Shown here piece after piece: positions 1-64,000 of a stretch of DNA of 64,000 bases. Source of the stretch: Halomonas denitrificans (GTDB lineage Bacteria; Pseudomonadota; Gammaproteobacteria; Xanthomonadales; Wenzhouxiangellaceae); assembly GCA_019800895.1 (NCBI GenBank), contig JAHVKF010000002.1:310001-374000 (forward strand), given 5' to 3'. Made by a program: the position numbers and the translations under genes. The notes below the pieces were generated by a model. The model did not search any database and was not told where the DNA came from. It was given only the letters and a program-made list of their open reading frames with translations. Numbering within the stretch: position 1 is the stretch's first letter; each line of letters opens with the position of its first letter.

Positions 1-27
1 CACACGGTCCGTACCCGGGAGTTCGCC

Positions 28-456
28 ATGCGTCAGAACCTGTCTGCTGTTCGCCTCACCCTGTTCCTCTCCGCCCTTCTGCTGGCCCTGCCCCTGGCCG
101 CCCAGCAATCCGAGCCGGCGGACGACAACCCGAACATCTACCCCCGGATGGCCGCGCGGTTGGTCGAACTGGGCGTGCCGGTGCTCGATGTCCGCTCCGA
201 GGAGGAAGTCGCCGAGACCGGCATGGTCGAGGGCGCGACCCGGATCTCGCACGACCGGCTCGACGAGATCGAACGCTTCCTCGACGAGGAGTTCGGCGAC
301 GACGACAACGCCGCCGTCGTGCTCTACTGCGGCTCGGGCCGGCGGGCCAGTCGGGTGATCGAGGCGATGCGCGAGCGCGGCTATGGCGGCCTGGTCAATG
401 CCGGCGGTTACGAGGACCTGGTCCAGGCGCTGGACAGCGCGGGCGACGAGGGTTGA
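28..456 (+). CDS. Periplasmic rhodanese-like domain protein
   Basis: This 142-residue protein begins with a typical Sec signal peptide (hydrophobic core about residues 8-25, ending AAQQ), so it should act in the periplasm. The rest is a single rhodanese fold: the N-terminal part has the VLDVRSEEE motif, and the active-site loop CGSGRR starts at Cys101. Rhodanese domains carry a persulfide on this cysteine and transfer sulfur, or act as redox or binding modules; the substrate cannot be read from sequence. The start follows a GGGAG ribosome site 9 bases upstream. The next gene is an unrelated DUF3144 protein 63 bases downstream. The family is firm; the physiological role is unknown. Confidence 0.85.
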   Translation: MRQNLSAVRLTLFLSALLLALPLAAQQSEPADDNPNIYPRMAARLVELGVPVLDVRSEEEVAETGMVEGATRISHDRLDEIERFLDEEFGDDDNAAVVLYCGSGRRASRVIEAMRERGYGGLVNAGGYEDLVQALDSAGDEG

Positions 457-519
457 GCGATCGGACGCCCGCCAACCGCGTGATATCCTGATCGGCTTGG
501 ATCGAATCGAACGAGCATC

Positions 520-900
520 ATGACCGAAGTCAACGAACAGCAGAAGCAGCAGCTCGAAGCGCACAACCGAGCGACCACCGCCTTCATCGACCTGGCCAAC
601 AAGCTGTCGAAGGAAAGCGGCCAGGACGTCAAGATCGTCTCTGCCGCACTGATGGCCGCGTCGGGCATCTACGCGACCTTCATCGCCGCCGGAAACGAGG
701 GCTACCTCGGGCCGGGTGGCGTCGACAAGGTCGCGCAGCTGTACAAGAACAACCTGGGCTACATCCAGGAGCGCAAGAAGGCCGAGCTGAAGATGCAGGG
801 CAAGGACGCCAAGCCGCTCGGCGGTTCCGACACCATGGTCACGGCGCCGAACGCCGAGGCGCTGGCCAGGGAAAACGAAGGCGGCGCGAAGAGCGACTGA
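520..900 (+). CDS. DUF3144-like cytosolic protein
   Basis: A 126-residue, highly charged, soluble protein with no signal peptide or membrane segment. Its middle (about residues 15-90: a helix with FIDLANKLS, then VSAALMAASGIYATF) resembles the DUF3144 family of small proteobacterial proteins, in which a helix containing a FI-LAN motif precedes a VSAALL-A--R-type helix. The C-terminal 35 residues are low-complexity and charged. Members have no assigned function that I know of. It lies between the rhodanese gene and a tRNA gene on the same strand and may be transcribed alone. The gene is well supported; the family call is by recall of the motif. Confidence 0.7.
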   Translation: MTEVNEQQKQQLEAHNRATTAFIDLANKLSKESGQDVKIVSAALMAASGIYATFIAAGNEGYLGPGGVDKVAQLYKNNLGYIQERKKAELKMQGKDAKPLGGSDTMVTAPNAEALARENEGGAKSD

Positions 901-958
901 TGCCGCTGCGGCAGGACGGGCACCGCGCGTCCCGCCTCCCTTCCATCCACCGGTTCGC

Positions 959-1035
959 GGGCCCTTAGCTCAGCTGGTTAGAGCAGCCGACTCATAATCG
1001 GTAGGTCGCAGGTTCAAGTCCTGCAGGGCCCACCA
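959..1035 (+). tRNA. tRNA with CAU anticodon, probably tRNA-Ile2 (lysidine type)
   Basis: A full 77-nt cloverleaf: acceptor GGGCCCT pairs with AGGGCCC, the D arm contains AGCTCAGCTGGTTAGAGC, the anticodon loop is CTCATAA, the T arm is GCAGG-TTCAAGT-CCTGC, and CCA is encoded. The anticodon CAU is shared by Met tRNAs and by Ile2, in which TilS converts C34 to lysidine. The body, with its CCTTAGCTCAG start and the GGTCGC-GGTTCAAGTCC region, resembles gammaproteobacterial Ile2 more than elongator Met. Initiator Met is excluded because the acceptor starts with a G-C pair and the anticodon stem lacks the three G-C pairs. Ile2 versus elongator Met needs a covariance-model score. Confidence 0.9.
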
Positions 1036-1092
1036 CTCCGGCCGACCGTGGGTTGGTCACCTGAATCGGATGGCCACGACGCCGGGGCCGGT

Positions 1093-1557
1093 TCAATCGT
1101 CTGTTTCGTCCCGGTCGACGTCCTTTTCCCGGTCGTAGTCGTGATCGACTTCTTCCTTGAGGTCGAACAGCACGCTGAGCGCCAGCCAGCTGACGACGCT
1201 GAGTGCGATCGCGACGCCCCACTGCTCGAAGGCAACCGCCGTGCCCATGGCGCCCAGGCCCCAGATCGTGGCTGCGGTCGCGGTGCCGCGAACTCGATTG
1301 TCGCCTTTCAGGATGGCACCGCCGCCAATGAAGCCGATGCCGGTCAGGATGCCCTGCATGATGCGGGCGGTCGCGTCGCTATCGGACGGATCCAGCACGC
1401 CCAGGGCGACCACGGCGTAGGCGCAGGCACCCATGGACACGAGCGGAAACGTCCGCAGGCCCATGATCTGGCTGTAGCGCTCGCGGTTGATGGCCGCCGG
1501 CATGGCCAGCACGAACGCGAACAGAAGCTTCAGCAGCGGTTCCAGGAATTCCAGCAT
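1093..1557 (-). CDS. MgtC/SapB-family membrane protein
   Basis: A 154-residue integral membrane protein with about four hydrophobic helices. It has hallmarks of the MgtC/SapB N-terminal domain: a first helix followed by INRER, LRTFPLVSMGACAY, GILTGIGFIGGGAILK and a GTATAATIW segment. The family includes MgtC, linked to Mg2+ limitation and ATP-synthase regulation in intracellular pathogens, and many environmental members of unclear role. The C terminus is a short acidic Asp/Glu/Lys tail rather than the ACT-like domain of long MgtC proteins. The start was set at 1557 because an AAAGG site lies upstream and the residues before it look non-coding. It points toward the tRNA gene and is probably monocistronic or follows the PLD gene. 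Confidence 0.88.
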   Translation of the reverse strand: MLEFLEPLLKLLFAFVLAMPAAINRERYSQIMGLRTFPLVSMGACAYAVVALGVLDPSDSDATARIMQGILTGIGFIGGGAILKGDNRVRGTATAATIWGLGAMGTAVAFEQWGVAIALSVVSWLALSVLFDLKEEVDHDYDREKDVDRDETDD

Positions 1558-1607
1558 TTCGTGGTTACCTTTCCGGCAGGGGCCGGCTCTGCCCGGCTGC
1601 GTGACGA

Positions 1608-2978
1608 TCAGAGCTGCGCCTCGAAGATCGAGGCCCACCGCTCGCGCAGGCGATGGACGAACCCACGGTGAGGCCATTGCTCCGGATCGATCACGCGACA
1701 TCGTTCACAGTCTCCGTCGAAGTCCTTCAACAGGAGATCGGCCAGGTCGCGATCGAGGGCCAGGACGGCGATTTCGTCGTCAAGACACATCGAGCGCTGG
1801 TTCATGTTCGGCGAGCCGATGCACACGGCCCTCCGGTCGACGACGATCGCCTTGGCGTGCTGCAGCGTACCGTCGTACTCGAGGATTTCGACGCCCGCAT
1901 CGAGCAGCTGCTGGTAGTAGCGGTGTCCGGCCCAGCGGGGCAGGCGATGATCGGTCTGACGCCCGCTGACCATGACCCGAACCTGCACGCCGCGCCGCGC
2001 GGCCGCGCAGAGATCGTCGCAGAGCGCGGGCCCGGGCACGAAGTAGGGGGTGACGATGTCCAGCGTCGACTGCGCGCCCATGACCAGCAGCTGGAACATC
2101 AGCGCGATCTCGGAACATTCCTCGGCGCTGGTCGCGGCCAGGACGCCGCACCGCACATCGCTCACGCGCTCGCCGTCGGCGACGCGGTCGCGACCCGACA
2201 GGTCACGGTCGCCAGCGGCGGTGTCCAGCGGCACGTCCAGCGGATCGGGCAGCCGGCCACCGGCGGCGGCCCAGTTGGCGTGGAACGCGGCGCGCAATTC
2301 TGCGACCGCCGGCCCCGTCAAGGCGAACTGCGTATCCCGGAAACGATCCGGTCGGTCGGCCCGGCCGGTCCACTCCTCGGCGATGCCGACCCCGCCCGTG
2401 AAGCCGAGTTCGCCGTCGGTCACGAGGATCTTGCGGTGCGTGCGCGAGGCCGTGCCCCAGAATTTCCAGTGCGGGATCGGGTGGAAGACGCGCAGTTCGA
2501 CCGGGCTGTCTTCGAGCTTTCGGCGGATCGAACGAGGCATTGGCGCGCTTCCGACCCCGTCGAGGAGCACCCGGACACGGACCCCGGCTTCTGCCCGTGC
2601 CACCAGCGCATCGCAGAACTGCCGGGCCACGTCGCCGCCCCAGTACACGAAGAACAGGAACTCGATGCTGCGCTGGGCGCTCTCGATGGCGCGCAGCATC
2701 GGCGGGAAGATTTCTGCCCCGTTTCGATAGCATTCGACGGAATGCCCGGGCCGGAGCGTGACCCCGAGCGCATGTTCGAACAACAGGTGCCAGTGAGTGT
2801 CGCTCAGGGAATCCGGTTCGCGACCGGTGCGGGAAAGCGAGGGGGCGCCGCCCAGGGCGGCGTACAGCTTCAGGTTGAACTCCCATTCGGCCCGGCGCGG
2901 CAAGCGGGGATGACGAACCTCGCCCAGGCCGGCCGCTCCGCTGACGGCCTGAAACCCGAATACGACGAAGTCGGTCAT
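1608..2978 (-). CDS. Phospholipase D / cardiolipin-synthase-like enzyme with two HKD motifs
   Basis: A 456-residue protein with two intact PLD catalytic motifs: HRKILVTDGELGFTGG (His181, Lys183, Asp188) and HAKAIVVDRRAVCIGSPN (His374, Lys376, Asp381). The spacing and the GxPNMNQRS end match bacterial cardiolipin synthases of the ClsB/ClsC type, which lack the N-terminal transmembrane pair of ClsA; no membrane helix is seen here. The enzyme would transfer a phosphatidyl group to phosphatidylglycerol or another alcohol at the inner membrane. A GGAGA ribosome site precedes the start. The first 50 residues have no recognisable domain. Substrate choice (cardiolipin synthesis versus phospholipid hydrolysis) is inferred. 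It lies 50 bases upstream of the MgtC-like gene on the same strand, so cotranscription is possible. Confidence 0.82.
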   Translation of the reverse strand: MTDFVVFGFQAVSGAAGLGEVRHPRLPRRAEWEFNLKLYAALGGAPSLSRTGREPDSLSDTHWHLLFEHALGVTLRPGHSVECYRNGAEIFPPMLRAIESAQRSIEFLFFVYWGGDVARQFCDALVARAEAGVRVRVLLDGVGSAPMPRSIRRKLEDSPVELRVFHPIPHWKFWGTASRTHRKILVTDGELGFTGGVGIAEEWTGRADRPDRFRDTQFALTGPAVAELRAAFHANWAAAGGRLPDPLDVPLDTAAGDRDLSGRDRVADGERVSDVRCGVLAATSAEECSEIALMFQLLVMGAQSTLDIVTPYFVPGPALCDDLCAAARRGVQVRVMVSGRQTDHRLPRWAGHRYYQQLLDAGVEILEYDGTLQHAKAIVVDRRAVCIGSPNMNQRSMCLDDEIAVLALDRDLADLLLKDFDGDCERCRVIDPEQWPHRGFVHRLRERWASIFEAQL

Positions 2979-3242
2979 GGAGACGTTCTCCAGTTCGGAA
3001 TGAGATTGCCCGGTGCTCGAGGCGCCGGATCAGGCGCGAATCATGGACACCTCGCCCGTTCCGTTAGAAAACCGCATCGTTCGCGAAGAGTGTCCAGAGG
3101 CCGGACCGTATCGCGCGATCGTCAAGTCGAGGTCGATGTCATCGGCCGGCCGCACACGGCCCGCGCCGGAAACGAATGCCCACCTGTCCGAACTGCGCCT
3201 GCCGGCCGGGAAGGCCCGACCGGCATCCGCAGCACGAACGAT

Positions 3243-3428
3243 TCAGCCGTCGATTTCGTCTTCGACGTCGTCGGCAGCGTCTTCGACGCTGTCCTCGACA
3301 TTTTCAGCGGCCTCGTCGATTTCCTCGCCGGCCTCTTCCATCGGACCATCGTTGTCGCAGCCGGTCAGCGCGAACGATGCGGCCATCAGTGCGGCGATCA
3401 GGAGCTTGGTCAGGTCGGTGAACTTCAT
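3243..3428 (-). CDS. Small acidic lipoprotein
   Basis: A 61-residue protein with a classic lipoprotein signal: MKFTDLTKL, a hydrophobic stretch, then the lipobox LTGC with Cys24. The mature part is only 38 residues and is very acidic, with short repeats of the form EE(A/I)DEAAENVEDSVEDAADDVEDE that suggest a helix. The start at 3428 is chosen because GAGGAGAA sits 5 bases upstream. Similar tiny acidic lipoproteins are common next to stress or envelope genes in gammaproteobacteria, but I know of no tested function. It is divergent from the DUF1328 gene across a 305-base intergenic region. Confidence 0.8.
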   Translation of the reverse strand: MKFTDLTKLLIAALMAASFALTGCDNDGPMEEAGEEIDEAAENVEDSVEDAADDVEDEIDG

Positions 3429-3620
3429 GAGGTTCTCCTCGGGTACATGGGTGGGTTTTCCGCTACAGCTTCGACGCACGACAGGACCGACGATGACGAA
3501 TCGGCCAATTGATTCTCGATCGATAGATTTCTGATCAAGAGGGTCGATGCGTCAGGGAACTGCAGTGCGGCTGCGCTTCATATTGTGCAGAAATCGTAAT
3601 CGGCGTGGGATGCGCGCGCA

Positions 3621-3656
3621 TTGACCGGGGTTAATCGATGCGTTGATCTGGGTTAA
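3621..3656 (+). promoter_or_regulatory. Pair of direct TTGAY-N4-GTTAA boxes
   Basis: TTGACCGGGGTTAA (3621-3634) and TTGATCTGGGTTAA (3643-3656) are near-identical 14-mers whose starts are 22 bases apart, about two helical turns, lying 78 bases upstream of the DUF1328 start. They resemble imperfect Crp/Fnr-family sites (TTGAT-N4-ATCAA). A Crp/Fnr regulator is encoded 0.5 kb away, but nothing in the sequence proves it binds here. The rest of the 305-base gap (3429-3733) shows no gene. Confidence 0.4.
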
Positions 3657-3733
3657 GGCGGGGCGCCGAAGCGACGCATACCGTATCGACAGCGTCATCA
3701 CGACGCACTCTCAACTCACAGCGAGGAAACGAC

Positions 3734-3895
3734 ATGTTGTCTTGGGCACTGATCTTTCTGATTGTGGCGCTGATTGCCGGTGTACTCGGCTTCAGCGGAA
3801 TCGCGGGCGCCGCGGCCAACATCGCGTGGATCCTGTTCGTGGTCGGCCTGGTGGTCGCACTGGTGCTGTTCCTGATGGGCCGACGTCCACGCTGA
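3734..3895 (+). CDS. DUF1328 small membrane protein (YtjA-like)
   Basis: A 53-residue protein of almost pure membrane sequence: [20 protein letters not shown], then [12 protein letters not shown] and a second helix ending LFLMGRRPR. This is the signature of DUF1328/YtjA, two-helix inner-membrane proteins of unknown function that are often induced by stress. A GAGGAAAC ribosome site lies 5 bases before the ATG. A strong intrinsic terminator follows 85 bases after the stop, so the gene looks monocistronic. Two regulator-like boxes lie upstream. Confidence 0.85.
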
Positions 3896-3979
3896 CGTCC
3901 TTTCCCGGTGAGGGCGAGCACGCAGGCGCCTGACGCTTCCGTCGATCGCATCGCCCGCACAAGCGCTGGACATGTAACA

Positions 3980-4010
3980 CGCCGGATCGGCCGCCGATCC
4001 GGCGTTTTCT
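3980..4010 (+). terminator. Intrinsic terminator after the DUF1328 gene
   Basis: An 11-bp perfect stem (CGCCGGATCGG / CCGATCCGGCG, 3980-3990 and 3994-4004) with a CCG loop is followed by TTTTCTGTTTT. It ends the plus-strand DUF1328 transcript before the convergent Crp/Fnr gene. The remainder of 3896-4186 holds no gene. Confidence 0.85.
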
Positions 4011-4186
4011 GTTTTCGGCGAGCACCGAGGAGCGGTCCGGAGATTTCGCTGCGTGCTCGCAGCCCGGTACGAATCGACCGCGCCCGCGTGCGGAGCGATG
4101 AACGTTGGTTGGGTCAGTTGGTTGGGCCAGGGGTCGATCCGGCGCGACAAGGTCGTGCGTCGCCATCCCGCCCTGCTCGGCCAATG

Positions 4187-4927
4187 CTACGGGTCGAGCC
4201 GCATGCGTCGGCGATCGTAGTCGGAAAAGTCTTCGCAGCGCGTTCGATCGAGAATGCGCACCCGATTCCGGTCGACTTCGAGCAGCCCGTCCGAGGCAAG
4301 TTGCTTCAGGGTCCGGCTGACGTGGACCGGCGTGATGCCAACGATGTTCCCGAGTTGCTCCTGGTTCAACGGCAGGTCGAAGCCGTCGTCGGTGCCATTT
4401 CCGGAAGGTTTCGCCGACGCGCTTCCCCCCGCGGACGCCGAAAGCCGGTCCTCGAGCTCCAGCATGAGGTGCGCCAGGCACTGGGCCGCGTCGCGCTGGC
4501 CGAGCATCGTGATCCGCTCCAGCAGCCACGCCTCCTCCCGGGCAATGGCCCGGAACACCTGCTCCCGGATCGGCGCACAGTGCTCGATCAGATCCTGCAT
4601 TTCGCACTTGCGGATGATCTGGACATCGAGATCGGTCAGCGCGCGGTACGAGGAGATCGCGTCGGGGCTGGTGATCTCGCGCAAGCCGATGATCTGGCCG
4701 GCAAGGAACAGGTCGAGGATCTGCATGGACCCATCGGCCAGGTCGCGCACCGCCGCCGCCCAGCCCCGCTCGACGAAGAACAGCAGCGGCGCGTCGTCGT
4801 CCTCGAACACCAGGACCTGGCCGGCTTCGAAGCTTCGCCCACGCGTCGAGATCGACTCCAGTCGGCGTCGATCGTCACGCTCGAGCGACAAGCCGCCCGA
4901 CCATCGGTCGATCCAGGATCCTGACAT
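4187..4927 (-). CDS. Crp/Fnr-family transcriptional regulator
   Basis: A 246-residue regulator with an N-terminal cyclic-nucleotide-binding-like beta-roll (about 30-120), a long dimer helix (about 120-165) and a winged helix-turn-helix (about 188-225: NQEQLGNIVGITPVHVSRTL). The recognition helix VHVSR lacks the Glu of the FNR E-xx-SR motif. The protein has no N-terminal cysteine cluster, so it is not an oxygen-sensing FNR; it belongs to the widespread group with TPVHV-RTL. A Ser/Gly/Ala-rich insert at about 163-182 separates the two domains and is unusual. No phosphate-cassette Arg-Ser pair for cAMP is obvious, so the ligand is unknown. The start at 4927 gives MSGSW; reading further upstream runs into non-coding-like sequence. 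It is divergent from rlmL across a 315-base region. Confidence 0.85.
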   Translation of the reverse strand: MSGSWIDRWSGGLSLERDDRRRLESISTRGRSFEAGQVLVFEDDDAPLLFFVERGWAAAVRDLADGSMQILDLFLAGQIIGLREITSPDAISSYRALTDLDVQIIRKCEMQDLIEHCAPIREQVFRAIAREEAWLLERITMLGQRDAAQCLAHLMLELEDRLSASAGGSASAKPSGNGTDDGFDLPLNQEQLGNIVGITPVHVSRTLKQLASDGLLEVDRNRVRILDRTRCEDFSDYDRRRMRLDP

Positions 4928-5242
4928 CCGCGTCCCTCCAGTCCAACGGACGATTATCGGTCGCAATTGCCCGCGCGTCCAGTTGCCGGCCGGTCGCGAT
5001 CGGAGCGTTTCCCCACGCCGGCGGCGGAATCGGGCACCATCGAGCTTCGACCGTTGCGGGGGATGCACGCTCCCGGCGGCGGGCGGCGAGGAAGAAACGA
5101 TGGACCCTGCCGGGGTCGCAGGTATGCAATGGAGGTCCATTGCGGCCGAATCGACCGCGGCCGCCGGCCCACCCACCCCGGCCAGGAGCGCCGACGCATC
5201 GACATCGAGGAGTACATCGACATCGAGGATGAAAACCCGCCC

Positions 5243-7354
5243 ATGAGCATCGACCTGTTCGCGACCGCGCCGCAAGGCCTCGAGGACCTGCTGGCCCGGG
5301 AGCTGGCCGGCCTGGGCTTCGACGACGCCCGGCCCGGGCGCGGCGGGGTCGAGCTGCGGACCGACCTGGCCGGGACCTACCGCGCCTGCCTGTGGTCACG
5401 CGTCGCGGGCCGGGTACTGATGCCCATCGCCGCCTTCGAGGCCGACGATGCCGATGCACTCTACCGCCACGCCCTGGAAGTCGACTGGTCTGCGCACATG
5501 CGGCCCGAGGGCTCGCTGGCGGTCGATTTCACCGGGGTACGCCCGGCCGTCGGCCACGCCCGCTATGCCCAGCAGCGCACCAAGGATGCCGTCGTCGATC
5601 GATTCCGGGACGCGCACGGCATTCGACCCGATGTCGACCCGCAGTCGCCCGACCTGCGCATCCACGTCCACCAGCACCGGGCCGCCACCACCGTCTCCAT
5701 CGACCTCTCCGGGGACAGCCTGCACAAGCGCGGCTATCGCGAAGCCGCGGTCGAGGCGCCGCTGAAGGAACATCTAGCGGCCGCGATGCTGCTGCGCGGG
5801 GACTGGCCGCGGATCGCCGCGGGCGGCAGCGGGCTGGTCGACCCGATGTGCGGCTCCGGCACCCTGCTGATCGAGGCCGCGTGGATCGCAGGCGACGTGG
5901 CCCCCGGGCTGCTGCGGACGCGCTTCGGCTTCCAGCGCTGGCTCGGACACGACGACGCACTCTGGAAACGCCTGATCGACGAGGCCCTCGAGCGCCAGGA
6001 GGCCGGCGCCGGGCGCATCCCACCGATCGTCGGCTACGACCGCGACGGACGTGCCGTCAGGGCGGCCATCGGCAACATCGAGCGCGCGGGCCTGCGCGGT
6101 CGGGTCCACGTCGAGCGTCGCGAACTCGGCCAGGCCGCGCCGCCGAAAGGCACCGGGGGTGGACTGGTCGCGACCAATCCGCCCTACGGCGAACGGATCG
6201 GTGACGACCATGAACTGATGCCGCTCTACGTACGACTAGGCGAGCTGCTCAAGCGTCACTTTGCCGAGTGGAATGCGCTGGTCCTCAACGGCGCGGGCTG
6301 CGAGATCGGCCTGAAGCCGACCCGCAGCTGGGCCATGCGCAACGGGCCGATCGACTGCCGGTTGGAGCACTTCGAGCTCGGTACCACGCCGGGCAGCGAC
6401 GGGCCGGCCGCCCGGGACCTGCACAACCGCCTGGTGAAGAACGACAAGGCGCTGCGCAAGTGGGCGCGACGCGAGGACGTGACCTGCTACCGGGTCTACG
6501 ACGCGGACCTGCCCGAGTACGCGCTGGCGATCGACCGCTACGGCAGCGACCACGGCGACTGGCTGCACGTCCAGGAGTACCAGGCACCGGCGAGCGTCGA
6601 CCCCGGCAAGGCCAGGGCCCGGCTCCGGGCGGCGCTTGCCACGATCCCCGAGGCGCTGGATGTCGCGCCGGAGCGCATGGTGTTCAAGGTACGCAAGCGC
6701 CAGAAGGGCACCGACCAGTACGATCGACAATCGGACCGCGCCCGCGTGCTCACCGTGCGCGAGGGCGCCGTCCGGCTCGAAGTCAACCTGACCGAATACC
6801 TCGACACCGGATTGTTTCTCGACCATCGCCCCGTGCGCCAGTGGATCGCGGAGCATGCGGCCGGCAAGCGCTTCCTGAACCTGTTCTGCTACACCGGCGC
6901 GGCGACGATCCACGCGGCGGTGGCCGGCGCGCAATCGTCGGTCAGTGTCGATCTGTCCAGGACCTACCTCGCCTGGCTGCGTCGCAACCTCGGTCTGAAT
7001 CCGGTTTCCAGCGCCGCCCACACGGCGATCCACGCCGACGTCCGGACCTGGCTCGGCGAATGCGACCAGGTCTTCGACCTGATTTTCCTCGACCCGCCCA
7101 GCTTCTCCAATTCCAAGCGCATGGACGATACGCTCGACATCCAGCGCGACCACCCCGCGCTGATCCGCGACGCCATGCGCGTCCTGGCGCCCGGCGGAAC
7201 CCTGATCTTTTCCAACAACCTGCGTTCCTTCAAGCTCGACGAAGCCCTGGCCGAGGCCTTCGACATCGAGGATCGAACGACGTGGTCGATACCGAAGGAC
7301 TTCGAGCGGAATCAGCGGATTCACGGGTGCTGGTTCATCAGGCATCCTTCCTAG
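5243..7354 (+). CDS. rlmL: Bifunctional 23S rRNA methyltransferase RlmKL (m2G2445 / m7G2069)
   Basis: A 703-residue protein, essentially the length of the E. coli enzyme. It has an N-terminal THUMP domain (about 45-155), an RlmL N2-guanine methyltransferase (about 160-390) with DPMCGSGTLLIEAAW and TNPPYGERIG, and a C-terminal RlmK N7-guanine methyltransferase (about 400-703) with NLFCYTGAATIHAA and LDPPSFSNSKRM. It modifies two 23S rRNA guanines during large-subunit assembly. The start at 5243 matches the family N terminus (MSIDLFATAPQGLEDLL). The preceding bases contain a direct repeat of GACATCGAGGA, part of which could serve as the ribosome site. It is monocistronic, followed by a repeat-rich spacer. 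Confidence 0.95.
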   Translation: MSIDLFATAPQGLEDLLARELAGLGFDDARPGRGGVELRTDLAGTYRACLWSRVAGRVLMPIAAFEADDADALYRHALEVDWSAHMRPEGSLAVDFTGVRPAVGHARYAQQRTKDAVVDRFRDAHGIRPDVDPQSPDLRIHVHQHRAATTVSIDLSGDSLHKRGYREAAVEAPLKEHLAAAMLLRGDWPRIAAGGSGLVDPMCGSGTLLIEAAWIAGDVAPGLLRTRFGFQRWLGHDDALWKRLIDEALERQEAGAGRIPPIVGYDRDGRAVRAAIGNIERAGLRGRVHVERRELGQAAPPKGTGGGLVATNPPYGERIGDDHELMPLYVRLGELLKRHFAEWNALVLNGAGCEIGLKPTRSWAMRNGPIDCRLEHFELGTTPGSDGPAARDLHNRLVKNDKALRKWARREDVTCYRVYDADLPEYALAIDRYGSDHGDWLHVQEYQAPASVDPGKARARLRAALATIPEALDVAPERMVFKVRKRQKGTDQYDRQSDRARVLTVREGAVRLEVNLTEYLDTGLFLDHRPVRQWIAEHAAGKRFLNLFCYTGAATIHAAVAGAQSSVSVDLSRTYLAWLRRNLGLNPVSSAAHTAIHADVRTWLGECDQVFDLIFLDPPSFSNSKRMDDTLDIQRDHPALIRDAMRVLAPGGTLIFSNNLRSFKLDEALAEAFDIEDRTTWSIPKDFERNQRIHGCWFIRHPS

Positions 7355-7773
7355 CGCGGGACGCGCACGCTCCGAGCACGCAGGCAATCGCTCGCAAGCT
7401 CACTCCCACAGACGCGATCTCGTGCCCGATCGCCCCGGGCCGGACCCGCTTTCCAGCAATGTTCAACGGCCCCAATCGAAGTCACTGGATCCCGCATCGA
7501 GTGCGGGACGACAGGGAACCACCGCCCTGCCCACTCCCGTCGCCCCGGGCCTGACCCAGGGCCCGGCGACTTCCCTTGGCCCAGATCGAAGTCACAGGAG
7601 CCCGCGTCGAGTGCAGGACGACAGAAGGCGGCTTGGATGGAAACCGCTCGCGGATTGGAAGCTGCCCAAAGCGCCCGATCGAAGGGCCTGTGGGAGCGAG
7701 CTTGCGAGCGAATGCGCCGGTGGCAGAGAGGCGCGGGCCCAGCGGGTGCGGGTGCCGCCCCGTCCGCTCCCGA
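7355..7773. repeat. Repeat-filled spacer: inverted REP-like pair around two degenerate direct repeats
   Basis: This 419-base gap holds no gene. CGCTCGCAAGCTCACTCCCACA (about 7389-7411) and its reverse complement TGTGGGAGCGAGCTTGCGAG (about 7689-7708) form an inverted REP-type pair. Between them lie two copies, about 110 bases apart, of a unit containing ATCGAAGTCAC-GGA-CCCGC-TCGAGTGC-GGACGACAG (about 7473-7514 and 7585-7624). Each copy is preceded by a variant of CGCCCCGGGCC-GACC. Such units are typical dispersed intergenic repeats of proteobacteria. Confidence 0.7.
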
Positions 7774-8658
7774 TCAGCGCAGCCAGAGCGCGCCGACGAC
7801 GCCCATCCAGATCGTGAATCCCACCCAGTGGTTCGAGAGAAACGCGCGGAAGCAGGCCTGCGGATCGCGGTCGCGGATCCGCCAGAGCTGGACCTGCAGG
7901 AGGCCGAAGACGATCACCACCGCCGCGTACCAGGCCGGGTGCGGCAGGAAGCGCAGGCCGAACAGCCACAGGCCGGCGACGATCAAGCCCATCAGCGCGG
8001 CCAGGATCGGCACGTCGAAGCGGCCGAACAGGATCGCCGTGGACTTCACGCCTACCGCCAGGTCGTCGGCCCGATCGGCCATCGCGTACTCCGTGTCGTA
8101 GACCAGCACCCAGACCAGGTTGATGCCGTACAGCCACCACGCGGCTTCCGGGATCCGGCCGAGCTCCGCCGCGAAGGCCATCGGGATGGCCCAGCCGAAC
8201 GCGGCACCGAGCACGACCTGCGGGAGGTGGGTGAAGCGCTTGAAGAACGGGTAGCTGCCGGCCAGCAATGCCCCGACGAAGGACAGCAGCACGGTGAGCG
8301 GGTCGGTCAGCAGGACGAGCGCGAAGGCGATCGCGAGCAGGCCGAAGAACAGCGCCAGGGCCTGGCGCGGTGCGATCTCGCCGGCCGCCAGGGGCCGGCG
8401 CGAGGTCCGCTCGACGTGCGGGTCGAGCTCGCGATCGGCGTAATCGTTGATCACGCAGCCGGCCGCGCGCATCACGATCACGCCGGCCGTGAAGATCGCC
8501 AGGTTCTTCAGCGAAGGTGCACCGGCGCCGGCGAGAAACAGCGCCCACCAGGTCGGCCAGAGCAGCAGTGCGATCCCGATCGGCCGGTCGAAGCGCATCA
8601 GGCGCAGCCACGGTCCGGCCGGCCCGTCGAAGATCCGCGCGGTGAGTCGGAATTCCAT
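7774..8658 (-). CDS. ubiA: 4-hydroxybenzoate octaprenyltransferase
   Basis: A 294-residue membrane protein with about eight or nine helices and both Asp-rich prenyltransferase motifs: NDYADRELD (in AAGCVINDYADRELDPHV) and DTEYAMADRADD. The LMRFDRPIG N-terminal motif and HVERTSRRPLAAG are also typical of UbiA. It prenylates 4-hydroxybenzoate, the first membrane step of ubiquinone biosynthesis. No ubiC neighbour is present. It is divergent from an MFS gene with 82 bases between, where both promoters should lie. Confidence 0.95.
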   Translation of the reverse strand: MEFRLTARIFDGPAGPWLRLMRFDRPIGIALLLWPTWWALFLAGAGAPSLKNLAIFTAGVIVMRAAGCVINDYADRELDPHVERTSRRPLAAGEIAPRQALALFFGLLAIAFALVLLTDPLTVLLSFVGALLAGSYPFFKRFTHLPQVVLGAAFGWAIPMAFAAELGRIPEAAWWLYGINLVWVLVYDTEYAMADRADDLAVGVKSTAILFGRFDVPILAALMGLIVAGLWLFGLRFLPHPAWYAAVVIVFGLLQVQLWRIRDRDPQACFRAFLSNHWVGFTIWMGVVGALWLR

Positions 8659-8740
8659 TCGCGTAGTATGCCGCGACGCGCGCGAGCGCCGTGGCCGATG
8701 CTAGGATGCGCGGTTCGATCCCGAACACCGGTACCTTCTC

Positions 8741-10054
8741 ATGCGCGCGATCCGTGCCGTACTGACGCTCCTGATCGGCGTGGCCGTGATCCTCGCCGGC
8801 AGCGGTCTGCTGGGCACGCTGCTCGGCGTGCGCGGGCAGCTCGAGGGCATGAGCGCCTCGATGCTCGGCTGGATCATGTCCGGGTATTTCGCGGGTTTCG
8901 TGACCGGCACGTTCTGGGTGCCGCGGCTGATCCGGCGAATCGGCCACATCCGCGCCTTCTCCGCGCTGGCCTCGCTGGCCTCGGTCGCGACCCTGCTGCA
9001 CGGCCTCTACGTCCACCCGATCCCCTGGCTGATCCTTCGATTCGCGGCGGGGCTGTGCATCGTGGGCCTGTACATCGCCATCGAAAGCTGGCTGAACGAA
9101 CAGACCGCGAACGAAGAGCGCGGCCACGTGTTCTCGGCCTACATGACCACCACCCTGATCGGGCTCGGGCTGGGTCAGATGCTGCTGCTGACCGGCGACG
9201 AGTCCCGGCTCGAGCTGTTCGCGCTGGCGTCGGTGCTGCTGTCGCTGGGGCTGGTCCCCGTGGCGATGACGCGGGTCAGCGAGCCGCCGCTGGTCGAAGC
9301 CGCCCGACTCGGGCTGCGCAGGCTCTATTCGATCTCTCCGCTGGGCGTCATCGGCTGTGTCTTCTCCGGCCTGGGCGCCGGGTCGTTCTGGGGCCTGGGC
9401 CCGGTGTTCGCGGCCGAACTCGGCATGGGGCCCGGCCTCGTTGCACCGTTCATGGCGCTGACCATACTCGGCGGCATGCTGATGATGTGGCCGGTCGGCC
9501 GCCTGTCCGACCGCATGGAGCGGCGACGGGTCCTGGCCTGGGTCTGCGTGTTCGCATCGCTGGGTGCGGCGTCGACCGCGCTGCTGATCCCGCTCGGCAA
9601 GTGGGGCGTGCTGCTCGGCGGCTTCGCCTATGGATGCTTCGCCTTCAGCATCTATTCCCTGGCGGCCGCGCACACCAACGACCATCTGGAGCGCTCGCAG
9701 GTTCTCGAAGTGACCTCGTCGTTGCAGCTGTTGTGGGGGAGCGGTGCGATTCTCGGTCCCATCCTCGCCGGCGCGCTGATGCAGTGGGTCGGCCCGAAGG
9801 CACTGATGCTGTGGATCGCGTCCACGGCGCTGGTGCCGGCGGCCTTCGCTCGCTACCGGATGTCGGTCAGCAAGCCGCTACCGATGGCCGACCAGGGCGA
9901 GTTCGTGCCGCAGTTCGCGACGTCCCCGGCCGCCCTGGAAATGCATCCCGAAGCGGACGAGGTGGCGGACCCGGAATCGCCGAGCGCTGCGTCGGAACCG
10001 GCCGGTGCGGCGGCGGAGACCGGAGAGGCACCCGAGGCGCGTCCCGAGGCCTGA
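8741..10054 (+). CDS. MFS transporter, YcaD-like
   Basis: A 437-residue carrier with 12 predicted helices in about the first 375 residues. It has features of the YcaD-type major facilitator group: GSGLLGTLLGVRG in helix 1, GYFAGFVTGTFWVPRLIRRIGHIRAF after helix 2, FAAGLCIVGLYIAIESWLNE in helix 5 and GRLSDRMERRRVL in the central loop. The last 60 or so residues form an acidic, Ala/Glu/Pro-rich cytoplasmic tail not needed for the fold. The substrate is unknown; YcaD itself is poorly characterised. It is divergent from ubiA and convergent with the histidine-kinase gene. Confidence 0.85.
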   Translation: MRAIRAVLTLLIGVAVILAGSGLLGTLLGVRGQLEGMSASMLGWIMSGYFAGFVTGTFWVPRLIRRIGHIRAFSALASLASVATLLHGLYVHPIPWLILRFAAGLCIVGLYIAIESWLNEQTANEERGHVFSAYMTTTLIGLGLGQMLLLTGDESRLELFALASVLLSLGLVPVAMTRVSEPPLVEAARLGLRRLYSISPLGVIGCVFSGLGAGSFWGLGPVFAAELGMGPGLVAPFMALTILGGMLMMWPVGRLSDRMERRRVLAWVCVFASLGAASTALLIPLGKWGVLLGGFAYGCFAFSIYSLAAAHTNDHLERSQVLEVTSSLQLLWGSGAILGPILAGALMQWVGPKALMLWIASTALVPAAFARYRMSVSKPLPMADQGEFVPQFATSPAALEMHPEADEVADPESPSAASEPAGAAAETGEAPEARPEA

Positions 10055-10103
10055 TCGACCGGCGCCCCGGCCGCGGCGATCGAACGGCCGACACGGAACT
10101 CGA

Positions 10104-11138
10104 TCACGCCTCGGCGGGCCCGGATAGCTCGATCCGGAAGTGCGCCTCGCCGTGCTCGACGCGGCATCGTCCTTCCTCGCCGAAGGCCAGTTCCATGCGC
10201 TTGCGGACGTTGTCCAGGGCGATCCGGTGCCCGCCTCGCGCCTCGCCCTCTCCGTTCGGCGGCAGCGGGTTCTCGATCACCACCCGCCAGCGGTTGCGGC
10301 CTTCCCGATCGACGGTCATGGCCAGGCGCCCGCCGTCGTCGCGGCGGGCAATGCCGTGAACGATCGCGTTCTCGACCAGGGGCTGGATCAGCAGCGCCGG
10401 AATCCGCCCCTCGGTCGGTGCGTCGTCCCCGATCGTCCAGTCGATGGCCAGACGATCACCGAGACGCAAGGCCTCGATCCGGAGGTAGCCGCGCACCAGG
10501 TCGAGCTCCTCGGCCAGCGTATGACGGGCGTCTTCGGCCAGCGCGGTCCGCAGCAGGTCAGCCAGATCGAGCACGGCACCCTCGGCCTGCTCGGGCCGGG
10601 AGCGCACGAGGCTGGCGATCGTGTTCAGCGCGTTGAACAGGAAATGGGGCCGGATCCGGGCCTGGAGCGCCGCCAGCCGCGCGCTGGCTTCGGCGCGTAC
10701 CTGCCGCTGCCACTGGCGGTGCAGGCTGAGGAAGCGCAGCAGGACCAGGGCGGACAGCGCCGCGATGAACGCATTGCGCAGCACCGAGAACAACAGATCG
10801 TGATCGGCGTCGTAGGTGAGCGTCGGCAACAGCGTTCCGGCAGCAAGGGTCGCGCCCACCACCAACAGCTGGATGACCACGAAGATCGCGAGGTAGGCGA
10901 GCGCGGGAGACAGGCGCGAAAGAACGTTCCGTGCCGAGCAAAGGACCAGCGACGACGACAGCACGACGACCTCGACGAACATCGCCGTCAGACCGAGCCG
11001 GGTCCAGAACATCGCGAAGCCGTCGGCGGACAGAGTCAGAAGAAGGGCCAGGATCAGACCGAGCAGGACCACCAGCAGCACGGCCTGCGGCTGACAGAAG
11101 TCGGGCAGCGGCGGCGCGCCCGGAGCGGGATCGGTCAT
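10104..11138 (-). CDS. LytS/YehU-type sensor histidine kinase, AlgZ/FimS-like
   Basis: A 344-residue kinase with four N-terminal membrane helices (about 18-140), a His-kinase domain with RIRPHFLFNALNTIASL (His165) and a C-terminal ATPase with PLVENAIVHG (Asn257). The HFLFN box defines the LytS/AlgZ family, which normally signals to a LytTR-type regulator. AlgZ/FimS of Pseudomonas, with AlgR, controls the fimU-pilVWXY1Y2E operon. Here the kinase lies directly downstream of that operon on the same strand, but no response regulator is adjacent; the next gene is a convergent MFS carrier. AlgR must be elsewhere. Family call firm; AlgZ orthology inferred from context. The G boxes of the ATPase are degenerate, as is common in this family. 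Confidence 0.8.
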   Translation of the reverse strand: MTDPAPGAPPLPDFCQPQAVLLVVLLGLILALLLTLSADGFAMFWTRLGLTAMFVEVVVLSSSLVLCSARNVLSRLSPALAYLAIFVVIQLLVVGATLAAGTLLPTLTYDADHDLLFSVLRNAFIAALSALVLLRFLSLHRQWQRQVRAEASARLAALQARIRPHFLFNALNTIASLVRSRPEQAEGAVLDLADLLRTALAEDARHTLAEELDLVRGYLRIEALRLGDRLAIDWTIGDDAPTEGRIPALLIQPLVENAIVHGIARRDDGGRLAMTVDREGRNRWRVVIENPLPPNGEGEARGGHRIALDNVRKRMELAFGEEGRCRVEHGEAHFRIELSGPAEA

Positions 11139-11229
11139 CGGCGGCGACCTCGAGAAGACGGCTTCAGGATAGGCGGTCCCCGTGCCGCACTCAACCGCCT
11201 GCGCTGCACCCCGCCGCGTTCGATTCCCC

Positions 11230-11260
11230 GAACGGAAACGAGCCCGCGGGGCGGGCTCGT
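11230..11260 (-). terminator. Intrinsic terminator of the pilin operon
   Basis: Read on the minus strand, a 10-bp perfect stem (ACGAGCCCGC / GCGGGCTCGT, 11251-11260 and 11238-11247) with a 3-base loop is followed by TTTCC. It lies 33 bases after the pilE stop and would separate the pilin operon from the downstream kinase gene. Confidence 0.75.
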
Positions 11261-11292
11261 CCGGAACTCGAGGCGCGCGGAGCAGGCCGGGC

Positions 11293-11709
11293 CTACCAAC
11301 AGTCCTCGACGTCTCCCGTGGCGTCGTCGCTGATCCGCCGGGCGCCGGTCGAATCGAGGATCAGGGAGGCGCACTCGTCATCGTCCGCCTGACCGCCCTG
11401 GGGCGCCGCGGTCAGCTCGAAGCGGGTCGGCTCGGCATCGACGGTGACCTGGTACTTGCCCTTCTCCGACTCGATCGCATCGCCGTCACCGACGTTGCAC
11501 TGATCGGAATCGTAGGTGCTGTAGCGGGTGAAACAGCGCTCGAGGTTCTGTGCCGTCTCGAACAGTTGTGCCTTGCCATCGGCACGCCCGGACTCGATCA
11601 CCCACTGCGTGTAGCTGGGTATCGCGATGCCCATCACGATGGCAAGAATCGCGACCGCGATCATCAGTTCGATCAGGGTGAACCCGCCCTGCAGTCGTAG
11701 CTTGTTCAT
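11293..11709 (-). CDS. pilE: Minor type IV pilin PilE
   Basis: A 138-residue pilin with the type III leader MNKLRLQGG followed by FTLIELMIAVAILAIVMGIAIPSY. PilD should cut after Gly9 and methylate the Phe. Glu at mature position 5 is present. The C-terminal part has paired cysteines (CASLIL and EDCW) suited to the disulfide-bonded D-region. In Pseudomonas PilE is the last gene of the fimU-pilVWXY1Y2E cluster, exactly its place here. The minor pilins form the priming complex at the tip of the type IV pilus and carry PilY1. A terminator follows. Confidence 0.93.
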   Translation of the reverse strand: MNKLRLQGGFTLIELMIAVAILAIVMGIAIPSYTQWVIESGRADGKAQLFETAQNLERCFTRYSTYDSDQCNVGDGDAIESEKGKYQVTVDAEPTRFELTAAPQGGQADDDECASLILDSTGARRISDDATGDVEDCW

Positions 11710-11719
11710 GGCCCTTCCC

Positions 11720-12079
11720 CTATTGATTGAGCCAGAGACCGAGGACGTAGGGCTGGTGGCCTCTGCCTGCCTGCGTTCCGTCGGTTGCGACCAGTACGCT
11801 CATGCCGACCGCCAGGTCCTGGAGCTCCAGCGCCGGACCACGACCCGGGGCACGGAGGTCCTTTCGACCCGGATAGACCCGGTAGCGCTCGCCGTCGAGG
11901 ACGACCACACCGTTCTTGAGGTCGATCGATTCGACGGTCATCGGCTGGGGAATCCCGAGCGCCATGTCGGCATCGTCCCGGACAGCGTCCTGGCCGTCCT
12001 GGGCGAAGAGCGGGCCGGTGAACAGGGCCAGCGCAAGCGCGCCGGCCACCGTAACGATCGTTCGATTGAATGCGTTCAT
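11720..12079 (-). CDS. PilY2-like secreted protein of the minor pilin operon
   Basis: A 119-residue protein with a signal peptide (MNAFNRTIV, hydrophobic core, GPLFAQ) and a small mature domain (VESIDLKNGVVVLDGERYRVYPG) of short beta strands. Its position between pilY1 and pilE and its size match PilY2 of Pseudomonas, a pilus-biogenesis factor of unclear biochemical role. The start at 12079 follows an AGGAGAAACGA site and gives a proper signal peptide; the longer upstream reading runs into pilY1. Sequence similarity to PilY2 is only general, so the name rests mostly on synteny. Confidence 0.7.
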   Translation of the reverse strand: MNAFNRTIVTVAGALALALFTGPLFAQDGQDAVRDDADMALGIPQPMTVESIDLKNGVVVLDGERYRVYPGRKDLRAPGRGPALELQDLAVGMSVLVATDGTQAGRGHQPYVLGLWLNQ

Positions 12080-12099
12080 TTCGTTTCTCCTGGAATTCT

Positions 12100-15000
12100 T
12101 CATCGCGCCTGTCGCCAGACCTGGCGGCCGTCGCAGATGGTTCCGATCAGCAGCGGCTGGCCGGTGACCGGGTTCAGCGTACCGAACTGGGAACACCAGC
12201 CGTCGCTTGCCCCGACGTCACCCGGATCAGGCGGACCGCCGCCGGGATCGAACGGATTGCTCGGATCGTCCGGGTCGGTGTCGCCGTCGCCCAGGGCGGG
12301 CGGCTGGATGATGATCGGGGGATCGATCGGTGCACCGACGCCGACCTCGACCACGCCGCAGTTCGGGCAGATGTTGTCCAGCGTACCGCCGCCGGTCAGC
12401 GCATCGACCACGTAGAGCCGCTGGACGCCGCCGGGCGCGCAGGGATCGTCTTCCGGTTCGAAGGTCGAGAAGATGACCTGGCCGAAGATGATGCGCGGAC
12501 GCGACAGGACACGTTCGCCGGTCGGCGATCCGTTCGGCGTCAGATCCAGCACGAACCCGTCATCGCCGGTCTCGCCCTCGATGACGCGCTGGCCTCCGGA
12601 CGTGGAAATCTGCGGTTCACCGAAGTCGGGATTGTTCGGCAGCGGCGAATCCTGATCGCGCAGCGCGTAGAGCTTCTCGATGCCCTGGCCGCCGACGAGG
12701 CGATCCGCGGGCTCGATCAGCTTGCCGGTACCGACGTACACCACCAGCCCACCGGCCGGGCTTGCGGCCAGGCCGGGCGTTGCAGTGATCGGCCGCCCGT
12801 CGGGCTCGGTGTACAGGCCCTGGCTGTAGGCGACGCTGGGCACGCCGCTCTCGTTGAAGTCGACGCGCCAGACGTTGCCCTCGATGTCCCCCGCGTAGGC
12901 CCGGGACAGGGACTGGCGGGTCAGCGGATTGAGCAGCGGAGCGACGCCGGAGAGTCCGTTCGAATCGCTGCTCGTCTCGAGTTCGATCTCGTGCAGCACG
13001 TTGCCGTTGAACAGGTCGACGACGAACATCACGGCGTTGTTGTCGGCGCTGTTGTATCCGTTGCCGAAGATCGCGACCCAGTTTCCGTTGCCCAGGCGGG
13101 TAACCACCGGATCGCCGAAGGTGAAGCCGAGGTTCGGCTCGTCGTCGCCGGTGATTTCCCAGAGCACCGACGGCGAATCGGGGTCGGTCACGTCGATGGC
13201 GAAGATCCCGCGACCGCCGGCACCCAGGCCGCCGACCAGCACCCGCTTCCAGCCGCCGTTGTAGGCGTCGCGGACGACCATCTGGCCATCGACGAAGAAC
13301 CGGTGGCCGTAGTTCGGGTTGGTCAGCTCTTCCAGGTTCGGCAGCACCGAACGGGGAACGTAAGCGAACAGTTCCCGACCGGTCTCGGCATCGAAGGCAT
13401 GCATCATGCCGTCGTTGCCTCCGACGTAGACCGCCTTGGTCTCGTCGACCTTGGCATCGACGAAGTCGCTGTACGACGAACCTGCCGCACCTGGCAGGCG
13501 CGTCCAGCCCTCGTTGCCCGCACCGGCGTAGACCGGCCGCGAGTTGACGATGTCGCCGAGCACGGTCGACCGATCGCGCAGCGAGCCGCCGAACTGCTGC
13601 TCGTTGGAACGAACGCCGCGGATGTAGTCGATGACCTTGTTGGCCTGGGCGCCGTCGGTGGAGATCTGGTCCTTCAGCGCCGGCTGCATGTCGGCGTCGA
13701 AGTCCTGGCCGCCGAAACCGCTGGCCCGGGAGGTGTAGATTCGCCGCCCGCTCGGATCGCGGGCATCGAGTTGGGCGGAGGCCGTCCACTGGGTGCTTCC
13801 GGTGAAGACGTCGATGGCCTTGACTTCGCCGCTCCAGTCCTCGCTGTCGAATTCGGCGGCGTAGATGATCGACCCTTCGGTCAGTCGGGTGGTCGACACG
13901 GACAGCCCGGTCGTGGCCGAGGTCCGCGCGACGATCTCGAGCAGGAAGTTGCCGAGTTCCTCGGCGAAGGTTTCCGGATCGTCCGCGGTGAAGAACCCAC
14001 CACGACCGTTCAGGCCGAAGTGCAGCAAGTCGTCGATCTTGGCGTCGTTGGAGTCGTACGGGTCGCCCCAGTCGATCGAGGTCTGGGTGTCGATCGCCGC
14101 GAAGGCATCCTCGGGGTCGATGTTGCCCTTGACCCCGAGGCCGATGCCGAAGCTGGCCAGGTGCTGCCAGAACGCCGGGTCCTCGGGCGTCGTCGAGACG
14201 CGATTACCGACATCCGGACGCAAGTCGCGCTTCCAGTAGTGCATGGCGACGTCGGCCAGCGTATTGCTTTCCGAGCTGTCGGCGAACGGCGCGACCGGCG
14301 AATACTGGTAGCTCTGCGCGCCCTGGCCGAGGTCGGGCCCGGTAATCGTGGGGCCGGACGTCCCGTCGGCGTCGCCGACGCTCGGGTTGCCGCCGTTCCA
14401 GAAGCCGTCGGACATCAGGATGTGGAAGCTCTGACGGCAGGCCAGGTCCTCGCCGCCGGCCTGGCCCGGGGTCGTCGACCAGGGGCCGCGAGCGTCGGCG
14501 CGCTCGAAGTATCCCCCGACGGCCTCGGCGGCGAGCCGAAGCGGCGTGCCGAAGTTGTTGATCACGCGACCGTAGAGCTCGTCGTAGAACGCCTGACGGC
14601 CGGACAGGTTGAACTGGCGGACGGGGCGCAGGACCGCGCGGGTGCTGACACCGTCGACTATGGCGAAGCCATTGTTGATCGCGGCGAAACCGACCCGGGC
14701 CTGGTCCGGCATCCGGGTGAAGGCCTTGCCGATCGCGCCGCGCGCGGTCAGGATGCGCGAGCGGTGGTACTGGAACCAGTTGGCGAAGTTCTGGATTTCT
14801 TCATCGCGCGTACGCGTGACGCCGCCCGGCGAGGTAAAGGTCGCGCCCGCCGGCGTGTCGGCCAGCGTGATCTCGACCTTCTGGTAGCTCGCCGCCGACC
14901 CTCGAGGACCGCCCTGGTAGTTGTAGTAGGTGATCGGCTTGTAGGTGTGGTTCCCGTTACAGGGATCGCAGAAGGCCTGGTCCAGGCTGTTGCCGCGGAA

Positions 15001-15495
15001 CCAGATCGCCGACTGGGTCTGGGAGCGCGTCAGGTCCAGCCCACCGAGACCCGGAAGGTCCGGGTTGTACAGCGCGTTGCGCGGGTTGGCCGGCGCCATT
15101 TCGCTGCCGTCGGGCCGCGACCACGGGCTGTAGGTGATATCGGGGTTGTAGAACACGCCGTTGTTGGCGGCGGACCGTCCGTACAGGTTGTGGATGTTGC
15201 TGTCCTTGACCGACGGCACCTGGTTGGCGTAGTCCACGCCGCCGTACAGGCCGGAGGGTGCAGGGAACAGCTTCAGCGTGTAGCGGAATTCCGGGCCATC
15301 GGGCATGTACTCCCACTGCATCGAGCCGGAATCGTCGAGCGTGAACATCACGTTTGGTTCGACGTTGGTCGCCACGAACAGCGGCGACTGCGAGATGTTC
15401 AGATCCGCGGCTCGCGCGGTCTGCGGCGTCCCGGCCACCAGGCCGGCAAGCGCGACCAGCATCGTGAGCTGGAACTTGTTCATGAGTGCTTTCAT
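12100..15495 (-). CDS. pilY1: Type IV pilus tip adhesin/assembly protein PilY1
   Basis: An 1131-residue secreted protein. A signal peptide (ending TARAAD) is followed by a von Willebrand A-like region beginning MFTLDDSGSMQWEY, with the DxSxS metal-site motif, and then a C-terminal PilY1 beta-propeller (about 600-1080). Typical motifs there are VYVGGNDGMMHAFDAETGRELFAY, GRGIFAIDVTDPDS and AIFGNGYNS. PilY1 sits at the pilus tip with the minor pilins and acts in adhesion and surface sensing. The last 60 residues are rich in Asp, Pro and Gly (DTDPDDPSNPFDPGGGPP), an acidic linker that could bind Ca2+. The start at 15495 follows GGAGAATCC; a GTG 12 bases upstream is less likely. Intact and about the family's normal length. 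Confidence 0.93.
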   Translation of the reverse strand: MKALMNKFQLTMLVALAGLVAGTPQTARAADLNISQSPLFVATNVEPNVMFTLDDSGSMQWEYMPDGPEFRYTLKLFPAPSGLYGGVDYANQVPSVKDSNIHNLYGRSAANNGVFYNPDITYSPWSRPDGSEMAPANPRNALYNPDLPGLGGLDLTRSQTQSAIWFRGNSLDQAFCDPCNGNHTYKPITYYNYQGGPRGSAASYQKVEITLADTPAGATFTSPGGVTRTRDEEIQNFANWFQYHRSRILTARGAIGKAFTRMPDQARVGFAAINNGFAIVDGVSTRAVLRPVRQFNLSGRQAFYDELYGRVINNFGTPLRLAAEAVGGYFERADARGPWSTTPGQAGGEDLACRQSFHILMSDGFWNGGNPSVGDADGTSGPTITGPDLGQGAQSYQYSPVAPFADSSESNTLADVAMHYWKRDLRPDVGNRVSTTPEDPAFWQHLASFGIGLGVKGNIDPEDAFAAIDTQTSIDWGDPYDSNDAKIDDLLHFGLNGRGGFFTADDPETFAEELGNFLLEIVARTSATTGLSVSTTRLTEGSIIYAAEFDSEDWSGEVKAIDVFTGSTQWTASAQLDARDPSGRRIYTSRASGFGGQDFDADMQPALKDQISTDGAQANKVIDYIRGVRSNEQQFGGSLRDRSTVLGDIVNSRPVYAGAGNEGWTRLPGAAGSSYSDFVDAKVDETKAVYVGGNDGMMHAFDAETGRELFAYVPRSVLPNLEELTNPNYGHRFFVDGQMVVRDAYNGGWKRVLVGGLGAGGRGIFAIDVTDPDSPSVLWEITGDDEPNLGFTFGDPVVTRLGNGNWVAIFGNGYNSADNNAVMFVVDLFNGNVLHEIELETSSDSNGLSGVAPLLNPLTRQSLSRAYAGDIEGNVWRVDFNESGVPSVAYSQGLYTEPDGRPITATPGLAASPAGGLVVYVGTGKLIEPADRLVGGQGIEKLYALRDQDSPLPNNPDFGEPQISTSGGQRVIEGETGDDGFVLDLTPNGSPTGERVLSRPRIIFGQVIFSTFEPEDDPCAPGGVQRLYVVDALTGGGTLDNICPNCGVVEVGVGAPIDPPIIIQPPALGDGDTDPDDPSNPFDPGGGPPDPGDVGASDGWCSQFGTLNPVTGQPLLIGTICDGRQVWRQAR

Positions 15496-15520
15496 TGGAT
15501 TCTCCACCCTGCCAACGGGC

Positions 15521-16078
15521 TCATTCGGGCCAGAAGAAGATGCTTTGCACGACGGCCTCGCCGGTACCGGCCGGGCCCTCCGCGCGCGCTGCGACCAGGA
15601 AGTATTCCTCGATCGCGGTGTCGTTCAGTTCGTTCATCGGCCGGCACGCCGATCCGAAGATCGTGCCGCCGGCGCCGGCGTCGGTCAGCGCGATGACGAC
15701 GTATTCATTGCCGGTTTCCGGCGCCGGGCGCCAGGGCCAGTCGTCCGGGTCCACACCGGGCGCCTCGAGGGTGCAGGCACTGCGGCCGATGCCGAGGTCG
15801 GACTGCGCTTCGGACCAGATCGGAATCGAGCCCAGCGGACAGCCCGCTGCGCCGGAAATGCAGGCGCCCAGCGCCTGCTCGATCTCGCGCAGCGTCGCTT
15901 CAGCCTCCTGGAAGGCTTCGTTGGTCTCGCGGACGTTGCCGGCCATGCGCTCCTGCATCACGCTGACGTTGGCGGCCGACAGGCCGACCACGGTCAGGAT
16001 GATGAGAAACATCAATGCGACAAACAGTGCGGCGCCGCGCTGCTTCGGAAGACCTGCTTTGACGTGGAAGGATTTCAT
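15521..16078 (-). CDS. pilX: Minor pilin assembly protein PilX
   Basis: A 185-residue protein with an N-terminal helix in a PilX-type context: KQRGAALFVALMFLIILTVVGLSAANVSVMQERMAGN, followed by RETNEAFQEAEATLREIEQAL. The processed residue context (RGAALF) and the missing Glu5 are usual for PilX, which resembles GspK-type tip pseudopilins. It sits between pilY1 (25 bases away) and pilW (1 base away), so translation is probably coupled. It is part of the pilus tip priming complex. Confidence 0.9.
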   Translation of the reverse strand: MKSFHVKAGLPKQRGAALFVALMFLIILTVVGLSAANVSVMQERMAGNVRETNEAFQEAEATLREIEQALGACISGAAGCPLGSIPIWSEAQSDLGIGRSACTLEAPGVDPDDWPWRPAPETGNEYVVIALTDAGAGGTIFGSACRPMNELNDTAIEEYFLVAARAEGPAGTGEAVVQSIFFWPE

Positions 16079-16079
16079 G

Positions 16080-17255
16080 TCAGATCACGATCAGCCGGTT
16101 GCGCAGGGCAACCGTGGTGGAAAAGGGTTGGCGCAGGCGGCCGTCACCGTCGGCGGAGATATTGGCCCCGGACAGGTCCAGGACCACCGTGTTCTGGTCG
16201 CCGTCGGCATTCTCGGGCGAGCGGATGCTGAGCGCGACGCGCAGCGCGAGCACCTGGCCCCAGCCGTCGGCCGGCACCTGGTCCGCGCGGAGCCAGTTGT
16301 CCACGCTCTGGCCGTCCCCGGCCGGCGCGGCAGCGCTGAAGCCGTAGAGCACCTGCATCGACTCCACGCCCTGGACGAGCTCTTCCGGGCCGGCCGCGGA
16401 GCCGTTGGTGCCGGTAGTTAGGTTGTAGCGATACAACGCGGGTTCGCCGGTGTTTGCATTGAGACCGACGTAGTACGCGGTGGCACCCACCGTGAAGGTC
16501 TGCATCGAATCATCGTAGGACGTGGACCAATCGATGTTGACGTTGCCCGGACCGGGGTTCGAGCAGGACCCGGAGCCGGCGGAGAACGCCGAGGCATTGG
16601 CGTTGGTCCGGTTCTGGAACAGGTCGGCCCCCGTGGCGCAGTTGGTCACCAGCACGATCGCGTCGTCGGGCAGGCCGTGGGCGCTCAGCAGGTTGATCGA
16701 CGCTTGGTTCGTGTTGTTCGGCACGCCGGGGTCGGCGGTGAGCCCCGGGATGACGTTCATCGACCGCGCCACGAGGACGTCGGAGCCGGGCACGACGAGG
16801 CCGTCGAGCACGTCGGGCAGCGTGCCCTGGTCCGAGGTCGAGGTCCAGTCGCCCGCCGACGCGCCCGAGGGGTCGAGGTTGGTCGGCAGCGTGTAATCGT
16901 CGCCGATTCCGGTGCCATCGTATTCCCAGCCGACGACGGCCCGATTCGGGTCGAAGAAGTCCGAGACTCCGCCGCCGCAGGACTCGTCGAGATGGTTCGT
17001 GATCTCGATCCGCGCGGCGCAGAAGCCGTGCGTGCCCGCGGTGCGAAGGTCGCGCTTGAGCAGCTCCATGGCGAAGCGGCCGTTCTCCTGCACCCGGGCC
17101 GCGGCGTCGTTGGTCTGGAACGTGAGCTTGGTCGAGCCGAACAGCTGGATCATGCCGGCGGTCAACAGCAGCCCCAGCGTCAGGGCGACCATCAGCTCGA
17201 CGAGACTCAGGCCTCGCTGTCGAACGGGTGCTTGAATGGACTGGTCTGAAATCAT
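16080..17255 (-). CDS. pilW: Minor pilin PilW
   Basis: A 391-residue minor pilin with leader ..VRQRG and then LSLVELMVALTLGLLLTAGMIQLF, the PilW/GspJ-like N-terminal helix with Glu at +5. The large C-terminal domain contains NDAAARVQENGRFAMELLKRDLRTAG, a hallmark of PilW proteins, and cysteine pairs. The start at 17255 is preceded by GGAGCG. It works with FimU, PilV, PilX and PilE to initiate type IV pilus assembly. It is slightly longer than Pseudomonas PilW because of Ser/Gly/Asn-rich loops. Confidence 0.92.
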   Translation of the reverse strand: MISDQSIQAPVRQRGLSLVELMVALTLGLLLTAGMIQLFGSTKLTFQTNDAAARVQENGRFAMELLKRDLRTAGTHGFCAARIEITNHLDESCGGGVSDFFDPNRAVVGWEYDGTGIGDDYTLPTNLDPSGASAGDWTSTSDQGTLPDVLDGLVVPGSDVLVARSMNVIPGLTADPGVPNNTNQASINLLSAHGLPDDAIVLVTNCATGADLFQNRTNANASAFSAGSGSCSNPGPGNVNIDWSTSYDDSMQTFTVGATAYYVGLNANTGEPALYRYNLTTGTNGSAAGPEELVQGVESMQVLYGFSAAAPAGDGQSVDNWLRADQVPADGWGQVLALRVALSIRSPENADGDQNTVVLDLSGANISADGDGRLRQPFSTTVALRNRLIVI

Positions 17256-17287
17256 CGAATGTTCGCTCCTTCGATTCCGGCCCGGCA

Positions 17288-17710
17288 TCAGATCCGGGTC
17301 TGGAAGGTGAATTCGGCCGTGCTGTTCTCTTCGCGGTCGTCGAGCCAGGTGACCGTGATTTCGACGATGCCGTCGGTCGCGGCGTTGGTCACGGCGGTGT
17401 CGATCTCGCCCTGGGGCAGCAACTGCGCCGCTCGGGTGCTCCAGTAGCCGGCGTTCGGAACGTTGCCGCTGGCTGCGATCATCGACCGGTGGGCGCGAGC
17501 GTGGTCGGCCAGCTCGTAGGCCAGGTTGGTCGCCTGCGTTCGCACGTAGGAAATCTGGTTGGCCTGCAGCGAAAAGCCCTGGATGGCGGCCACGCCGAGC
17601 AGGCCGATGCCGAGCACGAGCAGCGCGATCAGCACCTCGATCAGGGTCACGCCCTTCTGGCGGTGAGCGGCGCAGGGGGGCGTGCGGCCCGCGAGATAGG
17701 ATCTGTTCAT
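17288..17710 (-). CDS. pilV: Minor pilin PilV
   Basis: A 140-residue protein whose leader is unusually long and basic (MNRSYLAGRTPPCAAHRQKG), followed by VTLIEVLIALLVLGIGLLGVAAIQ, the PilV/GspI-type helix with Glu at +5. The AYELADHARAHRSMIAASG region after the helix matches the PilV N-terminal domain. It is the second gene of the operon, after fimU and before pilW (33 bases away). It belongs to the type IV pilus tip complex. Confidence 0.9.
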   Translation of the reverse strand: MNRSYLAGRTPPCAAHRQKGVTLIEVLIALLVLGIGLLGVAAIQGFSLQANQISYVRTQATNLAYELADHARAHRSMIAASGNVPNAGYWSTRAAQLLPQGEIDTAVTNAATDGIVEITVTWLDDREENSTAEFTFQTRI

Positions 17711-17796
17711 CGAGTCATGTACCTCGGTTGATTCGTTCGAGCAACGCTCGGGTTCGCGACAGCCATGGGTCGAAGCGATGGGTCGCAGCGCCGCGA

Positions 17797-18279
17797 TCAG
17801 CTGCAGTCGAAGCGTTCGGAGCCGACCCGGCCCGTGCGTTCGATGAGGACCCGCCGCGCGTTGTCCGCGGTGCAGTTGTCCAGGTCGAGCTCGATGGTCA
17901 GCGCGGCCGAGGCGAAGCCGTTGGCCTCGAAGTCGACCGATCCACCGGCCGGATCGAACTGGAAGTCGGCCCCGGGCGAACCCCAGACCCGCAGCACTTC
18001 TTCATCGCCGGCGCCGCGGTTGGCGATCACCATCCAGCCCTCGTTCCAGCTGCCGCCGCAGTCTTCGCCGTCCGAACTGGAACAGACGGTGATCGGGTCG
18101 GCCCGCTTCAGGGCCTCCGAGCGGGCGAACTGGAACGCCGTCACCAGCTCGTTGGTCTGGCCGGTGAGCCGGTTGTTCTGGATGAAGGTCGTGAACGCCG
18201 GCAGCGCCGCGGTGGTCACGATCGCCAGCAAGGCGATGGCGATCAGCAGTTCCATCAGCGTGAACCCGCGCTGGTTCAT
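17797..18279 (-). CDS. fimU: Minor pilin FimU (GspH-like), first gene of the pilin operon
   Basis: A 160-residue pilin starting MNQRG, then FTLMELLIAIALLAIVTTAALPAF, followed by the GspH/FimT-type segment RLTGQTNELVTAFQFARSEALKR and TVCSSSD. C-terminal cysteines (DNC, FDCS) can form disulfides. The chosen ATG at 18279 has GAAGG 6 bases upstream and gives a normal 5-residue leader; an ATG at 18294 (adding MSKAT) is the alternative. The operon promoter should lie in 18295-18520, shared with the divergent cytochrome gene, but I cannot define it. FimU is the connector between the tip complex and the major pilin. Confidence 0.88.
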   Translation of the reverse strand: MNQRGFTLMELLIAIALLAIVTTAALPAFTTFIQNNRLTGQTNELVTAFQFARSEALKRADPITVCSSSDGEDCGGSWNEGWMVIANRGAGDEEVLRVWGSPGADFQFDPAGGSVDFEANGFASAALTIELDLDNCTADNARRVLIERTGRVGSERFDCS

Positions 18280-18526
18280 CGTGGCCTTCGACATGGCGCA
18301 ACTACCCGAAAGTGTCCTGCATGCCATCATCCACGAATCGGTGGCAAGCGCCACTCTCCCCTGACGAACGGTCGATCCGGCGCGCTGAACGGTCCGGCCG
18401 GTGCCCGCATTCCGGCCGCGCGGGACGAATCTGCGACGCGGATCACACCTTCGCGGATCGCGACGTCGCACCCCGGTACGGGGCCTTACGCGAAGATCAC
18501 GTGCGCTTCCGCTCCGCGGCACCGTT

Positions 18527-18654
18527 TATAATGTCGGGCTGGATCGAATGGCCGATCGCCGGAACGGCGGTGGCGCGGCCCATCAACGATCCAGACCGAC
18601 GAATCCGGACCCGAGTTCGCGTGGGTCAGCGGGAGGTGGATCTCCCGAAGACCC
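18527..18654 (+). promoter_or_regulatory. Candidate -10 box and structured 5' leader of the cytochrome c gene
   Basis: A perfect TATAAT (18527-18532) is the best -10 box in the 400-base divergent region; the matching -35 is weak. Downstream, GGGTC-AG-CGGGAG (18623-18635) and CTCCCG-AA-GACCC (18642-18654) form a two-part perfect stem with a symmetric AG/AA internal loop and a 6-base loop. It ends 25 bases before the GTG start and is not followed by a T run, so it is a leader hairpin and not a terminator. The rest of 18280-18679 holds no gene. Confidence 0.45.
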
Positions 18655-18679
18655 GCTCAGAATCCATGCGAGGTAGTGC

Positions 18680-19186
18680 GTGAGCGCAAACGACGATCGA
18701 ATCTTTCTCAAGCGGTTCAGCCTGGTGATCGTGGCCCTGGCGATCTTCGCCATCGTCATGATCCTGGTGGCGTTCCAGTTCCACAAGACGCTGGGCCAGC
18801 ACGACAACCCCGCCCGCGTCGAGGCCATTTCCGCGCGCATCCAGCCGGTCGCCGGCGTCTATGCCGGTGAAACCGGGCGCGCTGCCGCAATGGCGGCGGC
18901 GGAAACCGCCAGCGCCGGTGCGGCCCCGCAGGTGGCCTTCGATGGCAGTCTCGACGGTGCGATGATCTACGACCGCGTCTGCGCGGCCTGCCACGATTCC
19001 GGCGCAGCCGGCGCGCCGATGCTGGTCGCGGCCGACTGGACCGATCGTCTGCCCAAGGGCGAAGACACGCTGGTCGATCACGCGATCAACGGCATCGGCG
19101 TGATGCCGGCCAAGGGCGGCCGCTCCGACCTCAGCGACGAGCAGGTTCGGGCCTCCGTCGAGTACATGCTCGCGCAGGTCCAGTAA
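18680..19186 (+). CDS. Membrane-anchored c-type cytochrome, cytochrome c5-like
   Basis: A 168-residue protein with an uncleaved N-terminal anchor (about 12-35), an Ala-rich linker and one haem c domain. CAACH (Cys101, Cys104, His105) binds the haem and Met142 in GIGVMPAKGG is the likely sixth ligand. The MIYDRVCAACHDSG and DEQVRASVEYML contexts match the cytochrome c5 group, periplasmic electron carriers to terminal oxidases. The GTG start at 18680 is preceded by GAGG at good spacing. It appears monocistronic. A hairpin with arms TTCGGCGG/CCGCCGAA follows in the 52-base gap before acpH and may end both convergent transcripts. Confidence 0.87.
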   Translation: MSANDDRIFLKRFSLVIVALAIFAIVMILVAFQFHKTLGQHDNPARVEAISARIQPVAGVYAGETGRAAAMAAAETASAGAAPQVAFDGSLDGAMIYDRVCAACHDSGAAGAPMLVAADWTDRLPKGEDTLVDHAINGIGVMPAKGGRSDLSDEQVRASVEYMLAQVQ

Positions 19187-19238
19187 GCCGCCCCCCCGGC
19201 GAAGGCGCGGGGTTCGGCGGTCTCCGGCCCGCCGAAGG

Positions 19239-19841
19239 CTAGCCCGGGCGTCCCCGCTCCGCATCGAGAAATTCTCGCGCCCGCGACTGCAGGCGTGGGA
19301 ACAGTTCGTCGAAGGCCCGGCCGATGGCCGCCTCGTGCCGATCGAGCAGCTCCAGGCCCCGGGCCAGCGGCTCGGCTCGACCGTGACGGCGCGCGATGAG
19401 ACCGAAGATGTCATGCAGCAGCGCCCGGTCGTCCAGTCGGGTCCACAGCCCCACGGCCGCCGCCCAATCCGCGAAGCGGGCCAATCGCGGCGGAAGCTCG
19501 CCCCGACGCTCGGCAAGGAGCGAATCGACTTCGCGCCCGAATTCCGCCCGCGGCCGGGGACCGAATTCTCCCCACCGCTTCGATAGCTCCCGGTCGAACA
19601 GTACGTCGAGAACGATCCCGCCGTAGCGCCGCCATGGCGGACGGAACCGGGCCAGCAGGCCGGTCACTGCCGGGTCGCTGTCCGACCAGGCATCGATCCG
19701 CCGATGCAGCCGGATGCCGCGAACCAGGCCGGGGGACAGGTCGACGGCCTCGAGCCGGCCCTTGACGTGGTCGCCGAGCAGCGCGCCGAGTCGATCGTCC
19801 GGGTCGCGGCCGGCCAGCACCAGGTGGGCGAGGTGGTTCAT
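19239..19841 (-). CDS. acpH: Acyl-carrier-protein phosphodiesterase (AcpH family)
   Basis: A 200-residue cytosolic protein matching the AcpH/DUF479 family: MNHLAHLVLAG start, LGALLGDHVKGR, GIRLHRRIDAWSDSDP and GGIVLDVLFDRELSKRW. The His and Asp residues in these motifs form the metal site of this HD-like hydrolase. AcpH removes 4'-phosphopantetheine from acyl carrier protein. The length is close to the 193 residues of E. coli AcpH. It is divergent from the hydrolase gene at 20034 and convergent with the cytochrome c gene. No operon partner. Confidence 0.88.
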   Translation of the reverse strand: MNHLAHLVLAGRDPDDRLGALLGDHVKGRLEAVDLSPGLVRGIRLHRRIDAWSDSDPAVTGLLARFRPPWRRYGGIVLDVLFDRELSKRWGEFGPRPRAEFGREVDSLLAERRGELPPRLARFADWAAAVGLWTRLDDRALLHDIFGLIARRHGRAEPLARGLELLDRHEAAIGRAFDELFPRLQSRAREFLDAERGRPG

Positions 19842-20033
19842 GCAGGTGGCACTCGTTCGGGCGTAAACCGGGCGCTCCGGGGCCGCTACGCCCCACCGGC
19901 GCAGTGGCCCGGATGCGGGTTATCATGCGTCGGCACGCTGGCGGTGACAAGGCGCACGGCGGTCGACCACCGCTCCCGGACTCCGCCCCGGTGCACCGCT
20001 CCCGAACGACCCCTCATCCATGAACGACGCGCA

Positions 20034-20705
20034 ATGACCAGCCAACGGCCCATCGACCCCGAAACGTTTCCGGACGAGCAGACCGAGTTCTTCCTGAGCG
20101 GCCCGGCCGGCCGCCTCGAATGCATCACGGACGTTCCGGAGCCCGACCAGACCCGGCCGGCCACCGCGGTCCTGTGCCACCCGCACCCGCAGCACGGCGG
20201 CACGCTGCGCAACAAGGTGGTGACGATCATGGAGCGCAGCCTGCGCGAGTCGGGGCTGGCCACCGTGCGGTTCAATTTTCGCGGCGTGGGCGACAGCGAG
20301 GGCGAGTTCGACGACGGCGAGGGGGAGCTCGAGGACCTGCTCGCCGTGATCGACTGGGTCCGGCGCACGCGCCCGGACACCGATCTCTGGCTGGCCGGAT
20401 TCTCCTTCGGCTCCTGGATCGCACTGCGGGCCGCGCAGGACCAGCCGGTGCGGATGCTGATTTCGATTGCCCCGCCCGTCGAGCGCTACGGCTTCGCCGA
20501 CCTGCTGCCGCCGAACGCGCCGTGGCTGGTGGTCCAGGGCGACGAAGACGAAGTCGTGTCGCCGGACGCGGTGGTGTCCTGGGCCGAGGCGCTGGACGAT
20601 CCGCCCGAGCTCGTCGTCATGGAAGGCAGCGGGCACTTCTTCCACCGCCGCCTGATGGACCTGCGCGGGCTGATCAAGAACGCGGTCGCCAACCACCTGC
20701 CCTGA
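20034..20705 (+). CDS. Alpha/beta hydrolase, dienelactone-hydrolase-like
   Basis: A 223-residue soluble hydrolase. It has the nucleophile elbow GFSFGSW, the oxyanion-region motif CHPHPQHGGTLRNKVV, an NFRGVGDSEGEFDDG segment after the next strand, a late Asp in QGDEDEVVSP and the catalytic His in GSGHFFHRRL. This pattern fits a well-conserved group of small proteobacterial hydrolases of unknown substrate, often next to zapE as here. The zapE start is only 17 bases downstream, so the two genes are probably cotranscribed. The start at 20034 was chosen for family fit; sequence upstream is not protein-like. Confidence 0.82.
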   Translation: MTSQRPIDPETFPDEQTEFFLSGPAGRLECITDVPEPDQTRPATAVLCHPHPQHGGTLRNKVVTIMERSLRESGLATVRFNFRGVGDSEGEFDDGEGELEDLLAVIDWVRRTRPDTDLWLAGFSFGSWIALRAAQDQPVRMLISIAPPVERYGFADLLPPNAPWLVVQGDEDEVVSPDAVVSWAEALDDPPELVVMEGSGHFFHRRLMDLRGLIKNAVANHLP

Positions 20706-20722
20706 GCGTATCCCGCTCCGCC

Positions 20723-21814
20723 GTGCCGGTCTCCTCCTCCTGCCCCGGGCCCGCCGAGCGCCATCGCGCGCTGGTCGAGGCCGGTCGCCTGCAGCCGGAC
20801 GACGCCCAGGGGGCCGTCGCCGGCAAGCTGCAGCGCTGCTTCGAACGCCTCCAGGCCGCTCGCCCTCGCTGGTTCCGCAAGCCCGAAGCGGTGCCCGGCC
20901 TGTACCTCCACGGCCGCGTCGGCCGCGGCAAGACGCTTCTGATGGACCTGTTCGTCGACGCGCTCGAGGACAGCGGCGAAGCGGTCGAGCGGGCGCATTT
21001 CCACCGGTTCATGGACGATGTCCATGCGCGGCTGAAAGGCCTGGGCCAGCGTCAGCGTCCGCTGGACGCGATCGCCCGGGACTTACGCAAGCGTACCCGG
21101 GTGATCTGCTTTGACGAGTTCCACGTCGAGGACATCGCCGACGCCATGCTGCTGGGCGAACTCACGCGCCAGTGGTTCGAGCTCGGAATCACGCTGGTCG
21201 CGACCAGCAACACCGCGCCGGACGACCTGTACGCAGGCGGTCTGCAGCGCCAGCGGTTCCTGCCGGCGATCGAGCAGATCCATGCCCATTGCGAGGTCGT
21301 CGAACTCGACGCCGCCGAGGATTTCCGCCTGCGCGAACTGGCCCGACACCCGACCTGGCTGACGCCCAACGACGCGGCCGCCGACCGGCAGCTGATCGAC
21401 GAGTTTCGCGCCCTGTCGCCCAAGGTGGAGACCGAGCAGCACGTCACGCTGACCGTCCGGGGCCGGCCGATGGAGGCGCGCGCCCGGGCCGGTTCGCTGG
21501 CCTGGTTCGAGTTCGACGAACTGTGCCGGGGCGCCCGTTCGTCCGGCGACTACCTGGAACTGACCTACCGCTTCTCGACGCTGCTGGTCGCCAACGTGCC
21601 GCAGCTGGACGATGACGACAACAACGCCGCCCGGCGCTTCATCCACCTGGTCGACGCCTGCTACGACCGCAACGTGAAGCTGATCGCCTCGGCCGAGACC
21701 GGGATCGACGAGCTCTACACCGGCAAGAAGCTCTCCGCCCCATTCCAGCGGACCCGCTCCCGGCTGGTCGAAATGCAGAGCAAGGACTACCTCGCCCGCC
21801 CGCATCGACCTTGA
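20723..21814 (+). CDS. zapE: Cell division AFG1-family ATPase ZapE
   Basis: A 363-residue ATPase with Walker A GRVGRGKTLLMDLF, Walker B VICFDEFHVEDIADAM, a sensor-like LVATSNTAPDDLY and C-terminal SAETGIDELYTG. These are diagnostic of the AFG1/ZapE family. ZapE acts on the Z ring during division in E. coli, particularly under low oxygen or heat. The start is uncertain: GTG at 20723 fits the family length (about 375 in E. coli), and no clear ribosome site is visible in the 17-base gap after the hydrolase, suggesting coupled translation. Confidence 0.9.
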   Translation: MPVSSSCPGPAERHRALVEAGRLQPDDAQGAVAGKLQRCFERLQAARPRWFRKPEAVPGLYLHGRVGRGKTLLMDLFVDALEDSGEAVERAHFHRFMDDVHARLKGLGQRQRPLDAIARDLRKRTRVICFDEFHVEDIADAMLLGELTRQWFELGITLVATSNTAPDDLYAGGLQRQRFLPAIEQIHAHCEVVELDAAEDFRLRELARHPTWLTPNDAAADRQLIDEFRALSPKVETEQHVTLTVRGRPMEARARAGSLAWFEFDELCRGARSSGDYLELTYRFSTLLVANVPQLDDDDNNAARRFIHLVDACYDRNVKLIASAETGIDELYTGKKLSAPFQRTRSRLVEMQSKDYLARPHRP

Positions 21815-21832
21815 GCGAATTCATCGATTTTT

Positions 21833-22260
21833 ACCGCAGATGGACGCAGATAGAACCTCAGCATCTGCGTGAAGCCCGGGGGATCGGGATGGACGGTTGC
21901 CAGCCAGACAGATCAAGGACCGCGCCGTGACAAAAGACGGTCGAGCCCCGGATGCATCGTCCGCCGATCAGCAGGAATGCGCACACCTCAGGACTCGGAC
22001 ATTCGCCGTTCGGCAATCTTTCCGGTCACCCAAGACCTCGCAAAGCAGAGCCAGAGCACAGCGGCTTTCGACCTTCACGATCGCGGACGGCGCATTCGCA
22101 CTTCGTTCGATTTGAGTAAACCGAAACGTTCAGCTCCGCTTGCCGGGCCGTTCCATTGCCGGCCCGCCTGTTCTCGGCCCGCTCGATCTCGCTATTCCGG
22201 GTAGCCGAGTTCACTTGGAGCCTTTGCCTTCCTGGTTTTCGTCCGCGTTCATCCGCGGTA
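21833..22260. repeat. Inverted-repeat-bounded element with CGCAGATGAA-type ends, copy 1
   Basis: This gene-free stretch of about 430 bases is bounded by TTACCGCAGATGGACGCAGA (21831-21850) and, inverted, TCCGCGTTCATCCGCGGTA (about 22242-22260). Each end is made of 10-base units of the type CGCAGATGAA. The interior has no gene-like reading frame and is unrelated to the interiors of the other two copies (33757-33914 and 43201-43551). Confidence 0.6.
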
Positions 22261-22263
22261 GCC

Positions 22264-22296
22264 ACAAAAAAGCCGGCCGCGCAGGGCGGCCGGCCG
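22264..22296 (-). terminator. Intrinsic terminator of the sigma factor operon
   Basis: On the minus strand, a 9-bp perfect stem (arms 22286-22294 and 22272-22280, GCCGGCCGC / GCGGCCGGC) with a 5-base loop is followed directly by TTTTTT. It lies about 45 bases after the stop of the DUF4252 gene and ends that operon. Confidence 0.9.
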
Positions 22297-22338
22297 GGCA
22301 GCACCGGTCCGGGGACCGGCGTCGGGGCTCGTGGACGA

Positions 22339-22899
22339 TCAGCTGTCGTCGTCGCCGTTGCCGTTGCCGGCGTTCATCAGTTCCTCGAGGTCGAAGTCGG
22401 AGAAGTCGATCCCGCCGCCGAGGGTCTTGCCGATGAACACCGGGTCGAGCGCGCCGAAGACGTTGATGAACACCGCATCGCCGCTCGACTCGGTGACCAT
22501 CAGGACGATGCCATCGACGAACTCACCCGACTCCTTGATGTAGATGTCGACGTGATCGGAATCGTCCCGGACCTCGACCGCCGGGGTCCAGCCCTCGTTG
22601 CCGAGCTCGAACGCCGTGTCGGATACGAAGGCCCGGGCCTGCGTGCCGTCGACGTCTTCGAAGACCATCACGCGCAGGCCGGAAACGCCGCTGATCAGGT
22701 CCGCGATATCGGCATTCGTGCCGCGGAAGCCTTCGGCCAGGCCCTGGATCATCGTGCTGCCGAAATTCAGGTTGACCGTCGGTCCGGTCCCGAACACCTT
22801 CTTGACCGGTTCGAGATCGACCTGGCCCGGTGCCTGGGCCAGGGCAGAGGTCGCGAAGGGGACGGTGAGCAGCAGCAGGGCAATTCGAAGTGGTTTCAT
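22339..22899 (-). CDS. Secreted DUF4252 protein
   Basis: A 186-residue protein with a signal peptide (MKPLRIALLLLTVPFATSALAQ cut after ALA) and one DUF4252 domain. Features are VNLNFGSTMIQGLAEGF, SGVSGLRVMVFEDV and GIVLMVTESSGDAVFINVFG. Members are periplasmic or cell-surface proteins of unknown function that often follow an ECF sigma factor and a membrane protein, as here. The C-terminal tail (LEELMNAGNGNGDDDS) is acidic and flexible. The gene begins 2 bases after the end of the membrane-protein gene and ends before a strong terminator, so it is the last gene of a three-gene operon. Confidence 0.82.
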   Translation of the reverse strand: MKPLRIALLLLTVPFATSALAQAPGQVDLEPVKKVFGTGPTVNLNFGSTMIQGLAEGFRGTNADIADLISGVSGLRVMVFEDVDGTQARAFVSDTAFELGNEGWTPAVEVRDDSDHVDIYIKESGEFVDGIVLMVTESSGDAVFINVFGALDPVFIGKTLGGGIDFSDFDLEELMNAGNGNGDDDS

Positions 22900-22900
22900 T

Positions 22901-23458
22901 TCAACTCTCCTGGGTGGGTTCCGGTGGGTGGTGCGGGGCAAGACGGAACGAGTCGAGCAGGTGCCCGTAAGGCAGCTCCTGGAGCTCGATCCGAAGAAAA
23001 TCCTCGGGGCGGTCGAGATGCTCGCGAACCCCTCGGCCGGCCAGGGCCAGGGCTCGGCGCGACGTCCGGTCGAGCGTGACCAGGGCCAGCTGGAGCTGCT
23101 CGGCGTTCGTGGTCGAGACCGGCGACGGCTCCGGCCCGCCCGGCCGCAGCGCCGCAACCAGGACCAGTACGCCGGCCAGGCCGGCCGCCAGCGCGACCGG
23201 GAGCCCCGGCCAGCGTCGCGTGCTCCGGCGCGGATGAACCGCGGCATGCCGAAGAACGGCGCGGCGGAGCGCCGTCGGCAGCCCATGGTCGGGGCCCAGC
23301 TCGGCCAGCTCGCGTCGCAGCGCCCAGTCGGCGGCGAGATCGCGGTCCTGCGGCGGCGTCCCCGCAGCGCGCAGCCGGGTCTCGAGTTCGGCGTCGCTCG
23401 GCCGACCGTTACGGTGATCGTTGCGGCGATCGTTGCGGTGATCAGGCGACCTGTTCAT
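22901..23458 (-). CDS. Single-span membrane protein, putative anti-sigma factor
   Basis: A 185-residue protein with a basic, disordered N terminus (MNRSPDHRNDRRNDHRNGR), a cytoplasmic helical segment (about 22-75) and one membrane span (about 85-104: LPVALAAGLAGVLVLVAAL). A periplasmic C-terminal part (FLRIELQELPYGHLL) follows. There is no zinc HxxxCxxC motif. Its gene overlaps the ECF sigma gene by 17 bases and has the expected topology, so it is probably the cognate anti-sigma factor. That is inference; no family signature is visible. Confidence 0.6.
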   Translation of the reverse strand: MNRSPDHRNDRRNDHRNGRPSDAELETRLRAAGTPPQDRDLAADWALRRELAELGPDHGLPTALRRAVLRHAAVHPRRSTRRWPGLPVALAAGLAGVLVLVAALRPGGPEPSPVSTTNAEQLQLALVTLDRTSRRALALAGRGVREHLDRPEDFLRIELQELPYGHLLDSFRLAPHHPPEPTQES

Positions 23459-23960
23459 GCAGCTCTTCCTCCAGCAACCGCCGCAGGGCGCGACGGGCGC
23501 GAAACGTGTAGACCTTGACCTGGTTCTCGCTGAGCTCGAGCGTGCGCGCCGTGGTCGCGACGTCGACGTCCTGCAGGTCGCGCAGGATCAGCAGACTGCG
23601 TCCGGGTTCGGGCATCCGGGCGACGGCGTCCCGGAGCGTCCGGCGTCGCCGCTCGCTGTCGGCCAGTTCCGCCGGACCCTCCGGCGCCTCATCGGCCGCA
23701 TCGCGCTCCCCGACCAGCTTCAGTAGCACGCCGCGGGTGCGGGTGCGGCCGCGCAGGCGGTCGAGGCAGGCATTGCGGGTGCAGGTCAGCAGCCACGGCA
23801 GTTCGGACCCTGTCTCGATGCGCGCGAGGTGGTCCCACAGCTTGATCAGCGTGTCCTGGACGACGTCGTCGGCTTCGTCGACGCGCCCCAGCAGCGCCAG
23901 CGCCAGGTGGCGCAGGCGGGGGCCGTGGGCGTCCACGAGCTGTTCGAATCGCCGTCTCAT
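23442..23960 (-). CDS. ECF-family RNA polymerase sigma factor
   Basis: A 172-residue sigma-70-like factor with region 2 (LALALLGRVDEADDVVQDTLIKLWDHL, the core-binding and -10 region) and region 4 (MPEPGRSLLILRDLQDVDVATTARTLELSENQVKVYTFRARRALRRLL, the -35-binding helix-turn-helix). It lacks regions 1 and 3, as expected for ECF sigma factors. The operon is sigma, membrane protein, DUF4252. The target promoter may be its own, but I see no clear match in the 325-base upstream region, which is full of REP-like repeats. Confidence 0.9.
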   Translation of the reverse strand: MRRRFEQLVDAHGPRLRHLALALLGRVDEADDVVQDTLIKLWDHLARIETGSELPWLLTCTRNACLDRLRGRTRTRGVLLKLVGERDAADEAPEGPAELADSERRRRTLRDAVARMPEPGRSLLILRDLQDVDVATTARTLELSENQVKVYTFRARRALRRLLEEELHEQVA

Positions 23961-24079
23961 GCCCGGTATACGCGTGAGGAGAGGGAGGGGTTACAGGGTG
24001 CACCGGATTCCTTCCGTCGCCCAGTGCCGGTCGGCAGGGGGATCCCGCCTCGGTCGGGGTCGGCGGCGTCTTCGCGGAT

Positions 24080-24165
24080 CGCTGAGGGAGCGAGCTCGCC
24101 GGCAATCGCCGGTGTTCATGATCTCGATCGATCGGCTCGCTCGCGAGCTCACTCCCACAGGCGGC
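24080..24165. repeat. Inverted REP-like pair between the sigma operon and polA
   Basis: GAGGGAGCGAGCTCGCC (24085-24101) and GCTCGCGAGCTCACTCCCAC (about 24139-24158) are opposed copies of the REP motif seen at 7.4 and 7.7 kb (TGTGGGAGCGAGCTTGCGAG). They can form a hairpin. The rest of the 324-base gap 23961-24284 holds no gene. Confidence 0.65.
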
Positions 24166-24284
24166 GGCTCTGATCCGGGTTGGCCGGTTCCCGCCGTCAG
24201 CCACGCCTGACGGGGGCTCGCAGGGAGTCACCCGGGAAGTGCCCGGGCACCTTTCGGCACAGGGGATCGGGAACCGCTCCCCGG

Positions 24285-27008
24285 CTAGTGAGCGCTTTCC
24301 CAGTCCTCGCCGACGCCCACTTCGACCAGCAGGTCCACCGCCAGCTCGGCCGCCGACTCCATCCGCTCGGTGATGCCGGCGCGGACTTCATCGATCGCGT
24401 CCTCGCGCACTTCGAGGACCAGTTCGTCGTGGACCTGCATGATCAGCCGGGCCGGGGCGTCCTGGCCGCTCAGCCAGCCATCGACGTCGATCATCGCGCG
24501 CTTGATGATGTCGGCCGCCGTGCCCTGCAGCGGGGCATTGATCGCCGCGCGTTCAGCGGCCTGCTGTCGCTGACGGTTGCGCGACCGGATCTCGGCCAAC
24601 CACAGGCGCCGCCCGGCGAGGGTTTCGACGTAGCCGTCCTTCTTCGCCTGCCTGCGGGTCGCGTCCATGAACTCGCGCACGCCCGGATAGCGGGCGAAGT
24701 AGGTGTCGATGTACTCCGACGCGGTGTCGCGGTCGGTCTCCAGCTGTTTCGCCAGCCCCCACGCGCTCATGCCGTACATCAGGCCGAAATTGATCGCCTT
24801 GGCCGCGCGCCGCTGGTCGCCGTCCACCTCGTCGACGGCGCGCCCGAACACCTCGGCCGCGGTCGCGCGGTGGATGTCCTCGCCGGCGGCGAACGCGCGC
24901 TTGAGGCCGTCGTCGCCGGACAGGTGGGCCATGATCCGAAGCTCGATCTGCGAATAGTCGGCGGCCAGCACCTTCCAGCCCTCGGGCGCGACGAAGGCCT
25001 TGCGGATGCGTCGACCCTGCTCGGTGCGGATCGGGATGTTCTGCAGGTTCGGGTCGGTCGAGGACAGACGGCCCGTCGCCGTGCTGGCCTGGTGGTAGTG
25101 GGTGTGGATCCGGCCCGTGTCGTCGCGCACCTTCTCCGGCAGGCGATCGGTGTAGGTGCTCTTGAGCTTCGACAGGCCGCGATGCTCGAGAATCAGCCGC
25201 GGCAGCTCGTGCTCGGCGGCCAGCTCCTGGAGCACGTCCTCGGCGGTCGACGGCTGCCCCTTCGGCGTCTTGCGCACGACGGGAATCTCGAGCTTCTCGA
25301 ACAGGATTTCCTGCAGCTGCTTCGGCGAGCCCAGGTTGAACTCGCCCCCGGCAGCCTTCCACGCCTGCTCCTGGATCGCGTCCATGCGCTCGGCGAGCTC
25401 GGCGCTCTGGGCGGCGAGCCGGTCGGCATCGATCAGCACCCCGGTACGTTCCATCCGCGCGAGGACCCCGATCAGCGGGATCTCCAGGTCGCGGTAGACG
25501 TCGCGCACCCGCTCGGTCTTCGACAGGTCCGGCCACAGGCTGCGATGCAGCGCGATACACACCTCCGCGTCCTCGCCGGCGTATTCGGCGGCCTGGGCGA
25601 CCGGCACCCGGTCGAAGGTGACCTGCTGCTTGCCCTTCCCTGCGACCTGCTCGTAGGGGATGGTGGTCCGTCCGAGGTAGCGTCCGGCCAGCGAGTCCAG
25701 GTCGTGACGGGTGGCGGTCGCGTTGTAGCAGTACGACTCGAGCATCGTGTCATGGGCCACGCCGGCCAGCGTCACGCCGGCCCGGTCGAGCACGTTGAGG
25801 TCGTACTTGGTGTGGTGGGCGAGCTTCGGCCGGTCGGCATCTTCCAGCACCGGCTTCAGCGCCTCGATCGCCTCGTCGCGATCGAATTCCGTGTCCTGGT
25901 CGACGTGACCGACCGGCACGTACCACGCGCGACCGGGCTCGACGGCAAAGGAGAAACCGACCAGGTCGGCGTCGAGCGGCTCGAGGCTTGTCGTCTCCGT
26001 GTCGAAGGCGATCAGCTCGGCCGCGCCCAGGACCTCGACCAGTGCATCGAGCTGCGCCCGGGTGGTCACGGTCTCGACCTCGACCGCCGCGTCGCCCGAT
26101 GCGGGACCCGCGCCGTCGGAACCTTCGCTCTCCTCACCGCCTTCGTCCAACTGGCGCAGCCAGGTCGTGAAGCCGAAGCGCTTGAGCAGGTCGGCCAGCC
26201 GGTCGTGCTCGGGCTCCGCGGGGGCCAGCGCATCGAGGTCGAAGTCCAGTTCGACATCGTCCTTCAGGGCAACGAGCCGGCGCGACAGCGGCAGCTGGTC
26301 CAGGGCCGCGCGCAGGTTCTCGCCGATCTTGCCGCCGATGTCGTCGGCGTTCTCGATCACTCCTTCGAGATCGCCGTACTTGTCCAGCCACTTCGCCGCG
26401 GTCTTGGGGCCGCATTTCTCGACCCCGGGAATGTTGTCCGAGGCATCGCCGGTCAGGGCCAGGAAATCGCCGACCCGCTCGGGTCCGACGCCGAATTTCT
26501 CCCGCACGGCCTCGGGGTCGTAGCGCTTGTCCTGCATCGTGTCCTCGAGAACCACGCCGTCGCCGACCAGCTGGGCCAGGTCCTTGTCGCCCGACGAGAT
26601 CAGCACCGGCCGGCCCGCGGCCCGTGCCCGGCGGACCAGCGTGGCGATCACGTCGTCGGCCTCGACGCCCTCGATCGCCACGCGCGGCACGCCGAGCGCA
26701 TCGATGAGTTCGTGCAACGGTTCGATCTGGCGCCGGAGGTCGTCGGGCATCGACGGTCGATTGGCCTTGTAATCGGCATAGGCCTCGTGACGGAAGGTCC
26801 TGCCCGGCGCATCGAAGATCACCACCAGGCCGGCCGGCGACCGCTCCTTGACCAGCCGCCGGATCATGTTCGCCACACCGAAGATGGCGCCGGTCGGTTG
26901 GCCGTCGGCTGCGGTCAGGCTGGGCAGGGCGTGGAAGGCGCGGTAGAGATAGGACGAGCCGTCCACGAGGCAGAGGATTCCGGCGTCGCGTTCGTCGGAT
27001 GCGGACAT
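24285..27008 (-). CDS. polA: DNA polymerase I
   Basis: A 907-residue polymerase with all three activities. The 5'-3' exonuclease (about 1-290) has ILCLVDGSSYLYRAFHALP and GDASDNIPGV; the 3'-5' proofreading domain (about 320-510) has IAFDTETTSLEPLDADLVG with Asp and Glu intact; and the polymerase domain has motif A LAADYSQIELRIMAH, motif B RRAAKAINFGLMYGMS and motif C MQVHDELVLEV. It fills gaps during Okazaki fragment processing and repair. The first domain is followed by an acidic linker (EGGEESEGSDGAG). The start at 27008 is the family start; an in-frame ATG 30 bases upstream adds non-conserved residues. It is divergent from the DUF2782 gene, a neighbourhood also found in Pseudomonas. Confidence 0.97.
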   Translation of the reverse strand: MSASDERDAGILCLVDGSSYLYRAFHALPSLTAADGQPTGAIFGVANMIRRLVKERSPAGLVVIFDAPGRTFRHEAYADYKANRPSMPDDLRRQIEPLHELIDALGVPRVAIEGVEADDVIATLVRRARAAGRPVLISSGDKDLAQLVGDGVVLEDTMQDKRYDPEAVREKFGVGPERVGDFLALTGDASDNIPGVEKCGPKTAAKWLDKYGDLEGVIENADDIGGKIGENLRAALDQLPLSRRLVALKDDVELDFDLDALAPAEPEHDRLADLLKRFGFTTWLRQLDEGGEESEGSDGAGPASGDAAVEVETVTTRAQLDALVEVLGAAELIAFDTETTSLEPLDADLVGFSFAVEPGRAWYVPVGHVDQDTEFDRDEAIEALKPVLEDADRPKLAHHTKYDLNVLDRAGVTLAGVAHDTMLESYCYNATATRHDLDSLAGRYLGRTTIPYEQVAGKGKQQVTFDRVPVAQAAEYAGEDAEVCIALHRSLWPDLSKTERVRDVYRDLEIPLIGVLARMERTGVLIDADRLAAQSAELAERMDAIQEQAWKAAGGEFNLGSPKQLQEILFEKLEIPVVRKTPKGQPSTAEDVLQELAAEHELPRLILEHRGLSKLKSTYTDRLPEKVRDDTGRIHTHYHQASTATGRLSSTDPNLQNIPIRTEQGRRIRKAFVAPEGWKVLAADYSQIELRIMAHLSGDDGLKRAFAAGEDIHRATAAEVFGRAVDEVDGDQRRAAKAINFGLMYGMSAWGLAKQLETDRDTASEYIDTYFARYPGVREFMDATRRQAKKDGYVETLAGRRLWLAEIRSRNRQRQQAAERAAINAPLQGTAADIIKRAMIDVDGWLSGQDAPARLIMQVHDELVLEVREDAIDEVRAGITERMESAAELAVDLLVEVGVGEDWESAH

Positions 27009-27131
27009 TGCGGTTTCGCGGCGTGATCGAACCGCCATGATACGCGCGCCGACTCGATGCCAGGTCGGGGTCTGCTATCCTTTCCCCGACAGCGAAGGGC
27101 AATGATCAAGGGGCCTCAACGGGAGCACGCC

Positions 27132-27494
27132 ATGAACCGGTTCTTCATCCACTGCGTCGTCTCGACCGGCCTCCTGGTCGCGGGTACGGCGGCTCTCGCC
27201 CAGCAGTCGCCGCCCCCGTCGGACGCCCCGCCGCCTCCGCCGATCCGTGAACCGCTGCCGCCGAAGGTCAGCGAGCCCGAAGACGAATTCCAGCCCGGCG
27301 TGGTGATTCGCCAGGAAGACGGTCGAACGGTCGAGGAGTACAGCACCGGCGGCCGGGTGTACATGGTCCGCATCACGCCGGCCGTGGGCCCGCCCTACTA
27401 CCTGGTCGATACCACCGGCGACGGCCTGCTGGACCTTCGCCACGAGACCTTCGAGCCGGTCAAGCCGGTGTACTGGAAGCTGTTCGAGTGGTGA
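27132..27494 (+). CDS. Secreted DUF2782 protein
   Basis: A 120-residue protein with a signal peptide (core LLVAGTAALAQQ), a Pro-rich linker (PPPPPIREPLPP) and a DUF2782 domain: VVIRQEDGRTVEEYSTGGRVYMVRITPAVGPPYYLVD. Function is unknown. It is commonly encoded beside polA in gammaproteobacteria, as here, divergently with about 120 bases between. The start at 27132 gives the signal peptide and follows a GGGAGCACGC ribosome site. Confidence 0.85.
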   Translation: MNRFFIHCVVSTGLLVAGTAALAQQSPPPSDAPPPPPIREPLPPKVSEPEDEFQPGVVIRQEDGRTVEEYSTGGRVYMVRITPAVGPPYYLVDTTGDGLLDLRHETFEPVKPVYWKLFEW

Positions 27495-27540
27495 TCGCGC
27501 GCGGCGCGAAGGCACCCCGCCCGCGGCGCCCGGCGCGCGT

Positions 27541-31293
<3,753 letters not shown>

Positions 31294-31446
31294 CGCCCGT
31301 CGCTCATCGCTTGCCGTCGGTCATTCGGTGGTCGCTGGGTCATCGATCGCGGGTCACGCGTCCGTGGTCCTCCTCCCGATGGCCGTCGTCGGCCATCGAT
31401 TGCACGATACCCGATCGACGGGCTGCCGTCGCGCCGCGCGCGGCAC

Positions 31447-32754
31447 TCAGTCGTCGTCCTGCTGCAGCGCGTTCCAGCGCGCGCGGATGCGATCCAGGCC
31501 GAGGTTGCCGCAGCCGCCCAGGGAGACGCGCGCGGCCAGGCTGTCGCCGGGCGATCGTTGTTCGAGCGCGGCAAGTTCGTCGCCGACCCGCCGGTAGGCG
31601 TCGCGGAACGACAGGCCCTCGGCAACCAGTTCGTTGGCGCGGTCGGTCGCGAACTGGGCCGGCGTCACCGCCGCGGCCATTCGCTCGCGGTTCCAGTCCA
31701 GGCCCGCAAGCAGCCCGGGGACCAGGGCCAGGCCCTCGAGCCCGCGCGCGAAGGCCCGCAGGACCGGCGGCTTGGTGTCCTGCAGGTCGCGCTGGTAGCC
31801 CGAGGGCAGCGACAGCACCGATTCCAGCTCGGCCCGCGCGCCGATCACGGTGGCATGCAGCGCGCGCAGCAGTTCGACGGCGTCCGGATTGTGCTTGTTC
31901 GGCATGATCGACGAGCCGGTACAGAACGCGTCCGGGACCCGGGCGAAGTCGAACTCCTGGCTGGCGAACAGGCTCAGGTCCCAGGAAAGGCGCCGCAGGT
32001 CGCCGGTGGCCGCGGAGAGCGCGTCGAGCGCCCGCAGTTCGGCCTTGCCGCGCTGGGCCTGGGCGTTCTGCGGATTGACCACGAGGCGGGCGAAACCCAG
32101 TTCGCGCGCCACGCCGTCGCGGTCCAGCGCCAGGTTGACGCCGAACCCAGAGGCGGTCCCCAGCGGGCTGGCGTTCAGGTGCTCGCCGATCGCCTTCGCC
32201 AGTTCCGCGTCGTCGACGAAGGCCTCGGCGTGGCCGGCCCACCAGAGGCCCAGGGAGCTCGGCATGGCCTGCTGCAGGTGCGTGTGGCCGGGCAACGGCA
32301 CGTCGGCTTCCCGTTCCGCGCGGTCCAGCGCCACATCCGCGATCGCCAGCGCGATTTCGCGCAAGCGATCGAGCCGGTCGAGCAGGTACAGCCTGAGCGC
32401 CACCGCGACCTGGTCGTTGCGCGAGCGCCCGGCGTGAATCCGCTTTCCGGTTTCGCCCAGGCGCTCGGTCAACCAGGTCTCGATCGCCGAGTGGCCGTCC
32501 TCGAACCGCTCGTCGAGCACGAAATCGCCGGCGGCGAAGGCCTCGGCCAGGGCGTCGAGCTCGCGACCGATCGCGCCGGCCTGCTCGTCGGACAGCAGAC
32601 CGATGCGCGCCAGCCCGCGGGCATGGGCGCGACTGGCCCGGATATCGAACGGCAGCAGCTCGCGATCGAGGACCACGTCCTGTCCGGCCAGGAACCGCAT
32701 CACGGCCTCCGGCACCGCCGCACTCGCACTCTTCTTCCAGATCGGCTCGCTCAT
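31447..32754 (-). CDS. argH: Argininosuccinate lyase
   Basis: A 435-residue lyase of the fumarase/aspartase superfamily. Diagnostic motifs are HAGRSRNDQVA, PGHTHLQQAMPSSLG and the signature loop GSSIMPNKHNPD. It splits argininosuccinate into arginine and fumarate, the last step of the pathway. It starts inside the last codon of argC (4-base overlap), so it is the last gene of the argF'-G-E'-B-C-H operon. The order matches Xanthomonas. Length and motifs are normal. Confidence 0.96.
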   Translation of the reverse strand: MSEPIWKKSASAAVPEAVMRFLAGQDVVLDRELLPFDIRASRAHARGLARIGLLSDEQAGAIGRELDALAEAFAAGDFVLDERFEDGHSAIETWLTERLGETGKRIHAGRSRNDQVAVALRLYLLDRLDRLREIALAIADVALDRAEREADVPLPGHTHLQQAMPSSLGLWWAGHAEAFVDDAELAKAIGEHLNASPLGTASGFGVNLALDRDGVARELGFARLVVNPQNAQAQRGKAELRALDALSAATGDLRRLSWDLSLFASQEFDFARVPDAFCTGSSIMPNKHNPDAVELLRALHATVIGARAELESVLSLPSGYQRDLQDTKPPVLRAFARGLEGLALVPGLLAGLDWNRERMAAAVTPAQFATDRANELVAEGLSFRDAYRRVGDELAALEQRSPGDSLAARVSLGGCGNLGLDRIRARWNALQQDDD

Positions 32755-33731
32755 GCAAGGTCCTCCAGTCCGTTCCGTTCAGGCAGGCCGAGCGCGCAGT
32801 TGAGGTTCTGCAATGCCTGGCCGGCCGCACCCTTGAGCAGGTTGTCGAGGACCACCACCCAGGTCGCCCGGTGACCGTCGCGCTCGTCGACGGTGAAGCC
32901 GCCGATCGCCAGGCCGCAGGGGGGCACGGTACCGCAACGGAGGTCGCGCAATTCGGGCACCTCCGCGGCGGTCCGGACCAGCGGCTCGTCCTTGTAGACC
33001 GATGCGAAGCGCTCGCGCAGGCCGTCGGCCGTGACCGGCTCGGTCAGCACCGCCGAGATCGTCAGCGAAATGCCGCGGAAGAACGGCGCGACATGCGGGT
33101 GGAAGCGGACCGGCCGGCCGAGATGGGCACCGATCTCGCGCTCGTGCACATGCCCCGCCAGCGCGTACGGAATCAGGTTGTCCTTCAGCCGATCCGGGTC
33201 GTTGCGCGGCGACGGCGTTCGTCCGGCGCCGCTGTAGCCCGACACGCCGAACACCACCGGCGGCGCGGCCAGCGCATCGCGGACCGGCAGCAGGCCGAAC
33301 TGCGCGCCGGTGGCGTAGCAACCGGGGTTGCTGATGCGCCGGGCGCCGGCCAAAGCGGCGCGATTGAACTCGGTCAGGCCGTAGACCCAGTCGGTGTCGA
33401 AGCGGTGATCGGCGCCGAAGTCGAGGATGACCGCGTCGGGATGCGCGGCTTCGATCGCACCCACCCACGGCGCGCTGGCCCCGTTCGGCACGGCCAGCGC
33501 CCAGACATCGGCGTCGACCTCGGCCACGTCGGCGGGCTCCAGCGCGACGAAGGCCTGCGCGGGATCGGGCCAGCCCTCGACCTCCCCGGCGATCGGCTGT
33601 CCGGCCTGCGCACCGCTGGACGCGACGGCGAGTTCGATCGCCGGATGATCCAGCAGCAAGCGAAGCAGCTCGCGCCCGGTGTAGCCCCGCCCCCCGATCA
33701 GCGCCAGACGATGTTGCTTTCGTTCGATCAT
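32751..33731 (-). CDS. argC: N-acetyl-gamma-glutamyl-phosphate reductase
   Basis: A 326-residue enzyme with the NADP fold (LALIGGRGYTGRELLRLLLDHP), the catalytic cysteine in ISNPGCYATGAQ and substrate residues in GVSGYSGAGRTPS and HPHVAPFFRGI. It reduces N-acetylglutamyl phosphate to the semialdehyde. The start at 33731 gives MIERKQHRLALIGG. It overlaps argH by 4 bases. A 192-base spacer with an inverted repeat element separates it from the upstream argB gene, yet all genes run in the same direction and should be cotranscribed. Confidence 0.95.
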   Translation of the reverse strand: MIERKQHRLALIGGRGYTGRELLRLLLDHPAIELAVASSGAQAGQPIAGEVEGWPDPAQAFVALEPADVAEVDADVWALAVPNGASAPWVGAIEAAHPDAVILDFGADHRFDTDWVYGLTEFNRAALAGARRISNPGCYATGAQFGLLPVRDALAAPPVVFGVSGYSGAGRTPSPRNDPDRLKDNLIPYALAGHVHEREIGAHLGRPVRFHPHVAPFFRGISLTISAVLTEPVTADGLRERFASVYKDEPLVRTAAEVPELRDLRCGTVPPCGLAIGGFTVDERDGHRATWVVVLDNLLKGAAGQALQNLNCALGLPERNGLEDLA

Positions 33732-33756
33732 CGTGCCCGCATCCTCGAGGACCTCT

Positions 33757-33914
33757 TTACCGCAGATGAACGCAGATGAACACAGATTGGAAGGCAACTG
33801 CCGAAGAGCTGCATTGAAGAGCCGACCTCGGGGGGCTGGGCCGGCCGACCGGCGAACAGTTCGAACGGCGGTCCGATTTTCGATCTGCGTCCAACTGCGT
33901 TCATCTGCGGTTCC
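33757..33914. repeat. Inverted-repeat-bounded element with CGCAGATGAA ends, copy 2, inside the arginine operon
   Basis: Left end: three 10-base units CGCAGATGAA, CGCAGATGAA, CACAGATTGG (33761-33790). Right end: the inverted set CGATCTGCGT, CCAACTGCGT, TCATCTGCGG (33881-33910). The 90 bases between contain no gene. The whole unit could fold into a cruciform or an RNA hairpin in the argB-argC spacer. Confidence 0.65.
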
Positions 33915-33923
33915 TTTCGCCTT

Positions 33924-35261
33924 TCAGCACACACTGGCGTTCTCGACCCAGCCCGAGTCGCGGCCGGCGGCGTCGTCGACGAGGGCCGCTCGCTGCTCCG
34001 GCGATTCGATGCCGATCGTGTAGACGACCCAGCCGCCGCGGCGATCGCAGGTGTCGGCCTGTTGAAAGTACCAGCCGGCGATCGGATTGTTGGCCCGGGC
34101 GCGCCAGTACATGGCCGGGCAGCGCGCGCGAAGCGCCTGCCAGAGCGCGGCACCCAGGCCTTCGCCGCGCGCTTCCGGGGTGACCACGATCTTGTCGAGG
34201 TAGGGCACGCCGTCGTGCCCTTCGAGAACCAGCGCCGCGGCACGGCCACTCTCGGCCAGGAACACCCCGAGCTGCTTGCGGCCTTCGAGCCAGTCCGGCC
34301 GCAGTTCGCGGTCGAAGCTGCCTACCAGCAACCGCTCGAAGCCCTCGCGACGGGCGCCCGGGATCGCGTCGAACCATTCGATCGCTTCGCCCTTGCGGAC
34401 CAGCGTGCCGGCACCGGTGTGGGTGAACAGCTCGCGGGTCAGCTTGCCGGCCGAGGTGATCGACACGGAGGCCGACGGCGACAGCGGCTCGAGCATGTCG
34501 CGGATCTGCTGCAGCTTCAACTGCATGCCCGAGTGGACCCAATCCTGGCGAATCAGCGATTCGAAATCGTTCGTCAGGCTGATCGCGGAAATGACCCGCT
34601 GGTCCTCGTCGAGCAGGCCGCCGGTGGGGGTCAGGAAGATGATCTTGTACGGCTTGAGCGCCCAGACCAGTTCCCGCGTGGCGATGTCGGCGTTGATGTT
34701 CATGACCTGGCCGGCGCGGGTCTCGCCAAGGCAGGCCACAACGGGCAGCGCGCCGGCCGACACCGAGCCGCGGATCGAATCGAGGTCCACCGATTGCACC
34801 TGGCCGACCAGGCCGAGCTTCTCGCGATCGGCGAAATCGCATTCGAACACGCCGTGCAGCAGCCCGCGTGCGCGCACGCCATGGCGCTCCAGCGCGTCGA
34901 CCAGCTTCGCGTTCTCGCGGTAGATCACCGGCCGCGCCACGGCCATGACCTCCTCCGTGGTCACCCGGAGGCCGTCGTGCTTCTGCGATTCGATGCCCGC
35001 CTCGGCCAGCGCATCGTCGAGCTGTCGCCCGGCGCCGTGGAGCACGATCGGGTACAGGCCCAGACGATGAAGAAAGGCCAGCGCGGCAACCAGGTCATCG
35101 AGCTGATCGGCCAGGATGCCGCCGCCGACCTTGATCACGGCGAACCGCGTCTCGTTGACGCGCGAGAACTGCTCGAGATATTGCCGCGCCTCGCGCGAGG
35201 AGCCGAGCTGGCCGAGCAGTTCGACGACGGTGGACCGGACGATAGGATGCGCGTCGCTCAT
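33924..35261 (-). CDS. argB: Bifunctional acetylglutamate kinase / N-acetylglutamate synthase (NAGS-K)
   Basis: A 445-residue fusion: an amino-acid-kinase domain (about 35-290: FAVIKVGGGILADQL, VLHGAGRQLDDAL, MNINADIATRELVWAL, PTGGLLDED) and a C-terminal GNAT acetyltransferase domain (about 300-445: EGHDGVPYLDKIVVTPEARGEGLGAALW, YWRARANNPIAGWYFQ). This two-domain form, resembling Xanthomonas and animal enzymes, makes acetylglutamate and phosphorylates it, covering the first two steps. The start at 35261 overlaps the end of argE' by 4 bases. No separate argA or argJ is in the window. Synthase activity is inferred from the fusion, not proven by sequence. Confidence 0.92.
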   Translation of the reverse strand: MSDAHPIVRSTVVELLGQLGSSREARQYLEQFSRVNETRFAVIKVGGGILADQLDDLVAALAFLHRLGLYPIVLHGAGRQLDDALAEAGIESQKHDGLRVTTEEVMAVARPVIYRENAKLVDALERHGVRARGLLHGVFECDFADREKLGLVGQVQSVDLDSIRGSVSAGALPVVACLGETRAGQVMNINADIATRELVWALKPYKIIFLTPTGGLLDEDQRVISAISLTNDFESLIRQDWVHSGMQLKLQQIRDMLEPLSPSASVSITSAGKLTRELFTHTGAGTLVRKGEAIEWFDAIPGARREGFERLLVGSFDRELRPDWLEGRKQLGVFLAESGRAAALVLEGHDGVPYLDKIVVTPEARGEGLGAALWQALRARCPAMYWRARANNPIAGWYFQQADTCDRRGGWVVYTIGIESPEQRAALVDDAAGRDSGWVENASVC

Positions 35262-36391
35262 GGGTCGACGCCCTCGGCTGCACCTTCGACCAGCGCCCGG
35301 TAGTTCGAATACGCCGCATCGAGCTGGTCCAGTTCGACCCACTCGTCGACGATGTGGGCCTGCTCGATGTGTCCGGGCCCGCAGACGAGCGCGTCGAGTC
35401 CGGCCGCGGAGAACAGGGAGGCCTCGGTCCAGAAGTCGACGGACTCGGTGATCGCGAGCCCGTGGCGGTCCGCGAAGGCGCGAGCACCATCGGTGGTCTT
35501 CCCCGCGGCGGGCAGCGGCGGCCCGCTGAACGGAATCTGCCACTCTGCGCGTTCCTGTGCCCCCGCAAGGCCCGCGACCTCGTCGAACAGCGCCTCGTTG
35601 TCGCCGCCCGGTGCGAGCCGGGCGGACCAGTGCAGGTCGCAGCGGTCGGCGATCACGTTGCTCTTGATGCCGCCGGACACGGTGCCGATGTTGAAGCAGG
35701 TCGGGCGGCCCGCGTCGGCTTCCGCGCGGCAGCGGGCGAGCGCGGAGGCCATCCAGCGGCCGGCCGCGTGGACCGCCGAGTCCTCCAGCGCGCGAAACTC
35801 GGACGAGTGTCCGGCAACGCCGCTGAATCGACCCTTCACCGACAGGTAACCGCGATGGGCCAGCACGGCCCGGTTGCCGGTCGGCTCGCAGACCACGGCG
35901 GTCGCATAGCCCTCTGCTCCGCCTGCTCCGATGAAGTTCTTGACGCAGCAACCGCCCGCCCCTTCTTCGTCAGAGGTGAACAGCAGGGCCATCGGCGCTT
36001 CGGTCGTCCGGGCGACCCGGAGCAGCGCCGCGGCAGCGCCCTTGATGTCGCAGCTCCCACGGCCCCAGGCCCGGCCGTCCCGGACCGTGAGCTCGAGCGG
36101 AGGCACCGACCAGCCTTCGCCGACCGGCACCGTGTCGAGGTGGCAGTTGAACAGCACCCGCGGCTCGCCGCGGCGCGCGTGCAGGCTGACGTGACCGTCG
36201 CCGTGATCCACGGTCTCGACCTCGAACCCGTCCGGCAGCGCGTCACGAACGTGCGCGTACATCGGCGAATCCGCCGTGATCGCGCGCGGCGGGTTCTGGC
36301 TGTCGTCGGCGATCAACACCGCCAGATGGCCGAGGATCGCTTCGAGATCGCTGCGGTTGCCGATACCGCTACTCCCGTACCCCACCGTCAT
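35258..36391 (-). CDS. M20 deacetylase, probably N-acetylcitrulline deacetylase (ArgE')
   Basis: A 377-residue M20-family metallohydrolase with the binuclear zinc motifs LFNCHLDTVPVGEGW, GRGSCDIKGAAAALL and TSDEEGAGGCC, and the dimer-domain motif GTVSGGIKSNVIADRC. In Xanthomonas the enzyme at this place removes acetate from N-acetylcitrulline, not from acetylornithine, to feed argininosuccinate synthase. The neighbouring acetylornithine-type transcarbamylase makes that substrate likely here. It overlaps argG (4 bases) and argB (4 bases). Specificity is inferred from context; the family is certain. Confidence 0.88.
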   Translation of the reverse strand: MTVGYGSSGIGNRSDLEAILGHLAVLIADDSQNPPRAITADSPMYAHVRDALPDGFEVETVDHGDGHVSLHARRGEPRVLFNCHLDTVPVGEGWSVPPLELTVRDGRAWGRGSCDIKGAAAALLRVARTTEAPMALLFTSDEEGAGGCCVKNFIGAGGAEGYATAVVCEPTGNRAVLAHRGYLSVKGRFSGVAGHSSEFRALEDSAVHAAGRWMASALARCRAEADAGRPTCFNIGTVSGGIKSNVIADRCDLHWSARLAPGGDNEALFDEVAGLAGAQERAEWQIPFSGPPLPAAGKTTDGARAFADRHGLAITESVDFWTEASLFSAAGLDALVCGPGHIEQAHIVDEWVELDQLDAAYSNYRALVEGAAEGVDP

Positions 36392-37584
36392 TTCGACCGG
36401 ACCTTGGCCGCCAGCGTCGAGGACTGCCCGACCAGCTTGACGAAGCCCTCGGCCTCCTCCGGTGTCCAGCTCGCCGACTGCGCATAGACCGCATCCGGAT
36501 CGGCCAGCGTGTAGGGCGAATCGACCGCCACCGCCAGCAGGCTGCCGCCTTCAGTGGCCAGCCGGACTTCACCTGTCACGAAGCGATTGGCCGATTCCAG
36601 GTAGGCCTCGAGATCGGCCTTGTGCGGCTCGAAGAAGAACCCGGTGTAGACCAGCTCGGCCCAGCGCGCGGCGATCGTGTGTGCGAACTGGTTCTGCAGC
36701 TTGGTCTGGACGCTTTCGCTCAGCGCCCTGTGCGCCGCCATCAGCCCATCGATGCCGGGGCACTCGAACACGATCCGGCCCTTCAAGCCGATCGATACAT
36801 CGCCCGTATAGAGATGACGACCGACGCCCCAGGCGCCGAGTTCGCGGTTCAGGCGCTCCAGCATGACCGGCCCGTCCAGCGTCTCGCCGTTCAGCGTGAC
36901 GGCGCGGCCGGCGTCGAAGCCCAGCGTCCACTCCTGCTGTCCCTCCGGCCATTCGGCGCGCGGGCGACACCACACCCGCGTGTCGTCGGCCGGCGCCTCG
37001 AAGCGATCGATCTCCTGGCCGGAAAGCGTCACGCCCAGCAGGTTCTCGTTGATCGAGTACTTCGAAGACGAGGCAGGCACCTCGACGCCGGCTTCGGCCA
37101 TGAGCTCGAGTTCATGGGCACGTACGTTCGAGGTTTCCCGCTGCAGCTCTCGGATCGGCGCATGGATGAGGTAGTCGCCGAGGCTGCGCACCGACTGGTC
37201 GAAGCGCAGCTGGTCGTTGCCCATGCCGGTGCAGCCGTGGGCGAAACGCTTCGTGCCCAGCCGGTCGGCCAGCTCCAGGCAGCGCTCGACGATTACGTAG
37301 CGGTCCGAGCACAGCATCGGATACTGGCCGAGCATCCGTGCCCCGCTCCACAACAGCGGAACCACGAACTGATCCCACAGCGCCGGTCCCGCGTCGAGCT
37401 CGTGGTGCTCGGCCGCGCCCAGCGATCGCGCACGATCGGCAATCCATCGCCTGTGCTCGGCAGACACGCCGCCGGTATCGACGAAGGCCGTGTGAACCTC
37501 GTAGCCCTGGTTCTTCAGCGCCAGCACGCAGTAGCTGGTGTCGAGGCCGCCGGAGAAGGCGAGGATGATCGATTGCTTGTTCAT
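36388..37584 (-). CDS. argG: Argininosuccinate synthase
   Basis: A 398-residue enzyme joining citrulline and aspartate with ATP. It has the N-type pyrophosphatase motif LAFSGGLDTSYCVLAL, then CTGMGNDQLRFD and KYSINENLLG, the expected ATP, aspartate and citrulline contacts. The length is that of the shorter bacterial group rather than the 447-residue E. coli form. The start at 37584 (MNKQSI) is preceded by an A/T-rich TCCTAAATAT and no strong ribosome site. It follows a 630-base repeat-filled spacer after argF', which is unusual inside an operon, and overlaps argE' by 4 bases. Confidence 0.95.
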   Translation of the reverse strand: MNKQSIILAFSGGLDTSYCVLALKNQGYEVHTAFVDTGGVSAEHRRWIADRARSLGAAEHHELDAGPALWDQFVVPLLWSGARMLGQYPMLCSDRYVIVERCLELADRLGTKRFAHGCTGMGNDQLRFDQSVRSLGDYLIHAPIRELQRETSNVRAHELELMAEAGVEVPASSSKYSINENLLGVTLSGQEIDRFEAPADDTRVWCRPRAEWPEGQQEWTLGFDAGRAVTLNGETLDGPVMLERLNRELGAWGVGRHLYTGDVSIGLKGRIVFECPGIDGLMAAHRALSESVQTKLQNQFAHTIAARWAELVYTGFFFEPHKADLEAYLESANRFVTGEVRLATEGGSLLAVAVDSPYTLADPDAVYAQSASWTPEEAEGFVKLVGQSSTLAAKVRSK

Positions 37585-37639
37585 ATATTTAGGATTCCGG
37601 GTCGTTGCAATGTTCTTGCCTTTCGATGGTTCAATCCGT

Positions 37640-38180
37640 TGAAATTCGTTTCGCCGCTGGCTGCGCCAGCTGATGCGAGTCCCTTTTGTCGCAGCAAAAG
37701 GAACCAAAAATGCTCGTGCCGGGAACGCGCCCGCTACGCGGGTTCCCTCGATTCTCGATCCGCGCGGGGGATTCCGAACTCGCTGCAGTCGCTGCGCTCC
37801 TTTCGCTCAGACATGCGGAATCCCTCCTTCCGCGCGGCCCTGCGAGTCTCGGCGCGTTCCAGGCAGAAGTGACCCAGCGCTGTTTCTTCCGCCATCGCCC
37901 CCAGCCCGCGATCCGGGACGATGGGAGGAAGCAAGCCGTCGAATCCGGCGCGGGTCGGCTCTTGACGTTTCCCGCCGTCAGCGCCGCCGAGAAGCGCAAG
38001 GGCGAGCGGAGAGAGGCCAAAAGGTGTCTGAGCGTAGCGAGTTCTTTTGGCCCCGCTCGCACCGAGCATCGCAGGGAACCCGCGCAGCGGGCGGCGATGT
38101 TCGCGCAGCGGTTTTGGGTACTTTTGACGCCACAAAAGTACCTCGCCATCAGCCTGCGAAGCAGGCGGGCGAAACACCAT
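37640..38180. repeat. Family-1 structured repeat, divergent copy A, between argF' and argG
   Basis: No gene is seen in this spacer (37585-38214). It starts with a hairpin CCTTTTG-TCGCAG-CAAAAGG (37683-37702) and ends with GTACTTTTG-ACGCCA-CAAAAGTAC (about 38118-38141), then CTCGCC and a GGCGAAACACC tail. Copies B, C and D share this architecture, but here loops and outer stem bases differ and most of the interior is unrelated. Several inner palindromes are also visible, such as GAACGCGCCCGCTACGCGGG. It lies within a transcribed operon, so the hairpins should appear in the mRNA. Confidence 0.7.
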
Positions 38181-38214
38181 TGAGCTGAAGCCACCGCTAA
38201 TGCAATGAGCCACA

Positions 38215-39213
38215 TCAACCTCCCATCAACTTCAGCATCAACGCCTTCTGCACATGCAGCCGGTTCTCGGCCTCGTCGATGGCCACGCAGTAATCGGCAT
38301 CCATCACCCCATCGGTGGCCTTGACGTTGCGGCGCAGCGGCAGGCAATGGCTGAAGCGGGCGTTGGCGGTCTTCGCCATCTTGGCCTCGTCGACGATGAA
38401 GTGCCTGTACTTCGCGTTCAGCGCCGACTGCTCGTCCGGCCGTCCGTAGAGCGGCAGGCAGCCCCAGCTCTTCGCATAGACGAAGTCCGCGCCGGTGTAG
38501 GCGTCGTCGATGTCGGTGGTCACGCGAAAGGCTCCGCCCGATGCGGCGGACTGCGCCTCGGCCGCGTCCATGTAGCGCGGATCGAGGCGGTAGGCGTCTT
38601 CGGGAATCAGCAGCGTGACATCCATGCCGAACTTGGTCGCGATCAGCAGGGCGGAATTCGCCACCGCCGTATTCAGGGGCCGCGGATGGTAGGTCCAGGT
38701 CAGCACGAACTTCTTTCCATCCGGTTCGTCGAGGTGATCCTGCACCGCTCGCATCAAGGCCAGCTCCTGGCACGGGTGGACGATCGTTTCCATGTTGATG
38801 ACCGGTACCGTTGCGTGCGCGGCGAGCGCGCGGATCACCCGGTCCTCGCGGTCCACCGACCAGTCGCGGAACTGCGGGAAGGCGCGAATGGCGAGCGCAT
38901 CGCAATAGCGCGACAGCACGCCGGCGACTTCCGCGATGTGCTCCTCGGCCGCCCCGTCCATGACCACACCGGGTTCGAATTCGATGCCCCAGGCCCCCTT
39001 GCCCGGTTCGAGGACGACCGCGTGCGCGCCGAGCTGGTAGGCGCCGATCTCGAAGGACGAACGGGTCCGCAGCGAGGGGTTGAGGAACAGCAACGCGATC
39101 GTCCTGCCGGCCAGGTCGCCTCGAACCGGCTGCCGGCGGATCTCGTCGGCCACGTCGATCAACGACTGCAGCTCTTCGCGTGAGTGGTCTTCGGTGGTCA
39201 GGAATTGCTTCAT
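38215..39213 (-). CDS. argF': N-acetylornithine carbamoyltransferase (AOTCase, ArgF')
   Basis: A 332-residue transcarbamylase close to the Xanthomonas acetylornithine enzyme. The carbamoyl-phosphate loop NPSLRTRSSFEIGAYQLG, the segment MDGAAEEHIAEVA with the Glu that separates acetylornithine from succinylornithine enzymes, WTYHPRPLNTAVANSALL, and HCLPLRRNVKATDGVMD with the lysine known to be carboxylated in Xanthomonas are all present. Ordinary ornithine transcarbamylase lacks these. It makes N-acetylcitrulline from N-acetylornithine. ATG at 39213 was chosen; a GTG 6 bases upstream is possible. An intrinsic terminator lies only 18 bases before the start and appears to form an attenuator. Confidence 0.92.
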   Translation of the reverse strand: MKQFLTTEDHSREELQSLIDVADEIRRQPVRGDLAGRTIALLFLNPSLRTRSSFEIGAYQLGAHAVVLEPGKGAWGIEFEPGVVMDGAAEEHIAEVAGVLSRYCDALAIRAFPQFRDWSVDREDRVIRALAAHATVPVINMETIVHPCQELALMRAVQDHLDEPDGKKFVLTWTYHPRPLNTAVANSALLIATKFGMDVTLLIPEDAYRLDPRYMDAAEAQSAASGGAFRVTTDIDDAYTGADFVYAKSWGCLPLYGRPDEQSALNAKYRHFIVDEAKMAKTANARFSHCLPLRRNVKATDGVMDADYCVAIDEAENRLHVQKALMLKLMGG

Positions 39214-39231
39214 CGGCACTCTCGTTCGGGC

Positions 39232-39315
39232 AAAAAAAAACCCAGCCGGTGGGGGCTGGGTTCGGAAACGATTCTTGGTTCGAACGCGGGTCAGGCGTCA
39301 GGTTTCCGTCCAGCC
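39232..39315 (-). promoter_or_regulatory. Arginine-operon attenuator: terminator plus competing antiterminator
   Basis: On the minus strand the terminator is AACCCAGCC / GGCTGGGTT (39254-39262 and 39239-39247), a perfect 9-bp stem with a 6-base loop followed by more than seven T (39232-39240). Its 5' arm is also complementary to upstream sequence. GGCTGG-A-CGGAAAC (39315-39302) can pair with GTTTCCG-AAC-CCAGCC (39269-39254): 6 plus 7 base pairs around a 1x3 internal loop. The two structures exclude each other. The upstream arm lies in the last codons of the arginine-rich leader frame, so a ribosome at its stop would cover it and one stalled at the Arg run would leave it free. Confidence 0.85.
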
Positions 39316-39393
39316 AGGGTGCACGCAGCGGCGACGTCGCGACGATTCGCGGCGCAGCGTCTGCGGGGCTCGGGTGCGGGAGGAACGGTTCAT
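39298..39393 (-). CDS. Arginine-rich leader peptide of the arg operon
   Basis: A 31-codon frame (ATG at 39393, TGA at 39300-39298) in the 268-base leader of argF'. Nine codons encode arginine: 3, 6, 8, 14, 15 and the run 19-22 (CGA CGT CGC CGC). Codons 27-31 (GGC TGG ACG GAA ACC) form the upstream arm of the antiterminator. The ribosome site is weak: only AGG very close to the ATG; an in-frame TTG 18 bases upstream is an alternative. It fits a sensing peptide, not a functional protein. An inverted repeat GTGCGAA-N4-TTCGCAC (39460-39477) lies just after the upstream gene's stop codon. Confidence 0.8.
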   Translation of the reverse strand: MNRSSRTRAPQTLRRESSRRRRCVHPGWTET

Positions 39394-39481
39394 GCCTGCA
39401 GGGTGCCACAAGCCGACGATGCAGACAAGCGGTTCGAGCGCTCGTTTCGGTGGTGCTCCGTGCGAAGCGATTCGCACTTCG

Positions 39482-41764
39482 TCACTGCACGGCAATCGCT
39501 GTCCGCTCTGCCCACGGGCGGTGGCCGGCCAGGATCTCGCGGATGGCATCCGGGCCGGAGGCTTCGAGAAACAGGTAGCCCTGGCCGAGCGGACAGCCGT
39601 AACTCCGCAGCGCTTCGAGTTGGGCCGGATGCTCGATGCCCTCTGCCACGGTGTCCAGGCGCAATGCGCTCGACAGGTTGCAGATGGTCCGGGTGATCGC
39701 CTGGTCATCGCGGTCGATCTCCAGGTCCCGAACGAATCCCTGGTCGATCTTGATCGTCGAAACCGGGAAGTTCTTGATGTAGGCCATGGACGAATAGCCG
39801 ACCCCGAAATCGTCGACGACCAGCTTGAGACCGATCTCGTCGAGCTGATCGAGCACCGCGCGGTTTCGCGCCAGGTTCTCGATCAGCACGTCCTCGGTAA
39901 TCTCGAGATGGACCTGGTCCGGCCGCAGGCCGGCCCGCTCGAGCATGTCCTGGAGCTCCGGCACGAACCGGGGTTCGCGGAATTGCGCACCGGAAATGTT
40001 GACGGCCAGCCATGGTCCGTGGCCGAACTCGCGGCACCAGCCGGCCAGGTCCTGGAAGGCCTGCCGAACCGCGAGCTGGCTGAGTCGGTGGACCAGGCCG
40101 GTTTCTTCCGCGACGCGGATGAAGTCACGCGGCGGGATGACCAGGCCGTCGGGCTGGGACCAGCGAAGCAGGGCTTCCACACCCCGCATCTGCAGGCTGC
40201 GCAGATCGACGATCGGCTGGTAGACGACCTGGAACTGGCCGGAGTCGATCGCGCTGCGGATATCCCGGCTCATGACCAGGCGCTGCTGCACGGCCCGGAA
40301 CATCTCCGGGGTGAACTGGGCCACCTGGTTCCGACCGAGATGCTTGGCGCGGAACAACGCGGCGTCGGCGTTCTGCACCAGCTCCGACGGCGACTGCCGA
40401 CCGTCGTAGAGCGCGAAGCCGATGCTCGCGGTGACGAACAGCTGGTGCTCGTCGAGCTGGAAGGCGTCGTTGAGGCAGCCGAGCAGGCCCTCGGCCAGGC
40501 GGCGGACGCCGCCGCCGGTGGCCCGCTCGGCGACGATCAGGAATTCGTCTCCACCGAGGCGACCGAGCCGGTCCGCCGGGTCCAGCGCGTCCCCGATCCG
40601 GCCCGGAAGCTGGCGCAGCAGCTCGTCGCCGAGGTGATGCCCCAGCGTCTCGTTGATGTCCTTGAACCGGTCCAGATCGAGATACAGCACGGCCAGTGCG
40701 CGGCCGGGCGTGAACCGCTGCAGCGCCTGGGAAAGCGATTCCAGCATGCCCTGCCGATTGGGCAGGCCGGTCAGCGAATCATGGGTCAGCAGGAACTCGA
40801 GCTCCTGCTCGGCCAGCTCGCGATCGTGGATCTCGTCGTTCAGCGTCCGGTTGGCCTGCTCCAGGCCCTGCGCCTGGCGCGCGGCGGCCATCGCCAGCAG
40901 CGCGGCGACCGAGACCAGCACGGCCAGCAACGAGCCGAGTCCGAGCACGGCCTGCGGCAGACCGGTGGCCAGCGCATCGCGCGTAGCGCGGCGCAGGGCG
41001 ATGTCGAACTCGAAGGTGCTCTGGCCGTCGTCGAGCTGCACCGCGAGACTGCGCACGAAGGATCGCGATCGATCGACATCGCGGGCGCCCGGCGGAACCA
41101 CGAACCGGGTGCCGGCGAAGCGGCCCTCGAGAACGACGTCGTCGAGGTAGTAGGCATCGAGAGCGGCCGCGACGGCCTCCGGCACCACCAGCACCGACGC
41201 GAGCCAGCGGACCGAGTCGTTCGCACCGCCGGCGCGGGACTCGATCGGCGTCATGAACAGCAGACCGGCCTGGCCGGTGCCGACCAGCAGCGGCTCGAGC
41301 ACCATCGTTCCGGTTCCCGAGTCGGCCGCGGCCAGCCGTCGGCGAGCGCCGGTACCCACCGGCAGAGGCTGGCCTTCCTCCAGGCGCGCTGCCGTCCGAC
41401 TCGCCAGCCAGCGAACTCGCAGATCGGCGTCGACCACCGCCAGCAGGTAGTAGTAGGGAAAATCGGCCATCAGCCGTTGCGCATCGGCGATCCAGGCCGC
41501 TCGATCGGGGGCGCTGCGCTGCGACAACCGGAGCGCCATGCGCTCGAGAATGGCGGACTGCTCGGCTGCGGCTCGTTCGAGGTCGGCCTCGACCTGCGCG
41601 ACGATCGCGTCGAGGTGCCGATCCAGTGCGCGGGTCTCGGCCCGTTCCAGGGTGGCGTGGAGGCCGGCGGTCAGACCCAGCAGGACGACCAGCAGGAGCA
41701 CCGCGATGGACCAGGAGAACCAGTTCGCGGCAGACCAGAATCCGGTGTGCGGCCGGGGCGCCAT
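39482..41764 (-). CDS. Membrane-bound GGDEF-EAL cyclic-di-GMP protein
   Basis: A 760-residue protein with two membrane spans (about 14-36 and 270-292) around a periplasmic sensor domain with no family I recognise, then GGDEF (404-408, intact) and EAL (530-532, intact) domains. EAL catalytic motifs are complete: VNISGAQF, HLEITEDVL, VVDDFGVGYSS, TIKIDQGFV and AEGIEH, so phosphodiesterase activity is likely. The RxxD inhibitory site upstream of GGDEF is not present. Net activity cannot be predicted. The start at 41764 precedes the first membrane span; earlier in-frame residues overlap the divergent gene. The arg leader follows 88 bases downstream. Confidence 0.88.
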   Translation of the reverse strand: MAPRPHTGFWSAANWFSWSIAVLLLVVLLGLTAGLHATLERAETRALDRHLDAIVAQVEADLERAAAEQSAILERMALRLSQRSAPDRAAWIADAQRLMADFPYYYLLAVVDADLRVRWLASRTAARLEEGQPLPVGTGARRRLAAADSGTGTMVLEPLLVGTGQAGLLFMTPIESRAGGANDSVRWLASVLVVPEAVAAALDAYYLDDVVLEGRFAGTRFVVPPGARDVDRSRSFVRSLAVQLDDGQSTFEFDIALRRATRDALATGLPQAVLGLGSLLAVLVSVAALLAMAAARQAQGLEQANRTLNDEIHDRELAEQELEFLLTHDSLTGLPNRQGMLESLSQALQRFTPGRALAVLYLDLDRFKDINETLGHHLGDELLRQLPGRIGDALDPADRLGRLGGDEFLIVAERATGGGVRRLAEGLLGCLNDAFQLDEHQLFVTASIGFALYDGRQSPSELVQNADAALFRAKHLGRNQVAQFTPEMFRAVQQRLVMSRDIRSAIDSGQFQVVYQPIVDLRSLQMRGVEALLRWSQPDGLVIPPRDFIRVAEETGLVHRLSQLAVRQAFQDLAGWCREFGHGPWLAVNISGAQFREPRFVPELQDMLERAGLRPDQVHLEITEDVLIENLARNRAVLDQLDEIGLKLVVDDFGVGYSSMAYIKNFPVSTIKIDQGFVRDLEIDRDDQAITRTICNLSSALRLDTVAEGIEHPAQLEALRSYGCPLGQGYLFLEASGPDAIREILAGHRPWAERTAIAVQ

Positions 41765-41879
41765 CGCTGCTAGCGCGCCGCGCGGGTGGTCGGGATGTGG
41801 GTCGGGGACATGGGCCGGCGGGTACGGAAAGACCGGAGTATAGCCGACCGCTGCCGGCCGGCCCCGGTACACTCGCGGC

Positions 41880-42326
41880 ATGAAGGACTGGTTCGGCAAT
41901 CGCCCGGCTGCACTGCTGATCGGGCTGGTGCTCGGGGTCGCGCTGCAGGAGACCCTGCGCACCGCAATCGATGCGTTCGTGCTGCTCGGCCAGCTCGGCC
42001 CGCGGCTGGTCGCGGGCCCGGAACGGATCGGCCCGACCGTGCTGCTGATCCTGATGCTCACGGCATTGCTCGGCGGCGCCGTTGCCGGACTGGTGACCGC
42101 ACTCCTGTCCGGCGGACGGCGCACGGCAATCGCGGCGGGCGTGCTGCTTGCCGTACCGGCAGTGGCGCTGGCCGCGATCGCGCTCGAAGGCAGTGCACTG
42201 GCCGCCCTGCATGCCGTGCCGCCGGTCTGCGGAAGTGCGCTGGGCGCCCGACTCGCGCTGGGCGAGGAGGGCTGGGCGACGGCGACGCGAGCCCGACGCC
42301 GCGCGCGGCCGACCCGCAGCGAGTAG
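41880..42326 (+). CDS. Hypothetical four-helix membrane protein
   Basis: A 148-residue protein with about four hydrophobic segments (11-27, 55-77, 84-103 and a weaker one at 107-125) and a basic, Arg-rich C terminus (RARRRARPTRSE). I do not recognise the family. It lies 12 bases upstream of tatD on the same strand, so the two may be cotranscribed. The start at 41880 is the first ATG after the divergent GGDEF-EAL gene. Coding is supported by its position, length and membrane pattern, not by similarity. Confidence 0.6.
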   Translation: MKDWFGNRPAALLIGLVLGVALQETLRTAIDAFVLLGQLGPRLVAGPERIGPTVLLILMLTALLGGAVAGLVTALLSGGRRTAIAAGVLLAVPAVALAAIALEGSALAALHAVPPVCGSALGARLALGEEGWATATRARRRARPTRSE

Positions 42327-42338
42327 ACTCCTGCGCCC

Positions 42339-43142
<804 letters not shown>

Positions 43143-43200
43143 CGGGGCATACCGCTAACCGGGATCGACCGAAGAGAAGAAAATCGAAATCATGACCAGA

Positions 43201-43551
43201 CCGCAGATGAACGCGGATTCACGCAGATTGAAGTCAAGAATCGACGATTCTGCGTCCGCGGTCTTGCCGCTTCGGGTTTCCTCGTTCCTGACCCTGCAGA
43301 ACGCGAACCCGGCATCCGATGGCCGGACACTGTCCGCTGCTCGTAGACGAAGCCTGCGAACTCGCCTCAGGCGCCTTTGAGCGTGGCAAAGAAGAGTTGC
43401 TGCGCGAACGACCTCGAGCAATCGAGCTGGTCCGTACCGGAAGAATGGCTCGATAGCGATCTCGACAAAGGCCCTCTCGACCGACGCAGCGACGCTGTGC
43501 CCCGCCGGCAGGGATGCTCTTCATCTGCGTTCATCCGCGTTCATCTGCAAT
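43201..43551. repeat. Inverted-repeat-bounded element with CGCAGATGAA-type ends, copy 3
   Basis: The 430-base gap 43143-43572 has no gene. The left end, CCGCAGATGAACGCGGATTC plus ACGCAGATTG (43201-43230), is matched inverted by TCATCTGCGT TCATCCGCGT TCATCTGCAA (43521-43550). Both ends are three 10-base units. The 290-base interior has no relation to copies 1 and 2. Because the right end touches the stop of the minus-strand desaturase gene, it could also fold at the end of that transcript. Confidence 0.65.
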
Positions 43552-43572
43552 ATGAAGGCGCGGTCGAACCGG

Positions 43573-44718
43573 TCAGGCCGTCTGCGGGCCCAGGCTGCGC
43601 GCGAGTGCACGCAGGCGCTTCTGCTGCATCTTCAGGCGATATTCGAGCTCGCGCACGCGGGTGTGCAGCTCCGTCCGCTGCCAGCGATCCTTGATCGCAT
43701 CCGCACCGGCCTCGACGCGGCGCATCTGCACCGCCTGCCACTGGCCGATGGTGTCCTTGAACTGACCGAACTCCTGCTCGAAGCGTTCGCGCCAGGTCGC
43801 CGGCGCGTCGCCTTCGAGACGGCGCTGCAGGCGTTGGAACTGCAGCATCAACCGGGCACGGCGGATCCGGAAGGTCGGCGTACGCTTGCGGTCGTAGACC
43901 AGCCCGCACCAGGCCAGGACGTTGATCAGCCACTTGGACGGATCGTACTGCCACCAGCGGATGCCGTTGCGGTAGTCGGCCTGGAACGCGTGGTGGTAGT
44001 TGTGGTACCCCTCGCCCCAGGTCAGCAAGGCGATCATGCCGTTGTCGACCGCGGTGTTCTCCTCGCTGTACGGACGTCGACCCCAGGTGTGGGCCAGCGA
44101 GTTGATGAAGAAGGTGAAGTGGTGGCTGGCGACCAGGCGCAGCACGCCGGCCAGCAGGAACATGCCGATCCAGTCGCCGGTCATCCAGCCCAGCGCCAGC
44201 GGAATGCCGAGATTGGACACCCAGACCAGGGCCCAGTAGTACCGGTGCTGCCACATCACGATCGGATCGCGCTCCAGGTCGCGGACCTGACTGAAATCGA
44301 CTTCGCTGGTCGGCCAGTTGCGCAGCATCCAGCCGATATGGGCATGCCAGAAGCCGGTCCTGATCGAGTGTGGATCGCGCTCGACGTCGTCGACGTGGCG
44401 ATGATGGATGCGGTGGCGCGCGGCCCATACGTAGATGCTGTTCTGCAGCGCCATGCCGCCGAAAATCGCGAACGCGAGCCGGACCGGCCAGGCGGCCTTG
44501 AAGGTCCGGTGCGACCACATCCGGTGATAGCCGGTGGTGATGCTCATGCCGCCGAGCGCCAGCAGCACCGTCGCCGCGATCCACGCGGCGGGCGAGTACC
44601 CCTGGGTGATCCCCCACCAGGGGACGATCGTGATTGCGGCGAGATTGGTCAGCCCGAAGAACACCGCGCTGGACTTGACGAACGGCGGTTTGCTCGGGCG
44701 GGCTTGGGTCGAATGCAT
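43573..44718 (-). CDS. Acyl-CoA-type fatty acid desaturase (delta-9)
   Basis: A 381-residue membrane desaturase with the three histidine boxes HRMWSH, HRIHHRHVDD and GEGYHNYHHAFQADYRNGIRWWQYDPSKW, the complete di-iron site of the acyl-CoA/phospholipid delta-9 desaturases, and about four membrane helices. It introduces a cis double bond, adjusting membrane fluidity. A C-terminal extension (about 310-381) is strongly charged and likely coiled coil (FEQEFGQFKDTIGQWQAVQM, then RRVEAGADAIK); it is not part of the catalytic domain. It is transcribed away from the DUF4870 gene with a 189-base gap, in which I see nothing notable. Confidence 0.9.
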   Translation of the reverse strand: MHSTQARPSKPPFVKSSAVFFGLTNLAAITIVPWWGITQGYSPAAWIAATVLLALGGMSITTGYHRMWSHRTFKAAWPVRLAFAIFGGMALQNSIYVWAARHRIHHRHVDDVERDPHSIRTGFWHAHIGWMLRNWPTSEVDFSQVRDLERDPIVMWQHRYYWALVWVSNLGIPLALGWMTGDWIGMFLLAGVLRLVASHHFTFFINSLAHTWGRRPYSEENTAVDNGMIALLTWGEGYHNYHHAFQADYRNGIRWWQYDPSKWLINVLAWCGLVYDRKRTPTFRIRRARLMLQFQRLQRRLEGDAPATWRERFEQEFGQFKDTIGQWQAVQMRRVEAGADAIKDRWQRTELHTRVRELEYRLKMQQKRLRALARSLGPQTA

Positions 44719-44907
44719 ACGAATTTCCTGCGCTGTGACCGGCGCGGTTCGCGCGGGTCCGGGGGCGGAGTGCCACGCGTGGGCGACTCTGCGTTATTGG
44801 GAGCCGGACTCGCGGCCCGGCGAATCAGGTCGGGAAGGACGAGGCGCCCTTCCCGAACGGCGCCCTGCCATGAACGCATGGTTCATTGGCGCGATGGCTG
44901 GTCCGGC

Positions 44908-45291
44908 CTACTTTCCGAAGAACTGGATCGACAGCGGGTAGGGCCAGACCTGTCCGTCGTTGGCCTTGATCGCTCCGATGATCGGGAAGATCAGGCAGAG
45001 CAGCCCCAGCGCCCACATCAGGAACACCCCGATGACGACGATGAACAGGATGAAACAGACCACGAAGTAGATCAAGGCGCTGATCAGCCAGTTGAGTACC
45101 ACGTGCCAATGCGGCTCGAGACCCGGCAGCTCGTCCTTCTTCAGGATGTAGATCACGACCGGCACGATCAGCCCGCCGAGCGGGATGATCAGCCCGGCCA
45201 GCAGCGACAGGTGCAGCAGCGTCGACCACAGCTTGAGCTCCTTGGGGTCACCGCCGGCAGGTGTCGGTTCGGTGGATTCGATTTCGGTCAT
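44908..45291 (-). CDS. DUF4870 membrane protein
   Basis: A 127-residue protein with three membrane segments: LLHLSLLAGLIIPLGGLIVPVVIYIL, VVLNWLISALIYFVVCFILFIVVIGVFLM and LGLLCLIFPIIGAIKA. The pattern PxLEPHWHVVLNWLIS-L and the end IKANDGQVWPYPLSIQFF are those of DUF4870 (Tic20-like) proteins of unknown function. A short acidic N terminus is cytoplasmic. It sits between the desaturase and exbD-like genes on the same strand; no functional link is apparent. Confidence 0.85.
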   Translation of the reverse strand: MTEIESTEPTPAGGDPKELKLWSTLLHLSLLAGLIIPLGGLIVPVVIYILKKDELPGLEPHWHVVLNWLISALIYFVVCFILFIVVIGVFLMWALGLLCLIFPIIGAIKANDGQVWPYPLSIQFFGK

Positions 45292-45369
45292 GGCTCCCTC
45301 CTCGTCTGACTCGGCAATTCGCGAAATGGCGGGTCGGAGTCGGTCCGACGACCGGCCCGAAGCGCGCCG

Positions 45370-45774
45370 CTACCTGGTGGTCGCGACGCTGATGTTGGTG
45401 ATGCCCACGACGTTGGCTGCATCGAGCACCAGGACCAGCGAATTGGTGTCCGCGTCCGGGTGCGACGCGACGATCAGCGGTGCTTTCGGCTTCGACGCGC
45501 GCTCGCGCTCGAGGTTGGCGCGCACCGCGCGGTCGTCGACGGCGCGATCGTTGATCGTGATCTGGCTGAGCTGGTCGATCCGGACCACGATCTGGCCGGT
45601 GTCTTCCTGCTGCGGCGGCGGGTTCTCGGCCTGCTGCGGGCGGGAAATGTCCAGGCCCTGCTCACGGACGAAGGACGTGGTGACGATGAAGAAGATCAGC
45701 ATGATGAACACGATGTCGAGCATCGGCGTGATGTTGATCTCGGCTTCGTCCTCGGGGCGTTGGCGTCTACGCAT
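45370..45774 (-). CDS. ExbD/TolR-family protein, lone gene
   Basis: A 134-residue protein with an N-terminal anchor (about 17-36: MLDIVFIMLIFFIVTTSF) containing the proton-relay Asp in NITPMLDIVFIML, and a periplasmic domain of about 90 residues. This is the ExbD half of the proton-driven TonB or TolQR energising complex. ExbD genes normally sit next to exbB and tonB; here neither is nearby, so it must pair with subunits encoded elsewhere or be a spare copy. A run of Gln/Pro (ENPPPQQED) follows the anchor. Confidence 0.88.
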   Translation of the reverse strand: MRRRQRPEDEAEINITPMLDIVFIMLIFFIVTTSFVREQGLDISRPQQAENPPPQQEDTGQIVVRIDQLSQITINDRAVDDRAVRANLERERASKPKAPLIVASHPDADTNSLVLVLDAANVVGITNISVATTR

Positions 45775-45851
45775 TCGGATCGCTCTCGATTCTGGTTTGG
45801 GGCTGCAAGCTGCTCAGAATACCGCAGGCCTCGGACCGCTTCCAGTCATCG

Positions 45852-47237
45852 TCAGGATTTTCTGGTCGGCCGCTTCCAGCCGGGCAGGCTCTTCTGGCGC
45901 GCGCGGGCCACGGTCAGGGCGTCGGCCGGCGCGTTGCCGGAGATCGTGCTGCCGGCCCCGATCGTGGCCCGGTCGCCGATCGTCACCGGCGCGACCAGCG
46001 CGCTGTTGGAGCCGACGAAGGCGTCCGAGCCGATCACAGTCCGGTGCTTGTTCACCCCGTCGTAGTTGCAGGTGATGGTGCCGGCGCCGAGGTTGGCGCC
46101 GGCGCCGACCTCCGCGTCGCCGACATAGCTGAGGTGGCTGGCCTTGGCGCCCTCGGCCAGGACCGCGTTCTTGGTCTCGACGAAATTGCCGATCTTCACG
46201 CCGGCGGCCAGCACCGTGCCCGGGCGCAGCCGGGCGAACGGCCCGATCCGGCAGGCCCCGGTCGTCTCGGCACCGTCGAGCACACTGTAGGCCTCGACCC
46301 GGGTCCCTGCGGCCAATCGGCAGTCACGCAGTACGCAGCCCGGGCCGATCTCGACCCCGTCGCCGAGCACGACGGTTCCCTCGAGCACCGCGCCGACGTC
46401 GATGACCACGTCGCGGCCGGCTTCGACGCGCCCGCGCAGCTGGACCTGGTCCGGCACCGGCAGGGAAACGCCGGCGTCCAGCAGCGCGCGGCGCCGGCGA
46501 GCCTGAAGTGCAGCCTCCAGCGCCGCCAGCTGGACGCGGTCGTTGGCGCCAAGGGCTTCGCGGGACTCGCCGCAGGAGGCGGTGGCGACGGCCGCGCCGT
46601 CCGCGACCGCCAGGCCGACCACGTCGGTCAGGTAATACTCGCGCTGCGCATTGTCGTTCCCGATCCGGCCCAGCCAGTCCGCCAGGCACTCCGCGTCGGC
46701 CAGCATCACGCCCGAGTTCACCTCGCCGATCTGCCGCTCGCGGGCGCTGGCGTCGCGCTCCTCGCGGATGCCGACGGGCCGGCCGGCGTCGTCGCGCAGG
46801 ATCCGGCCGTAGCCGGTCGGATCGCCCGGTTCGAAGGTGAGCAGCGCGAGCGGCGCGTCGATGCCGACGAGACGCTCGAGGCTCTCGGTCCGGATCAACG
46901 GCATGTCCCCCGGCAGCACGAGCACGCGGGCGCCGGCCGGGATCGAGGGGAGGGCCTGCTGGACCGCGTGGCCGGTGCCCAGGCGCTCGGCCTGCTCGAC
47001 CCAGCGCACCGGTGGCCGGCGCGCCTCGAACGCGTCGCGCACCCGGTCGGCCCCGGCACCGATCACCACATGAACGGCGGCCGGGCCGAGTGGCGCCAGT
47101 GCGTCGAGGACGTGAGCGAGCATCGGCTGGCCGCCCAGCGGCTGCAGCACCTTCGGCCGATCGGACCGCATCCGGCGACCTTCGCCGGCGGCGAGGACGA
47201 TCACGTGCAGGTCGGGACGGGATGGATCGGGCGGCAT
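45852..47237 (-). CDS. glmU: Bifunctional GlmU (glucosamine-1-phosphate acetyltransferase / UDP-GlcNAc pyrophosphorylase)
   Basis: A 461-residue enzyme. The N-terminal uridyltransferase has VLAAGEGRRMRSDRPKVLQPL, LGTGHAVQQALPSI and LPGDMPLI; the C-terminal left-handed beta-helix (about 250-461) has GTRVEAYSV, VKIGNFVETKNAVL and AGTITCNYDGVNKHRTVIG with the catalytic His. It makes UDP-GlcNAc for peptidoglycan and LPS. The start at 47237 gives MPPDPSRPDLHVIVLAAG. The gene stands alone, with no atpC or glmS neighbours in the window. A 1.36-kb gene-free region lies upstream. Confidence 0.95.
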   Translation of the reverse strand: MPPDPSRPDLHVIVLAAGEGRRMRSDRPKVLQPLGGQPMLAHVLDALAPLGPAAVHVVIGAGADRVRDAFEARRPPVRWVEQAERLGTGHAVQQALPSIPAGARVLVLPGDMPLIRTESLERLVGIDAPLALLTFEPGDPTGYGRILRDDAGRPVGIREERDASARERQIGEVNSGVMLADAECLADWLGRIGNDNAQREYYLTDVVGLAVADGAAVATASCGESREALGANDRVQLAALEAALQARRRRALLDAGVSLPVPDQVQLRGRVEAGRDVVIDVGAVLEGTVVLGDGVEIGPGCVLRDCRLAAGTRVEAYSVLDGAETTGACRIGPFARLRPGTVLAAGVKIGNFVETKNAVLAEGAKASHLSYVGDAEVGAGANLGAGTITCNYDGVNKHRTVIGSDAFVGSNSALVAPVTIGDRATIGAGSTISGNAPADALTVARARQKSLPGWKRPTRKS

Positions 47238-47479
47238 GGGGATTCTCCGTCGGCGCGGCTCGAGGGCACAGGATAGCGGCTCGTGGCGCCGGGGTCGCGG
47301 CGGCGACCGTCCGCCGGGCAGCATTCCGCGCCATTCGCGCCCTGCCGTGGGGCGGCTTCCGGACGCATGTCGGCCGGCCGTGATCTCGGAGCTGGTGCCC
47401 GCCGAGGCGGTCGCGGTCCGATTTCGCCCGACAGCCGAAGCCGGCGTGGCGAATCGACTGTGGAGTTGTTCTTCGGTTT

Positions 47480-48047
47480 TTACGGAATAGAGCGAACCAA
47501 CCCCGAAAGGCATTTCGCCCCGCGCTTCGCGCTTGCGGGCGACCTTCTTTTGACAGGCGCGACAAAAGAAGGCAAAAGCGCTCTTAATGAACGGGTCGTA
47601 TCGAGGGGCGAGTTTCTTTGGAACCGCCGTGGCGACGATACTCGCTGGGCGGCCTCGGGAGAGGAGAGGCCGTTGGTCGCAACCTCGGGGATGACCCAAG
47701 GTGCACGCGGAACGGGCCCCGCTTCGGCCCGGCAGCGACCTCGAGGGCAGTGCCCACCGAGGCTGTCGGGCTCCGACCCTCCCTGCGGTAGCCGAAGCCT
47801 GGCGCTCGACAAGCTTCTCGTGTCTCAGCGCGGTAAGCGATTTTCTGCGCCGCGCCCTTGCCTGACGGGCAAACCCGGTTCCTTCGCACCGCTTGTGGAA
47901 GCGCTTTTGGGTACTTTTGAGGCGACTGTCAAAAGTACCTCGCCAGAAAGCGGGCGGAGCCCGTGTGGCGAAACGCCTTTGGGGTTGTTCTTCGGTTTTT
48001 CATGAAAACGAGAACCAACCTCAGAGGCATTTCGCGCCGAAGGACGA
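47480..48047. repeat. Family-1 structured repeat, copy B
   Basis: The element starts with CATTTCGCCCCGCGCTTCGC and a hairpin CCTTCTTTTGAC/GACAAAAGAAGG (47543-47572, imperfect at the loop). It ends with GGTACTTTTGA-GGCGACTG-TCAAAAGTACC (47910-47939), then CTCGCC and GGCGAAACGCC. Copies C (56.1 kb) and D (59.3 kb) are nearly identical along 450 bases. After the right end, GCGAAACGCCTTTGGGGTTG is answered in inverted form by CCAACCTCAGAGGCATTTCGC (48017-48037), making an imperfect palindrome of about 65 bases. No gene is supported in 47238-48601. Confidence 0.8.
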
Positions 48048-48144
48048 AACTCCTCTCGAACGTATCCGCATCTGCACGACAGGACACACGACCGCGACCC
48101 TGCGCCGCCGCAGATGGGCAGAAAAAGCGAAAGGAGGATAAAGA

Positions 48145-48262
48145 GAGGCCCCGGGAGAGGGAGAAACCCGGGGCCTCGGAGTTGGATCCGGTTTGGGGAC
48201 GATACCGAATCCAGGGTGGACCCGCTCAGGGAGGGAAGCAGGTCCGCGCCTAGCGCTAGGCG
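48145..48262. promoter_or_regulatory. Hairpin and 16-bp palindrome upstream of the Lpp-like gene
   Basis: GAGGCCCCGGG (48145-48155) and CCCGGGGCCTC (48167-48177) form a perfect 11-bp stem with an 11-base loop and no T run on either strand. At 48247-48262, CGCCTAGC|GCTAGGCG is a perfect 16-bp palindrome, a size typical of a dimeric repressor site. Both lie in the long spacer between glmU and the lipoprotein gene; neither is assigned to a known regulator. A weak -10-like TTATAT is seen near 48468. Confidence 0.4.
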
Positions 48263-48601
48263 TTCGTTATGACCCGATTCGGAAACCGGAGTTCCCGCAC
48301 CGGATCGAAAATTGTTTCCCGCCGATCGCCGCCTTGGGCGAGCAGGACGAGCCGCCGTCACCACCGATATGGAGACGGCCCGGGGAGGTTCAAGGGCACC
48401 GGAGCCGGGCCACGAAGCGGCAAGACCCGCACGCGGCCACGCTTGTATGGCTTCGATACATCCGTCATTATATCAGCACCGGGCGCGAACGGACGCTGCC
48501 GGGCGGTGTGTATGTGCATCATTGCCCCCAGGTCCGCACCGACCGGCCCCAGTCTGGATTCGACTGGAATTCGATCTCATTACAGTCTCAGGAGTACGCC
48601 C

Positions 48602-48895
48602 ATGACCCGTTCCCCCCGCACTGTGGCCGCCAAGGCCCTGATCGGTGGTTTCGCACTGGCGCTGGCCGCCGGTTGCGCCTCGACCCAGCAGCTCAACGAA
48701 GTCCGCGCCGAAGCCGAAGAAGCCAAGCGCATGGCCGCAGAAGCCACGGCCCGGCTGGAAGCCGCGCAGAGCTCGATCCAGCAGGCGCTGGAGGCCGCGC
48801 GCGCCGCCCAGGCTGCCGCAGACGCCTCGCAGAACTGCTGCACCGACCTGGAGCGCAAGCTGGACCGCGCGCTCGAGGACATGCAGAACAAGTAA
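48602..48895 (+). CDS. Lpp/OprI-like outer-membrane lipoprotein with C-terminal lysine
   Basis: A 97-residue lipoprotein: signal peptide to LAAGC (Cys25), then an uninterrupted Ala/Glu/Arg-rich helix (about 29-76) with the small-residue heptads of alanine-zipper lipoproteins such as OprI and Lpp, and the end LERKLDRALEDMQNK. The final residue is Lys, as in Lpp, where that lysine is bonded to peptidoglycan. Two adjacent cysteines (Cys79, Cys80) near the end are unusual and could form disulfides. An AGGAG ribosome site lies before the ATG and an intrinsic terminator follows. The convergent downstream gene encodes an L,D-transpeptidase, the class of enzyme that makes the Lpp-peptidoglycan bond. 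Confidence 0.82.
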   Translation: MTRSPRTVAAKALIGGFALALAAGCASTQQLNEVRAEAEEAKRMAAEATARLEAAQSSIQQALEAARAAQAAADASQNCCTDLERKLDRALEDMQNK

Positions 48896-48923
48896 GCGCT
48901 CCGCGCCTGCAATCGTTCGACCG

Positions 48924-48953
48924 CTGCGCCGGGCCCCGCCCGGCGCAGTCGTT
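48924..48953 (+). terminator. Terminator after the Lpp-like gene
   Basis: A 10-bp stem CTGCGCCGGG / CCCGGCGCAG (48924-48933, 48939-48948) with a 5-base loop, followed by TCGTTTCC. The T run is short, so efficiency is uncertain. Confidence 0.6.
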
Positions 48954-49047
48954 TCCGCCCTGTCCCCAGCAGGCGACACGCCGTTCCTTCCCTGTCGATT
49001 TCGCCCGGCAGATTTCGTCCGGCACGTCCGGGCGCCCCGATCGGCGA

Positions 49048-49983
49048 TCAGTCCACGGCCGAACCGATCCGCACGGGCACTCCGTCGGCGTCGGCGTAGG
49101 CGGACCGGACGACATTCCAGTCCACCCGGGTTCCGGACCGCTGCGCGGCATCGACGCGCGCCTGCACCTCCGACCACTCCGGCAGCGGCGGCTCACCGTC
49201 TTCGACCGGGTCGACCTCGAGGTACAGGGCATCGCCCTTCCAGCCCACGCGCACCGGCTGACGCACGATCCGCACCGGCGTACCGACCGGCACCTGACGG
49301 ATCAGCGACGCGATGCTCTCCGGGAACAGGCGGATGCACCCCTGACTTACGCGCAGACCGACGCCGTCGGGACGGTGCGTGCCATGGATCAGCAGCCCCT
49401 CGCCGGCCAGCTTCAGGGCGTGCCGCCCCAGCGGGTTCTCCGGTCCGGCCGGCACCATGGCGCCGAGCTCGCGGCCGGTCGACGCGTAGTAGGCGCGGAC
49501 CTCGTCGGTCGGGTACCAGGCCGGATCGTCGAGACGCGCGGTAACTTCGGTCTCGACCAGCGGCGTGGCGCGCTCGGACAGGCCGACGCCGACCGGGTGC
49601 GTATCGACCACGGGGCCGTCCCAGTCGGGCCAGTCGTCGGTGAAGAAGTACAGGCGACGCTCCGAGAGGTTGACGACGATGCCTTCGCGAGGCCCGTCGG
49701 GCAGCACGTGGAGCTGCGGGATGCGCAGGCGCAGGCCCGCCATCGGCAGCCACGGGTCGACGTCCGGATTGGCGGCTCGGATCTCGTTGTGGCCGATGTT
49801 GTGCATCCGGGCCAGGTCCAGCGGGCGCTGCTCGCCGCGGGTCCGGTCCACGATGAGTTCTCCGATCACGTCGTCCCCCGGCGTCAGCGGCCAGACCACC
49901 GCACTCGTCGGGCTCGACGCCATCAGCACGAGCGCCGCAAGGCCGAGTGCCCGGGCCCCGGTCCGCGACTGCCCGGCCCTCAC
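49048..49983 (-). CDS. L,D-transpeptidase (ErfK/YbiS/YkuD family)
   Basis: A 311-residue exported enzyme. A signal peptide (ALGLAALVLMASSPTSA) is followed by a LysM-like segment (about 56-92: LARMHNIGHNEIRAANPDVDPW) and a YkuD catalytic domain (about 100-230) with HGTHRPDGVGLRVSQGCIRL (His200, Ser213, Cys216), the complete active site. The C-terminal 70 residues resemble the ErfK/YbiS extension. These enzymes form 3-3 crosslinks or attach lipoproteins to peptidoglycan. The start is a GTG at 49983, overlapping the bioD stop codon, so translation is probably coupled to the biotin operon. The function in the biotin operon is unexplained; the adjacent Lpp-like gene suggests a role in lipoprotein anchoring. 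Confidence 0.87.
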   Translation of the reverse strand: MRAGQSRTGARALGLAALVLMASSPTSAVVWPLTPGDDVIGELIVDRTRGEQRPLDLARMHNIGHNEIRAANPDVDPWLPMAGLRLRIPQLHVLPDGPREGIVVNLSERRLYFFTDDWPDWDGPVVDTHPVGVGLSERATPLVETEVTARLDDPAWYPTDEVRAYYASTGRELGAMVPAGPENPLGRHALKLAGEGLLIHGTHRPDGVGLRVSQGCIRLFPESIASLIRQVPVGTPVRIVRQPVRVGWKGDALYLEVDPVEDGEPPLPEWSEVQARVDAAQRSGTRVDWNVVRSAYADADGVPVRIGSAVD

Positions 49984-50639
49984 GCGGCCTCCGACAGGTC
50001 GAGTTGCGCCTCGAAGCGGGGTGCCGCGCCGTGCGCGATGCGGCCGAGCAGCGGGCAGCCGAGCCGCTGGGCGAGGGCGTCCAGGTTCGCCTGCTGGGCG
50101 ACCATGTCCGGGTCGACGTGGTTCGCGATCCATCCGACAGGCTCGAACCCGTCGGCGCGAATCGCCCTGGCGGTCAGCAAGGCGTGGTTCAGGCAGCCCA
50201 GGCGCAGACCCACCACCAGCACAACGCCAGCATCGAGAGCCTTAGGCAGCGCCGCGAGGTCGCAATCCGGGCCCAGCGGCACCTGCCATCCACCGACGCC
50301 CTCGACCAGCCGGACGTCTGCGTCGATCTTCAGTATTTCGCGGGCGATCGATGCATGATCGATGCAGATGCCCGCCTGTTCGGCGGCGATGTGCGGCGCG
50401 ATCGGCGGCGCCAGGGCCACGGGATTGACCGTTTCGTACGGCAGTTTCACGCTCGCCGCCTCGATCAATCGCTCGGCGTCGTCGTTGCGCAGGCCGGCGT
50501 CGGTCACCCGGCAGCCCGACGCGATCGGCTTGAAACAGGCCACCCGGCGGCCGAGCGCGACCAGCGCCCGGGCCAGCGCCGCGGTGGCGACCGTCTTGCC
50601 GCAGCCGGTATCGGTGCCGGTCAGGAACAGCGTGGTCAT
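49980..50639 (-). CDS. bioD: Dethiobiotin synthetase
   Basis: A 219-residue ATPase with the P-loop FLTGTDTGCGKTVATAAL, the FKPIASG motif with catalytic Lys, and EGVGGWQVPLG. It closes the ureido ring of dethiobiotin from diaminopelargonate, CO2 and ATP. ATG at 50639 follows a CGGAG site and is favoured over a GTG 9 bases upstream. It is the last biotin gene of bioB-F-H-C-D and overlaps the L,D-transpeptidase start by 4 bases. bioA is not in the window. Confidence 0.94.
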   Translation of the reverse strand: MTTLFLTGTDTGCGKTVATAALARALVALGRRVACFKPIASGCRVTDAGLRNDDAERLIEAASVKLPYETVNPVALAPPIAPHIAAEQAGICIDHASIAREILKIDADVRLVEGVGGWQVPLGPDCDLAALPKALDAGVVLVVGLRLGCLNHALLTARAIRADGFEPVGWIANHVDPDMVAQQANLDALAQRLGCPLLGRIAHGAAPRFEAQLDLSEAA

Positions 50640-50667
50640 CGATTGCACTCCGAGCGAAAGGGTGGAC

Positions 50668-51618
50668 TCAGTCGGACGACCGGCGGCGACGGCCGATCGA
50701 GGTCAACGGGACGGACGCCTCCTCGCCGTGGATCGAGCGGATCGGCGCACCCGGCTCCGGCGCCCAGGCGGAAGCATAGACCACCTCCCAGGTGGCCGGG
50801 TACAGGCCGTCGTCACGGCGATGGGATTCGTAGGCGGCGAGCATCGCCCTGAGCCGCGACGGGGGCGTCAGACCGGCGGACGCGGCCGGCCGACTCCCCG
50901 GACCATCGACGTCGGGGACCCTCCGCGATACATGGCTGGCGCCGATCGAGCGCAGCTCGTCGAGGAGATCGCGCGGCGAGCGATAGGTCGTGGTCAGCCA
51001 GTCGGTGTCGAGCACGGGCTCCATGAAGCCTGACCGGACCAAGGCGTCGCCGACCGTCTGCACGTCGGTGAAGCGATGGACGTGCTCGCCCTCGTCGACC
51101 CGGGCCCAGGCCTCGCGCAACTCGGCGAGCGTGTCGGGGCCGAAGGTGGAGATCAGCAGCAAGCCGCCGGGACGGAGCACGCGGCGCAGGCCGTTGAGCA
51201 CGGCCGGCAGGTCGTCGCACCACTGCAGCATCAGGTTCGAGTACAGCAGATCGACGCTGGCATCGGCGAGCGGCAGGGCATGCGCATCCCCCGCGACCCG
51301 GGCGAAGCGGCGACCGCGCCAGCCCGCCTCGCGGCGCGCCCGGTGCAGCATCGGCAGGGCAAGATCCATGGCCACCACGTCCGCATCGCCGAACCGGTCG
51401 GCCAGCACGCGCGCCTGGCGTCCCGGCCCGGCGCCGAGGTCCAGCACCGTATTCGGCTGGAAGCGCAATCCGTCGAGCCGTTCGATCAGGCGGTCGGCCA
51501 CCTCCGCCTGCAACCGCGCACGTTCGGCGTAGACGTCCGCCGCGCGGCCGAAGCGCTGCCGGATCCGGGCCCGGTCGTAGCGGGGAAGGCCCGCGCCTTG
51601 TTCGCGTCGGTCAACCAT
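50668..51618 (-). CDS. bioC: Malonyl-ACP O-methyltransferase
   Basis: A 316-residue SAM-dependent methyltransferase with motif I VLDLGAGPGRQARVLADRFGD and post-motif residues DLALPMLHRAR, ASVDLLYSNLMLQWCDD and GLLLISTFGPDTLAELREAW, all typical of BioC. It methylates malonyl-ACP so that it can enter fatty-acid synthesis to make the pimeloyl moiety. The start at 51618 lies within the end of bioH (8-base overlap). The C terminus is 50 residues longer than in E. coli and Arg/Ser-rich. Confidence 0.92.
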   Translation of the reverse strand: MVDRREQGAGLPRYDRARIRQRFGRAADVYAERARLQAEVADRLIERLDGLRFQPNTVLDLGAGPGRQARVLADRFGDADVVAMDLALPMLHRARREAGWRGRRFARVAGDAHALPLADASVDLLYSNLMLQWCDDLPAVLNGLRRVLRPGGLLLISTFGPDTLAELREAWARVDEGEHVHRFTDVQTVGDALVRSGFMEPVLDTDWLTTTYRSPRDLLDELRSIGASHVSRRVPDVDGPGSRPAASAGLTPPSRLRAMLAAYESHRRDDGLYPATWEVVYASAWAPEPGAPIRSIHGEEASVPLTSIGRRRRSSD

Positions 51619-52360
51619 CGATGATCCATCCTCGCACGGCTGCGGCAACGGCCTCCGGGTCGGTCAGGAACGGCGCGTGCGCGGCGCCGGGGATACGGAC
51701 CAGGTCGCTGTCGCGAACAAGCTCGGCGACCGCTTCCAGCGCTGCCCAGGGCACCAGCCGGTCGCGCCGTCCACCGAGCAATCGAACCGGAACGGCCAGC
51801 TGTCGCAGCTGCCCGGTCAGGTCGGTCCCGGCGAGGTGATTCAGGCCGGCCAGCAGCGCCTGTCGGGACGGATAGCCGTGTTCGAAGGCGCGCTCCCGCA
51901 GGCGCTTCAGATCGCTTCGCGCGTTCGCCGCGCCGTGCATCTCCAGGGCGAGGAAGCGCTGGACCACGGTTTCGGGATCGCCGGCCAGTTCCACCGCCAT
52001 CGCCTGGAGCATCGCCGGTTCCACGGCATGCGGCCAGTGCGGCCGCCGGATCAACGACGGCGTCGCGGCGATCAGCACCAGGCCGGTGAAGCGCTCGGGT
52101 TCGCGGAGCGCGGCCTGCATCGCGACCAGGCCGCCCAGGGACCAGCCCAGCACCCAGCTGCCGCTCGGCAGATCGTCGAACACGGCATCGAGCAAGGCAT
52201 CGGGGTCGTCCGGCCAGGCCAGGTCGCGGCGGACGCCGTGGCCCGGCAGGTCCAAGCGCCGCCAGTCGGCGTCCGGCCAGGCCGCGACCAGGTCGTCGAA
52301 CAGGCCGCCATGCATCGCCCAGCCGTGGACCAGGCCGATCGTCGGCGTCGGGTCGCTCAT
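51611..52360 (-). CDS. bioH: Pimeloyl-ACP methyl ester carboxylesterase
   Basis: A 249-residue alpha/beta hydrolase with the oxyanion HGWAMHGG, the nucleophile elbow GWSLGG, an Asp in GGRRDRLVPW and the catalytic His in PGAAHAPFLTDP, like BioH. It cleaves the methyl ester of pimeloyl-ACP. It lies between bioF (4-base overlap) and bioC (8-base overlap), a common gammaproteobacterial biotin-operon order. Confidence 0.93.
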   Translation of the reverse strand: MSDPTPTIGLVHGWAMHGGLFDDLVAAWPDADWRRLDLPGHGVRRDLAWPDDPDALLDAVFDDLPSGSWVLGWSLGGLVAMQAALREPERFTGLVLIAATPSLIRRPHWPHAVEPAMLQAMAVELAGDPETVVQRFLALEMHGAANARSDLKRLRERAFEHGYPSRQALLAGLNHLAGTDLTGQLRQLAVPVRLLGGRRDRLVPWAALEAVAELVRDSDLVRIPGAAHAPFLTDPEAVAAAVRGWIIDG

Positions 52361-53571
52361 CGGGAGCCGTCCGGGGTCGCGGTCGTCGTCGCCGTCGCGA
52401 CCGGCTCGACGCGGGACGACGCCTGCGGCAGGGCCTCGGCCAGCGCGGCGACCAGGCCGTCGATGGCGGTGTTCTCGTGGGCGGAGCTGAGCGTGATCCG
52501 CAGCCGGGCCCGGCCCTCGGGGACCGTCGGCGGACGGATCGCCCGGACCAGGAACCCTCGTGCGGCGAGCGCGTCGGCGGCGCGGACAGCGCTGCGGTCG
52601 TCGCCGAGCAGCACCGGCTGGATCGGCGTGGTCGATGGCCCGAGCGGCACGCCGGCTCGTTCGCAGCCGGCGCGGAAGCGTTCGACGGCTTCGCGCAAAC
52701 GCGTCCGCCGCCAGGACTCCTGCTGCAAGCGGGTCAGCGCACGATCGGTCGCATCGACCAGCAGCGGCGACGGTGCGGTGGAGTAGATGATCGCGCGGGC
52801 ACCATTGACCAGTTCGTCGATCAGCGCCCGCTCGCCGAGGATGGCCGCGCCCTGGGTACCCAGCGCCTTGCCGAAGGTGATCACCAGCGCATCGGCCCGG
52901 ACACCGGAATCGGCAACCGCGCCCCGACCGCCGGGGCCGAGCACGCCGAAGCCGTGTGCATCATCGATCCAGAGACCCAGCCCTGAGCGGTCGGCCAGCG
53001 CGGCCAGCGCCGACAGCGGCGCAACGTCGCCGTCCATCGAGAACACCGCATCGCTGGCCAGCCAGCGCGTTCGCGCGTCCAGCCGTCGTTGTGCGTCGTC
53101 GCCATCGGCGTGCGCATAGCGCCGGATTCGAGCCCCGGCCAGTCGCGCCCCGTCATTCAGTGACGCGTGGTTGAGCCGGTCGGCGAGCACCGCGTCGCCG
53201 CGGCCGAGAAGCGCCTGCCCGAGCGCGAGGTTGGCCTGGTAGCCGCTGGGCACCAGCACGGCCGCTTCCGCGCCGACAAACTCGGCCAGCCGGGCGGCCA
53301 GGCGGAGATGGCCCGGGCCGTAGCCGCTGACCAGCGGCGATGCGGCCGACCCGGTCGGCGAACCACCATCCACATCGGGTCCCGGACCGCCGGGCGCTCG
53401 CTCCCGGGCCAAGCCCAGGTAATCGTTGCTGCAGAAATCGATCAGCTCGACGTCGCCGTGCCGCACCCGGCAACCACCGATCGGCTCGAAGGCCTGGACG
53501 ACGCGCCGGCGTCCGGCGGCTTCGCGCTCGGTACGCCGGGCGGCCAGCGTCGCGTCCAGCCGTCCGCGCAT
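52357..53571 (-). CDS. bioF: 8-amino-7-oxononanoate synthase
   Basis: A 404-residue PLP enzyme of the alpha-oxoamine synthase family: NDYLGLARE near the N terminus, a glycine-rich SGYGPGHLRLAARLA, LNHASLNDGARL, DDAHGFGVLG and the lysine motif VITFGKALGTQGAAILG. It condenses pimeloyl-ACP with alanine. The C-terminal 20 residues (VEPVATATTTATPDGSR) are a low-complexity extension. Its ATG overlaps the bioB stop by one base. The last codons overlap bioH. Confidence 0.94.
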   Translation of the reverse strand: MRGRLDATLAARRTEREAAGRRRVVQAFEPIGGCRVRHGDVELIDFCSNDYLGLARERAPGGPGPDVDGGSPTGSAASPLVSGYGPGHLRLAARLAEFVGAEAAVLVPSGYQANLALGQALLGRGDAVLADRLNHASLNDGARLAGARIRRYAHADGDDAQRRLDARTRWLASDAVFSMDGDVAPLSALAALADRSGLGLWIDDAHGFGVLGPGGRGAVADSGVRADALVITFGKALGTQGAAILGERALIDELVNGARAIIYSTAPSPLLVDATDRALTRLQQESWRRTRLREAVERFRAGCERAGVPLGPSTTPIQPVLLGDDRSAVRAADALAARGFLVRAIRPPTVPEGRARLRITLSSAHENTAIDGLVAALAEALPQASSRVEPVATATTTATPDGSR

Positions 53572-54575
53572 CAGGACCCGGCGGGCGGGCGCGTGCCGGC
53601 CGCGCGGATTCCCAGGCGATCGAACAGCGCCCGGTCCGCTTCGACGTCGGGGTTGCCGGTAGTCAGCAACTTGTCGCCGTAAAAGATCGAGTTCGCGCCG
53701 GCCAGGAAACACAGGGCCTGCATCTCGTCGGACATCGCCTCGCGGCCGGCCGACAGGCGCACGCGCGCTTCGGGCATCAGCAGTCTCGCCACGGCGATCG
53801 TGCGCACGAACTCGAGCGGATCGATCGGCTCGGCGTCCTCTAGCGGGGTGCCCGGAACCCGTACCAGCTGGTTGATCGGCACCGACTGCGGGTGATCCGG
53901 CAGATTCGCCAGCTGGGCCAGCAGGCCGACCCGGTCGTCGCGCGACTCGCCCATGCCGACAATCCCGCCGCAGCACACCTTCATGCCGCTGGCCCGGACG
54001 TTTTCCAGCGTATCGAGCCGATCCTGGTAGCTGCGTGTGGTGATGATGTCCTCGTAATACTCCGGCGAGGTATCGAGGTTGTGGTTGTAGTAGTCCAGGC
54101 CAGCGTCGCGCAGGCGCTCGGCCTGCTCGGCAGTCAGCATGCCGAGCGTCAGACAGGTCTCCAGCCCCTCCTCGCGCACCGCCTCGATCAGTTCGATCAC
54201 GCGATCGACCTGGCGGTCCTTCGGCCGGCGCCACGCCGCGCCCATGCAGAACCGCTCCGAGCCGGCTTCGCGCGCCTTGCGAGCCGCCTCACGCACGACC
54301 TCGACCGGCAGCAGCTCCTCGTCGTCCAGCCCGGTGTTCCAGCGCACCGACTGCGGGCAATACTTGCAGTCCTCCGGACAACGCCCGGTCTTGATCGAAA
54401 GCAGCGTGGAGACCTGCACCTCGTTGGGGTCGAAATGCCGGCGATGGGTCTGCTGGGCGCGGAAGATCAATTCGGCGAAGGGCAGGTCGAAGAGCGCGCG
54501 GACCTCGTCGAGCGTCCAGTCGTGACGCGGCGGGGGCGCAGCGCCCGATTCTCGAGACGGAGCAGCGGAGGACAT
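53571..54575 (-). CDS. bioB: Biotin synthase
   Basis: A 334-residue radical-SAM enzyme with the cluster motif [15 protein letters not shown] (three Cys for the 4Fe-4S cluster), the second conserved region [34 protein letters not shown], and [20 protein letters not shown]. It inserts sulfur into dethiobiotin. The first 20 residues ([15 protein letters not shown]) are disordered. The promoter with a candidate BirA operator is directly upstream (54605-54661). The leader is short and lacks a convincing ribosome site. Confidence 0.95.
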
Positions 54576-54604
54576 GGCAGGATGGGGACGATGGGCAGTG
54601 GGGT

Positions 54605-54661
54605 ATTGTCGAAACAGCGGCGGCGGTCTGTCAACCTGAAACGACCCGTGCAGGTTGACGA
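54605..54661 (-). promoter_or_regulatory. bioB promoter overlapped by a BirA-type operator
   Basis: On the minus strand, a perfect -35 TTGACA (54634-54629), an 18-base spacer and -10 GACAAT (54610-54605) lie 30 bases before the bioB ATG. Overlapping the -35 is an inverted repeat GTCAACC-N16-GGTTGAC (54630-54659). With flanking bases, each half matches 7 of 9 positions of the BirA half-site TTGTAAACC/GGTTTACAA, at nearly the known spacing. Biotin-dependent repression is inferred from this and from the downstream bio genes. Confidence 0.6.
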
Positions 54662-55394
54662 GGGCCGGCGCGCGGCACCAGCGATCCGCCGGGGCCGCGA
54701 CGCGGTCCGGGCGCTGCTCGACACGGTCTGGCCGCCGCGCTGCGTCCTGTGCGGCGATCTCGGGCAGCCGGACAACCTGTGCCCGGGCTGCCGCGCCGAG
54801 CTGCCGAGGGTCGAGCACGGTTGTCGACGCTGCGCCAATCCCCTGCCGCGCGACGTCCTCCGCTGCGGCAGCTGCTCGGGGTCCGAGCCGGCCTTCGATG
54901 CCACCGTTGCCGCCCTCCACTACCAGGCGCCGGTCGACCGCCTGGTGCAGCGGTTCAAGTTCCGCCGCGACCTCGCCGCCGGCCTGGCACTTGCCGGCAC
55001 GCTCGCCGATACCGTGGCCGACAGGCTTTCGAGCGACGGCACCCGACCGCAGCTCGTGGTTCCCGTGCCCCTGCACTGGCGCCGCCAGACCCGCCGCGGT
55101 TTCAACCAGGCCGAACTGCTGGCCCGCGATGCCATGCACCGGATCGCGGGTCCGCCGGTCCACGAGCTCCTGACCCGGGTGCGATCGACGGCCACCCAGT
55201 CGGCGCTGCGCTCCGGCCGGCGGCGCGCCAACGTCCGCGCCGCGTTCCGGTGCCGCCGGCTGCCGCCCGGCCTGGCCCATGTCGCCCTGGTCGACGACGT
55301 GATGACTACCGGCGCCACGTTGAACGAGTGCGCACGGACGCTGAAACGCGCCGGCGTTGCACGGGTCGATGCCTGGGTCGTGACTCGGGCCTGA
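54648..55394 (+). CDS. comF: ComF-family phosphoribosyltransferase-like protein
   Basis: A protein of about 248 residues with an N-terminal zinc-finger-like part ([25 protein letters not shown] and CGSCSG) and a phosphoribosyltransferase domain with the PRPP loop [20 protein letters not shown]. The [18 protein letters not shown] motif is typical of ComF/GntX. These proteins act in DNA uptake or related processes in some bacteria. The start is uncertain: GTG at 54648 is used here; an in-frame ATG at 54591, with a better ribosome site, would give 267 residues but place the bioB promoter inside the gene. It is divergent from bioB. Confidence 0.85.
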
Positions 55395-55449
55395 ACGGCC
55401 GACGGGTGCATTGGTAAGCTGGCGGGAGTCTTCTCCGATGGAGCGATCG

Positions 55450-56013
55450 ATGTCCGCGCCCCCCGCACTCCGCCACCTCGACCCGGATCGCAGCCAGCTG
55501 GTCGTCGTCGACGTCCAGGGCCGGCTGGCCAGGCTGATGCACGAGTCCGAGGCGATGATCCGCGCCCAGTCCATCCTGGTCCGGTCCTGCCGCCTGCTCG
55601 ATGTTCCCGTGACCTGGGCCGAGCAGCTACCGGACAAGCTCGGCGCCACCGTCGACGAGCTCCAGGATCCGCTGGCCGGCCTCGAACCCTGCGCCAAGTC
55701 CAGCTTCGGCTGCCTCGGCGACGAGGCCCTCAGGCAGCGCATCCTCGATTCGAACCGCGAACAGGTCCTGCTGTGCGGCATCGAGACCCACGTCTGCGTC
55801 TGGCAGACCGCCGCTGCGCTGCTTCGCGAAGGCCGCGAAGTCCACGTCATCGCCGACGCGGTGTCGTCGCGCTCGGCGGACAACAAGGCCACGGGCCTGC
55901 TGCGCCTCCGCGACGCGGGGGCGGTGATCAGCAACGTGGAGATGGCGCTGTTCGAGCTGATGCGCGACGCGACGCACCCGCGGTTCCGGGAGGTCACGAA
56001 GTTGTTGAAGTAG
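55450..56013 (+). CDS. Isochorismatase-fold hydrolase (YcaC-like)
   Basis: A 187-residue cysteine hydrolase: Asp in [14 protein letters not shown], Lys in [12 protein letters not shown] and the nucleophile Cys in [19 protein letters not shown] with the cis-peptide signature, as in YcaC and other isochorismatase-like enzymes. The substrate is unknown. The ATG at 55450 has GGAG 7 bases upstream; alternatives upstream add up to 13 residues. It is 55 bases downstream of comF on the same strand. It is followed by a family-1 repeat. Confidence 0.87.
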
Positions 56014-56138
56014 TTGGTTTCTTGTTTCGGCCGACGGATCGGGCCGCGTTCCTTCCCGTTCGGCAGCCGAGGCCTGTTGCTCGCCGGCGAGTCGGCGCAG
56101 CCCGCGTTGCCGAGCGTTTTGGAACTCCGGTTCAAGCA

Positions 56139-56637
56139 ACAACCAACCCCGAGAACCATTTCGCCCCGCGCTGCGCGCTTGCGGGCAACCTTCTTTTGTC
56201 AGGCGCGACAAAAGAAGGCAAAAGCGCTCTCGAAAAACGGGTCGTATCGAGGGGCGAGTTCCTTTGGTACCGCCGTGGCGGCGATACTCGCTGGTCGGCC
56301 TCCGGAGAGGAGACGCTGTTGGTCGCAACCTCGCGGATGACCCAAGGTGGACGCGGAGCGGGCCCCGCTTCGGCCCGGCAGCGACCTCGAGGGCAGTGAC
56401 CACCGAGGCTGTCGGGCTCCGACCCTCCGTCCGGTAGCCGAAGTCTGGCGCTCGACAGCTTCTCGTGTCTCAGCGCGGTAAGCGATTTTCTGCGCCGCAG
56501 CGCGGCCTGACGGGCAACCCCGCTCTATTCGCACCGGGGTAGAAAGCGCTTTGGGGTACTTTTGAGGCGACTGTCAAAAGCACCTCGCCAGAAAGCGGGC
56601 GGAGCTCGCGTGGCGAAACTGCCTTTGAAGCATGACC
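56139..56637. repeat. Family-1 structured repeat, copy C
   Basis: The gene-free stretch 56014-56698 is almost entirely this element. Left hairpin CCTTCTTTTGTC-AGGCGC-GACAAAAGAAGG (56189-56218) has a perfect 12-bp stem. The right hairpin GGTACTTTTGA-GGCGACTG-TCAAAAGCACC (56555-56584) has one mismatch relative to copies B and D. Interior conserved blocks include GGGTCGTATCGAGGGGCGAG and TCTCAGCGCGGTAAGCGATT. The element lies between two convergent transcription units. Confidence 0.8.
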
Positions 56638-56698
56638 GAAGCGCGGCGGGCCAGTCGCCCGCCGTCACGGCTAATGGCCGGAATCCGGAACGCAGGAC

Positions 56699-58054
56699 TC
56701 AACCGGATTCCCGGCTGAGCAGCTTTTCCAGGTAGTGGATGTTGGTCCCGCCCTTCCGGAAGCCCGGGTCCTCGAGGAGCTTCAGGTGCAGCGGGATGTT
56801 GGTCTTGACGCCGGTCAGCACGGCTTCGTTGAGGGCGACACGCATCCGCGCCATGGCGTCGTCGCGGGTTTCGCCGTGGCAGATCAGCTTGCCGATCATC
56901 GAGTCGTAGTTCGGCGGCACGGCGTAGCCGTCGTAGATGTGCGAGTCGACGCGTACGCCGGGTCCACCCGGGGCATGGAACGCATCGATCATGCCCGGCT
57001 GCGGCAGGAACTTGACCGGGTCTTCGGCATTGATCCGGCACTCGACGGCGTGGCCGGTGAACACGATGTCGTCCTGGGTGAACGGTAGCGGCTCGCCCGC
57101 GGCGACCAGGATCTGGGCACGGATCAGGTCGATGCCGGTGATCATCTCGGTGACCGGGTGCTCGACCTGGATCCGGGTATTCATCTCGATGAAGTAGAAC
57201 TCGCCGTCCTCGAACAGGAACTCGAAGGTGCCCGCTCCGCGATAGCCGATGCGCTTGCAGGCCTCGGTGCAGATGGCGCCGATCTTCTCGCGCTGCTCGG
57301 CCGAGATGCCCGGCGCCGGCGCTTCCTCGATGACCTTCTGGTGCCGGCGCTGCATCGAGCAGTCGCGCTCGCCGAGGTGTACCGCGTTGCCGTGGGTATC
57401 CGACAGCACCTGCACTTCGACGTGACGCGGATTCTGCAGGTACTTCTCCATGTACACGGTGTCGTCGCCGAAACCGGACTTCGCTTCCTGGCGGGTCAGC
57501 TGGATCGATTTGATCAGGTCAAAGGGGTTGTGGACCACGCGCATGCCGCGTCCGCCGCCCCCTGCCGCCGCCTTGATCAGCACCGGATAGCCGATCTGTT
57601 CGGCCAGCTGCCGGGTCCGGCGATCGTCGTCGTCGAGCGGACCGTTCGACCCGGGAACGCAGGGCACGCCGGCCTTCTGCATGGCCTCGATCGCCGAGAC
57701 CTTGTCGCCCATCAGGCGAATCGTCTCGGCCCGTGGGCCAATGAAGGTGAAGCCGGACTCCTCGATGCGCTCGGCGAAATCGGCGTTCTCGGCCAGGAAT
57801 CCGTAGCCGGGATGAACCGCCTCGGCGTCGGTGACTTCCATCGCGGCGATGATCGCCGGCACGTTGAGGTAGCTTTCCGAGGCCGGCGCCGGACCGATGC
57901 AGACCGATTCGTCGGCCATGCCGACGTGTTTCAGGTTGCGATCAACGGTCGAATGCACGGCCACGGTGCGAATGCCCATGGCCTGGCAGGCGCGCAGGAT
58001 GCGCAGCGCGATTTCGCCGCGGTTGGCGATCAGGATCTTCTTGAACGCAGCCAT
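56699..58054 (-). CDS. accC: Acetyl-CoA carboxylase, biotin carboxylase subunit
   Basis: A 451-residue ATP-grasp enzyme matching AccC along its length: [32 protein letters not shown], the glycine-rich ATP loop [35 protein letters not shown] and the catalytic [13 protein letters not shown]. It carboxylates the biotin on AccB for malonyl-CoA synthesis. It follows accB after 1 base and aroQ before that, a standard aroQ-accB-accC order. Confidence 0.97.
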
Positions 58055-58055
58055 G

Positions 58056-58535
58056 TCAGGGACGGATCACGAACAGTGGCTGATCGAATTCCACCGGCTG
58101 GCCCGATTCGACCAGGATCGCAACCACGGTGCCGGAAACCTCGGCCTCGATCTGGTTGAACATCTTCATCGCCTCGACCAGGCACAGCGTGTCGCCCTTG
58201 CTGACCTTCGACCCCTCCTTGACGAACGGATCCGAGTCGGGATTCGGCGAATCGTAGAAGGTGCCGACCATCGGCGAGCGCACCAGCTCGCCATCGGGCA
58301 CTCCGTCCTCGTCGCCGCCGTCGGACTCGGCAGGCGCGGGTGCGGGCGCCGGCGCTCCGGCGGTCGGCGGGCCGGCGAGCATCGGCATCGGCATCGCGAA
58401 CTGCGGGGGTGCGGCGGGGCTGCCGGCGCCGGGGCGGCTGAGCCGAACCGACTCCTCACCTTCGTGGATCTCGATTTCCGCGAGATTCGATTCCTCGAGC
58501 AACTCGATCAGTTTCTTGATCTTTCTCAGGTCCAT
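58056..58535 (-). CDS. accB: Acetyl-CoA carboxylase, biotin carboxyl carrier protein
   Basis: A 159-residue carrier. The N-terminal helix [20 protein letters not shown], an Ala/Pro/Gly-rich linker (about 33-80) and the biotinyl domain (about 85-159) with [18 protein letters not shown], where Lys of EAMKM is biotinylated by BirA. The linker contains [20 protein letters not shown]. It links aroQ to accC and, through its biotin, depends on the bio operon 4 kb away. Confidence 0.96.
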
Positions 58536-58543
58536 CGTCTTGT

Positions 58544-58993
58544 CTACTCCGAAGCAGCGGCTTTGAGGTGCTCGATCAAGCCCTCCAGCCCATAGTTATA
58601 GGAATGCGCTCCGAATCCGGACACCCGAGCCAGCGCGAGATCGGCCAGCAGCGACTCGTGGCGAAACGGCTCGCGCGCCTCGGGCACCGACAGGTGCACC
58701 TCGACGAACGGCCGGCCGCAGGCGGCCAGTGCGTCGCGCAAGGCCACCGAGGTATGCGTGAACGCGGCCGGATTGATCACGATGCCGTCGGTCCCGTCGT
58801 CCATCGCGGCCTGCACCCGCTCGACCAACTCGTGCTCGGCGTTGGACTGCACGCACTCGATCGTACAACCCGCCTTGCGAGCGATCCGCCCCAGGGCCTC
58901 GTCGATCTCGGCCAGGGTGGTGCGACCGTAAACCTCGGGCTCCCGGCGGCCGAGCAGGTTCAGGTTCGGACCGTGCAGGATCAGGATGCGCAT
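58544..58993 (-). CDS. aroQ: Type II 3-dehydroquinate dehydratase
   Basis: A 149-residue enzyme with the type II signatures [17 protein letters not shown] (catalytic Tyr), [16 protein letters not shown] and [17 protein letters not shown]. It dehydrates 3-dehydroquinate in the shikimate pathway. The start at 58993 is [10 protein letters not shown]. It lies 8 bases before accB, the common aroQ-accB-accC arrangement. Confidence 0.96.
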
Positions 58994-59259
58994 GGGCGAC
59001 CGGCGTTCCGGAATTCGGCAGGTCGGCAAGTTTGCCGCATCGAGCCGCGAATTGCCAGACCGAACGGAAGGCGATGATCGGCGCAGATTCGCCGAGATTT
59101 GGCGAGGATGCAGGCCCGTTGCCCTCAGCTGGAGAATGGCTGCGGAGCGGCACCCGCTCCGGTCGGGCGCCGGCCCTGTAATGGGTTTCCTGGCCGACGG
59201 ATCGGGCTTCTCTCACCCATCCGGATACCGAAGCCTCGCACTCGTCGGCGGGCGGACGG

Positions 59260-59870
59260 AGCGTGCGGTGCGAGAGATTCTTAGTTTCTGGATCAAGAAG
59301 CCATCAACCCAAAACTGCATTTCGCCCCGCGCTGCGCGCTTGCGGGCGACCTTCTTTTGTCAGGCGCGACAAAAGAAGGCAAAAGCGCTCTCTAAAGGCG
59401 GGTCGTATCGAGGGGCGAGTTTCCCGGGAAACGCCGTGGCGACAATAATCGGTGATCGGCATCGGGAAAGGAGAAGCTGTTGGTCGCAACCACCGGGATT
59501 ACCCGCGGTTGATGTGGAGCGGCCTCCGCTTCGGCCCAGCAGCGACCTCGGAGGCAGTGCCCACCGAGGCTGCCGGGCTCCGACCCTCCGTCCGGTAGCC
59601 GAAACCTGGCGCTCGACAGCTTCTCGTGTCTCAGCGCGGTAAGCGATTTTTTGCGCCACGCCCTCGCCTGACGGGCAACCCCGGGCTCTTCGCACCGGGG
59701 TAGAAAGCGCTTTTGGGTACTTTTGAGGCGACTGTCAAAAGTACCTCGCCAGAAAGCGGGCGAAGCCCGCGTGGCGAAACGCTTTTCGTAGTTGTTGTTC
59801 GGGTTTCGCCTGGAAACGGAAACCAACCCCGAAAGGCATTTCGCCCCGCGCTGCGCGCTTGCAGGCGAAG
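59260..59870. repeat. Family-1 structured repeat, copy D
   Basis: The spacer 58994-59932 is gene-free. Left hairpin CCTTCTTTTGTC/GACAAAAGAAGG (59350-59379), right hairpin GGTACTTTTGA/TCAAAAGTACC (59716-59745), and then GGCGAAACGC-TTTT and an inverted partner CCCGAAAGGCATTTCGCC (59827-59844), followed by a second partial left end CGCGCTGCGCGCTTGC. The element lies between aroQ and the tlpA-like gene, both on the minus strand. Confidence 0.8.
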
Positions 59871-59932
59871 TCCGAGTGTCGAGACACCTTCGACATCAAC
59901 CACCACGAGGGCCCGTCCGTTGCCGGGCCGGC

Positions 59933-60487
59933 TCACTCGATCAGCGGCAGGACCTCGTCCTCCAGGTGGTGGCGTTCGACTTCCCCCAGGTGCTGCCACG
60001 CGATCGTCCCGTCGGCCGCGACCAGCACCGTGTACGGCAGCAGCCCCTGCGCGTTGCCATAGCGCCGCTGCGTGTCCATGACCTCGACGGCCCCGGCGGC
60101 GCCGACCAGGATCGGATAGTCGACCCCCAACCTGTCGACGAAGCTGCCGACCGCGGCCGGATCATCGATCGCGATCCCGACCACCGAAAGGCGCTCGGAC
60201 TGCTCGGCCGCGAAGGCATCGAGCAGCGGCATCTCGCGGATGCAGGGCGCACACCAGGTTGCCCAGAAATTGACCAGCAGCGGCCGCCCGTCGAAGTCGG
60301 CCGCTTCGACCGCCGAGCCGTCCAGCGCGGCGTGCCGGAAATCGGGGCGGGGGTCGCCGACGGCAGCCGCGTCGTCCGCGCCGCCCGGGTTCGGTGCCGG
60401 CGGCTGGCCTCGCGTCAACCACGCCAGGCCGATGCCGAGCGCAAGGCCCAGCAACGCGATCGCCAGCACCTTCAGGGCACGAATCAT
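59933..60487 (-). CDS. TlpA/ResA-type membrane-anchored thioredoxin-like protein
   Basis: A 184-residue protein with an N-terminal anchor (about 5-24) and a periplasmic thioredoxin fold. The active site WCAPC is at Cys79-Cys82 in FWATWCAPCIREMPLLDAF; GLLPYTVLV carries the cis-Pro loop. Such proteins reduce haem-binding cysteines or other periplasmic disulfides, using electrons from DsbD. The ATG overlaps the dsbD stop codon (ATGA), so it is co-expressed with its likely electron donor. Confidence 0.9.
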   Translation of the reverse strand: MIRALKVLAIALLGLALGIGLAWLTRGQPPAPNPGGADDAAAVGDPRPDFRHAALDGSAVEAADFDGRPLLVNFWATWCAPCIREMPLLDAFAAEQSERLSVVGIAIDDPAAVGSFVDRLGVDYPILVGAAGAVEVMDTQRRYGNAQGLLPYTVLVAADGTIAWQHLGEVERHHLEDEVLPLIE

Positions 60488-62871
60488 CGGGCGACGGCTG
60501 CGCGAACGTTTGCCAGGTGGTCGCGGAAGGGTCCGGGGGCCATGAAGCCGAACATCCGGAACGCCTCGAGCTCCCGGCCGTCGGCGAAGAACAGGTAGGC
60601 CGGCGGGCCGATGAGGCCGAACTCGGCGAGCACCTCGCGGTGGGCATCGTTGAAGTCCGTCAGGTCGATCTTCAGCAGGTCGAACTCGCCGAGCGCCGAG
60701 GCCACGGCCGGGTCGGGAAAGGTGCGGCGCTCCATCCGCTTGCAGTCCACGCACCAGTCGGCATAGAAGTCGAGGAACACGGGGCGTGTCGAGGCCTGCA
60801 GTGCGCGCTCCAGTCCGGCCAGGTCGTCCACTTCGACGAACTCGACGGCCCGGGTCGCCGGTGCGGATGCGGCGCGCGACGCGAACGGCTCCAGCGGCCG
60901 GGTCCAGTCGCGTCCGCCGGCCGCGGCGCCGATCAACTGCATCGCACCGAACAGCACCAGGATCAGGCCCAGTCCCTGCCACAGCCGCGGCCAGCCGGCC
61001 AGGCCGGGCTCGGTGCGGTTGAAGGCGCCGAGATAGACCCCCGAGACCAGCGCCAGCGCACCCCACATCAGCATGATCACGCCGCCCGGAAGCACCCGCT
61101 CGAGCATCCAGATGGCCAGCGCGAGCAGGCCGACGCCGAATGCCGCCTTGACCGCCGTCATCCAGACCCCGGCCCGCGGCAGCAGCTTGCCGGCCGAGGT
61201 TCCCCAGATCACCAGGGGCACGCCCATGCCCAGCGCCATCGCGAACAGTGCGCCTCCGCCGAGCACTGCGTCGCCGGTCTGGCCGATGTAGATCAACGCG
61301 CCCATCAGCGCCGGGGCCACGCAGGGCCCGACGACCAGCGCCGACAGCCCGCCCATGATCGCCGCGCCCCACAGGGTGCCGCCCTCGGCGCGATTGGACA
61401 GGGCGTTCAGACGGGTCTGCCAGGACGACGGCAGCTGCAGCTCGTAGAAGCCGAACATCGCCAGCGAAAGGAGCACGAACAGCAGCGCGAAGGCCACCAG
61501 CACGGCCGGATGCTGGAACAGCGCCTGCAGGTTCTCTCCGAGCACCGCGGCGATCACCCCGAACGCGGTGTAGACGACCGCCATGGCCAGCACGTAGACC
61601 AGCGACAGCCGGAACGCGCGCGCCGTGGTCATGCGCTCCGCGTCGCCGGCGATGAGGCCGGACAGGATCGGCACCATCGGGAACACGCACGGCGTGAAGG
61701 CCAGCAGGATGCCGGCAATGAAGAACAGCAACAGCGCCAGCACGGGCCGCTCGGCCAGGGCACCGGCCAGGCGACTCTGTTCGCTGGCGTTCGGCGCGGA
61801 GGAGGTGGACCGGAAACGTTCGGCCCCGGAAGCGCCCCCCTCCCGGCCCGCGGCGTCGGTCGTCGCGATGGCCTCGACGGGCCCGGACCCACGAGCCGGC
61901 CGCGCCGGGGCCGCCGGCACGTCGACGACGAGCGTGCGCGCCATCGGCGGGTAGCAGATGCCGTCGGTCTGGCAGCCCTGGAAGCGCACCTCCAGCGGAA
62001 GGTCCATCGCGGGCCCCGGGGGCCTGGACAGGCCGACCGGGATCTCCACTTCGCCGTAGTAGACGAAGGTGTCGCCGAAGTACTCGTCGGTGATCGCGAC
62101 GGCATCGGGAAACTCGGGTGCGGCGAGCATCACCCCGGGCGCGCCGGGATCGAACTCGATCGTGTCGCGATAGAGGTAGTAGTCCGGGTGGGTGGTGAAC
62201 CGGGCCAGCAGGCGGTCGGGCCCGAGGGCGATCGTCTCGACGCGGAATGCCTGTTCCGGAAGCAGCGGATCGCTGCGGCCGGTCAGCTGCTCACCGGCGC
62301 TGCTGAAATCGCTGAGCAGGGTGTCCAGCCCGGAACCGTTCGGCCCGAGCGGTTCCGGCGGAATCGTTGCCGGCCCGCTGGGGGACACATCCGCCGGTGC
62401 CGATTCGGCCGCCGGCAGGTCGACGGTGATCATCTGGCGGTGCGGCGGGTAGCACACGCCGAGGTCGGCGCAGCCCTGGAACTTCACCGACAGCTCCACC
62501 GGTCCCGATGTCGGCCGGGCGACCAGCGGAACCTCGATCGCAGCGCGTTCGCGGTAGATCTCCACCTCGCCGAAGAACTCGTCCTCGTAGCGTCGGCCCG
62601 CGTCGATCGCGAGCTCGCCCACCGTCACGGCCTCGCTGGCGCCCTCGACGCCGAACGCGTGGCGATACATGTAATAGCCGTCGGCGATCGTCCAGCGCAG
62701 CTCTACCGTGGACGCATCGAGCGCCTCGGCCTCGAGCGAGAACGCCTGCTCGACCGGCAGCAGGTCGGCCGGGTCGATCTGGGCGACGGCCGGGGCGGCG
62801 GCGAGGAGCAGCCCGGCCCACCCGGCGCGCATCTTCGATCCCGAGCTCAGGAATCGTCGCCACATGATCAT
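60484..62871 (-). CDS. dsbD: Thiol:disulfide interchange protein DsbD with duplicated N-terminal domain
   Basis: A 795-residue protein. After a signal peptide (ending PAVAQ), two consecutive N-terminal DsbD domains are seen. The first (about 33-155) has FQGCADLGVCYPP with Cys134 and Cys140; the second (about 202-315) has FQGCQTDGICYPP with Cys300 and Cys306, both as in the redox pair of nDsbD. Eight membrane helices follow (about 365-620, AFTPCVFPMVPILSG and GPCVAPALMGALI hold the central cysteines) and a C-terminal thioredoxin domain with DFYADWCVDCKRME. DsbD moves electrons from cytosolic thioredoxin to periplasmic proteins. E. coli DsbD (565 residues mature) has one nDsbD; the extra domain makes this one about 200 residues longer. 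It overlaps cutA and tlpA by 4 bases each. Confidence 0.93.
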   Translation of the reverse strand: MIMWRRFLSSGSKMRAGWAGLLLAAAPAVAQIDPADLLPVEQAFSLEAEALDASTVELRWTIADGYYMYRHAFGVEGASEAVTVGELAIDAGRRYEDEFFGEVEIYRERAAIEVPLVARPTSGPVELSVKFQGCADLGVCYPPHRQMITVDLPAAESAPADVSPSGPATIPPEPLGPNGSGLDTLLSDFSSAGEQLTGRSDPLLPEQAFRVETIALGPDRLLARFTTHPDYYLYRDTIEFDPGAPGVMLAAPEFPDAVAITDEYFGDTFVYYGEVEIPVGLSRPPGPAMDLPLEVRFQGCQTDGICYPPMARTLVVDVPAAPARPARGSGPVEAIATTDAAGREGGASGAERFRSTSSAPNASEQSRLAGALAERPVLALLLFFIAGILLAFTPCVFPMVPILSGLIAGDAERMTTARAFRLSLVYVLAMAVVYTAFGVIAAVLGENLQALFQHPAVLVAFALLFVLLSLAMFGFYELQLPSSWQTRLNALSNRAEGGTLWGAAIMGGLSALVVGPCVAPALMGALIYIGQTGDAVLGGGALFAMALGMGVPLVIWGTSAGKLLPRAGVWMTAVKAAFGVGLLALAIWMLERVLPGGVIMLMWGALALVSGVYLGAFNRTEPGLAGWPRLWQGLGLILVLFGAMQLIGAAAGGRDWTRPLEPFASRAASAPATRAVEFVEVDDLAGLERALQASTRPVFLDFYADWCVDCKRMERRTFPDPAVASALGEFDLLKIDLTDFNDAHREVLAEFGLIGPPAYLFFADGRELEAFRMFGFMAPGPFRDHLANVRAAVAR

Positions 62872-63206
62872 GCCTCGCTCCCGTCCAGCCAGCGCCGGAC
62901 CCACGCGGCGTAGTCGTCGGACGCATCGACGACCGGCACCGCCAGAACCTCCGGGACGTCGTAGGGATGCAGTTCGGCGAGTGCGGCCTTCAGGGCGGGG
63001 AGCGCGGCTCGGGTGGTCTTCAGGGTCAAGGGAATCTCCTCGTCGTGCTGGATGGCGCCGCCCCACGGATAGGTCGAGCCCACGGCGGCGCCCACGGTGA
63101 CGCAGGCGGCCAGGCGGCGGTCGACCAGGGCCTCGGACAGCGTCCGGGCCTGGCCGACATCGGCGCAGGTGGTATGGACCAGCAACAGGTCGTCGGGTTC
63201 GCTCAT
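62868..63206 (-). CDS. cutA: Divalent-cation tolerance protein CutA
   Basis: A 112-residue protein matching CutA1: LLVHTTCADVGQARTLSEALVDRRLAACVTV, STYPWGGAIQHDEEIPLTLKTTRAALPAL and ELHPYDVPEVLAVPVVDASDDYAAWV. CutA forms stable trimers and is linked to copper tolerance and, in some bacteria, to cytochrome maturation. It is the first gene of cutA-dsbD-tlpA, an arrangement common in gammaproteobacteria. The start at 63206 (MSEPDD) is the family start. Confidence 0.94.
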   Translation of the reverse strand: MSEPDDLLLVHTTCADVGQARTLSEALVDRRLAACVTVGAAVGSTYPWGGAIQHDEEIPLTLKTTRAALPALKAALAELHPYDVPEVLAVPVVDASDDYAAWVRRWLDGSEA

Positions 63207-63329
63207 TTCGTCGGTCCGGGGCGGTAGGGCTTCAGCAGACCCGCGCAGGGCGCGATTCCTTGCGCATTCTATCCGTTCGCCGGCCACGCCCCGTGGGTCG
63301 AGGTCGCAGGCGGTTTTTCCTGCCCGGGC

Positions 63330-63358
63330 CTTGAAATGCCGCCACGAGGGCTCCATTT
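63330..63358 (+). promoter_or_regulatory. Sigma-32-type heat-shock promoter of groESL
   Basis: CTTGAAA (63330-63336), a 14-base spacer and CTCCATTT (63351-63358) match the sigma-32 consensus CTTGAAA-N13-17-CCCCATNT in all but one or two bases. It is 177 bases upstream of groES. No CIRCE inverted repeat (TTAGCACTC-N9-GAGTGCTAA) is seen, so control by HrcA is not indicated. Confidence 0.7.
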
Positions 63359-63458
63359 GCCGGGACAAGCCGGACGTGAAGTGCACCACGTGGCGATCGA
63401 CGACGGAATTTCACCCTCGCCCGGTCGCGCCGCGCCTCACGGTTCGAACGAAACCGGA

Positions 63459-63490
63459 CGGTACGTGACGGCTACGTACCGGACTTTTTT
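63459..63490 (+). terminator. T-tailed hairpin in the groES leader
   Basis: CGGTACGT (63459-63466), a 7-base loop and ACGTACCG (63474-63481) form a perfect 8-bp stem followed by GACTTTTTT. It lies between the sigma-32-like promoter and groES, 45 bases before the start codon. It could be a terminator for a short upstream transcript or an attenuator/thermosensor in the groESL leader. Confidence 0.5.
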
Positions 63491-63534
63491 CGACTGTCCA
63501 TTCAATCCTGAAGAGTGTGAAGGGAGAACAACCC

Positions 63535-63825
63535 ATGAATCTGCGTCCCCTGCATGATCGCGTGATCGTCAAGCGTGTCGAGGAAGAACGAACCACCGCC
63601 GGTGGCATCGTGATTCCGGACAGTGCAACCGAAAAGCCCATCAAGGGCGAGGTGCTGGCGGTCGGCAACGGCAAGATCCTCGAAGACGGCAGCAAGCGCG
63701 AGCTCGACATCAAGGTCGGCGACAAGGTGCTGTTCGGCAAGTACTCCGGCACCGAAGTCAAGGTCGAAGGCGAGGAACTTCTGGTGATGCGCGAAGACGA
63801 CGTCATGGCGGTCATCGAAGGCTGA
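63535..63825 (+). CDS. groES: Co-chaperonin GroES
   Basis: A 96-residue protein with full GroES features: [18 protein letters not shown], the mobile loop [18 protein letters not shown], and [36 protein letters not shown]. It caps GroEL during protein folding. The ATG is preceded by an AGGGAG ribosome site. groEL begins 81 bases downstream on the same strand. Confidence 0.98.
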
Positions 63826-63906
63826 TTGCCGCGACCGTTGTCGCGTACGACCCGCAACCGCATTCCGTAGCGAAAACGAATTCAAACTGCTCGAGGAAGA
63901 ATACTC

Positions 63907-64000
63907 ATGAGTGCCAAAGAAGTCCGTTTCTCCGAGGACGCCCGTACCAAGATGCTCAAGGGCGTCGACACCCTGGCGCGTGCCGTCAGCGTGACCCTCG
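63907..64000 (+). CDS. groEL: Chaperonin GroEL, N-terminal part (cut by the window end)
   Basis: The first 31 codons encode [20 protein letters not shown] and then [11 protein letters not shown], the standard GroEL N terminus. The gene continues past the window end. It follows groES in the usual groESL operon under the heat-shock promoter at 63330. The ribosome site GAGGAAG lies about 9 bases before the ATG. Confidence 0.96.

Follow-up and report, generated by a model that had tools for sequence, protein, structure and literature searches.

How is an arginine operon controlled in a genome that has no arginine repressor? The window, by which we mean the whole 64,000-nucleotide stretch of DNA analysed, carries on its minus strand the operon argF'-G-E'-B-C-H. 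Its first gene, argF' (38215..39213), encodes N-acetylornithine carbamoyltransferase (NF003384, 519 bits, cut-off 288; PDB 3kzc). The others are argG (36388..37584; argininosuccinate synthase; best model NF003385, 562.7 bits, just under the curated cut-off of 603), argE' (35258..36391; acetylornithine deacetylase family; NF006439, 359 bits, cut-off 345), argB (33924..35261, start approximate; a long-type acetylglutamate kinase resembling the Xanthomonas NAGS-kinase fusion; NF003387, 537.5 bits, cut-off 426), argC (32751..33797; TIGR01850, 262.6 bits, cut-off 233.6), and argH (31447..32754; TIGR00838, 293.9 bits, cut-off 279.5). The initial annotation read the region upstream of argF' as an arginine-sensing attenuator, and proposed a search of related genomes for argR. 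Among 151 genomes of the order, a search with PF01316 identified ArgR in 8, every one a member of family f11; in a subset of 61 genomes PF02863 agreed. Neither domain was detected in the window's genome (G000) or in relatives outside f11, while the E. coli and B. subtilis controls were positive. The f11 genomes have ArgR and no attenuator, and their argF is an ordinary carbamoyltransferase, ∼40% identical.

We consider it highly probable, from the comparisons described below, that the operon is controlled by a ribosome-mediated transcription attenuator which reads the supply of charged arginyl-tRNA. Sequence comparison establishes the parts of the device, their conservation, a three-way covariation, a fixed geometry, and the lack of ArgR in these genomes. 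The mechanism would be classical; as far as we know, what is new is that arginine is the amino acid used, that the device apparently replaced ArgR, and that its form is predicted to be leaderless and on by default.

The leader ORF lies on the minus strand at 39298..39393, with its ATG at 39393 and a TGA stop at 39298-39300, and encodes the 31-residue peptide MNRSSRTRAPQTLRRESSRRRRCVHPGWTET. As annotated, nine of its codons are Arg codons, four of them in a run (CGA CGT CGC CGC, codons 19-22, 39328..39339), the putative sensing codons. Short Arg-rich frames are common in this G+C-rich window, where 9 of 171 ATG frames of 20 to 60 amino acids have at least 29% Arg, and the leader frame stays open upstream of 39393 as far as 39708, so that the evidence from a single genome is modest. 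The homologous or analogous Arg-rich leaders of relatives change this: given conservation across the order, a chance origin of the leader can be dismissed. The start at 39393 is assigned from comparison and from a predicted promoter. A large GGDEF/EAL-looking (cyclic-di-GMP) protein is encoded upstream on the same strand (39482-42520), ending 89 bp before the leader ATG.

Between the leader and argF' is an intrinsic terminator (39232..39262, minus strand), identified by sequence, folding, and alignment of relatives. It has the layout AACCCAGCC-CCCACC-GGCTGGGTT, a perfect 9-bp stem followed by nine T, and ends 18 nt before the argF' ATG at 39213; it is one of two strong terminators on the minus strand of the window. 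Pairing analysis, alignment, and folding also define an antiterminator. Its 5' strand, GGCTGG-A-CGGAAAC (39302..39315), consists of the last leader codons, and its 3' strand, GTTTCCG-AAC-CCAGCC (39254..39269), includes the CCAGCC that doubles as the terminator 5' arm; the two strands form 6 + 7 = 13 bp. Both structures are present as the initial annotation described them. RNA folded only up to the terminator 5' arm gave exactly the 13-bp antiterminator, and the antiterminator region alone was more stable than 194 of 200 shuffles (z = −2.3). With a ribosome placed at codon 22, the forced terminator (−27.9 kcal/mol) and the forced antiterminator (−27.2 kcal/mol) were nearly equal in energy. An Rfam scan gave no family above its gathering score. 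The best match, RF02278 over the terminator (23 bits, gathering score 50), was rejected as evidence for an sRNA, being below threshold and restricted to the terminator region.

Conservation was assessed in argF' upstream regions from 113 genomes of the order, counting an Arg-rich leader followed by a terminator at 10 to 60 nt. The arrangement was found in 98 of the 113 regions, 6 of them counted from the sequences themselves or from covariance-model matches adjoining argF', and in 99 if G028 is included, where leader and terminator are visible in the sequence and were missed by a stricter script. It was present in every sampled genome of f2 (21/21; probably Xanthomonadaceae), f3 (3/3), f4 (7/7), f5 (3/3), f7 (2/2), f8 (22/22), f10 (1/1), and f12 (19/19; probably Rhodanobacteraceae), and in 10/11 of f9, which includes Marinicella (11/11 with G028). 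The window's own family, f1 (Wenzhouxiangellaceae), scored 10/23. The sole ArgR-less sampled family without the arrangement is f6 (0/1), which is represented by a single genome. The locus L159, labelled Rhodanobacteraceae, has a leader of the f12 type, and the closest named record, Wenzhouxiangella sp. XN79A, whose ArgF' is 91% identical, has the leader MNVSARRTVVRVLRRELPRRRRCAQPGWTET. Arg runs are retained in relatives despite drift of the leader sequence; loss of the Arg run or of the alternative stem, the outcome that the initial annotation had named as speaking against its reading, did not occur.

Four of the 13 f1 genomes with no unit at argF' have leader, antiterminator, and terminator at another arginine gene, before argG in G029, G079, and G099 and before an argA/B fusion in G009, with leaders such as MIEAIAHAGIDSPRPGRLPRRPRRVRYSGRGVH. 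A complete attenuator was not found in 9 of the 23 f1 genomes, either at argF' or at other arginine genes. In two f1 genomes, G124 (L003) and G139 (L005), a terminator is retained near argF' and an Arg-rich leader was not found; these terminators are possibly remnants of a lost attenuator. Some relatives have their attenuator exactly between argF' and argG, but no second attenuator was found in that gap of ∼630 bp in the window (37585-38214). The gap contains 21-nt inverted repeats at 37728-37748 and 38073-38093.

The R1 covariance model, run on the genome of the window, had one clear match (E = 5e-7, the next best being at 0.01), and a covariance model from the leaders had matches in 128 of 151 genomes of the order, although at E = 0.001 some of the weaker ones were ordinary terminators. 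Matches in f11 were at chance level at best (one genome, E = 1e-3). Inspection of the best matches in a class sample of 369 genomes yielded no real instance outside the order. Four candidates from there (L241, L242, L243, and L245) look like ordinary gene-end terminators, not attenuators, so the device is not demonstrated beyond the order; candidates L232 to L240, L244, and L246, from inside it, are not arginine attenuators.

The pairing scheme is supported by covariation in an alignment of 51 leaders. For the terminator, 99.1% of cells were paired and four pairs showed double changes, values above all or nearly all shuffles. For the antiterminator, 94.9% of cells were paired; it exceeded shuffles in percentage paired, in doubly changed cells, and in covariation score, but not in the number of pairs with a double change or of further pair types, because only one or two columns vary. 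At the key antiterminator pair we counted UA in 37 leaders, CG in 11, and UG in 3, and at the terminator pair that shares its column AU in 37, GC in 12, and GU in 2. The two pairs shift together, so that three strands covary, which bears out the expectation in the initial annotation that both stems would covary in relatives. More distant versions of the pairing are GCCAGG/CCTGGC in Marinicella relatives and, in Marinicella itself, TCTTTGGCT facing the arm-plus-loop sequence GGCCAAAGA. Over 112 nonredundant leaders, the duplex between leader tail and terminator arm averaged −18.3 kcal/mol, compared with −12.9 kcal/mol for dinucleotide-shuffled tails. Swapping arms between families gave −15.9 kcal/mol, a modest difference from the value with the leader's own arm, since the same core is common to many families.

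The position of the antiterminator relative to the leader is also constrained. It straddles the leader stop codon: in 106 of 110 leaders its core falls between −24 and +18 relative to the stop. Counted from the first base of the last clustered Arg codon, it begins a median of 20 nt downstream (quartiles, 14 to 21). A ribosome covers ∼15 nt ahead of its A site. We simulated folding with the ribosome at different positions in 112 leaders. With a ribosome at the first Arg codon of the run and RNA up to the terminator 5' arm, the antiterminator formed in 111; when the intervening sequence was shuffled as a control, it formed in 51%. With the ribosome at the stop codon, the terminator formed in 111. 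With no ribosome the antiterminator formed in 64, the window's leader among them. Folding of both states thus reproduced the classical geometry claimed at the outset, in which a stall frees the antiterminator and arrival at the stop yields the terminator.

The initial annotation saw two weak points, a poor ribosome site for the leader and the lack of a clear protector hairpin. The poor site has a likely explanation. Relatives share a promoter-like pattern of TTG, a 17-nt spacer, a −10 element, and the leader ATG, which in the window corresponds to a predicted −35 hexamer TTGTCT (39423..39428, minus strand) and a predicted −10 hexamer CACCCT (39400..39405, minus strand). The latter is a weak match that ends 6 to 7 nt before the leader ATG; at the homologous place relatives have CAGATT, CAAATT, or TAAATT. 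The pattern TTG-N(16-18)-[TC]A...T was found in all 10 nonredundant f1 leaders and in 14 of 22 f8 leaders, nearly always with a spacer of 17 and ending 5 to 8 nt before an in-frame leader start; in the control it occurred at 0.85% per position. A plain sigma-70 consensus scan found nothing. From the shared pattern the leader mRNA is predicted to be leaderless, transcription probably starting at the ATG, which would account for the absent ribosome site. As for the protector, folding revealed none in the window, and its family has no conserved one, so this observation stands for the window; Xanthomonadaceae-like leaders, however, show a candidate. In 17 of 20 f2 leaders a hairpin that would hide the antiterminator strand can be folded just past the Arg run, in the form CCGG...CCC / GGGT...CCGG or CCGTT / AACGG. 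Most of these folds are not beyond shuffles, and the case for a protector in f2 is suggestive only.

We infer the response to arginine, the transcription start, and the order of events as follows. RNA polymerase would start at the leader ATG or no more than a few nucleotides from it, and a ribosome would then translate the Arg-rich leader. When charged tRNA-Arg is scarce, the ribosome would wait in the Arg run and leave GGCTGG..., ∼15 to 20 nt ahead, free to pair with the nascent terminator 5' arm, allowing read-through into argF'-G-E'-B-C-H. When arginine is plentiful, the ribosome would reach the stop codon and cover the antiterminator strand; the terminator would form, and transcription would end 18 nt before argF'. 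Since the window has no protector of the antiterminator strand, an untranslated leader should leave the operon on, unlike that of trp.

Codon choice in the leaders is consistent with sensing through tRNA. CGU, CGC, and CGA together make up 90% of leader Arg codons but 63% of those in the relatives' argF' genes (p = 6e-29), and CGA alone accounts for 28% in leaders versus 7% in argF', a fourfold enrichment. A single tRNA, with anticodon ICG, decodes all three codons; its decoding of CGA is poor, and this would make the sensing of arginine sharper. A base-pairing constraint could contribute to the avoidance of CGG. The peptide itself may also be constrained. Across 46 leaders of the f2, f3, f4, and f12 type the sequence MTSRARR does not vary, although 20 DNA versions, differing only synonymously, encode it. 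These leaders were chosen by the motif but are essentially all that those families have, which makes selection on the peptide likely in them.

Such invariance, which extends to the non-Arg residues M, T, S, and A, exceeds what pure codon sensing needs. We have therefore kept the alternative of an arrest peptide, in which arginine or a related metabolite would bind the ribosome along with the nascent chain and so stall it, as in the SpeFL-ornithine system, in place of a wait for tRNA-Arg; Arg-rich leader ORFs with other regulatory logic do exist, such as speF orf34 (PMC6386406). This we judge quite unlikely: the codon bias points to tRNA supply, and in the rest of the order the leader peptides share little beyond an Arg run (RRRR, RRLRRP, VVVRRRRP). 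Moreover, a stall in the Arg run frees the antiterminator, so a stall at high arginine would turn on an operon for which there was then no need. A combined form, in which an order-wide, leaderless, default-on attenuator replaced ArgR and in Xanthomonadaceae and Rhodanobacteraceae became partly a sensor of the nascent peptide MTSRARR, joining codon sensing to arrest, is a speculative and rather doubtful extension.

It is very unlikely that antitermination responds to the general speed of translation or transcription, through slow CGA codons or lost coupling, and not to arginine specifically. The enrichment of the poorly decoded CGA and the antiterminator predicted in 64 of 112 leaders with no ribosome would fit such a sensor, which would, however, need neither of two features of the system: an Arg-rich leader in every case and, without exception, an arginine gene as the target (argF', argG, or argA/B). 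The frequency of short Arg-rich frames in the window and the weak RF02278 match are what one would expect if the hairpin were the terminator of the upstream gene or the end of an sRNA, and the Arg-rich frame a by-product of high G+C content. This is contradicted by the covariation of three strands, by the fixed geometry, and by the relatives in which the entire device has moved to a place before argG or argA/B, and it has almost no probability in our estimation. We thus favor attenuation through charged tRNA-Arg.

The proposed device resembles the trp, his, leu, thr, ilv, and phe attenuators of Proteobacteria in its leader ORF with many codons for the amino acid that the operon makes, in an antiterminator and terminator that share an arm, with the stop codon at the antiterminator strand, and in an intrinsic terminator ahead of the first structural gene. 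It differs in sensing arginine, in genomes without ArgR, and in being predicted leaderless in several families and without a protector in the window. To our knowledge, arginine is not usually listed among the amino acids whose biosynthetic operons have leader-peptide attenuators. In fungi, the arginine attenuator peptide, encoded upstream, lowers arginine-gene expression at high arginine; that is eukaryotic translational control by an arrest peptide, and no transcription terminator is involved. ArgR acts on the same genes in response to the same physiological signal (PMC5343134), but is a DNA-binding repressor and, among these genomes, is confined to f11, where the attenuator is absent. The speF leader orf34/SpeFL of Salmonella and E. 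coli is also a short ORF with consecutive Arg codons that tie ribosome progress to arginine supply; it serves polyamine synthesis, in another gene and lineage, and acts by way of Rho, of translation, and of a stability that depends on RNase G, with no use of an intrinsic terminator (PMC6386406). The uORFC-8-2 motif of cysS in Rhodobacterales is, like ours, a comparative prediction of ribosome-mediated attenuation, in which two codons for the sensed amino acid are conserved; that amino acid is cysteine, however, and the gene is a tRNA synthetase gene of Alphaproteobacteria (PMC8632094). The main text of a terminator survey mentions no arginine gene (PMC2965389). The open literature describes attenuators for other amino acids, and our search of it turned up none that is ribosome-mediated and controls an operon for arginine biosynthesis; subscription journals were mostly outside the search, and an earlier description is possible.

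If correct, attenuation would answer how arginine synthesis is controlled throughout an ArgR-less order to which Xanthomonas-like and Lysobacter-like bacteria of plants and soil belong, and would show one regulatory principle in the place of another that is lacking. It makes a clear prediction, the use of one Arg isoacceptor, and the versions of the pairing, with or without a protector and leaderless or not, form a natural series of switch variants for testing models of attenuation.

Several loci depart from the common pattern. No argF' match was found in several near-complete f9 genomes (G008, G036, G043, G050, G071, G098, G103, G118, and G138), which are possibly arginine auxotrophs or use a different pathway. 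Relatives of argF' with 61 to 66% identity occur at L140, L157, L164, and L168, in metagenome-assembled genomes labelled Phycisphaerales, Polyangia, and Planctomycetaceae; they have no recognisable attenuator, and their occurrence suggests gene transfer or a binning error. Upstream of argF' at L048 (G007), an identical leader, MKNVMGNSIFPGRRARRTRRPLLAG, is present twice together with its promoter, at a distance of 186 bp; the leader unit has apparently been duplicated in tandem.
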